From a virus: a stretch of 33,013 nucleotides of DNA. How positions within the stretch are numbered: position 1 is the stretch's first letter; the number at the start of each line of letters is the position of its first letter. The notes under the pieces are model-generated. The model had not been told where the DNA came from. It did no database searches and saw nothing but the letters and a program-made list of their open reading frames with translations. Below are positions 1 to 33,013 of the stretch, piece after piece. The position numbers and the translations under genes are program-made. The DNA is taken from IMG/VR virus record IMGVR_UViG_3300042865_000822, positions 1 to 33,013 of that record; one strand, 5' to 3'.

Positions 1-929
1 TTTTTAATCGGTGCAAGCGATACATCAAACCATCTGTCATTAGATGCGTAAGTGGTTACAGGTTTTGTCCAAATTCTATTATAGAAAGGTAAGGTATCAG
101 AAACATATTCTTCTTCTTTAAATTTCATTAAAAATTCTACATGTTCGGGACTAACCATTCTATAGTTGTCTGTAAAAATTTCTTCATAACGAGCCCAAAC
201 AGTTTCTTCAGGTTTAATAGGTCTTTGCTTTTGTTCTCCCGTTTCTCTATTTATTTCAGTGACACTACCTCTAATATCAAAACCACAAAGATACATACTG
301 AACTTATCGTTATATTGTTTTAATTTATTAATAGTTCCATCTAATAATTTTAAGTCATGTAAATGCGAAGAACCCCCTAACCAACCAAACCTTAATTTTT
401 CTGACGGTAATGTCTCCGATTGAAACTGCGGTTCGTTTGGATTTATTGCGTTTGGTAAAACAAAAACATTTTTATTAAGTTTTGATATCTCTGTTGCAAA
501 AATAGATGTAGTTGTTGTTACATAACCCGCAACTTTTAGGTTTTTCATAATTTTTTCATGTAACTTGTTTTGAACAACTAATTGATGTACAGGATGTTCT
601 TTTGTTGGTAACCAATAATCATCTAAATCCATAATAGTTACGATCCCTAAATTATTAAGATTTTGAATTATTGAAGGGGCGGCATCATAGTTCTGACCAA
701 TACTTCTATGAAAATGGACAATATCGTATTGTCTCCAATAATTTATATCGTTTATTTTTGGGTCGTAGTCTATATCTACGTGAAAATCGTCTCCGTGATT
801 ATTTTGTAACATTACGTGGGGATCCACACTCCTAAATTTACCTTAACCAACTCCGGTACGATCGCTAGGGAGTACTAACACCCTAATTTTTCTGCGAACG
901 TCCGGAGTATATTTACTCTCTTGTGTCAT
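1..929 (-). CDS. GT-B glycosyltransferase, 3' end outside window, interrupted by an in-frame TAA
   Basis: Reading leftward from ATG 927-929, the frame is open to base 1 except for one TAA at 843-845. The first 28 codons give a typical GT-B first strand and glycine loop (RVLVLPSDRTGVG). After the stop the same frame continues the same domain (KFRSVDPH, then MDLDDYWLPTKEHP and LRFGWLGGSSHLHDL), so one Rossmann domain is split at its first loop. GT4-like enzymes move a sugar from a nucleotide-sugar donor; in phages they act on DNA bases, host surface glycans or virion proteins, and the acceptor cannot be told here. The acidic catalytic part lies beyond the left edge. The ATG overlaps the homing endonuclease stop by 17 nt, so translation is probably coupled. 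It may be a recoded gene, a pseudogene, or a gene that restarts at GTG 825-827 or ATG 810-812. Confidence 0.75.
840..848 (-). other. In-frame stop between two identical glycine codons (GGT TAA GGT)
   Basis: On the minus strand, codons 28-30 of the glycosyltransferase read GGT TAA GGT and are followed by AAA TTT AGG. Removing six bases (GGT TAA or TAA GGT) restores an uninterrupted GT-B loop. Thirteen bases past the stop, 829-814 can fold into a 4-bp GC-rich stem plus two G-U pairs with a 4-nt loop. A stop between matched codons is the minimal layout of a ribosomal hop, but a plain nonsense insertion looks the same. Confidence 0.6.
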
Positions 930-1830
930 ATTTTTTTATAATTTGATTTATAAGTTTTGGATTTTTTTTAAGTTGTGACTCCCAAACTACTTCCAAATTA
1001 TAACCATTTCTTATTATTAAGTCAACCTTGTTCCTGTCATTATCCCATAATTCTTGTGCTGTTTTTTGTTTTACTTGGTGAAAATAATCACTACTGTATT
1101 TTTCAGGATTACAATGCCAATAATCACCATTATATTCAATAACTAAATTTAATTTTGGTATGTATATGTCACATATTTTTGTATCAATTTTTAATGAATG
1201 TTTTACATCATAACCTATTTTTTTAATTTCTATTATTATTTCTTTTTCTTTTTTTGATCTTACGACTGATTTTATTTTACCCAGTCTTCTTGTTTTTTTC
1301 ATAGTTTCAGAAAATATTTTTCTCACATGTTCCATTTTACCCCCTTCCCATTTTTTTCTAATCATATTTGCAATCCTTTCCCTGTTCTCTTTTTTTGACA
1401 TATAATTATTTTCACCCACACCCTTACCTTTTCTACTTTTAGAAATTTGTTTTTTAGTCTTACTTGAATGTTTTTTACCATAAAATGGATTACCTTCACC
1501 AATTTGTAATTCTAATGAGCATTTTTTACAAGGGTTGTTTTTGTTTAACTTATTGAAGTGGTTCCTACATGCAATTACTTTATCTTTTGATTTTGTTAAA
1601 ATTATTTGATTACAATTTGGGCATAACCTTTCCACCGTGTAGAATTTACCGTCTTGGTTAATAACCAAACTATCACACCTATCTCGTTTTCTTGTTACAT
1701 TATGTTTTTTAAGTATTTTCAAAATAACCGGTTTAGAAACACCAAACTCTGACGACAAAACTAAAGAACTCTTACCATTAAGGTATTCTTTTAAAACTTT
1801 TTTTTCGTTTAAAATTATTTTACTACCCAT
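913..1830 (-). CDS. Homing endonuclease, NUMOD3 plus EDxHD/Vsr-like nuclease
   Basis: 305 aa. Residues 8-47 look like a helix-turn-helix. Cysteines 70, 73, 88, 101 and 104 suggest a zinc knuckle. Residues 111-136 (GEGNPFYGKKHSSKTKKQIS and on) are a NUMOD3-type DNA-binding module. Residues 190-290 match the Vsr/PD-(D/E)xK-like EDxHD nuclease: E195/E197, D221 (CDIYIP), IEYNGDYWHCNP with H239, and D263/D265 (WDNDRNK), ending GYNLEVVWE. Such enzymes make a site-specific break in an allele lacking the gene and spread by recombination; no intron or intein surrounds it, so it is free-standing. It sits after the terminator at 1875-1904, has its own TATTTAT motif 6 nt before the ATG, and its last codons overlap the glycosyltransferase start. 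Confidence 0.85.
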   Translation of the reverse strand: MGSKIILNEKKVLKEYLNGKSSLVLSSEFGVSKPVILKILKKHNVTRKRDRCDSLVINQDGKFYTVERLCPNCNQIILTKSKDKVIACRNHFNKLNKNNPCKKCSLELQIGEGNPFYGKKHSSKTKKQISKSRKGKGVGENNYMSKKENRERIANMIRKKWEGGKMEHVRKIFSETMKKTRRLGKIKSVVRSKKEKEIIIEIKKIGYDVKHSLKIDTKICDIYIPKLNLVIEYNGDYWHCNPEKYSSDYFHQVKQKTAQELWDNDRNKVDLIIRNGYNLEVVWESQLKKNPKLINQIIKKYDTRE

Positions 1831-1836
1831 ATTATC

Positions 1837-1843
1837 ATAAATA
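1837..1843 (-). promoter_or_regulatory. TATTTAT late-promoter-like motif for the homing endonuclease
   Basis: TATTTAT on the minus strand, 6 nt before ATG 1830. It lies between the upstream operon's terminator and the endonuclease, where a new transcript must begin. Confidence 0.45.
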
Positions 1844-1874
1844 GTCCTGTTCTATCAAAAGGAAATATTACTAT

Positions 1875-1904
1875 AAAAAAAATCCACCCTTGTGAGGTGG
1901 ATTT
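1875..1904 (-). terminator. Rho-independent terminator of the 4417-1922 operon
   Basis: On the minus strand the 9-bp stem AAATCCACC/GGTGGATTT (1904-1896 with 1888-1880), with a 7-nt loop, is followed by a run of eight T on that strand. It lies 18 nt past the stop of the last operon gene. Confidence 0.85.
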
Positions 1905-1921
1905 AACAGACGATACGAAAC

Positions 1922-2536
1922 TTATTTTTCTAAATTTTTTATCTTCGTTACTTTACCTACAAAAAGAGTGTTACCAACTTTAAATTGTATTGTTTCATTT
2001 GTGTTAATGGTTGACTCAACTAACATACCAGCATCTTTTAATTCTTCTCTAACCACATCTCTAACTGTGTCTCTCACAACATCTCTAATCATATTTCTCA
2101 TCTCAGATAAATTAGTGTTTGACGTTTGTTCGTTAATTTTATTTGTTTCTTGTTTTTTTGGGATTTGTTTTTGTTCAGTAAACCCCTCTTTTTTCATTAA
2201 TCTTTGTGCTCCTTCAATGACTTCGTTTGATAAAGTTGCTCCTGCGGTGCTGTTTGGTTGAACAATTGGTTGTTCAATCATTAGTCTTTTTATTTCATCG
2301 GGTAATTTTGAGTTCATAATTCTATCTTGTTCTAAAGGTCTTGTTGGGTCGTGATAAGTTGTCTGTGCGTTTTCAGCCAATAATTCTTCTGGTAAATTAT
2401 ATGTGCCATTTACCGGTTCAAAATTTTGAACAGATGGGTTTACGTTTATTACATCACCTCTTTTAATTTGTTCGGTTTTTTCCATTATTTTTCTTGATAC
2501 TGCAAGTCTTTGCATTAAATCCATTTCATTTGCCAT
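1922..2536 (-). CDS. Hypothetical phage protein with charged helix and small C-terminal beta domain
   Basis: 204 aa, no recognised family. The N-terminus (MANEMDLMQRLAVSRKIMEK) is helical. Residues about 25-100 are Asn/Pro-rich and probably extended. Residues about 145-170 (MRNMIRDVVRDTVRDVVREE) form a strongly amphipathic helix with arginine and aspartate at regular spacing, as in a coiled coil. The last 30 residues (IQFKVGNTLFVGKVTKIKNL) look like a small beta unit. It is the last gene of a tight leftward operon (2 nt after the WYL-like gene) and is followed directly by a strong terminator. A scaffold or other virion-assembly role would fit the neighbourhood, but nothing in the sequence proves it. 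Confidence 0.7.
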   Translation of the reverse strand: MANEMDLMQRLAVSRKIMEKTEQIKRGDVINVNPSVQNFEPVNGTYNLPEELLAENAQTTYHDPTRPLEQDRIMNSKLPDEIKRLMIEQPIVQPNSTAGATLSNEVIEGAQRLMKKEGFTEQKQIPKKQETNKINEQTSNTNLSEMRNMIRDVVRDTVRDVVREELKDAGMLVESTINTNETIQFKVGNTLFVGKVTKIKNLEK

Positions 2537-2538
2537 AA

Positions 2539-2940
2539 TTAAGTTATATTTTCTTCATTGTCGAATTTTGCGTTTATAAAGACCCTTTCCATACTTTTAT
2601 CACCATTAGGGTTATACTTAGGTCTCATAGTATAAAAATTATCCATAGTTGGTCTATATGTAAAGATTTTATCTAATCTAAAAAGTCTCCATCCAGGTAA
2701 AATGTTACCTTCATTTTGTGCGCTCCAAGAAGAACCCTCAACTTCCCATGCTCTTAAAACAAAATTACCCCTTTTACTTACACCTAAACATACCGGTTCT
2801 ATTGTTCGATACCCTTTACCACCATTGTCTTCACCATCATAATATATAATCATGACTTTTTTATTGCGTATGGAATTTCTAACATCATCTATTGATGCTG
2901 CTTCGTTGATGACATGTTTTAAAGTTTTAATTAGTTTCAT
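2539..2940 (-). CDS. Small stand-alone WYL-like domain protein
   Basis: 133 aa. Residues 17-95 resemble the WYL fold: an N-terminal helix, strands KKVMIIYYDG, the R45-T-I-E-P49 element matching the family's 'R.i.P' strand, a strand NFVLRAWEV, and GWRLFRLDKI (83-92), which matches the family's closing 'R.F.ldRI' segment. WYL domains bind ligands such as nucleic acids or nucleotides and usually sit in transcription regulators next to an HTH; here no HTH is attached. The first 15 residues (MKLIKTLKHVINEAA) form a basic amphipathic helix. The start overlaps the upstream stop as ATGA (2937-2940), indicating coupled translation. The family call rests on pattern only. Confidence 0.6.
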   Translation of the reverse strand: MKLIKTLKHVINEAASIDDVRNSIRNKKVMIIYYDGEDNGGKGYRTIEPVCLGVSKRGNFVLRAWEVEGSSWSAQNEGNILPGWRLFRLDKIFTYRPTMDNFYTMRPKYNPNGDKSMERVFINAKFDNEENIT

Positions 2941-3230
2941 CTAACTTGATAATATGGGTTGTTAGGTGAAAATTTGTTTATTTTTATATCATCAATTCTT
3001 TCAGCCCTATCTACACTTGATCCGGCCCTTTGGTTATAAATATCTAAATCTCCTCCTGTACCTTTACCATTTACGTCACCATCAGCGATTGCGTCAGGAT
3101 GTACTGCCGAATATTGATCGGTTGGTTTAAAATCATTTCTTGGGAATAATCTTTTTCTTTGTTCTTCCGCTATTCTTGACATTTCATTTTCGGGTTGTGA
3201 AAGATCAATTTTATCACTTTGTACTGCCAT
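2937..3230 (-). CDS. Hypothetical polar phage protein, 97 aa
   Basis: 97 aa, not recognised. It is very polar and rich in Asp, Gly, Asn and Arg, with a central low-complexity stretch (HPDAIADGDVNGKGTGGDLD), an acidic helix near SSVDRAERIDDIKIN, and a short aromatic tail (NNPYYQVR). No hydrophobic core of normal size is visible, so it is probably partly disordered. It is the third gene of the operon, starting 1 nt past the preceding gene's stop and overlapping the next start by 4 nt. Its operon partners suggest a structural or assembly role; no function can be assigned. Confidence 0.65.
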   Translation of the reverse strand: MAVQSDKIDLSQPENEMSRIAEEQRKRLFPRNDFKPTDQYSAVHPDAIADGDVNGKGTGGDLDIYNQRAGSSVDRAERIDDIKINKFSPNNPYYQVR

Positions 3231-3231
3231 T

Positions 3232-3681
3232 TTAAATTACTTTTATTAAACTGTTTATTCTTATTATTTCATTCTCCAATTTTAAATCATCTGCGGTTGT
3301 TGTGTGCTTATCATTTAAATTAAAACTATTTTTCTCATGTGAAGATAAATACTGATTTTGCATTCCACCATCTGATTTTATTTTTTTTGAATTGTTAACA
3401 CTACCTCTCATTTGTTGTAGTGCGTGATTTACCCAATTTTGCATTCTATCACCGCCATTTAAAACAAAAGGCGCGTCTTCTTTTTTTCCGCTATAATTAT
3501 CAAACCAATTTTTAACCCTTTTTAAATCTTGATATGTTATTTGTTTAGACTGTCTAAGGTTTTGGTTTCTTTTAAATCCTTCAGTATTATTATCGCCTTG
3601 AACTGAATTAAAACAATCATCAAGATGTTTTAATAAAGTTTTAGGTAATATTATAATATTTCCGTATAATTTTTTATTCAT
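3232..3681 (-). CDS. Hypothetical phage protein, 149 aa
   Basis: 149 aa, no recognised domain. Residues 12-80 are predicted helical (ILPKTLLKHLDDCFNSV, then TYQDLKRVKNWFDNYSGKK), followed by FVLNGGDRMQNWVNHALQQM and a polar tail ending in a hydrophobic helix (LKLENEIIRINSLIKVI). The start overlaps the upstream gene's end by 8 nt, so expression is coupled to it. No catalytic motif or signal peptide is seen. It could be a minor head or assembly protein, judging only from the operon. Confidence 0.65.
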   Translation of the reverse strand: MNKKLYGNIIILPKTLLKHLDDCFNSVQGDNNTEGFKRNQNLRQSKQITYQDLKRVKNWFDNYSGKKEDAPFVLNGGDRMQNWVNHALQQMRGSVNNSKKIKSDGGMQNQYLSSHEKNSFNLNDKHTTTADDLKLENEIIRINSLIKVI

Positions 3682-4417
3682 CTTTTAACAATCTTATAAG
3701 TTCCATTTTTGAAACACCTAATTTGTCTGCCATATTTTTTAATGCATTTATGTTTCTTAATAAAATTGGATTAGTTTTTTTATCCTTAGTTGATATTTCA
3801 TTATTTGATGAATTTTTTTTAAATAAAGTGTCTTCCGTTATTTCATCATCAAGCTCTTTTAATATCAACCTGTCTATAAAATTTTTTTTCTTTTTTATAT
3901 TTTTTGGTACCCTTTTGTGTAGATTAGGTTTTTTTCCTTGTTGTACTGCCCTATCAACCGCATCTTCTTTGTCTAAACCTAATTTTTTTTCATAATGTTT
4001 AACCGTATCTTTAAAATCCATAAACATAGTATCTTCAAAACCAAACGCTCCTTCCATATCTTCTTCTGCAAGTTTACCCTCACCATAGTAACCATACCAA
4101 CCTCTAAGTAATGGGTCTCTTGGGTTTCTACTCATAGGAACTATTTTATCGGTAAATACGGAACCATCAATAGATGATTGTGGGTCTAATATTGGTATGT
4201 CAGACGTTAGCCATGTACCATCATCACCGACTAACTCAGTGACTTCAGTTTCTTTTCCCTCTACTTCTTTTTTTGTTTTTTCCTTAAAGGTTTTCATATC
4301 TTTACAAGGCATGTATTTTCTATCACCATCTTCATTATGATAATGGGATCCGACACACCCTAAAGATTTTGAAACTCTCTCCGCTCTCTCCTTTGTTGAA
4401 TATTTATATGTTTTCAT
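3674..4417 (-). CDS. Hypothetical phage protein with N-terminal Cys/His cluster
   Basis: 247 aa, first gene of the leftward operon. Residues 9-40 carry an ordered Cys/His set, C21-x3-H25-x-H27-x10-C38 (GCVGSHYHNEDGDRKYMPC), which could bind one zinc. A middle segment (GWYGYYGEGKLAEEDMEGAF) is aromatic and acidic, followed by a basic helix (PNLHKRVPKNIKKKKNFIDR) and a C-terminal helical unit (LKNMADKLGVSKMELIRLLK) that resembles a small HTH-like three-helix element. It has a TATTTAT motif 14 nt before the ATG and is divergent from the fibre gene at 4469. I do not recognise the family; the Cys/His cluster argues for a folded N-terminal domain rather than chance. Confidence 0.65.
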   Translation of the reverse strand: MKTYKYSTKERAERVSKSLGCVGSHYHNEDGDRKYMPCKDMKTFKEKTKKEVEGKETEVTELVGDDGTWLTSDIPILDPQSSIDGSVFTDKIVPMSRNPRDPLLRGWYGYYGEGKLAEEDMEGAFGFEDTMFMDFKDTVKHYEKKLGLDKEDAVDRAVQQGKKPNLHKRVPKNIKKKKNFIDRLILKELDDEITEDTLFKKNSSNNEISTKDKKTNPILLRNINALKNMADKLGVSKMELIRLLKDE

Positions 4418-4431
4418 CTAGGCTTTTACCT

Positions 4432-4438
4432 ATAAATA
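4432..4438 (-). promoter_or_regulatory. TATTTAT motif, leftward operon
   Basis: On the minus strand, TATTTAT lies 14 nt before ATG 4417. It is one half of a divergent pair in the 51-bp gap between 4417 and 4469. Confidence 0.6.
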
Positions 4439-4450
4439 CCGCGATTAAAC

Positions 4451-4457
4451 TATTTAT
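4451..4457 (+). promoter_or_regulatory. TATTTAT motif, rightward fibre block
   Basis: TATTTAT followed by an A-rich leader, 11 nt before ATG 4469. Its partner on the other strand is 12 bp away, so each direction has its own copy. Confidence 0.6.
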
Positions 4458-4468
4458 CATAAAAAAGA

Positions 4469-6397
4469 ATGCCAAGTCAAAACATTAATTCTTATTATTA
4501 CCCAAAATACACCACAAAACTGAATTATAGGGAGTATTTTGATTTAACATTAGCATCAGATGAAGGAAGTTATGATGAAGAAGTTGTGTTTTCCACAGAC
4601 ATTATCGGTTTGAATGATGGAAACCGATTACCAATTTATATTGATTTAAATAATACAGGCACAACCATACAACCAACGTTAAATTATGGTGACTACATTT
4701 CTGGAAACACATTTGTTTCAAAAAACTTTTATAACCCAAAAAATTTAGACTACAGTTGTTATACCGCATATACAGGAATTTGTGATGTTGGTCTTGTTGC
4801 TACCGATAATGGGTTGTTTACAAAAATGTCAGGAGAAACTTTATATTATATTAAAGGTGTTGATGATACCTACAAGTTTCACCCACATTACAGGGATAGT
4901 AGGTTTAAAATGCACCCTGTAAGAAGTATTGTTGAATTACCAAACGTAAAATTTTCAGGAAGACCAAAAGATACCGTATATAATATTGTATCAAAAAGCG
5001 CAAGTACCGTTGGTTACTATCAAGAATTATATGGTGGGTTTTATCAAGGGTTTTATAAATTAAACGGGTATGATTATGAGGTATTTCCCGAAAGGGTAAA
5101 TAAAGGTTGGTCTGTCGAAATGATGTTAAAACCAAGAACATTTGAAGAGTATTCTTTAAACCCTATCACAGAACAATATTTAAATGATATATACCCATCA
5201 AACGCAGGTACCTTCTTTTATTTTGGTACAAGAGCGGAGAATAAGTATTATCATAACGCTAGTGGATCCCCTCAATCGGATTCGGGGTACACTAGAGTAA
5301 CGGAAGAGTTAACATGCATCGAGTCGTGTGCGTGTTCAGATACCGGAGTAACAAACGCTAACTGTATTCACGTTTACCCTAACAGTCAATTTACTACAAC
5401 ACACAATATAGGATGTAATTGTGGTTGTGTGGGTACAGAAATTGTACCACTACCAGAAACCGATCCAAAATATGATGTCTTGTCAAGTGCAATATCTTTA
5501 AGGTTTGATGGTTGTCCCGAAAACCCGAGTATTGCTGTAAAATATTTAAAAATTACAGGAGATTGTGTAACCACAGGAAGTTGCGAAACAACAGGAGTGA
5601 CTTTCCAAACAGGGTACACAATGACCGAAGTAATATCACAACCAATATATGATTTATGTGGATTTAATTGTGAAGACACTACAGAAGAAAGGTGGGTTAT
5701 GATTAGTGCGGTATTTGAAAGGTATCGATATTTAGAAGATTGTGACTTAGGAAATTTAGGGGGACTTAATGATTTAAGGGTCGTTACAACTCAATCATCG
5801 ATAGATGGTCAGTCATATAAGTTAATTAGTCCACCTGAAACACATTCGGGATCAACCGCAGAACCAAAAGTATATAAGATTGGGTTTAATAAAAAATGGT
5901 TTGATGAATTAGATTATAGGTTAGGAACATTAAAACTCTACGTAAACGGATATTTGTTTTTAGTAATTGAAGATTTTGAAGAAATAATTCCAAGAGAATT
6001 AAATACAGAAAAAGAAAAACAAGTTGGCGTTCCTTTTAATATTTCGTTCGGTGGGGGTACTCAAGGATTACATGACCACTTAATTTTTTCGGGATGCTCA
6101 AATCCATATGGACCTTACACGCAAGATCCCGAATTGTTCCCAAATAACATTTTATCTGCAACAACTTTATCAGGACTATCAACAAACATTTTATTAGAAC
6201 AAAATTTTGGAGGTACTTTTATGGGTGGAATATCTCAATTTAGGATGTACGTTGAACCTTTAAGTTCTCCACAAATACAGCATAACTTTAGAACACTAAA
6301 AGATAAATTTAATTTACTTAATTTTTGGTGCCCTAATTGTCTTTGTACCAACGAGTATATTGATGGAGATTACATTGAGTGTGGGTATTTTGAATAA
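4469..6397 (+). CDS. Cys-rich virion/tail-fibre protein with LamG-like fold
   Basis: 642 aa. The middle and C-terminal parts show concanavalin-A/LamG-type features: GWSVEMMLKPR before the first sheet, LGTLKLYVNGYLFLVIEDFE, VPFNISFGGGTQG, and the closing FMGGISQFRMYVEPLSSPQI. These folds bind glycans or form fibre collars. There are more than 20 cysteines, concentrated in residues about 284-325 (CIESCACSDTG, then GCNCGCVG) and at the C-terminus (WCPNCLCTNEYIDGDYIEC). That is unusual for a cytoplasm-assembled virion protein. The gene starts the fibre block and has its own TATTTAT motif. It is probably a baseplate-proximal fibre or adhesin; the exact role is inferred from position. Confidence 0.7.
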   Translation: MPSQNINSYYYPKYTTKLNYREYFDLTLASDEGSYDEEVVFSTDIIGLNDGNRLPIYIDLNNTGTTIQPTLNYGDYISGNTFVSKNFYNPKNLDYSCYTAYTGICDVGLVATDNGLFTKMSGETLYYIKGVDDTYKFHPHYRDSRFKMHPVRSIVELPNVKFSGRPKDTVYNIVSKSASTVGYYQELYGGFYQGFYKLNGYDYEVFPERVNKGWSVEMMLKPRTFEEYSLNPITEQYLNDIYPSNAGTFFYFGTRAENKYYHNASGSPQSDSGYTRVTEELTCIESCACSDTGVTNANCIHVYPNSQFTTTHNIGCNCGCVGTEIVPLPETDPKYDVLSSAISLRFDGCPENPSIAVKYLKITGDCVTTGSCETTGVTFQTGYTMTEVISQPIYDLCGFNCEDTTEERWVMISAVFERYRYLEDCDLGNLGGLNDLRVVTTQSSIDGQSYKLISPPETHSGSTAEPKVYKIGFNKKWFDELDYRLGTLKLYVNGYLFLVIEDFEEIIPRELNTEKEKQVGVPFNISFGGGTQGLHDHLIFSGCSNPYGPYTQDPELFPNNILSATTLSGLSTNILLEQNFGGTFMGGISQFRMYVEPLSSPQIQHNFRTLKDKFNLLNFWCPNCLCTNEYIDGDYIECGYFE

Positions 6398-6403
6398 ACA
6401 ATA

Positions 6404-6410
6404 TATTTAT
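6404..6410 (+). promoter_or_regulatory. TATTTAT motif before repeat-fibre gene
   Basis: TATTTAT 11 nt before ATG 6422, inside the 24-nt gap after the preceding stop. Confidence 0.55.
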
Positions 6411-6421
6411 TAAATAAAAAA

Positions 6422-8602
6422 ATGAGTTTAGTTACAAGACAATATGGGCCAGACGCTAAGGGGTCAAAATTAACCAATTTAGATATGGATAATAATTTAT
6501 ATTATCTACAATCTTTAGGTGTGTCTGGAATGACTTTTTCCGCAAATACTCTTACACTCACAAACCCTACCGGTGGTATAATTGCAAATGCTTTGATTGA
6601 TATTAATGCTGACAGTAGGTGGTATATACCTTCAGGAAGTACTGTTGAAATTGGTTCATATTCACAAAGTTTTGTGTATGGTGATTTATATGTTTTAGGT
6701 GAATTGATATTAAATGACAATTCTCAATTAATAATATTAAATGGTAATTTAATTTTAAGTGGTGGAACTATCACTGTTAGTGGTTCAGGACAAACCGTTT
6801 TGGTTGATTTGCCAACATTTGGCGATTTAATTACTTCAGGGACATACTCTGGAGGGACATTAACATTATCTACAAGTAACGGCACTGATGTAACAGTCAA
6901 TGGTTTTTTTACCGGAAGTACTGACGTTTTTACAACAGGTGCATCTTACAATAATGGTATTATTTATTTTGATACTAACGTATCACCTTCAGCATATACT
7001 GTTAATATTAGTTCATTAACTGGAGGCTCAAATACGTTTTTAACAGGAGTTACCTATGATAATTTAACAAATACAATAACTTTAACAGATAACACAAATA
7101 CCACTTTTAATGCGTATATTGATTCGGTTAGTGGTTTAACTGTAAATGGTAGTTTAAGCGCAACAACACTTTACGGTGATGGTTCTAATTTAACAGGAAT
7201 CCCAACACAAGATACCTTTGTAACTGGCGGAACATATAGTAATGGGTCTGCGATTTTTACCAATAATACAGGGGGGACGTTTAATGTTTCAGGGTTTTAT
7301 ACTGGATTAACGGACAACAATCAATTCACTACCGGATTTACTTACTCAAGTAATACATTTACAATATTAGATAATTCCGGTAATACATTTAACGCAACAA
7401 TAAATACGGTAACGGGTTTGACGGTAAATGGAGGTTTAAGTGCAACAACAATATCTGCGACAACTTATCAGAACTTACCATTAAGTGGTTATGGCACAGG
7501 ACTAACATTTAATACTGCTAATTATAATTTAACTATTGATGGGGGTAATGGTGTTTTAGATACTGTGAGTTTATCAGTCTTGGCTTCAGATTTAACGGTT
7601 ACGGGAGGAACCTATAACCCAAATACAGGTATTGCTGTTTTTACTAATAATACGGGGGGTACTTTTAATGTGACAGGATTTTTAACAGGGCTTACAGACA
7701 CATATGTGAGTGGATCAACATATAGTAATAACACATTTACGTTTACAAATACAAGCGGGGGTAGTTTTAATGTTAATTTTAACACCGTAACAGGATTAAC
7801 ATCCACAGGTACAATCTCATCAAACACAATATCAGCAACAACATATCAAAATTTACCTACAGATGTTAGAGTAACTGGCGGTACATATTCTGCAGGAACC
7901 ACAACATTTACAAATAATACGGGTGGTACGTTTTCTATTACAGGATTCAGTACTGGTTATACTTATAGTCAAACAAATAATTATACGTCAGGAATTCCTG
8001 TTTCAATAACACACAATTTTGGTACAACTGAAGTATTAGTACAAATTATAGATACAAATACTAATCAACAAATTTTTGGAAATATTAGTAACTATCAGTT
8101 AAATTCATTTGATGTTACATTAAATAGTTCTTTAAATGGTATTAAAGTTGTTGTTGCTGGAGGTTCTTTGACATCCACCACACCAAGAGGTTCGATAACA
8201 TTACTCTTCGGTCATGATAGCGTCAGTCCTTCAGATAGTGTCTCATATTTTATTGGGGGTCAATTTAATTTAGCCCCTCTTACCTCTACAAATGACGGTA
8301 GAAGGTTAATAACACAAAAAACAGGTAATATCACACAAGTCTCTATATCAAGAACAATTGGAGGTACTTTAGGGTCTTCTGAATTAAATACTCTTTCAAT
8401 AAATAACGTAACTCAAGCAACCACAAGAATCATAACAAGCGCCGCGACTTTTGATTCGTCAAGCTCATTAATTAACTATACATTAACATCACCATTACCT
8501 GTTGTTGCTGGTGATAAATTAGAAATTGAGTGGGATACTCCTTCATATGCAACAAACCCAACAACAGTAAGACAACAAATAAACGTATTAATAGATTTTT
8601 AA
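6422..8602 (+). CDS. Repeat-rich tail fibre, receptor-binding candidate
   Basis: 726 aa. The N-terminal ~130 residues (MSLVTRQYGPDAKGSKLTNL, then a beta-rich IIANALIDINADSRWYIPSG region) probably attach it to the particle. About eight diverged repeats follow, of the form TGGTYS-x-G-x3-FTNNTGGTFNV-x-GF-x-TG, interrupted by 'YGDGSNLTGI' and 'ISATTYQNLP' modules. The C-terminal 180 residues change character: VSITHNFGTTEVLVQIIDT, then a jelly-roll-like tip (SLTSTTPRGSITLLFGHD to INVLIDF). Repeats of this kind form trimeric beta-fibres that end in a receptor-binding head. Composition is Thr/Gly/Asn-rich and almost free of Cys and Met. It is followed with no gap by a 54-aa gene. Confidence 0.85.
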   Translation: MSLVTRQYGPDAKGSKLTNLDMDNNLYYLQSLGVSGMTFSANTLTLTNPTGGIIANALIDINADSRWYIPSGSTVEIGSYSQSFVYGDLYVLGELILNDNSQLIILNGNLILSGGTITVSGSGQTVLVDLPTFGDLITSGTYSGGTLTLSTSNGTDVTVNGFFTGSTDVFTTGASYNNGIIYFDTNVSPSAYTVNISSLTGGSNTFLTGVTYDNLTNTITLTDNTNTTFNAYIDSVSGLTVNGSLSATTLYGDGSNLTGIPTQDTFVTGGTYSNGSAIFTNNTGGTFNVSGFYTGLTDNNQFTTGFTYSSNTFTILDNSGNTFNATINTVTGLTVNGGLSATTISATTYQNLPLSGYGTGLTFNTANYNLTIDGGNGVLDTVSLSVLASDLTVTGGTYNPNTGIAVFTNNTGGTFNVTGFLTGLTDTYVSGSTYSNNTFTFTNTSGGSFNVNFNTVTGLTSTGTISSNTISATTYQNLPTDVRVTGGTYSAGTTTFTNNTGGTFSITGFSTGYTYSQTNNYTSGIPVSITHNFGTTEVLVQIIDTNTNQQIFGNISNYQLNSFDVTLNSSLNGIKVVVAGGSLTSTTPRGSITLLFGHDSVSPSDSVSYFIGGQFNLAPLTSTNDGRRLITQKTGNITQVSISRTIGGTLGSSELNTLSINNVTQATTRIITSAATFDSSSSLINYTLTSPLPVVAGDKLEIEWDTPSYATNPTTVRQQINVLIDF
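7175..7194 (+). repeat. YGDGSNLTGI module, DNA copy 1
   Basis: GGTGATGGTTCTAATTTAAC, identical to 9364-9383 in the next fibre gene. Encodes part of the common fibre motif YGDGSNLTGI. Confidence 0.8.
7457..7479 (+). repeat. SATTYQNLP module, copy 1
   Basis: Diverged 23-nt copy of the module also found at 7835, 9475 and 10893. Encodes ATTYQNLP. Confidence 0.7.
7835..7857 (+). repeat. SATTYQNLP module, copy 2
   Basis: 23 nt identical to the copy at 10893-10915 and one base different from 9475-9497. Precedes the last fibre repeat and tip of this protein. Confidence 0.8.
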
Positions 8603-8767
8603 ATGGGTTACTTAGGTACATATGAAATAGTAAATTATAGTATTAATCATCCTGTAGAAGGAACTATCAATAAACAAAAAATTATTTATTATAATAATCA
8701 AAATGAAATTGAACTTGAAGAGTATTATTTTGGTTTTATAAGAGAGGGATATACGATTAAAAATTAA
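8603..8767 (+). CDS. Small protein between fibre genes, 54 aa
   Basis: ATG 8603 follows the fibre stop codon with no gap, and the frame runs 54 codons to TAA 8765-8767, 5 nt before the next fibre gene. The protein starts MGYLGTYEIVNYSINHPVEG and ends YYFGFIREGYTIKN. It is short, aromatic and acidic, with no Cys. The length, tight packing on both sides and normal codon use support a real gene. It resembles no family I can name; small proteins between fibre genes are often fibre chaperones or capping pieces, which is inference here. Confidence 0.6.
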   Translation: MGYLGTYEIVNYSINHPVEGTINKQKIIYYNNQNEIELEEYYFGFIREGYTIKN

Positions 8768-8772
8768 TTATT

Positions 8773-9855
8773 ATGACAAATTTTTACGATTCTTTAGGAA
8801 TAAACGGTGGACTAAATATAAGTGCGAACACAACAACAGACGCCATATATATTAGTCAATTAGGTACGGGAAATGCGGTATTAATTGAGGATAGTTCAAA
8901 CCCCGACTCGACCCCATTTATTATAAATTCAGGGGGTAGTGTTAATATTGGTAGGATTGAATATTTGACAACTTCAGGTGGCACTCAGGCAAAACTACAA
9001 GTTAATAATAGTACATCACAAATACCTTCATCAGGGTTACCGTTCACTACTAATTTTATAGTACAAGGATTTAATAATAATAATGTAGGACTTTTTACTA
9101 CCGATACTAACACCTCACAAATTTATTTTGGAACACCCTCAAGTGTTTATGGAGCAAAAATGTCTTGGTATTACACTGGAGGTACTTTTGATATATCAAC
9201 AGAAACAACAGGAGGTACTTTGACTTTTGGAACCGACGTTGGGTTTGAAAGAATGAGAATTCAAAGTGACGGTAAGATTGGTATTGGTACAACCGCAGCA
9301 ACGGCAAATTTAGAAGTTGCCGGCTCAATCTCAGCAACAACAATTAGTGGAGTTACGTTTTATGGTGATGGTTCTAATTTAACCGGTATTAGTGGAGGGG
9401 GTGGGTCTTTTTCAGGAGGAACAGTAACTAACCCAACTAATTTCACAGGTGGTTTATCGGCAAACACATTTAGTGCAACAACATATCAAAACTTACCTAC
9501 AGTTATACAAGTTTCTTGTTCTGATGAAATAACCGCATTAATTACTGGAACAACAACAACTTTTAGAATGCCATATAACATGTTAATTACTGAAGTTAGA
9601 GGCTCATTAACAACCGCACAAACAAGTGGTAATACATTTACGGTTGATATTTTAAGAACTGGAACAACAATATTATCAACATTAATAACCATAAATAGTA
9701 ATCAAAAAACATCAAAGGCAATAGGAACAACACAACCTGTAATATCAACACCAAATTTGGTTGATGATGACGAAATGAGTGTAAAAATAACACAAATTGG
9801 TAGCGGAACCGCAAGAGGTTTAAAAGTCGCAATAATAGGGAATAGAACAAGTTAA
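8773..9855 (+). CDS. Tail fibre with jelly-roll receptor-binding head
   Basis: 360 aa. The first ~190 residues carry typical phage fibre text: GNAVLIEDSSNPDSTPFIIN and ERMRIQSDGKIGIGTT, followed by VTFYGDGSNLTGI and FSATTYQNLP linkers. The last ~115 residues form a separate head: VSCSDEITALITGTTTTFRM, then ITEVRGSLTTAQTSGNTFTV, then a strand pair ending LKVAIIGN. Heads of this type cap many phage fibres and bind the host surface. No S74 autoprotease chaperone follows the GIGTT motif, although the two often occur together. It shares short DNA modules with the fibre genes on either side, which suggests head exchange by recombination. Confidence 0.85.
   Translation: MTNFYDSLGINGGLNISANTTTDAIYISQLGTGNAVLIEDSSNPDSTPFIINSGGSVNIGRIEYLTTSGGTQAKLQVNNSTSQIPSSGLPFTTNFIVQGFNNNNVGLFTTDTNTSQIYFGTPSSVYGAKMSWYYTGGTFDISTETTGGTLTFGTDVGFERMRIQSDGKIGIGTTAATANLEVAGSISATTISGVTFYGDGSNLTGISGGGGSFSGGTVTNPTNFTGGLSANTFSATTYQNLPTVIQVSCSDEITALITGTTTTFRMPYNMLITEVRGSLTTAQTSGNTFTVDILRTGTTILSTLITINSNQKTSKAIGTTQPVISTPNLVDDDEMSVKITQIGSGTARGLKVAIIGNRTS
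9364..9383 (+). repeat. YGDGSNLTGI module, DNA copy 2
   Basis: 20-nt exact match to 7175-7194 in the upstream fibre gene. Confidence 0.8.
9475..9497 (+). repeat. SATTYQNLP module, copy 3
   Basis: One base different from copies 2 and 4. It lies directly before the receptor-binding head of this fibre. Confidence 0.8.
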
Positions 9856-9858
9856 GAC

Positions 9859-10584
9859 ATGAGTTTTATAGTTAATCCAAACACATTTAATTATTCAATA
9901 ACACAATCAGGTTTAGTTTTTAACTTAGACGCAAAAAACATTAATTCATTTCCCGGTACAGGAACTACTTGGTTTGATTTATCAAAAAATTCGGAAATCA
10001 ATAATGCCACTTCTACTCAAACAACAGGTGGTGGAAATGCGAGCGGACCACCAATTTATAATAAAGGAGTTCTTGATTTTAATAAAACCACAAGTAGACA
10101 AATGGTTGTTTCAAACAATCCCTCAACAAGACTTACAACCGCAACCGTTGGTGTTTGGGTAAAGGTTAATTCGTCGTCAAGTGGGTTTGCCGGTATAGTT
10201 ACTAAACGAGACGCTTGGGGAATTTTTACAAATAATAATGAATTGGTTTTTTATAGTTGGGGTGGCTCAGGATCACTTACATCTACAGGTGTTGATTTAT
10301 TAGATAATCAATGGAGATATTTAACTTTAGCTTTTAGTGGTGCCACTGGTTCACCATCAAATAATGCCACTATGTATATAAATGGTGTTCCACACACAAC
10401 CGGAACTATTTTGGTTTTAGATAATACCGTTTGGTGGACGGCAATTGCTTGGGGATCTTGTTGTTTTGGATCTGAACAGTTTTTAAATGGGTCAATAGGT
10501 GAAGTACATATGTATAATAGAAGATTAACTGATGATGAAATATTATATAATTTTAATGCCGTTAAATGGTGGTACGGACTATAA
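9859..10584 (+). CDS. LamG/concanavalin-A-like lectin adhesin
   Basis: 241 aa, essentially a single LamG_3-type (Laminin_G_3-like) domain. It opens with GLVFNLDAKN followed by PGTGTTWFDLSKN, has the central strands ATVGVWVKVNSSSSGFAGIV and NQWRYLTLAFSGA, the MYINGVPHTTGT hairpin, and the family's C-terminal signature GSIGEVHMYNRRLTDDEILY-NFNA. These domains bind carbohydrates; in phages they decorate fibres and assist adsorption. The start is 3 nt past the previous stop, so it is co-transcribed with the fibre. The ATG context has no Shine-Dalgarno sequence. A 68-bp AT-rich gap follows, containing the 16-bp palindrome ATTTTATTAATAAAAT (10600-10615), perhaps a weak transcript end. Confidence 0.88.
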   Translation: MSFIVNPNTFNYSITQSGLVFNLDAKNINSFPGTGTTWFDLSKNSEINNATSTQTTGGGNASGPPIYNKGVLDFNKTTSRQMVVSNNPSTRLTTATVGVWVKVNSSSSGFAGIVTKRDAWGIFTNNNELVFYSWGGSGSLTSTGVDLLDNQWRYLTLAFSGATGSPSNNATMYINGVPHTTGTILVLDNTVWWTAIAWGSCCFGSEQFLNGSIGEVHMYNRRLTDDEILYNFNAVKWWYGL

Positions 10585-10632
10585 AAATTAATTAATTTAA
10601 TTTTATTAATAAAATAAATAAAAAAGTAAAGA

Positions 10633-10639
10633 TATTTAT
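10633..10639 (+). promoter_or_regulatory. TATTTAT motif before nonapeptide-repeat gene
   Basis: TATTTAT then A-rich DNA, 13 nt before ATG 10653. Confidence 0.6.
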
Positions 10640-10652
10640 AAATTAAAAAGAC

Positions 10653-13172
10653 ATGGGAAGAATAATACAACAAAATAATGGTAAGACCACAATCTACGTT
10701 ACGGGCGAAGATTTCAATAATTTAAGTGGGACGACTGACACTTATTACGTTGGTGTTGACCTAAATAGTGGTTTGTTTGAAAAGAAAAATCCAGATGGGT
10801 CATTTGAAGATTTTAGTGGCGGATCTTTTACGGGAGGTACCGTTACTGGATCAACTACATTTACCAACGGTTTAACTGCAAATACAATATCTGCAACAAC
10901 ATATCAAAATTTACCGTGTAATGTAGAATATATTACTTATTCTGAATTAGCAGGTAAAATAACAGGAGCAACACTATGTGAAGGAAAATATTACTTGATG
11001 ACTGATTATCAAACGTGTTATGATCAACCAAACTTTGATTCTAATGGTTCGGCAATAACAACGGGTAACTATAAAACAGGAACAACAGAACCAATATTAT
11101 TGCTAGCAATATCAACAACAGGATTTTCACCTACAGTATACTCGACATTATACCCACAAGATAAAATATCTTATGATATAACTTGGGATACAACAGAAGT
11201 GACAAGTGGTCCTGCCAAAGGTAGAATTACAGAAAGAATTGATGATAAAAATAATAGAGCCGATTATGATTTTAGAGCAGTTCAATTTATTAGATATGTT
11301 GGTTATTTTTCAGAACAATACTATGAAGGTAAAATTAATTTAGATGGTACAACCGGATTAGTTGATGGAACTGGAACAACATTTACAAATGATTTTACTG
11401 TTGGTGATATTTTTGGAGTTTATAGTCCTGGTTTCGGATTAGGTAGTTTCCAATATTATGAAATTTCATCGATAGTTAGTAATGTTGAAATGTATGTTAC
11501 AGGTAGAACTTTAACGAATGCGACCAACTCCTATTATTCTTCGGGACAGAGATTACCTGATTATATGAATCCACACCAATGTAATATAACTGGTACAACT
11601 AATGATGAATTTGCGGAGTATTATACATTTAATGATGATGATAATTTTAACACATACTTGGGTGATTATGTTAATTACAATACTTTTATATTGTCCAATA
11701 ATGTTTTTCTCGACGGTTCATACAGAAATAACACATTCGGTGGGAATGTTGTGGGTAATACATTCAATGAAGATATGATCTCAAATATAGTTGGGCCATA
11801 TTTTCAATATAATATTATAACAAATGATTTTGACAGAAATATTGTAGGTTCAAATTTCGAATATAACATTATTGATTGTGATATGGATTCAAATCAGATT
11901 GGTAATTATTTCGAATTTAATATGCTCGGAGATTACAATGGACAAGATTTTGATTATAACCGAATAGGTTCAAACTTCAATAGTAATTTTTTAACGCTTA
12001 ATTATGATTTTCAAAATAATAATATTGGAGATAGTTTTTATAGTAACATCATAGATAGTGACTTCCGAAACAATACTATTGTTGGTAACTTTAATCTAAA
12101 CCTATTAATTAATAACTACTTCAATGACAATATTGTAGGTAGTGATTTTCAATATAATACCATACCAACCTCTTTTTACTCAAATAATATAGGAGAGAAT
12201 TTTGATAGTAATACAATAACCCAAAATTTTTATAACAATGAAATTGGTCCCGGATTTAATAATAATTCAATAAGTGGGGAAACATATAACAATAGAATCG
12301 GTGAACGATTTGAAGAGAATACAATATATGGTGATTTTAATGATAACCAAATTTTCAACGAATTTAAAGGTAATATAACGTATGATAGTTTTTACCATAA
12401 TAGAACAGATTGGGGGTTTGGAGGAAATCAAATTAGTGGGTATTGTGGTGATAATACCTTCGGACCCATGATTGATAGTAATGACTTTTTGGGTGATGTT
12501 TACCAAAATACATTTAAAGGTGGTGTTTTGGGCAACACTATTGGTAATAATTTCGCTAATAACAATATCGGTTTTATTTTTATTAATAATATAATAGGTG
12601 AAGGTTTTGGAAACGGATATGGCGAACCACAAGGTAATACCATAGGTAATAATTTTGTTGATAATACAATAGGTGAGTATTTCTATAACAATACAATTCC
12701 TGATAATTTTGAGAACAACACTATAGGAGATTATTTTCAGTGGAACATTGTTAACACAGTTATAAATAACACTGATTTTACAACAAATTATGGAAACATA
12801 ACAGGGGTTACATATGTTGCTAATGGGACAACCGGAACTGATGCCGTTTATACTGATTTATCTGGCACTACAAATGGAATTGGTACAGGAGCAACATTTG
12901 ACGTTGAGGTTTCAGGCGGAACAGTAATTGGTGTTACAGGAGCAACGGAAGGTAGATTGTATCAAACCGGTAATACAATAACGATATTAGGGACTCAAAT
13001 AAGTGGAGCGACTCCGGCTGATGATGTTGTTATTACTGTTACAGGTATTAGTGTTAATCCATCTGTTTATGAAACTTACACTTGTCAGATTTTTGAAAGA
13101 CAAGGAGGAAACAAACGATTATCATATTACGATTCGAGTGATACACTAACAATAAAAAATATTAATGAATAA
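10653..13172 (+). CDS. Giant fibre/adhesin with nonapeptide-repeat solenoid
   Basis: 839 aa. The N-terminus (MGRIIQQNNGKTTIYVTGED) leads into a short fibre stretch and the shared ISATTYQNLP linker at about residues 80-90. Residues about 90-350 form a mixed domain (LCEGKYYLMTDYQTCYDQPN, AVQFIRYVGYF). Residues 360-697 hold about 36 tandem nine-residue repeats of the form N-x-[I/V]-[G/x]-x-x-F-x-x, ending NTIGEYFYN, NTIPDNFEN, NTIGDYFQW. The asparagine ladder and regular hydrophobic positions argue for a beta-solenoid. A C-terminal domain of ~140 residues closes it (NITGVTYVANG to LTIKNINE). It is likely a surface-exposed adhesin; no enzymatic motif is seen. Host target and partners are unknown. 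Confidence 0.8.
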   Translation: MGRIIQQNNGKTTIYVTGEDFNNLSGTTDTYYVGVDLNSGLFEKKNPDGSFEDFSGGSFTGGTVTGSTTFTNGLTANTISATTYQNLPCNVEYITYSELAGKITGATLCEGKYYLMTDYQTCYDQPNFDSNGSAITTGNYKTGTTEPILLLAISTTGFSPTVYSTLYPQDKISYDITWDTTEVTSGPAKGRITERIDDKNNRADYDFRAVQFIRYVGYFSEQYYEGKINLDGTTGLVDGTGTTFTNDFTVGDIFGVYSPGFGLGSFQYYEISSIVSNVEMYVTGRTLTNATNSYYSSGQRLPDYMNPHQCNITGTTNDEFAEYYTFNDDDNFNTYLGDYVNYNTFILSNNVFLDGSYRNNTFGGNVVGNTFNEDMISNIVGPYFQYNIITNDFDRNIVGSNFEYNIIDCDMDSNQIGNYFEFNMLGDYNGQDFDYNRIGSNFNSNFLTLNYDFQNNNIGDSFYSNIIDSDFRNNTIVGNFNLNLLINNYFNDNIVGSDFQYNTIPTSFYSNNIGENFDSNTITQNFYNNEIGPGFNNNSISGETYNNRIGERFEENTIYGDFNDNQIFNEFKGNITYDSFYHNRTDWGFGGNQISGYCGDNTFGPMIDSNDFLGDVYQNTFKGGVLGNTIGNNFANNNIGFIFINNIIGEGFGNGYGEPQGNTIGNNFVDNTIGEYFYNNTIPDNFENNTIGDYFQWNIVNTVINNTDFTTNYGNITGVTYVANGTTGTDAVYTDLSGTTNGIGTGATFDVEVSGGTVIGVTGATEGRLYQTGNTITILGTQISGATPADDVVITVTGISVNPSVYETYTCQIFERQGGNKRLSYYDSSDTLTIKNINE
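10893..10915 (+). repeat. SATTYQNLP module, copy 4
   Basis: Identical over 23 nt to 7835-7857, here in the N-terminal part of an otherwise unrelated protein. Confidence 0.8.
11730..12743 (+). repeat. Nonapeptide-coding tandem repeat, about 36 units
   Basis: Each unit starts with Asn and has Ile/Val at position 3, often Gly at 4 and Phe at 7. Nearly all units are exactly 9 residues; the few exceptions are 10, 11, 13 and 16. 'IG' units tend to alternate with non-Gly units, giving an 18-residue super-period. Codons vary widely, so the array is old and kept by selection on protein. Confidence 0.85.
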
Positions 13173-13178
13173 AATAAT

Positions 13179-13445
13179 ATGAGAATATGTATATTATGTG
13201 AAGAATCAAAAGTTTCACAAGCAAGAGAAAAAATGAAAAATGATAATATCTTAAAAATAGATTTATCACCAACAGGAGAATTACCAGCAACTCACAAATT
13301 ATGTGTTATGGCGGTTCCCGAAGAAAGGGCCAAACAGATGATTGATTCTGCGGAATTAACAATAATTGAGGCAATGAACCCAAGAGAATTTTTGGTAAAA
13401 CATAACCTAAAGAAAATTGGAAAATACGGAATTAAACCCTTTTAA
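13179..13445 (+). CDS. Small conserved-looking protein upstream of oxygenase, 88 aa
   Basis: 88 aa with an alternating strand/helix pattern that suggests a small ferredoxin-like alpha/beta fold: MRICILCEESKVSQAREKMK, ILKIDLSPTGELPATHKLCV, PEERAKQMIDSAELTIIEAM, then a basic tail ending KKIGKYGIKPF. Two cysteines sit near the start (C4, C7), arranged as CILC. The family is unknown to me. It begins 6 nt after the repeat adhesin. Its last codons read CCC TTT TAA, and the oxygenase lies in the +1 frame with no ATG, so the pair could be joined by frameshifting (see findings). It may be a partner or N-terminal domain of the oxygenase. Confidence 0.65.
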   Translation: MRICILCEESKVSQAREKMKNDNILKIDLSPTGELPATHKLCVMAVPEERAKQMIDSAELTIIEAMNPREFLVKHNLKKIGKYGIKPF

Positions 13446-14052
13446 GTTAAAAAAAAAATTCATCACAAACGATGAGTCAAATCAGATAGTTAATTGGATT
13501 GAATCTATTAACCACATTGGGAATGATTCAAACCACCATCTTACCGAACTATCCAAAGACTTAAATGGTAAGTCTTATATTTTTGATATATCAAACACAC
13601 CATTAACTAATTACATATCAAAATTTCAATCAATATCAGATGTGTCTAAAGACCCGTTACCTAATTTTATACATAATATAATAGATAAAATATCTAAAGA
13701 ATTTAATTTTCCAAAAGAAAACGTTTTTTTACAGGCGGTTGATATGAATAAAGGTGGAAAAATAAATCCACACTATGACGCATCAATTGATGGTTATGTT
13801 AACTATAAGTGTAATATAAGTGTTTTATCGGAAGACTATGATTTATTTTTAGATAAAGACACAATAAAGATACAAGAAACTGATTTATATTCTTTTGAAG
13901 CTTCATTATATAAACATTGGACAAATGAATTTAATTCAAGGAGAGTTTTTTTAAGTTTTGGGTTTATTTTACCATATGATGTTTTAGGTAGAAATGAAAG
14001 TGATCCAAGAGTTAGATTAAGTCAACGAATATCAAAATATTTTCAAAAATAA
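13417..14052 (+). CDS. 2-oxoglutarate/Fe(II)-dependent oxygenase
   Basis: The double-stranded beta-helix signature is complete: H119-x-D121 in INPHYDASIDG, the distal H167 in LYKHWTNEFN, and R175/R176 in SRRVFLSFGF for 2-oxoglutarate binding. An N-terminal helix (FITNDESNQIVNWIES) is typical of the prolyl-hydroxylase-like group. Such enzymes hydroxylate protein side chains or nucleobases using O2 and 2-oxoglutarate. Lying inside the fibre block, it may modify a fibre protein, though DNA or host targets are possible. The frame has no ATG before residue 110. The only usual start is TTG 13417, inside the upstream gene, and a stop at 13408-13410 limits extension. Numbering here uses that TTG. Entry by +1 frameshift from the 88-aa gene is the alternative. 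Confidence 0.85.
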   Translation: MENTELNPFKLKKKFITNDESNQIVNWIESINHIGNDSNHHLTELSKDLNGKSYIFDISNTPLTNYISKFQSISDVSKDPLPNFIHNIIDKISKEFNFPKENVFLQAVDMNKGGKINPHYDASIDGYVNYKCNISVLSEDYDLFLDKDTIKIQETDLYSFEASLYKHWTNEFNSRRVFLSFGFILPYDVLGRNESDPRVRLSQRISKYFQK

Positions 14053-14054
14053 AA

Positions 14055-14061
14055 TACTTAT
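14055..14061 (+). promoter_or_regulatory. TACTTAT variant of the promoter motif
   Basis: TACTTAT followed by TAAATAAAG, 12 nt before ATG 14074. One mismatch from the consensus, with the same surroundings. Confidence 0.4.
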
Positions 14062-14073
14062 TAAATAAAGAAG

Positions 14074-14700
14074 ATGTCAACAAAATACATAGTAAATAAC
14101 GTAACGGGACAAACAATAACGGGAGACCTAACAATCAATGGAAATGTAACTATAACAGGTACAACAAATACGAGACCCTATAAAGTATATACCGCTTTAT
14201 TAACACAGAGTGGTGGTGATGGTAATGCGTTTATTGGTCCAGGTGAACTAACAATAGGTGTTACATATATGATAAATGACTCTTTTTTAGGTCAAGACTT
14301 TACAAATGTTGGAGCACCAAATAATGACGTAGGAACTTGGTTTGTCGCAACAGGCACAATCCCAAATAGTTGGGGTGTAGACCCAGAAAATAACCTTATA
14401 TACTATCCAGGCGCTCCAGTAGTAACAGTATTAGAGAATACTATTGGGAATATTTGGTTTACTTATGCAGATATTGGTAATTATACAGTTAATTCTGATG
14501 GGTTATTTACATTAAATAAATCAATAGGTATATGTATGCCTAATCAGTATGTAGAAAGTGCTTCAGATTTATATAATTATCAAATATTTAACTCAGGAGT
14601 AAATGATTTTCAATTAAATTCTAGTTATAATTATGATGTTTCAGATAGTATATTTGGTATCTATAGTGAAAATTCAATAGAAATAAGAGTATATAACTAA
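14074..14700 (+). CDS. Short tail-fibre protein
   Basis: 208 aa. The N-terminus is fibre-like (NNVTGQTITGDLTINGNVTI). It is followed by a domain common in phage fibres, recognised from TIGVTYMINDSFLGQDFTNV and GTWFVATGTIPNSWG, which wraps as a small beta sandwich. The last third (NSDGLFTLNKSIGICMPN to IEIRVYN) is less typical and may be the exposed tip. A TACTTAT motif precedes it. Its stop overlaps the next start by one base (TAATG), so it is made together with the BppU-like protein that follows. Confidence 0.75.
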   Translation: MSTKYIVNNVTGQTITGDLTINGNVTITGTTNTRPYKVYTALLTQSGGDGNAFIGPGELTIGVTYMINDSFLGQDFTNVGAPNNDVGTWFVATGTIPNSWGVDPENNLIYYPGAPVVTVLENTIGNIWFTYADIGNYTVNSDGLFTLNKSIGICMPNQYVESASDLYNYQIFNSGVNDFQLNSSYNYDVSDSIFGIYSENSIEIRVYN

Positions 14701-15053
14701 TGGAATTTTTTATAAAACAAAATAGTAACCTACCCATTTTAAAAATGGATGTAATTAGAGACGGAAGAACCGACTCATGGAAAGAATTTTATTCTGTTTT
14801 AGATAACGCGAATATCCGTTTTTCTATGAAAAGTGAAGACAACGGAATTCAAAAAATATTTATGCAACCGGCTTATTTAACAGAAAAAAATAGAACAAAT
14901 CCTGATTCAGATAGAGAATATTATATCTATTACAAATGGTCTGCAAGAGACACAAATAAAAAAGGAAGATTCATCGGAGAATTTTCAATTATATTAGAAA
15001 ACGGAGAGTTGATCGCACCAATAGTTTCAAATTTATATATCAACATTATTTGA
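14700..15053 (+). CDS. BppU-N-like baseplate/fibre protein
   Basis: 117 aa. The opening FFIKQNSNLPILKMDVIRDG followed by a central NIRFSMKSEDNG resembles the N-terminal beta-sandwich of BppU-type upper-baseplate proteins. In lactococcal phages that domain ties receptor-binding proteins to the baseplate. The protein ends with strands GRFIGEFSIILENGELIAPI. It is translationally coupled to the fibre upstream (one-base overlap). The gene stops at TGA, one of few non-TAA stops here. I read it as an adaptor or decorating protein; the family match is by pattern and moderate. Confidence 0.5.
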   Translation: MEFFIKQNSNLPILKMDVIRDGRTDSWKEFYSVLDNANIRFSMKSEDNGIQKIFMQPAYLTEKNRTNPDSDREYYIYYKWSARDTNKKGRFIGEFSIILENGELIAPIVSNLYINII

Positions 15054-15072
15054 CATTTCACCATTTAACCAT

Positions 15073-15079
15073 TATTTAT
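15073..15079 (+). promoter_or_regulatory. TATTTAT motif before DNA polymerase
   Basis: 62 nt before ATG 15142, leaving the longest leader in the window. That leader holds the hairpin at 15093-15110. Confidence 0.5.
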
Positions 15080-15092
15080 TAAGAAAGGGAAA

Positions 15093-15110
15093 TCACAATA
15101 TTTTTTGTGA
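15093..15110 (+). promoter_or_regulatory. Leader hairpin of the DNA polymerase gene
   Basis: TCACAA/TTGTGA, a perfect 6-bp stem with 6-nt loop TATTTT, 31 nt before the polymerase ATG. There is no T-run after it, so it is not a terminator. In T4 and RB69, gp43 represses its own translation by binding a leader hairpin; a similar role here is inference. Confidence 0.4.
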
Positions 15111-15141
15111 GTATAATAACCCAAATTTAAAAAATACAAAT

Positions 15142-18042
15142 ATGGTTCCACAAGAAGAAATTGAACGCTTTTTACATGGCGAAGACGAAGAAAAATATAT
15201 CGTAGCTTTAGAATACGATTACAAATCAGATAAAATATTTAAAGTAATACAAGACCCAATCAAAGGTAAACTTTTGAGAATGGATACATTTATTCCGTTT
15301 GCGTGGGTTGGCGACCTTAGAAGTAAAAACTTTTACAAAGGTAATAAAGACTTTCAAAAAAAGGCGATGTCTGAAAACGGGATCATCATAGAAAAATTAG
15401 AAGATCACGGTGATGAAAGATTAAAAAACGGATTAACGTTCTTGGTTAAAACAACAAAATCATATTCAAATCTTGTAAACTTTTTTAAAGGTGGTGGGTT
15501 AGATCCGTGGGGTAGAGATAATTCTGATTCTATTACAATACTATCTCCCGTAGAACAATACTTAATCCAAAAAAGTAAAAGGTTATTCAAAGGGTTTGAT
15601 GAATACGACGAAATCCACAGGTTTGTATTTGATATCGAGACCACAGGTTTAGATCCCAAGACAAGTAAAATGTTCTTGATTGGAATGAAAGACAACCGTG
15701 GATTTCTAAAATTATTATCGGCACAAAACGAAGATGAAGAACGACAAATGATTATTGAGTTCTTTAAAACTATAGACGAATTAAAACCTTCTCTTATTGG
15801 TGGGTATAACTCAGCGTTCTTTGACTTTCCGTTTATTTTAAAACGTGCGGAGATTTTAAAATTAAACATTAAAAAAATATCCAAAACTTTAAACCCCGAC
15901 TACTCATTAAAACAAAAAGACGGAATTTTAAAGTTGGCAAATGAGATGGAGCCATATGTACAAACACAAATGTGGGGTTATAACATTGTGGACATTGCAC
16001 ATGCGGTTCGTAGAGCACAAGCAATCAACTCTGACATTAAAAGTTGGTCTTTGAAGTATATTACCAAATTTATTGAGGCGGAAAAAGAAAATCGTGTTTA
16101 TGTTGAGGGAGATAAAATCGGAAAGATTTATTTTGACAATGAGGACTATTGGATGAATAAAGAAAATGGTAACTATAAAAAGATAGGGATCAACGAAAAA
16201 ATAGATGAAGTTTGTTCAAGAAGAACTGACGTATATGTGAAAACTAATGGTTCAAAAATTATTGAGGACTACCTTGATGATGACCTTTATGAGACTATGG
16301 TTGTTGACGAACAGTTCAACCAAGCAAACTTTTTACTTTCTAAATTGGTACCAACCACCTATGAACGACTCTCAACGATGGGTACCGCAACATTATGGAA
16401 AATGATTATGTGTGCATGGTCTTATAAAAACAATTTAGCATTACCTAAGAAAAAAGAAAAAAGAAAGTTTACAGGAGGACTTTCTCGTTTAGTACAGGTT
16501 GGGTATTCAAGAAAGGTATTAAAACTTGACTACTCATCTCTTTATCCTTCTATTCAATTAGTTCACGACGTATTCCCATCTTGTGATGTAACAGGAGCGA
16601 TGAAAAGTATGTTAAAGTACTTTAGAGATACTCGTATAAAATATAAAAATTTAGCAAGTGAATTTAAAAAAACGGATCCGAAACTTTCAGTCTCATATGA
16701 CAGAAAACAATTACCAATCAAAATCTTTATCAACGCATTCTTTGGATCTCTCTCAGCGCCTCATGTATTTCCATGGGGAGACATTGACATGGGAGAACAG
16801 ATTACGTGCACAGGAAGACAGTATTTACGACAGATGATTATGTATTTCATGAGTAGAGGGTATGTTCCTTTGGTTATGGATACGGACGGTGTCAACTTTG
16901 AGACTCCTGTAGATAGAGAAAACTATACCTACATAGGTAAAGGACTTAACGGGTTAGTTAAGGAGGGTGAAATCTACGTAGGTGCTGAAGCCGATGTTGC
17001 AGAATATAATGATCTATTTATGAGAAACGAAATGGGTCTTGATATTGATGGTGTATGGCCCGCAACCATTAACGTGGCTCGTAAAAACTACGCACTTCTA
17101 ACAGATAAAGGTAAAGTTAAACTTACGGGTAACTCAATTAAATCTAAAAAACTTCAAACATATGTTGCTGAATTTTTAGATAAAGGTTTAAGAATGTTAC
17201 TTGATGGTAAAGGTGGTGAGTTTTTAGATTTTTATTATGAGTATGTAAGTAAAATTTACAATAAAGAAATACCTTTAGCAAAAATGGCAAACAAGGCTCG
17301 TGTTAAACAATCAATTGACGACTATAAAGTTCACATAACAAAAACGACAAAGGCTGGAAGTTTAATGTCTCGTCAAGCACATATGGAACTTTTAATGAAT
17401 GCTGGTAAAAATCCAGGTTTAGGCGACACTATCTATTACGTTAATAACGGTGAAAAAAAATCACACGGAGACGTTCAAAAGAAAACTACTAAAATGACTA
17501 AAAAACAAATAGAAGAATATACAAAAATTCACGGAGCAGTTCCTCCTGAAATGTTATCAAAAACTGAAGTTATTTTAAATTGTTATTTGATTGATGAAAA
17601 GGAGATTGAGAATAACCCTGATTTATTAGGTGATTATAACGTGTTAAGATCATTGGCAGCATTTAATAAAAGAATTGAACCATTACTTGTGGTGTATAGT
17701 CCCGACATTAGAAAAGATATTTTAATTGAAGACCCTAAAGACCAACCAATTTTTACCAAGTCACAAACAGAGTTAGGTAGAGGATACCCAATGAAAGAGA
17801 AGGACCAAGATAATTTAGATGAGGTCTTAACTTTATCTGATATGGAGATTGTATTTTGGCAAACTGTAGGTATCGATCCGTACTATATGTATATTGACAA
17901 TACTTTGGACCTTGTTGATAAAAGTAGAGTCGATAACAATAGAAAATTAATGTTAGAAAATAAAGTTAAAAAATCGGTTGATACTGATGACCTTTATGAA
18001 TTTGATGAGGATGGGGATTTAATGTCCTTAGTTTTTGACTAA
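15142..18042 (+). CDS. Family B DNA polymerase with 3'-5' exonuclease (gp43-like)
   Basis: 966 aa, full length (T4 gp43 is about 900). It copies phage DNA at the replication fork. Exo I is FDIETTGLDP with D164 and E166; Exo II is GGYNSAFFDF with N223 and D228, so proofreading should be active. Polymerase motif A is LDYSSLYPS with D463, motif B KIFINAFFGS with K527 and N531, and motif C VMDTDGVNF with D580 and D582; both catalytic aspartates are present. Motif B has Phe where Tyr is usual. The C-terminal ~70 residues are acidic, which would suit clamp contact. It is placed after the fibre block and faces a leftward structural operon, away from any other replication gene seen here. Confidence 0.95.
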   Translation: MVPQEEIERFLHGEDEEKYIVALEYDYKSDKIFKVIQDPIKGKLLRMDTFIPFAWVGDLRSKNFYKGNKDFQKKAMSENGIIIEKLEDHGDERLKNGLTFLVKTTKSYSNLVNFFKGGGLDPWGRDNSDSITILSPVEQYLIQKSKRLFKGFDEYDEIHRFVFDIETTGLDPKTSKMFLIGMKDNRGFLKLLSAQNEDEERQMIIEFFKTIDELKPSLIGGYNSAFFDFPFILKRAEILKLNIKKISKTLNPDYSLKQKDGILKLANEMEPYVQTQMWGYNIVDIAHAVRRAQAINSDIKSWSLKYITKFIEAEKENRVYVEGDKIGKIYFDNEDYWMNKENGNYKKIGINEKIDEVCSRRTDVYVKTNGSKIIEDYLDDDLYETMVVDEQFNQANFLLSKLVPTTYERLSTMGTATLWKMIMCAWSYKNNLALPKKKEKRKFTGGLSRLVQVGYSRKVLKLDYSSLYPSIQLVHDVFPSCDVTGAMKSMLKYFRDTRIKYKNLASEFKKTDPKLSVSYDRKQLPIKIFINAFFGSLSAPHVFPWGDIDMGEQITCTGRQYLRQMIMYFMSRGYVPLVMDTDGVNFETPVDRENYTYIGKGLNGLVKEGEIYVGAEADVAEYNDLFMRNEMGLDIDGVWPATINVARKNYALLTDKGKVKLTGNSIKSKKLQTYVAEFLDKGLRMLLDGKGGEFLDFYYEYVSKIYNKEIPLAKMANKARVKQSIDDYKVHITKTTKAGSLMSRQAHMELLMNAGKNPGLGDTIYYVNNGEKKSHGDVQKKTTKMTKKQIEEYTKIHGAVPPEMLSKTEVILNCYLIDEKEIENNPDLLGDYNVLRSLAAFNKRIEPLLVVYSPDIRKDILIEDPKDQPIFTKSQTELGRGYPMKEKDQDNLDEVLTLSDMEIVFWQTVGIDPYYMYIDNTLDLVDKSRVDNNRKLMLENKVKKSVDTDDLYEFDEDGDLMSLVFD

Positions 18043-18114
18043 GGGTTCTTTAGTCCGTCTGAAGATAGTATGTACCAAAAAGATCCTATTTTTTTAAATT
18101 CGACGCACGAACCT

Positions 18115-18333
18115 TTAATTAATTCTAACAATTACGTCAGTTAATGATTTTATAACAACATGATCGGTAGTATCACCATTTAAAAATATTTCACAACTTT
18201 CAATTCCTTTAACAACGATAACATATTCACCATTTGTTTCATAATAAGAATTTGTGACAATCGCCGATTCAGATGTCTCAATGACATTACCATTTATAAT
18301 CCTTTTTGATGGGATTGATCTAAAAATAGCCAT
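18115..18333 (-). CDS. Small beta-rich phage protein, 72 aa
   Basis: 72 aa, almost entirely beta by pattern: IINGNVIETSESAIVTNSYY, EYVIVVKGIESCEIFLNG, then DHVVIKSLTDVIVRIN. The size and strand pattern fit a small decorating, joining or fibre-like unit. It begins 4 nt after the stop of the neck-like gene and lacks its own promoter motif, so it is expressed with that gene. The 72-bp convergent gap to the polymerase stop shows only a weak hairpin and no clear terminator. The function is unknown. Confidence 0.65.
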   Translation of the reverse strand: MAIFRSIPSKRIINGNVIETSESAIVTNSYYETNGEYVIVVKGIESCEIFLNGDTTDHVVIKSLTDVIVRIN

Positions 18334-18337
18334 AATA

Positions 18338-19456
18338 TTAAATTACGTTTATTGGGTAATTAAATGGTCTATATTTTAGGGCCTTATTCATATTTTCAGC
18401 CATTGCGCCTTTTATCTCCCACTGTTTTTCAGGTCTTAATCTTTCAAGTCGAGTTTTTAGTTCTTCCCAAAGTATTGATTTTTCGTCTTTCGCTTCTGAT
18501 TGTAACGTAGAGTACTCTAAAGTCAATTCACTATCAGGTGTTTTTAAATTACCACTAAATTTACCTCTAACCCTTGCTAAAGTTTCTTTACAATATGCTG
18601 TAAACCATCTTCTTACCCATGTTTGTGCGGGAGAATTTAATTCGTCCCACCTCGTTTCATCTATAGGTATATCGGAAGGTAATCTAACCACATCAGGATT
18701 TTTTGCCAAACAATCATCCCTATCAAATGTATCATAATACCAATACCAAACTCTATAATCGTTTCTTCTCATATTACCAAAATCAAATTTACCACCAGGA
18801 ACATTATATAAATGTATTGCCTTTTTTCCTTCGGGTAACGCGGTTATTCTATAAGTTAAATCACCTGTAATAATTCTTCTTTTTAATTGTATGTCAGCCA
18901 TTCTCAAAAGAATATCAAATGCTGGTGTTATAAAATAGTTTCCTGTGGTACCCATTTGTGAAAATCCAGCACCACCACCAAGACCAATACCTCCGAATCC
19001 ACCAAATCCACCCATAAATGGATCAAAATATGCAGCATCCAATTCAGAACGAGCAAACCAAAGTAATTCATTAACCTCTCTACCTGCCGGTATCTCATAA
19101 ATTTGTTGATGCGGAACTAAGTCTATATAATCTTTTTGAAGTACGTAATCGCCCCCAGCCTGTAAACCAACAATTTTTGAGTATGCGTAAGTGTATTGTG
19201 TTTCCCAATCTAAACTTCTAGTTGTAAATGCTTTAGTTAAAGATTGTTCATCAAGGTTTAACCCGTACAATGCCGACCATTGGGTCTCAATTAACCAATC
19301 ATTAACGTGTTGAGAATAATCTTGAATGGATAACTCTAAAAGAGAGTCCATCATTTCATCTTCTAACTCAACACCTCTTAAAGGTGCACCTAAAAGATTT
19401 CTAATTCTTTTATAAAGTTTACTTCTATGTGGTTCTGAAATAATTGATGTTGACAT
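18338..19456 (-). CDS. Neck / head-completion protein candidate (gp13-like)
   Basis: 372 aa. The N-terminal 60 residues (LYKRIRNLLGAPLRGVELED, then MMDSLLELSIQDYSQHVNDW) look like the helical domain of head-tail connector proteins of the T4 gp13 type. T4 gp13 is about 310 aa. A glycine loop (FGGFGGIGLGGGAGF) lies near residues 150-165 and probably inserts between strands. The C-terminal half is helical and tryptophan-rich (AQTWVRRWFTAYCKETLARV). It has its own TATTTAT motif 15 nt upstream, and gp14- and gp15-like genes lie 4 kb away on the other strand, which supports a neck role. The assignment is by pattern and context only. Confidence 0.45.
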   Translation of the reverse strand: MSTSIISEPHRSKLYKRIRNLLGAPLRGVELEDEMMDSLLELSIQDYSQHVNDWLIETQWSALYGLNLDEQSLTKAFTTRSLDWETQYTYAYSKIVGLQAGGDYVLQKDYIDLVPHQQIYEIPAGREVNELLWFARSELDAAYFDPFMGGFGGFGGIGLGGGAGFSQMGTTGNYFITPAFDILLRMADIQLKRRIITGDLTYRITALPEGKKAIHLYNVPGGKFDFGNMRRNDYRVWYWYYDTFDRDDCLAKNPDVVRLPSDIPIDETRWDELNSPAQTWVRRWFTAYCKETLARVRGKFSGNLKTPDSELTLEYSTLQSEAKDEKSILWEELKTRLERLRPEKQWEIKGAMAENMNKALKYRPFNYPINVI

Positions 19457-19471
19457 AAGAATATTTTATAT

Positions 19472-19478
19472 ATAAATA
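19472..19478 (-). promoter_or_regulatory. TATTTAT motif before neck-like gene
   Basis: TATTTAT on the minus strand 15 nt before ATG 19456. The 17 bases TATTTATATATAAAATA are identical to those starting at 32375 on the plus strand. Confidence 0.6.
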
Positions 19479-19483
19479 TCTTA

Positions 19484-20572
19484 TTATTCTGCTTTATTTC
19501 TTTCTAATTGGGTTGTGTATAAATCAGTAACAAAATCCCAATTCACTACTTTCCAAAAATTATGAATATAACGGTCTCTTTCGTTTTTATATTTTAAATA
19601 ATATGCGTGTTCCCATAAGTCTAAACCTAATAAAGGATAAGATTTATTTTTTCCACTCATCATTAGTGGGTTATCTTGATTTGGTGTGGTTACAATTTTT
19701 AATCTATTTGTTTTTGTGAGTACCAACCAAACCCACCCAGATCCAAATCTTGATTTTGCCTCTTCTTCAAACTTTTCTTTAAATTTTTCATAAGAACCAA
19801 ATGTTGATTCTATTTTATATAAAAGAGGATTTTCTAGCTTTGTTTTTTTTGGTGTTAACATTTTCCAAAAAAGTGCGTGATTAAATGCTCCCCCGCCGTT
19901 GTTCCTAACTTTAGTGTTAAATTTAGATATACCGCTAACAATCTCTTCCAAGTCCAAATCTTTTCCTTTTATTTTTTCTAATTCACCGTTTAACTTATTA
20001 ACATAACCTTTATAGTGTTTGTTATAATGTGTTTTCATGGTCTCAGAGTCTATAAAATCTTCTAAATCATCGAACTCATAAGGTAACTTATCTATAGATA
20101 TCTTTTTAATTTCAGAAATTATTTCTTTATTTTTAAATGACTCAGTTTGTAAAATTGACTCTAATTTTAAAATTTGTTCTGCAAATGTTTTATATATTCT
20201 TGGCATTTCTTTTTTATTATTTTTTTCAAATTTTTTAACCAATTCGCCAGACTTTGCGTTTGCCTCGTCTTCGTTTTTACCACCAATATCTTTTCCTTTA
20301 CTTCTACCTAAGACGGTTCTTTGGTGTTCATGGGTCCATTCATGAGCAACTGTTCTCAATATGTCCCTATTCAATCGGTCCTTGATGTATATTTTTAATC
20401 GGTGATTATTTGTCCTACTACCCGTAGTCATTGTACCTGTTCTTTTATTCATGAACTGTACTTTTAAATCTTCTTCTAAAGGTAATTCTTTTTCTAAAAA
20501 ATTAATAAAACTTGTGATTAATTTTTCTTGTTCTTTAGATATATCATATGGATAAATTATTTCAGTATTCAT
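19484..20572 (-). CDS. Zinc metalloprotease fused to Mn-type superoxide dismutase
   Basis: 362 aa in one uninterrupted frame. Residues 1-115 hold a metalloprotease with H77-E-W-T-H81 (TVAHEWTHEHQ) and a downstream NEDEANA (E101/E103) as likely third zinc ligand, like the HExxH...NE..A proteins of T4-type phages. Residues about 155-352 are a full-length Fe/Mn superoxide dismutase. Metal ligands are H182 (THYNKHYKGYV), H232 (GGGAFNHALFW), D318 and H322 (GLDLWEHAYY); FGSGWVWLV and FWKVVNWDF are also present. The outer-sphere Gln is in the Mn position (Q299, NQDNPLM), while the Fe-type position is Gly. It should turn superoxide into O2 and H2O2. A lysine-rich helical linker joins the halves. It has its own promoter motif inside the helicase 3' end and lies beside the neck-like gene. 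Confidence 0.9.
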   Translation of the reverse strand: MNTEIIYPYDISKEQEKLITSFINFLEKELPLEEDLKVQFMNKRTGTMTTGSRTNNHRLKIYIKDRLNRDILRTVAHEWTHEHQRTVLGRSKGKDIGGKNEDEANAKSGELVKKFEKNNKKEMPRIYKTFAEQILKLESILQTESFKNKEIISEIKKISIDKLPYEFDDLEDFIDSETMKTHYNKHYKGYVNKLNGELEKIKGKDLDLEEIVSGISKFNTKVRNNGGGAFNHALFWKMLTPKKTKLENPLLYKIESTFGSYEKFKEKFEEEAKSRFGSGWVWLVLTKTNRLKIVTTPNQDNPLMMSGKNKSYPLLGLDLWEHAYYLKYKNERDRYIHNFWKVVNWDFVTDLYTTQLERNKAE

Positions 20573-20577
20573 GTAAT

Positions 20578-20584
20578 ATAAATA
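20578..20584 (-). promoter_or_regulatory. TATTTAT motif before protease-SOD gene
   Basis: TATTTAT on the minus strand 5 nt before ATG 20572, abutting the helicase stop codon (20585-20587). Confidence 0.5.
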
Positions 20585-22348
20585 TCACCTCTTATGAGAA
20601 ATTAAATTTAACATTTCTTCAATTGTCGATGCATCTTCCATCATGTCATCACCCATAACAGTTGATATGATTTTTTTCTTTCTATTTAGTATGTCATATA
20701 TTACCCCTTCTATTGTGTTTTCAAATAATGGGTAATATACTGACGTTGAATTTTTTTGACCTATTCTATGTGATCTATCTTCTGCTTGTGCGTGTTCTGC
20801 AGGAACAAAAGATAAATCATTCATGATTACAGCTTCTGCGGAGGTTAAAGTAATACCGACACCTGCAGCCTTTAAATTACCAACAAATACTTTTATTTTA
20901 TCATTTTCTTGAAAATCATCCACCGCTTTTTGTCGATGAGGTTTTGAACAAGACCCGTCTAAATAAACCGCCTGTTTTCCAAAATGTTCATAAATGGTTC
21001 GTAAGGTGTCTGTAAAATTTGTAAATATGATTACTTTTTTTCCTTGTTCAATAATGTTTTCTGCTAACTCAATTGTATTTTTAACTTTTTCTTCGGCAAT
21101 CACTTTTCTTACTTTCATTAATTTACCAAACTGAATGGTTAAAGATGAAGACTCTTCTGAATTATTATCATACCAATTAAAGTATTCACCCATAAGTTCT
21201 TCATAATCTTTTGACTTCAATCTTAAATAAACGGGGGTAATAATTTTATCCGGCAAATCTAACACATCTTCTTTTAATCTTCTTAAAATGTGCGTTTGAG
21301 TTCTTTCTCTTAACTCGTCTAAGTTAGACGCTCCCGTTACATTCCACACTTTTCTTTTTCCAACACTAAATTGAAAACCGTTACAGTATCTTTTTGCATA
21401 GGCCATCCAATTTGCTGCAACAGGGCTTTCAACTAAACTTAAAAGATTGTAGTAGTTCATTGGTCTTGAGGTCATTGGGGTCCCTGTTAATAACCAAACA
21501 CGATCTACTTTATCACAAATATCATTTACGATTTTTGTTCTTTGTGCTTGTGGATTTGAGATCATATGTGCCTCATCCATGATAACTAAATCAAAATTAG
21601 AATTTAAAATTATGGAGTCGTCTTTCTTTTTTGGGTCATGAAAGTTTTTTAATATATCGTAGTTGATAATAACAAAATCAGATTCAGTTGAAAATTTTTT
21701 ACCTTCCGAAATATAAACAGACCTATCAGAATAATTTTCAATTTCACGTTGCCAATTTATCTTTAATGATGCTGGACAAACAATTAATATTTTTTTTGCT
21801 CCCGTCTCTAATGCCGAAATAATTGTTGATGTTGTTTTACCAAGACCCATGTCATCGGCTAAAATAAACTTTTTGTTTCTTACAAGTTTTTCAATGGCTT
21901 CTTTTTGGTGATCCATCGGAGCCCTGTGATCATATTTTGAATATTCAATAACAACATTCTTTACCTCATTATCTTTAATGAGTGCAGATTTTGGAATCCA
22001 AAAATCATGTATAGTTTCGCCACTAAATATCTTACCCCAAATGTGATATGATTTATCTTTTTCAACTAATAACTTTTCAACATAAATTTCTGATGGTTCT
22101 TTAGTGTACATTTTATCTTCCATCATTTTTTTCCCAAAATATGAATCAAGTTTGACCCATTTTTTTGCCACCTTTGGTGTTCGTCCGTGAAAGTTAATTA
22201 TGTATTCTGCTTGAGATCTTGTTGGTGTAAATGATTTACTATTTTGTTTTTTGTGTTTTAAATTTAAAATATAGTTATTTGACCCAACATAATCATCTAA
22301 CATTTGAAGGGCCCTTGTTTCAGGGGTTTTTAAAATTAATTCTTCCAT
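20585..22348 (-). CDS. SNF2-family helicase/ATPase
   Basis: 587 aa from ATG 22348. An open frame reaches 22519, but that extension crosses the divergent promoters and the gp14-like gene and adds only hydrophobic residues. ATPase motifs: DDMGLGKTT (Walker A, 165-173), LIVCPASLKINW (Ia), MDEAH (257-261), LLTGTPMTSRP (III), and in lobe 2 VIIFTNF, AAGVGITLTSA and the SNF2 signature QAEDRSHRIGQ. The ~140-residue N-terminus may bind branched DNA. The layout resembles SMARCAL1-like annealing helicases, and in function perhaps T4 UvsW, which remodels forks and recombination intermediates. It ends in TGA. It sits upstream of the protease-SOD gene but has its own motif. Confidence 0.92.
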   Translation of the reverse strand: MEELILKTPETRALQMLDDYVGSNNYILNLKHKKQNSKSFTPTRSQAEYIINFHGRTPKVAKKWVKLDSYFGKKMMEDKMYTKEPSEIYVEKLLVEKDKSYHIWGKIFSGETIHDFWIPKSALIKDNEVKNVVIEYSKYDHRAPMDHQKEAIEKLVRNKKFILADDMGLGKTTSTIISALETGAKKILIVCPASLKINWQREIENYSDRSVYISEGKKFSTESDFVIINYDILKNFHDPKKKDDSIILNSNFDLVIMDEAHMISNPQAQRTKIVNDICDKVDRVWLLTGTPMTSRPMNYYNLLSLVESPVAANWMAYAKRYCNGFQFSVGKRKVWNVTGASNLDELRERTQTHILRRLKEDVLDLPDKIITPVYLRLKSKDYEELMGEYFNWYDNNSEESSSLTIQFGKLMKVRKVIAEEKVKNTIELAENIIEQGKKVIIFTNFTDTLRTIYEHFGKQAVYLDGSCSKPHRQKAVDDFQENDKIKVFVGNLKAAGVGITLTSAEAVIMNDLSFVPAEHAQAEDRSHRIGQKNSTSVYYPLFENTIEGVIYDILNRKKKIISTVMGDDMMEDASTIEEMLNLISHKR

Positions 22349-22354
22349 TATATT

Positions 22355-22361
22355 ATAAATA
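22355..22361 (-). promoter_or_regulatory. TATTTAT motif before SNF2 helicase
   Basis: TATTTAT on the minus strand 6 nt before ATG 22348. It supports this start over the longer frame and forms a divergent pair with 22396-22402. Confidence 0.5.
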
Positions 22362-22395
22362 AAAATAGTAAATAATATAAAAAAATCAATCAAAG

Positions 22396-22402
22396 TATTT
22401 AT
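22396..22402 (+). promoter_or_regulatory. TATTTAT motif before gp14-like gene
   Basis: Only 4 nt before ATG 22407, the shortest spacing seen. If it is a promoter, the transcript would be leaderless or nearly so. Confidence 0.5.
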
Positions 22403-22406
22403 TAAT

Positions 22407-22922
22407 ATGTCACAGAATAAAGTTCCAATTACAAGGTTAAATAAATTTTTCTCAGAGGAAGATTTTAATTTAGATATTTCTATGGGAATGGAATGGCAAA
22501 TTGGGGATATGAATTTCACTGTTGTTTTATATCGAGTAGATAGACAAAAAACAAATAATGATGATGTTTATGGAGAAGCATTAACAAATGGGATACAATT
22601 TTTAGCACCTATCGAATTAAGAGGTTTAGTTAAAATAGATTCACCAGCAAATTCAGACTATGGTTCGTCTAAATTATCACAAGTAGAGCCAGGAAATATG
22701 ACCTTTAGTGTTTATCAATCACATTTAGATCAATTTGCTGTAGAAATATCTTTAGGTGATTATTTAGCGTATTATGAAACAGAAGATAGAGTTAGGTACT
22801 ACACAGTAGTAAATGATGGTAGAGTTAATTCAGATTTGAAGCACTCTTATGGTGGATATAAAAAATATTATAGAACAATAATCGCAGCACCAACAACACA
22901 AGAAATTTTTGACGGAGTTTAA
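22407..22922 (+). CDS. Neck / head-tail connector candidate (gp14-like)
   Basis: 171 aa. The segment DDVYGEALTNGIQFLAPIEL resembles the 'YGE' strand region of T4-type gp14 neck proteins, which join the head portal to the tail; T4 gp14 is 256 aa, so this is short. The rest is beta-rich (MEWQIGDMNFTVVLYRVD, QFAVEISLGDYLAYYETEDR) with a C-terminal helix-free tail. It begins a rightward run in which gp15-like, sheath and tube genes follow, the T4 neck-tail order. It has its own TATTTAT motif and is 2 nt from the next gene. The alternative is a minor head-closure protein of unrelated family. Confidence 0.45.
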   Translation: MSQNKVPITRLNKFFSEEDFNLDISMGMEWQIGDMNFTVVLYRVDRQKTNNDDVYGEALTNGIQFLAPIELRGLVKIDSPANSDYGSSKLSQVEPGNMTFSVYQSHLDQFAVEISLGDYLAYYETEDRVRYYTVVNDGRVNSDLKHSYGGYKKYYRTIIAAPTTQEIFDGV

Positions 22923-22924
22923 TT

Positions 22925-24154
22925 ATGGCATTACCAAAAAAAATAAAAAAAACATTACCACTTGTACCTAAAAAAGTAGGTAAAGAAAGAAGACAAGAAA
23001 TGTTAGACCAAGTGACTGACGGTGGTACATTTCTACCTAAAGGGGTTTTACATGCCGATTTAGATAGAGGAGTTTTAGATTTTGTAAAAGAAAAACTTAA
23101 ATTAGTTATTGATGGCAAAGAAGTGCCAACAGTAGATAAAATCATAACAAATCAAAGTTGGGCTCAATTTACTGAAACGTGGGAGTTTCAAGATTTAGAT
23201 AAAAACGTATCATTACCATTTATTATAACCGTAAGAGAACCAACTGTAAAATACGGTAAAATTTGGGGGGGTCAGGCAAACATTCCTGACAGATTAAAGT
23301 TTTATTATTATTCTGTACCAACTTGGGACGGGGATAGAAAAGGTGCTGATGTATATAAAATACCACAACCGGTTCCTGTTGATATAACATATTCGGTAAA
23401 GATTTTTTGTTCTAGAATGAGGGAGGTGAATGAATTTAATAAAATAATGATGCAGACCTTCACATCTAAACAGGGGTATACACAAATCAAAGGACATTTT
23501 ATGCCATTAAAAATGGAAGATCCTTCTGATGAATCGGCAAAAGATATAGAAAAAAGAAAATATTATATTCAAACCTATAAACTAACACTTATGGGGTTTT
23601 TATTAGATGAAGAAGAATTTACAATTGCCCCTGCAATATCTAGACAAGTTTCTATGTTTGAAGTAGATACAAGATCTAGAGGTAGAAAAGTAAAGATAGA
23701 ACCTCCAAGACCCGATAATTTTGATTTAGATTTTTTATTTGTTTCAGGAAATACAGAATTGGTTGAGGTAATGAGGTACGATGCCGATATCTTAGTTGAT
23801 AGTGCCACAAATATTATTAACTGTTTTTCTGCAGAATACTCATCAATAACAAATAACAATTTAATCTATACTAATTGTTCAGGTACAACCATTACCCTAC
23901 CAACAGTATCTGGAAATTCTGGTACTGTTTGCGTAAAATCATCAACACAACCATATTTTTCAAACACAAGTGGTGGTACAATTACTGCTACGGATTCTTG
24001 TGCTAACGGTTATTCTGTTTTTATTAATAATAATTTTTACGGGGATAACCTATCTATAATACAAGTTAATAATGGTGATGTTTTAAAAATTGTAGTATAT
24101 AAAGAAGATGTCACAAAAGAGTCAATCATTAAAACAGTTGTTAAGTTATTATAA
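22925..24154 (+). CDS. Tail terminator / sheath-stabilising protein (gp15-like) with extra C-terminal domain
   Basis: 409 aa; T4 gp15 is about 270. Residues about 60-250 fit the family: QSWAQFTETWEFQDLDKNVS, LPFIITVREPTVKYG, then PVPVDITYSVKIFCSRMREV-NEFNKIM and the strands KYYIQTYKLTLMGFLLDEEE before the conserved ISRQVSMFEVD. gp15 caps the tube and sheath where the tail meets the neck. The N-terminus is very basic (ALPKKIKKTLPLVPKKVGKE). The last ~115 residues (AEYSSITNNNLIYTNCSGTT onward) are a Thr/Asn/Cys beta domain like the fibre proteins, absent from T4 gp15, and may decorate the neck. It starts 2 nt after the gp14-like gene and overlaps the antisense 51-aa gene by 6 nt. Confidence 0.6.
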   Translation: MALPKKIKKTLPLVPKKVGKERRQEMLDQVTDGGTFLPKGVLHADLDRGVLDFVKEKLKLVIDGKEVPTVDKIITNQSWAQFTETWEFQDLDKNVSLPFIITVREPTVKYGKIWGGQANIPDRLKFYYYSVPTWDGDRKGADVYKIPQPVPVDITYSVKIFCSRMREVNEFNKIMMQTFTSKQGYTQIKGHFMPLKMEDPSDESAKDIEKRKYYIQTYKLTLMGFLLDEEEFTIAPAISRQVSMFEVDTRSRGRKVKIEPPRPDNFDLDFLFVSGNTELVEVMRYDADILVDSATNIINCFSAEYSSITNNNLIYTNCSGTTITLPTVSGNSGTVCVKSSTQPYFSNTSGGTITATDSCANGYSVFINNNFYGDNLSIIQVNNGDVLKIVVYKEDVTKESIIKTVVKLL

Positions 24155-24304
24155 ATCTTCACCGTAAATGTCTTTTTCTTTTTGACAATTTTTTAAAATT
24201 AAGTTTTCTAAAAACTTATATACTTTAAATCCTTTTTTTTCACAATACTCTTTTAGTAATTTATGTGATTCTTCCGATATTTTAATGTTTTTAATTTTTT
24301 TCAT
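24149..24304 (-). CDS. Small ribbon-helix-helix DNA-binding protein, 51 aa
   Basis: ATG 24302-24304 reads leftward 51 codons to TAA 24149-24151, overlapping the gp15-like gene's end. The order fits Arc/CopG-type ribbon-helix-helix proteins: a short strand (NIKIS), helix 1 (EESHKLLKEYCEKKG), and helix 2 (KVYKFLENLILKNC) with a basic start and acidic tail. Such dimers insert the N-terminal ribbon into the major groove and bind inverted repeats. Its upstream DNA carries a strong inverted repeat (24323-24351) and then the sheath promoter. It could repress itself or the sheath unit. It is the only leftward gene in the tail block. Confidence 0.7.
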   Translation of the reverse strand: MKKIKNIKISEESHKLLKEYCEKKGFKVYKFLENLILKNCQKEKDIYGEDL

Positions 24305-24322
24305 AATAAAGTAAATAATTAA

Positions 24323-24351
24323 GGCAGAAAAAAGGTAGAATTATTTCTGCC
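24323..24351. promoter_or_regulatory. Inverted repeat between RHH gene and sheath promoter
   Basis: GGCAGAAA/TTTCTGCC, a perfect 8-bp inverted repeat with a 13-bp spacer. It lies 18 bp before the RHH start codon and 49 bp before the sheath motif. Neither side has a T-run, so an operator is more likely than a terminator. It may instead end the gp15 transcript. Confidence 0.5.
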
Positions 24352-24400
24352 ACATCTTAAATAATTACATTTTATAAGTGTTTTTTGCTGTAAATGATTG

Positions 24401-24407
24401 TATTTAT
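24401..24407 (+). promoter_or_regulatory. TATTTAT motif before tail sheath
   Basis: TATTTATATAA, 33 nt before ATG 24441. The leader is nearly pure A/T with long A-runs. Confidence 0.6.
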
Positions 24408-24440
24408 ATAAAAAAATAAATTTAAAAATACAGAAAAATA

Positions 24441-27400
24441 ATGGCTTCAACTAACAAAGTATTTGTATCTCCAGGTGTTTATACATCTGAAAGAGATTTA
24501 ACTTTTGTGGCTCAAAGTGTCGGTGTAACAACTTTAGGTATTGTAGGTGAAACACTACAAGGACCGGCTTTTGAACCAATCTTTATTACTAGTTTTGACG
24601 AGTATCAAGTTTATTTCGGGGGAACAAGTCCTGAAAAATTCGTTAATACTCAAATACCTAAATATGAAACGTCTTACATTGCAAAATCATATTTGCAACA
24701 ATCTAACCAACTTTTTGTAACAAGGGTTCTTGGTTTATCGGGTTATGATGCGGGACCTTCTTGGTCAATTACAACAATAGCAAACCCTAACCCTTCGACA
24801 ATTGCTGCGACAGGTGCAAGTACCGTATACACTTTAACTTTTACAGGTACAACAGGATCAAGTGCAAACGTAACGGTTACTAACCCTTCATCGTTATTGT
24901 CGTCTATATTTTATAATAACTACACGACTTTTAACGGAGGTACTTCAACATTAAATCAAGACTTTTTATCTTTCTTATCTAATAAGATTAATAATTTTGC
25001 AAGTGGAGGTAGTGGTGCAACTGTAGGAAATGCGGTATTTTGGGGAACGGTAAGTGGAGGAACATTTAACCAAGTAACTGGTACAACATTATTTGGGGTT
25101 CCTGTTTCAGCAACAAGTGAAACTTTTGGTGTTAATAATGTTATTTTGGCAAACGCCAATTTAAGTTCAACATCAAATGATCCATGGTATTATGCATTAT
25201 TTAATTACACAAAAACTAATAGTATTGGAACTTATGATGGGTTTGGTTTTGGTGCCGCTATTAACGCTATTGGTACAGGATCAACGTCTTCACAATTCAC
25301 AGGTACTTGTGCATTATACGCAACATTTTATTCAGGAACACCATATTCTGATTATGACGATTTAGTAGTCGCTACTTTAAGATCAAGAGGAATATCAACA
25401 TACTCATCAGATGACGGACCTGTATATGAAGTTAGTGGTACAAGTGACGCAGTTATGGTGTGTTCAGGAAATTATTCAGGTATAACTAAAGACCCTTATG
25501 GTACCTTTGTTATTTCAGGTATCACAAAAGATAGTGACACATTTAGTTTTGAAACTTCACTTCTTTCAACTGATAGTAGATATATTTCTAAAATATTTGG
25601 AAGATCTAATTTTGCAAAAGATAGAAATGCGGTTCCTTTATTTGTTGAGGAATCGTATAGTAGTTTATTAACCACAGGTTATAGAGCAGGAAAAGTAAGA
25701 GGATTGTATTGTGACTTTATTGCTATTGACGATGCAAGAAGTGGAGATAACGACACTTTAGGGTTTTATTTAGAACAATACCAAACACCTGAAACACCAT
25801 TTGTTGTTTCTGAACTAAGAGGTAATAAAGTATATAAATTATTTAAGTTTAGACTTATTTCAGATGGGGATGTTGCTAACAGACTTGTTAAAATATCTAT
25901 TGGAAATATTTCATTCAATAATGGAACTTTTGATATTTTTGTTAGAGATTTTTATGATAATGATCAAAACGTTAGAGTGATCGAAAGTTTCACAAATTGT
26001 TCAATGGATCCTAATCTTAATAATTTTGTGGCAAACAAAGTTGGTACTGCAAATGGTGAATATCAATTAAATTCTAAATATATAATGGTTGAGTTGAGTG
26101 AGGAATACCCTACAGATGCATTACCATGTGGTTTTGAAGGTTATGTGTCAAGACAATATCAAACGGCAACACCACCATTTGTTGTCTATAAAACTAAATA
26201 CTTACAACCTGGCGAAGTTATTTATAACCCACCTTTTGGTTCATCTTCAGGAGGAGATAATCCAGTTATTTCAAACGGTGAGAACCCAAGAAGGGCGTAT
26301 TTAGGTATTTCTAATATTACAGGAATTGATTACGATTTTTATAATTATAAAGGAAAACAATTACCTACAAACATTGCGGTAGATACTACAGGTTCAGAAT
26401 GGGGTTATAAAACTAAAGGTTTCCATATGGATAGTGGGGCAACTATTGTAACAATGTTTGACGTTCTTACATCTGCAACAACATCAGCATTTGAAGTAGG
26501 TGTTTCTTCATTTAATTCTGAACCTACAGATACAGATAACGCGTATTACAGATTAAATACTCGTAAATTTACATTGTTAGCCGCAGGTGGTTTTGATGGT
26601 TGGGACATATATAGAGAAAGTAGAACAAATACCGACAGATTCCAATTAGGTCAATCGGGATATAAAAAAGGAGCAGCAGCATCGGCTTCATTCCCAACGG
26701 CAACAGGATGGGGGGCCTTCAAACAAATTACAGGACCTAATCAAGAAGTTTGGGCAAATACTGATTATTATTCATATTTGTGGGGTCAAACAGTTTTTGC
26801 TAATCCAGAAGCAACTAACATTAATGTATTTGTTACTCCTGGTATTGATTATGTTAATAACTCAAATCTTGTAGAAAGTGCTATAGATATTGTTGAGACC
26901 GACAGAGCAGATTCAATTTACATTTGTACTACTCCTGATTTTAATCTTTTCTTACCAACATATAGTGATTTAACGGAAGGATTGATTTATGCACAAGAAG
27001 CGGTAGACAATTTAGAAAATACTGGAATTGATTCTAACTACACTGCAACTTATTATCCATGGATTTTAACAAGAGATTCTGTAAATAATACACAAATATA
27101 TCTTCCACCAACAGGTGAGGTTACTAAAAATTTGGCTTTGACAGACAACATCGCGTTCCCTTGGTTTGCATCTGCGGGTTACACAAGAGGTTTAGTAAAC
27201 TCTATTAAAGCAAGAAAGAAACTAACACAAGAAGATAGAGATACTCTTTACAAAGGAAGAATCAATCCAATCGCAACATTCTCTGACGTGGGTACAGTTA
27301 TTTGGGGTAACAAAACTCTACAAATTAGAGAATCAGCATTAGATAGAATCAATGTTAGACGATTGTTACTACAAGCAAGAAAACTAATTTCAGCGGTGGC

Positions 27401-27653
27401 CGTTAGATTATTGTTTGAACAAAACGACGATAAAGTTAGACAAGACTTTTTAGATGCGGTTAACCCAATCTTGGATTCAATCAGAAGAGATAGAGGTTTA
27501 ATTGACTTTAGAGTTACTGTTTCTAATACTCCTGAAGATTTGGATTCAAATACTTTAACGGGTAAAATCTTCTTGAAACCAACAAGAGCGTTAGAATACA
27601 TAGACATAGAGTTTGTTATCACACCAACAGGAGCATCGTTCGATGATGTATAA
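24441..27653 (+). CDS. Contractile tail sheath protein (gp18-like), enlarged
   Basis: 1070 aa against about 660 for T4 gp18. The N-terminus is classic (VFVSPGVYTSERDLTFVAQS, then VGVTTLGIVGETLQGPAFEP and IAKSYLQQSNQLFVTRVLGL). The conserved C-terminal domain is also clear: AFPWFASAGYTRGLVNSIKA, KGRINPIATFSDVGTVIWGN, INVRRLLLQARKLISAVAVR and LEYIDIEFVITP. Copies stack around the tube and contract to drive injection. Residues about 115-335 are a Gly/Ser/Thr-rich insertion, and further extra segments follow to about 640, probably outward-facing protrusion domains. A long A-rich leader follows its promoter motif, and a hairpin lies after its stop, so it may be a one-gene transcript with readthrough. 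Confidence 0.95.
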   Translation: MASTNKVFVSPGVYTSERDLTFVAQSVGVTTLGIVGETLQGPAFEPIFITSFDEYQVYFGGTSPEKFVNTQIPKYETSYIAKSYLQQSNQLFVTRVLGLSGYDAGPSWSITTIANPNPSTIAATGASTVYTLTFTGTTGSSANVTVTNPSSLLSSIFYNNYTTFNGGTSTLNQDFLSFLSNKINNFASGGSGATVGNAVFWGTVSGGTFNQVTGTTLFGVPVSATSETFGVNNVILANANLSSTSNDPWYYALFNYTKTNSIGTYDGFGFGAAINAIGTGSTSSQFTGTCALYATFYSGTPYSDYDDLVVATLRSRGISTYSSDDGPVYEVSGTSDAVMVCSGNYSGITKDPYGTFVISGITKDSDTFSFETSLLSTDSRYISKIFGRSNFAKDRNAVPLFVEESYSSLLTTGYRAGKVRGLYCDFIAIDDARSGDNDTLGFYLEQYQTPETPFVVSELRGNKVYKLFKFRLISDGDVANRLVKISIGNISFNNGTFDIFVRDFYDNDQNVRVIESFTNCSMDPNLNNFVANKVGTANGEYQLNSKYIMVELSEEYPTDALPCGFEGYVSRQYQTATPPFVVYKTKYLQPGEVIYNPPFGSSSGGDNPVISNGENPRRAYLGISNITGIDYDFYNYKGKQLPTNIAVDTTGSEWGYKTKGFHMDSGATIVTMFDVLTSATTSAFEVGVSSFNSEPTDTDNAYYRLNTRKFTLLAAGGFDGWDIYRESRTNTDRFQLGQSGYKKGAAASASFPTATGWGAFKQITGPNQEVWANTDYYSYLWGQTVFANPEATNINVFVTPGIDYVNNSNLVESAIDIVETDRADSIYICTTPDFNLFLPTYSDLTEGLIYAQEAVDNLENTGIDSNYTATYYPWILTRDSVNNTQIYLPPTGEVTKNLALTDNIAFPWFASAGYTRGLVNSIKARKKLTQEDRDTLYKGRINPIATFSDVGTVIWGNKTLQIRESALDRINVRRLLLQARKLISAVAVRLLFEQNDDKVRQDFLDAVNPILDSIRRDRGLIDFRVTVSNTPEDLDSNTLTGKIFLKPTRALEYIDIEFVITPTGASFDDV

Positions 27654-27668
27654 AAGAAAATAAATTTT

Positions 27669-27692
27669 ATGGGGGGTAGAAATATTCCCCAT
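27669..27692 (+). terminator. Hairpin after tail sheath gene
   Basis: ATGGGG/CCCCAT, 6 bp with a 12-nt loop, 15 nt past the sheath stop, followed by TTTATATATTTATA. The T-run is imperfect, so termination may be partial. A longer reading frame begins at this ATG, but it lies inside the stem. Confidence 0.5.
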
Positions 27693-27697
27693 TTATA

Positions 27698-27704
27698 TAT
27701 TTAT
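27698..27704 (+). promoter_or_regulatory. TATTTAT motif before 45-aa gene and HAD gene
   Basis: 12 nt before ATG 27717 and just after the sheath hairpin. Supports 27717 rather than 27669 as the start. Confidence 0.6.
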
Positions 27705-27716
27705 AAAAAAAAGTAT

Positions 27717-27854
27717 ATGAAAATAGAAAAGAAAATTATCAAAGAAACTGTTAATGATTTTTCAAGATCTGAAAAAACTTTTTCATCAAAAAAACAAAAT
27801 ATTATTATAACTGAAGAACAACTTCAGAAACTTCTTTTGATTGTAAAAAAATAA
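27717..27854 (+). CDS. Small helical phage protein, 45 aa
   Basis: 45 aa from ATG 27717, chosen because the upstream in-frame ATG at 27669 lies in the sheath terminator hairpin and upstream of the promoter motif. The protein is basic and helical (MKIEKKIIKETVNDFSRSEK) and ends with IIITEEQLQKLLLIVKK, an 'I-x-TEEQL' tail that recurs in small T4-type phage proteins. Its stop overlaps the HAD gene start (TAATG), so the two are coupled. Function unknown; a small partner or targeting subunit of the HAD enzyme is possible. Confidence 0.6.
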   Translation: MKIEKKIIKETVNDFSRSEKTFSSKKQNIIITEEQLQKLLLIVKK

Positions 27855-28807
27855 TGAATATTAGAAAACACATATATAGAGAGATTAATAAACGAAGATT
27901 AAATGAAGGTATTACTGAAGAAGGGAGACCTGATTTAAATTATTATGCGTTTGATTGGGATGATAATATTGCATTTATGCCAACTAAAATTATTGTTTTA
28001 ACAGAAAATGAGGATGAGATTGGAATGTCAACCGAAGATTTTGCTGAACACAGACACCAAATAGGTGTTGAACCTTTTAATTATAAAGGAACCACTGTTG
28101 TTGGTTATGCAAATAATCCTTTTAGAAATTTTAGAACAGAAGGGGATAAAAGATTTATAATCGACTCGATGATTGCAAGTCCAGGACCATCATGGAATGA
28201 CTTTGTGGAATGTATTAATGGAGGGTCAATTTTTGCAATTATAACAGCAAGAGGACATAATCCTGAAACATTAAAAGAGGCAGTTTTAAATTATATTATA
28301 TCAAACCATTTGGGTATAAATTCTAAAGTTTTAGTGGAGAACCTAAAAAAATATAGGGGGTTACAAACTCAAGGAATGTTCGAAACTGTAAGAGACTTAA
28401 AGTATGATGATAAAGAACTTATTATGGATTACTTAGATATGTGTAAATTTCATCCGGTTTCTTTTGGTGCCGGTAGCGCAGCATCACCTGAAGAAGAAAA
28501 AAATAAAGCACTTCAAAAATTTATAATTTATTGTAAACAACAAGCAAGAGATTTGGTTCAAGACATTTTAAATAGTAACCCAAATTTAAGATTAGAAGAT
28601 ATATCACCCAAATTTAAAAACGATGTGAATATGAATGAACCAATACAAGATATAGAAGATATTGTTTCTAAAAATATTTCAATTGGATTTTCAGATGACG
28701 ATCCAAGAAATATTCAAGCATCTTCTGAATTTTTGAAAAAAGAATATGAAAAAAGTCCAGTTAATTTATATTTAACAAAAGGAGGTACTAAAACTAAATA
28801 TGATTAA
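27854..28807 (+). CDS. HAD-superfamily phosphatase-like protein
   Basis: 317 aa. Motif I is YAFDWDDNIAF with the nucleophile D34 and acid/base D36. Motif II is FAIITARGHN with T131. Motif IV is IGFSDDDPRNI with D281-D283 and N286 as magnesium ligands. These fit a HAD phosphohydrolase, of the kind that includes polynucleotide 3'-phosphatases and 5'-nucleotidases. The segment between motif I and II (~90 residues) acts as a cap. The substrate is unknown. The N-terminus (MNIRKHIYREINKRRLNEG) is a basic helix like those of two other proteins here. It lies between sheath and tube genes, so it may be late and perhaps virion-borne; that is inference. Confidence 0.8.
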   Translation: MNIRKHIYREINKRRLNEGITEEGRPDLNYYAFDWDDNIAFMPTKIIVLTENEDEIGMSTEDFAEHRHQIGVEPFNYKGTTVVGYANNPFRNFRTEGDKRFIIDSMIASPGPSWNDFVECINGGSIFAIITARGHNPETLKEAVLNYIISNHLGINSKVLVENLKKYRGLQTQGMFETVRDLKYDDKELIMDYLDMCKFHPVSFGAGSAASPEEEKNKALQKFIIYCKQQARDLVQDILNSNPNLRLEDISPKFKNDVNMNEPIQDIEDIVSKNISIGFSDDDPRNIQASSEFLKKEYEKSPVNLYLTKGGTKTKYD

Positions 28808-28869
28808 TTTCTATATATAGAATATTTGAAAAATAATTTAAAGTAAATAGAAAAAAAATTATAACAATA

Positions 28870-28876
28870 TATTTAT
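28870..28876 (+). promoter_or_regulatory. TATTTAT motif before tail tube
   Basis: TATTTATAATAAAAA, 32 nt before ATG 28909, with an A-rich leader of the same length as the sheath leader. Confidence 0.6.
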
Positions 28877-28908
28877 AATAAAAATAAAAACAAAAAAAAC
28901 AAAATAAC

Positions 28909-29397
28909 ATGGCTGATTTATTAATGAGAATGCCTTTTCAGTATGAACCTAAAAGAGCAAATAGGTTTATACTAACATTTCCATCGTCTTTGGGTATAAA
29001 CTCTTGGTATGTTGAAACAACAAATAGACCAACAATAACAATTGGAAAAAAAGAGATAAAATTTTTAAATACACAAACTTACGTTTCAAGTAACTTTTCA
29101 TGGGGTGAGATTGGTGTTAAATTAAGAGACCCAATCGGACCTTCGGCAGCACAAGCGGCAATGGAATGGGTTAGATTACATGCAGAATCAGTAACGGGTC
29201 GTATGGGATATGCTGCCGGTTATAAAAAAGATCTTGACCTAGAATTGTTAGACCCAACAGGTGTGGCGGTTGAAAAGTGGATTCTACAAGGTTGTTTAAT
29301 TACTTCAGTTAACTTTGGTTCACTAAACTACGGTGGAGATGAAATCATGGGTGTTGATATGAAATTACAACCTGATAGATGTATTTTAGTATATTAA
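28909..29397 (+). CDS. Tail tube protein (gp19-like)
   Basis: 162 aa, the same length class as T4 gp19 (163). It opens MADLLMRMPFQYEPKRANRF-ILTFP, with later family segments NSWYVETTNRPTITIGKKEI, GVKLRDPIGPSAAQAAMEWV and VEKWILQGCLITSVNFGSLN, then GVDMKLQPDRC. Hexamers stack into the inner tube through which DNA passes, surrounded by the sheath encoded upstream. Only the HAD and 45-aa genes separate the two. A promoter with long leader precedes it and a good terminator follows, so this abundant protein has its own transcript. Confidence 0.93.
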   Translation: MADLLMRMPFQYEPKRANRFILTFPSSLGINSWYVETTNRPTITIGKKEIKFLNTQTYVSSNFSWGEIGVKLRDPIGPSAAQAAMEWVRLHAESVTGRMGYAAGYKKDLDLELLDPTGVAVEKWILQGCLITSVNFGSLNYGGDEIMGVDMKLQPDRCILVY

Positions 29398-29421
29398 TTA
29401 ACTTTTAAATATTTTATAATG

Positions 29422-29448
29422 AACCTCACTAACAAAGTGGGGTTTTTT
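29422..29448 (+). terminator. Rho-independent terminator after tail tube gene
   Basis: AACCTCAC/GTGGGGTT, 8 bp with one G-U pair and a 7-nt loop, followed by TTTTTT. Located 25 nt past the tube stop. Confidence 0.88.
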
Positions 29449-29490
29449 ATTTACAAAGAAAATGATTGTTTTATTTTTTAATAAAAAACT

Positions 29491-30246
29491 ATGGACGACG
29501 CTTTAAAATATGGTCAAGAAAATTTTAACTTACCACACGACGTAATTAAACTACCCTCAAGAGGTGTTTTTTACAAACCAAAAAAAGAATCTTTAAAAAT
29601 AGGTTATTTAACCGCACAAGACGAAAACTTATTAATGTCACAAAACATGTCAGGTACTGATTTAATTAAAACATTATTAAGAAATAAAATATATGAACAT
29701 GGATTTGATGTTGAACAATTATTACCTGGAGATGTTCAAGCAATTCTTTTATTTTTAAGAAACACAGCATTTGGTCCCGATTATAATTTCAACTTAAAAG
29801 ATCCAAGAACGGGAATTGAATTTGACGCAACTATAATACTTGATAGTGTTGATATGCAGGAATTAAAACACATCCCAGATGAAGATGGTCTTTTTACTTA
29901 TACATTACCTAAGACACAAAAAAAAGTTAGATTTAAAGTTTTAAATATGAGAGAAGAAAATGAAATTGATATTTTAACTTCTAAATACCCAAAAGGGATG
30001 GTTGCTCCTGTTGTTACAAAAAAATTAGAAACACAAATAGTTGAAATAGATGGTAATAAAGAAAAAGGGTTTATAGGATCAACAATTATTAATTTACCTA
30101 TTTCAGATTCTAAAAGTCTAAGAAAATATATGGACGAATGTCAACCTAAATTAAATCTTAAAAGAGAAGTACAAGCCCCATCAGGAGAAAACGTTACAGT
30201 AAATGTTGCGTTTGGGGTGGAATTTTTTCGGCCTTTCTTTGAATAA
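29491..30246 (+). CDS. Baseplate-hub/tail-assembly protein (gp26-like, PF12322-type)
   Basis: 251 aa. The opening (LPHDVIKLPSRGVFY, with LPSRGVFY at 21-28) and TAQDENLLMSQNMSGTDLIK followed by LLRNK match T4 gp26-type proteins (about 208 aa in T4). They help build the baseplate hub and correspond in position to tail assembly chaperones in other phages. VEQLLPGDVQAILLFLRNTA and FDATIILDSVDMQEL are also typical. The gene lies between tube and tape measure, the usual chaperone place. It ends TTT TTT CGG CCT TTC TTT GAA TAA, and the +1 frame continues into a 40-aa ORF. No clear TATTTAT motif precedes it, so it may rely on readthrough of the tube terminator. Confidence 0.75.
   Translation: MDDALKYGQENFNLPHDVIKLPSRGVFYKPKKESLKIGYLTAQDENLLMSQNMSGTDLIKTLLRNKIYEHGFDVEQLLPGDVQAILLFLRNTAFGPDYNFNLKDPRTGIEFDATIILDSVDMQELKHIPDEDGLFTYTLPKTQKKVRFKVLNMREENEIDILTSKYPKGMVAPVVTKKLETQIVEIDGNKEKGFIGSTIINLPISDSKSLRKYMDECQPKLNLKREVQAPSGENVTVNVAFGVEFFRPFFE
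30223..30232 (+). other. Candidate +1 frameshift site (TTT TTT CGG C)
   Basis: The gp26-like frame reads TTT TTT CGG. The tRNA-Phe on the second TTT can re-pair with TTC one base on, and the zero-frame A-site codon CGG is rare here. The next +1 codon is GGC, leading into the small ORF with no stop. The product would be about 296 aa. Confidence 0.45.
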
Positions 30247-30259
30247 CAAGAAAAATTTA

Positions 30260-30382
30260 ATGGACGAATTTTATTATTTAACCAAATATGGTAATTTTTC
30301 ATATTCGGATCTTTTAATAATGCCAAGTTTTGAACGTAGATACTTTATGGATAAACTTTATTCTGAGCACGAAAAAAAATAA
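30260..30382 (+). CDS. Small tail-assembly protein or frameshift extension, 40 aa
   Basis: From ATG 30260 the frame gives 40 aa: MDEFYYLTKYGNFSYSDLLI followed by MPSFERRYFMDKLYSEHEKK. The pattern 'aromatic-DL-MP-ERR' resembles the short C-terminal partners of tail chaperones in phages, whose product is often made by frameshifting. The +1 frame relative to the gp26-like gene is open from at least 30230, so it may be translated as its extension. It could equally start at its own ATG, 13 nt past the stop. It sits directly before the tape measure gene, as frameshift partners do. Confidence 0.6.
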   Translation: MDEFYYLTKYGNFSYSDLLIMPSFERRYFMDKLYSEHEKK

Positions 30383-30388
30383 ATAAAG

Positions 30389-30395
30389 TATTTAT
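30389..30395 (+). promoter_or_regulatory. TATTTAT motif before tape measure gene
   Basis: TATTTATAAAATAAAAA, 13 nt before the first ATG (30409) and 28 nt before the ATG at 30424. Confidence 0.6.
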
Positions 30396-30408
30396 AAAAT
30401 AAAAATAT

Positions 30409-32358
30409 ATGATGTTTTTATTAATGGCAGACGGAAACCCAACATCTTTAGGTGGTGCGGGATCAGGGGCTGCTTATAAAGGAGTTTATGACGCTGCAAA
30501 AGAAGCATGGGAGGCGGTTAAAAAAACTACAGATCCTATATTGGGATTACAGGCCGCGGTTAAGGGAATTATAGAAATGCAAGACATTTCTTTAAAAAAA
30601 CAAAGAGAGATTACACAAGGAGTAGTTATCAACGCTGAAGCATTCCAAAAAATGATTGGAGACGCTTACCTTAACGTTGAGGATTTAGGTGTTAATTTTT
30701 CTGAAGTTGCCGCAGCCGCTGGAGAGACATCAAAGGCACTTGGTAGGGCAGTAATACCATCACAAACACTTTTAGAAGATCAAATTAAATATTCAAAAGC
30801 AACTGGAGTTGCGGTTGCTGATTTAGTAAAAAGTGAGGCAACATTAATGAGATTATATAGTTCTCAAGAAGAATCATTTAAAAAAATACAAGAAATAACA
30901 AATGAGGCTCAAAAATTGGGTTTAGATGTTAAAAAAGTTGTTGAAGATGTAACAACAAATTTAAATAACCTCCAAAAATTTAAAATGGATTCTGCAGGAT
31001 TGACAGAAATGGCCACACAGGCTGCAAGTCTTAGAACAAATATTGAAGGTATTGGTGCAATGAAATTAGCGGAAACTTTATGGGACCCAGGAAAGGCTAT
31101 AGAACTTTCTCAAAAAATGCAAATGTATGGTGGGCAAGTTGGGAAATTAGGAGACGCGTTTCAATTAATGAGAATGGGGGCATATGACGCTAAAGGTTTA
31201 CAAGATGCAATGTTAGATGTTTATGAACAGGCGTTTAAAATTGATGAAAAAGGAAATATTTTGAATCCTGGTCAAATGGAAATACAACAATTAAAGGCAT
31301 ATTCTGAGGCCATGGGTAGCAACCTTAATACTGCCATGGAGATAGGTAGAGAGAGAGTAAAACAATCGTTTATTGAAGAAAAAATAGCAAAATTAGCATC
31401 CAACAAATTTACAGACGATCAATTACAATTTATTAAAAGTGTCGGTGAAATAAAAGACGGAAAAATATCAATGAATATTCCTGGTGTTGGTGAAATAAAA
31501 GATGTTACACAAGCAACGACAGCACAAATGAAGGCGATAAATGATTATCAATTAAAGGCGGGAATGGATGAAAAATCAGTTGCAATTACAAATCTAACAG
31601 TTGCTGAAGATACACTACAATCGATAAGAGATATTGAAGAATACCTAATACGTGGACAAATATCCAAAACTGCTGCGGAACAAACTGCGGTTTTGAATGG
31701 TATTAAAGGTAATTTAGAGGCGACTGTTGGTCTAAACAGTCGTGTTGGTGAAAATTCTGCAACACAATTTCAAAAAGATGTTGTTCCTAAAGATATTTAT
31801 AATTCCTTAATAAGTAGTGTTGATATTGGAACATTAATTGGGTTGAGTGATACTGATAAGCAAAATATGCAAATAAAAGCTCGAGACCCTAAAGTTTATT
31901 CAGGAACCCCATCAACAGAATTTCCCGATGATTATATGATTACAGATGCGCCATTTGAAAATAACACATTAATTACAGGTGATAAAGGAACCATATCAAA
32001 AATGATTTTTGATAAAGAAGATGATTTTTTAGCGGCACCAAGATTAAATGAAATTTTAAATAAAGCAAAACTAAGTTTTGATACTGCATATGCTTTAAAC
32101 GATATGTCATCTAGCCCCTTACCTATGCAAACAAAAACACCGGGTGAGACTTTTGCAAAAGTAGAAACTACCGTTAATACAAATAACACCACCGAAGTTA
32201 AGTTCAGCCCAATAGTAATTGAAGTTAAAGGTGTTGATGGCACATTAAAACAAATGTTAGAAAAAGGAGACAACGCAACATTATTAACCGATAAAATTAG
32301 AGAAGAGTTTTCTAAGATGCCAAAAATCATGGGAGAAAAAGGTGTCTTCGGTTATTAA
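30409..32358 (+). CDS. Tape measure protein (gp29-like)
   Basis: 649 aa; T4 gp29 is 590. It is helical and Ala/Lys/Glu-rich over residues 15-480, with long heptad-like stretches (GVYDAAKEAWEAVKKTTDPI, EITNEAQKLGLDVKKVVEDV, IEEKIAKLASNKFTDDQLQF) and a hydrophobic Ala/Gly segment near 95-110 (FSEVAAAAGETSKALG). It should run through the tail tube, set its length and leave with the DNA. The C-terminus (VNTNNTTEVKFSPIVIEVKG) is beta and may meet the hub. Three in-frame ATGs (30409, 30412, 30424) precede ADGNPTSLGG; 30424 would give a 28-nt leader like those of sheath and tube. The tail should be close to T4 length. Position after the chaperone pair supports the call. Confidence 0.8.
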   Translation: MMFLLMADGNPTSLGGAGSGAAYKGVYDAAKEAWEAVKKTTDPILGLQAAVKGIIEMQDISLKKQREITQGVVINAEAFQKMIGDAYLNVEDLGVNFSEVAAAAGETSKALGRAVIPSQTLLEDQIKYSKATGVAVADLVKSEATLMRLYSSQEESFKKIQEITNEAQKLGLDVKKVVEDVTTNLNNLQKFKMDSAGLTEMATQAASLRTNIEGIGAMKLAETLWDPGKAIELSQKMQMYGGQVGKLGDAFQLMRMGAYDAKGLQDAMLDVYEQAFKIDEKGNILNPGQMEIQQLKAYSEAMGSNLNTAMEIGRERVKQSFIEEKIAKLASNKFTDDQLQFIKSVGEIKDGKISMNIPGVGEIKDVTQATTAQMKAINDYQLKAGMDEKSVAITNLTVAEDTLQSIRDIEEYLIRGQISKTAAEQTAVLNGIKGNLEATVGLNSRVGENSATQFQKDVVPKDIYNSLISSVDIGTLIGLSDTDKQNMQIKARDPKVYSGTPSTEFPDDYMITDAPFENNTLITGDKGTISKMIFDKEDDFLAAPRLNEILNKAKLSFDTAYALNDMSSSPLPMQTKTPGETFAKVETTVNTNNTTEVKFSPIVIEVKGVDGTLKQMLEKGDNATLLTDKIREEFSKMPKIMGEKGVFGY

Positions 32359-32374
32359 AAAATTTAAAATAATC

Positions 32375-32381
32375 TATTTAT
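32375..32381 (+). promoter_or_regulatory. TATTTAT motif in an inverted repeat before last gene
   Basis: 17 nt before ATG 32399. The motif lies in ATCTATTT-ATATATA-AAATAGAT (32372-32394), an 8-bp inverted repeat. Confidence 0.55.
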
Positions 32382-32398
32382 ATATAAAATAGATATTA

Positions 32399-33013
32399 AT
32401 GGAAAGCCCACTATCGTTCAATTCAACAGAAAATTTTAGGAAAAAACTAATAACAAGAAACCTAAGACCGTATAAAGTCGAAGGTTATTTTAGTTATAGT
32501 GAACAATTACCCATTAGTGAAATACAAATTACCGACTATTCAATTATTGATAGTCCCCCAATTGAATTTTATCAAGAATTAAAAGAACCTGAATTAATTG
32601 GATTAAATAAGTATTCTCAAAACGGAGGTTTTGGTGAAGTAGTCCCAATCAACACAAATTTGAATGCATTTTCAAATTTTGGAGAATATAATGCGTATAA
32701 TCAATCAATTGCAAATAATAGTCAGTTAGAACAAAAAGGAGACCAACAAGAAAATATACTTAGAGTGTTAAACAAATTTAACCCTGAAAACGTATCACTT
32801 GGATTTGGAGATCCAATCATTATTAATGTTAATAAAGGAACACAAAGTAATTTTGGTGAATATAGTTTTACCGCATCGGCACCTAATATAACAACAGAAC
32901 AATCACAAATAATTGCTTATGTTGCAAATGAATATGGACCTGAAAATAAAGTTAATGGTTTTGGTGAGGTTGTTATAATTAATATTAACAAACAAACTGA
33001 CGCAAATAAAGGA
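32399..33013 (+). CDS. Large structural protein, N-terminal part, right end outside window
   Basis: Open from ATG 32399 to the window edge, 205 codons. It starts MESPLSFNSTENFRKKLITR and contains a spaced 'FGE' motif: NGGFGEVVPINTN, NFGEYNAYNQ, LGFGDPIIINVNKG, NFGEYSFTASAP and GFGEVVIININK. These mark a repeated beta unit of irregular length. It is rich in Asn, Gln, Glu and Ile, with no Cys. Position right after the tape measure suggests a baseplate or hub component, but I recognise no T4 counterpart (gp27, gp48 and gp54 do not show this repeat). It has its own promoter motif. Confidence 0.7.
   Translation, partial: MESPLSFNSTENFRKKLITRNLRPYKVEGYFSYSEQLPISEIQITDYSIIDSPPIEFYQELKEPELIGLNKYSQNGGFGEVVPINTNLNAFSNFGEYNAYNQSIANNSQLEQKGDQQENILRVLNKFNPENVSLGFGDPIIINVNKGTQSNFGEYSFTASAPNITTEQSQIIAYVANEYGPENKVNGFGEVVIININKQTDANKG

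Follow-up and report, generated by a model that had tools for sequence, protein, structure and literature searches.

A putative mobile cassette of a homing endonuclease gene and a short ribosomal bypass element at the start of phage glycosyltransferase genes

The window analyzed here is the whole 33,013-nt stretch of the IMG/VR virus record IMGVR_UViG_3300042865_000822, which contains T4-like structural and replication genes: PHROG matches were obtained for tail sheath, DNA polymerase and head-tail adaptor, and the tail sheath is about 30% identical to those of cyanophages and other T4-like phages. Near one end of the window, a glycosyltransferase frame is interrupted by a stop codon between two glycine codons (Table 1). 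The reading of codons 28-30 as GGT TAA GGT, put forward in a preliminary description, was confirmed at 848-840 on the minus strand, and the frame and its relatives confirmed that both sides of the stop encode one GT-B glycosyltransferase. The homing endonuclease reported there as lying directly upstream is indeed present, and its gene overlaps the glycosyltransferase ATG (929-927, minus strand). The window frame translates as MTQESKYTPDVRRKIRVLVLPSDRTGVG, stop, and then GKFRSVDPH...; its N-terminal extension is borne by the cassette, as element-free alleles begin with MSKIKVLVLPSDRTGVG. In 17 of 17 alleles checked, the take-off codon preceding the stop is codon 26-28 counted from the outermost ATG. 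Pfam detected NUMOD3 above cut-off in the window endonuclease and in 18 of 18 family members, and an MTES_1575/Vsr-like nuclease domain in 15 of the 18, the window protein scoring below the curated cut-off for the latter; its PHROG match is a homing endonuclease. Between the upstream gene and the endonuclease gene, a GC-rich hairpin followed by a T run (1874-1910, minus strand) is terminator-like, and a similar hairpin is found just 5' of the glycosyltransferase gene in element-free relatives. Elsewhere in the window (6422-13172, plus strand), consecutive large structural ORFs have a common repeated module with SATTYQNLP and GGTFNVTGF-like motifs, which suggests shuffled tail-fiber repeats.

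Table 1. Features of the interrupted glycosyltransferase locus in the window.
Feature	Coordinates	Strand	Remarks
Homing endonuclease gene	913..1830	-	305 aa; from ORF, Pfam and PHROG; 3' end overlaps the start of the glycosyltransferase frame
Glycosyltransferase frame, first part (28 codons)	846..929	-	Extension MTQESKYTPDVRRK, then beta-strand 1 and Gly loop IRVLVLPSDRTGVG
5' stem-loop	850..908	-	About 20 bp, 59 nt; stops 1 nt short of the take-off codon; proposed motor of the hop
Take-off codon GGT (Gly28)	846..848	-	Codon 28 of the frame
In-frame stop TAA	843..845	-	Codon 29; the entire coding gap in the window allele
Landing codon GGT	840..842	-	Codon 30; earliest matching triplet past take-off in any frame
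Glycosyltransferase frame, second part	3..842	-	GT-B fold; exits at the window edge; about 387 aa in relatives

Comparison of the window allele with its relatives started from 80 glycosyltransferase loci in IMG/VR, most of which read uninterrupted GVGKFRS while others share the stop. Searches with the endonuclease, with the Ser-type glycosyltransferase and with further relatives widened this set to 180 non-redundant IMG/VR junctions, consisting of 36 distinct element alleles, 141 clearly element-free alleles (129 without and 12 with an endonuclease) and three odd ones; regex false positives at RS codons (L016, L056, L058, L074 and L238) were removed. GGT TAA GGT recurs in the independent contigs L003, L006 and L126, and TGA takes the place of TAA in others; thus, the stop is not due to an assembly or sequencing error. 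The allele comparison proposed in the preliminary description gave the anticipated 6-base difference: in L001, an element-free allele with a glycosyltransferase 96% identical to that of the window, GVGKFRS is encoded with a single Gly, as in other element-free relatives, and the window allele therefore has exactly 6 extra bases. A scan for the signature over 2.45 Mb recovered 33 of the 34 distinct elements along with seven unrelated matches. No second element near another gene was found in 20 regions scanned around other endonuclease-like genes of the same phages. GTDB genomes yielded a single relative, which is element-free. Among named phage isolates, the glycosyltransferases obtained were all distant and the endonuclease matches were mere fragments; Rfam gave no match, including none to an intron or ribozyme.

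The order of take-off codon, immediate stop, gap and landing codon was observed to be constant in all 36 element alleles. The take-off codon is GGT, GGC, AGC or AGT, encoding Gly or Ser, the following zero-frame codon is TAA or TGA (36/36), and the gap has one of eight lengths (2, 3, 4, 5, 6, 8, 9 or 10 nt). The alleles comprise 20 distinct take-off/gap/landing combinations, e.g., GGC-TGA-GGT in L086, GGC-TGAATTTAAA-GGA in L019, AGC-TGACA-AGC in L120, AGC-TGAA-AGC in L124, AGT-TG-AGC in L111 and GGT-TAACAAAAC-GGT in L369, so the elements vary in sequence rather than repeating a single string; on the tree, the stop type switched at least 8 times and the gap length changed at least 10 times. Take-off and landing codons have their first two bases in common in 35 of 36 alleles and all three bases in 14, the pairings being GG-GG in 28, AG-AG in seven and AG-GG in one (Fisher p 1e-6, uncorrected for phylogeny). 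This covariation is observed in few independent events, as only one of five take-off changes falls on strongly supported branches. Most elements in Ser recipients (GVSYFRST) have AGY on both sides, and those in Gly recipients have GGN on both sides. The landing codon is the earliest matching triplet in any frame in 34 of 36 alleles. Twelve alleles (11 combinations) have a gap that is not a multiple of three (2, 4, 5, 8 or 10 nt), and in these the matching codon is exactly where the glycosyltransferase frame picks up again. The remaining gaps are divisible by three (24/36, of which 22 are 3 nt long), and these could leave room for other recoding. The codon match is broken in L110 (3959-3967; AGT to GGC) and, at the third base, in L203 (2972-2982; AGC to AGA), which may be recent imperfect joins or reflect tolerance of weak pairing, and which offer natural tests of the pairing needed for landing. 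In the 36 elements, TGA invariably comes after take-off codons with C in third position (GGC, AGC) and TAA after most of those with T, whereas TAG never occurs; shared descent or a termination-context effect may account for this bias.

A hairpin near the stop was also part of the preliminary description, which placed it downstream (829-814). This structure reaches only -5 kcal/mol, the 60 nt past the landing codon fold no better than shuffled sequences (z +1.0), and the values with and without the element are -4.4 vs. -5.6 kcal/mol, so that it is not part of the feature. The actual hairpin, which had been missed, lies upstream (-28.2 kcal/mol, z -5.8 vs. shuffles). Folding energies of the 70 nt preceding the take-off codon range from -22.4 to -30.8 kcal/mol in 36/36 elements, compared with -1.7 to -15.0 kcal/mol in the 129 alleles without element or endonuclease and -2.3 to -12.7 kcal/mol in the 12 element-free alleles with endonuclease, and the hairpin is absent from all 141 element-free alleles. 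It comprises 18-25 bp, ends 0 nt (28 alleles) or 1 nt (8 alleles) from the take-off codon, and has its 5' arm within the N-terminal extension that element-free alleles lack. Covariation of the arms was observed as compensatory pairs (CTCCGG/CCGGAG, CTCCAG/CTGGAG, CCCCTG/CAGGGG and CACCCCAG/CTGGGGTG) and in the closing pair, which may be C-G, U-A, G-C, A-U or G-U. RNAalifold returned no structure for the 34 hairpins in one MAFFT alignment because the 5' arms are shifted by 1-2 nt between clades; covariation was instead assessed from three clade alignments and by alignment-free arm-swap and synonymous-codon tests. Swapping arms between alleles weakened folding from a natural mean of -27.4 to -17.7 kcal/mol, with 1.9% of swaps as strong, and all 34 distinct hairpins were extreme when compared with synonymous recodings of the same peptide (z -3.4 to -7.5). 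From the G-U pairs we infer that the selected form is RNA rather than DNA.

The frame was observed to be intact from the landing codon onward in 36/36 alleles; it is full length in 35 and open to the window edge in the window allele. It encodes about 387 aa, but a long in-frame insert brings several alleles to about 770 aa. Frames of this size were seen in L106, L111, L113, L124, L223 and L229 as well as in L120, where the insert (4164-6278) looks like an intein with an endonuclease domain; a single gene can thus host homing elements of two kinds. The dN/dS ratio is 0.265 with and 0.261 without the element and, judged from these sequence comparisons, the downstream frame is under purifying selection like that of element-free genes, with the caveat that dS is near saturation for most pairs and the values are only indicative; this selection lends indirect support to a full-length protein across the gap. 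No conserved internal start follows the stop, seven alleles lack any ATG, GTG or TTG in 60 codons, and no Shine-Dalgarno-like site for such a start was found. Modeled with AlphaFold (pLDDT 92), the closest element-free homologue has the fold of a GT-B enzyme related to MshA, PglA and BshA, and the stop would fall after beta-strand 1 but before the main part of helix 1; thus, a product started downstream would be without a core strand and the Gly loop.

The element is inherited jointly with the endonuclease. An endonuclease or its remnant accompanies 29 of 36 element alleles, as opposed to 12 of 141 element-free ones. The element is distributed over the glycosyltransferase tree as expected by chance (33 changes; shuffled 33.0) but clusters on that of the endonuclease (3 changes; shuffled 7.2; 0 of 500 shuffles as low), which supports the earlier suggestion of a bypass that moves along with the endonuclease, as in the case of T4 gene 60 and mobA. 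Seven of the 36 element alleles have no endonuclease, and the element therefore outlives endonuclease loss. Conversely, two endonuclease lineages nested among the element-bearing ones are without the element, which was probably lost there, or seems to have been replaced. In L025, L096, L102, L107, L108, L109 and L306, a related endonuclease lies directly 5' of the glycosyltransferase start without hairpin, extension or stop. Near-identical gene pairs with and without the element (L124/L168, L178/L181, L369/L370, L019/L020 and window/L001) differ mainly 5' of the junction and over the initial 15-30 nt past landing, a pattern to be expected if the endonuclease drives gene conversion with little co-conversion. 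Its scattered occurrence at one fixed site, together with co-transferred flanks, fits the criterion for a free-standing homing endonuclease.

Taken together, it is very probable that the locus carries a mobile cassette in which a homing endonuclease gene and a short programmed bypass element would replace the 5' end of the target glycosyltransferase gene, although no protein, ribosome-profiling or reporter data are available. Following this, we propose that translation begins at the ATG embedded in the 3' end of the endonuclease gene and that the ribosome reads through the hairpin to GGT, which would bring the stop into the A site. The peptidyl-tRNA-Gly would then unpair, the ribosome would slide 6 nt (5-13 nt in relatives), and re-pairing would occur at the first matching codon, so that translation resumes in the glycosyltransferase frame and yields ...DRTGVG-KFRS..., the same as in element-free alleles. 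Unpairing, slide and re-pairing are inferred, as is the idea that the insertion shields the target site against cleavage. It is likewise inferred, from ribosome geometry, that with the take-off codon in the P site most of the lower stem would be open in the mRNA channel and could close only if the ribosome advances. The small gap may dispense with a take-off stem-loop, a long nascent-peptide anchor and a landing stem-loop. The six-base hop of peptidyl-tRNA-Gly envisaged in the preliminary description thus remains, in the absence of a translation experiment, the best-supported explanation after comparison of 180 junctions; its length, however, holds for the window only, since gaps of 2-10 nt occur in the family and often change the frame.

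Other ways of expressing the gene were weighed against this hop. Readthrough of the stop, or a frameshift by +1/-1, with the hairpin as stimulator and GVG-X-GKFRS as product, is compatible with the 22 of 36 alleles in which a 3-nt gap leaves both parts in frame and joinable by readthrough alone, but the 12 alleles with gaps of 2, 4, 5, 8 and 10 nt have the same hairpin and stop and cannot be joined in this way. Moreover, no one direction of frameshifting fits all alleles, the matching second codon is left unexplained, and the hairpin lies 5' of the stop, whereas readthrough stimulators are normally found 3' of it; we regard this explanation as very unlikely. Removal of the gap from the RNA, by splicing-like excision or repeat-guided slippage, would give an identical product, and a strong RNA hairpin does abut the gap. 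However, Rfam gave no match to an intron or ribozyme, the gaps (2-10 nt, with only 2-3 matching bases) are too short for known splicing or slippage, and the constant stop after the take-off codon is left unexplained; we regard this, or a cause not thought of, as quite improbable.

Scarcely credible is the production of two proteins, a 28-residue peptide ending at the stop and a remainder translated from an internal start or after re-initiation, the two perhaps assembling into a split enzyme. Split genes adjoining homing endonucleases are known (T4 39/60, Aeh1 nrdA; PMC2988022), and the window allele has a GTG 5 and an ATG 10 codons past the landing codon, but no start position is conserved across alleles, seven of which are startless in 60 codons, no Shine-Dalgarno-like site is present, the piece lost would comprise the first beta-strand and Gly loop of the GT-B enzyme, and codon match and hairpin position would have no explanation. 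Equally hard to sustain is a dead scar or switch, in which the enzyme is no longer made and the insertion only shields the carrier DNA from its own endonuclease. The insertion at the presumed target site and the very strong association with the endonuclease would fit, but every downstream frame is intact, purifying selection equals that of element-free genes, the matching codon rescues the frame exactly at eight gap lengths, compensatory change maintains the hairpin, the element persists after loss of the endonuclease, and several alleles keep the long in-frame insert, including the intein of L120. The related suggestion that the stop was left by endonuclease-driven repair does not hold either: in 36/36 alleles it is a conserved part of the element and not a one-off scar.

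The programmed hop would provide, besides introns and inteins, a third route by which a homing endonuclease can occupy a conserved coding site without killing the gene. The alleles form a natural series of 20 combinations, eight gap lengths and two amino acids, with and without endonuclease and with near-identical element-free controls, which opens to test the minimal bypass signal, the choice of landing codon and whether a hairpin reforming behind the ribosome suffices. It is likely that these alleles constitute the first family of short programmed ribosome hops found in nature, carried by a mobile endonuclease cassette. Its minimal signal would be an upstream hairpin abutting a Gly/Ser codon that is followed by a stop and, within 2-10 nt, by the nearest matching codon; such a cassette would join its target in any frame, making bypassing a frame-independent alternative to introns and inteins. 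An earlier description of such elements was not found in the searchable open literature, subscription papers being outside the search.

Efficient programmed bypassing in phage appeared unique to T4 gene 60 (PMC3014915), and no natural in-frame stop hopping was known according to a 2016 review (PMC5009743). Bypassing in synthetic stop-hops of Escherichia coli concerns laboratory constructs, whereas the phage site is natural and has a hairpin. In the mitochondria of Magnusiomyces capitatus, short inserts termed byps are skipped by the ribosome at many places and their matches may be imperfect (PMC5009743). The phage element resembles byps in its short, putatively skipped insert and possibly imperfect match; contrarily, byps are described as independent of mRNA context and reflect relaxed mitochondrial decoding, while the phage element always has a covarying hairpin and a stop. 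With T4 gene 60, in which refolding of the 5' stem-loop is thought to pull the mRNA back through the ribosome (PMC5009743, PMC11194080), it has in common the matched codons (35/36), the stop directly 3' of take-off (36/36) and the 5' stem-loop (36/36). The gap, however, is 50 nt in T4 and 2-10 nt here, the take-off stem-loop in the gap and the 3' stem-loop of T4 are missing, a longer hairpin directly adjoins the take-off codon, and Gly or Ser codons are used in a widespread family as compared to one phage. The KKYK nascent-peptide signal is absent from the 22 residues before take-off in 34 distinct alleles and from the full 28-residue N-terminus of the window. Furthermore, the mobA/gene 60 cassette combines an HNH endonuclease with a topoisomerase target, in contrast to the NUMOD3/MTES_1575 type and glycosyltransferase found here. 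Our verdict is that the element probably works like T4 gene 60 without belonging to it by descent, given the differences in endonuclease family, target, gap structure and peptide signal.
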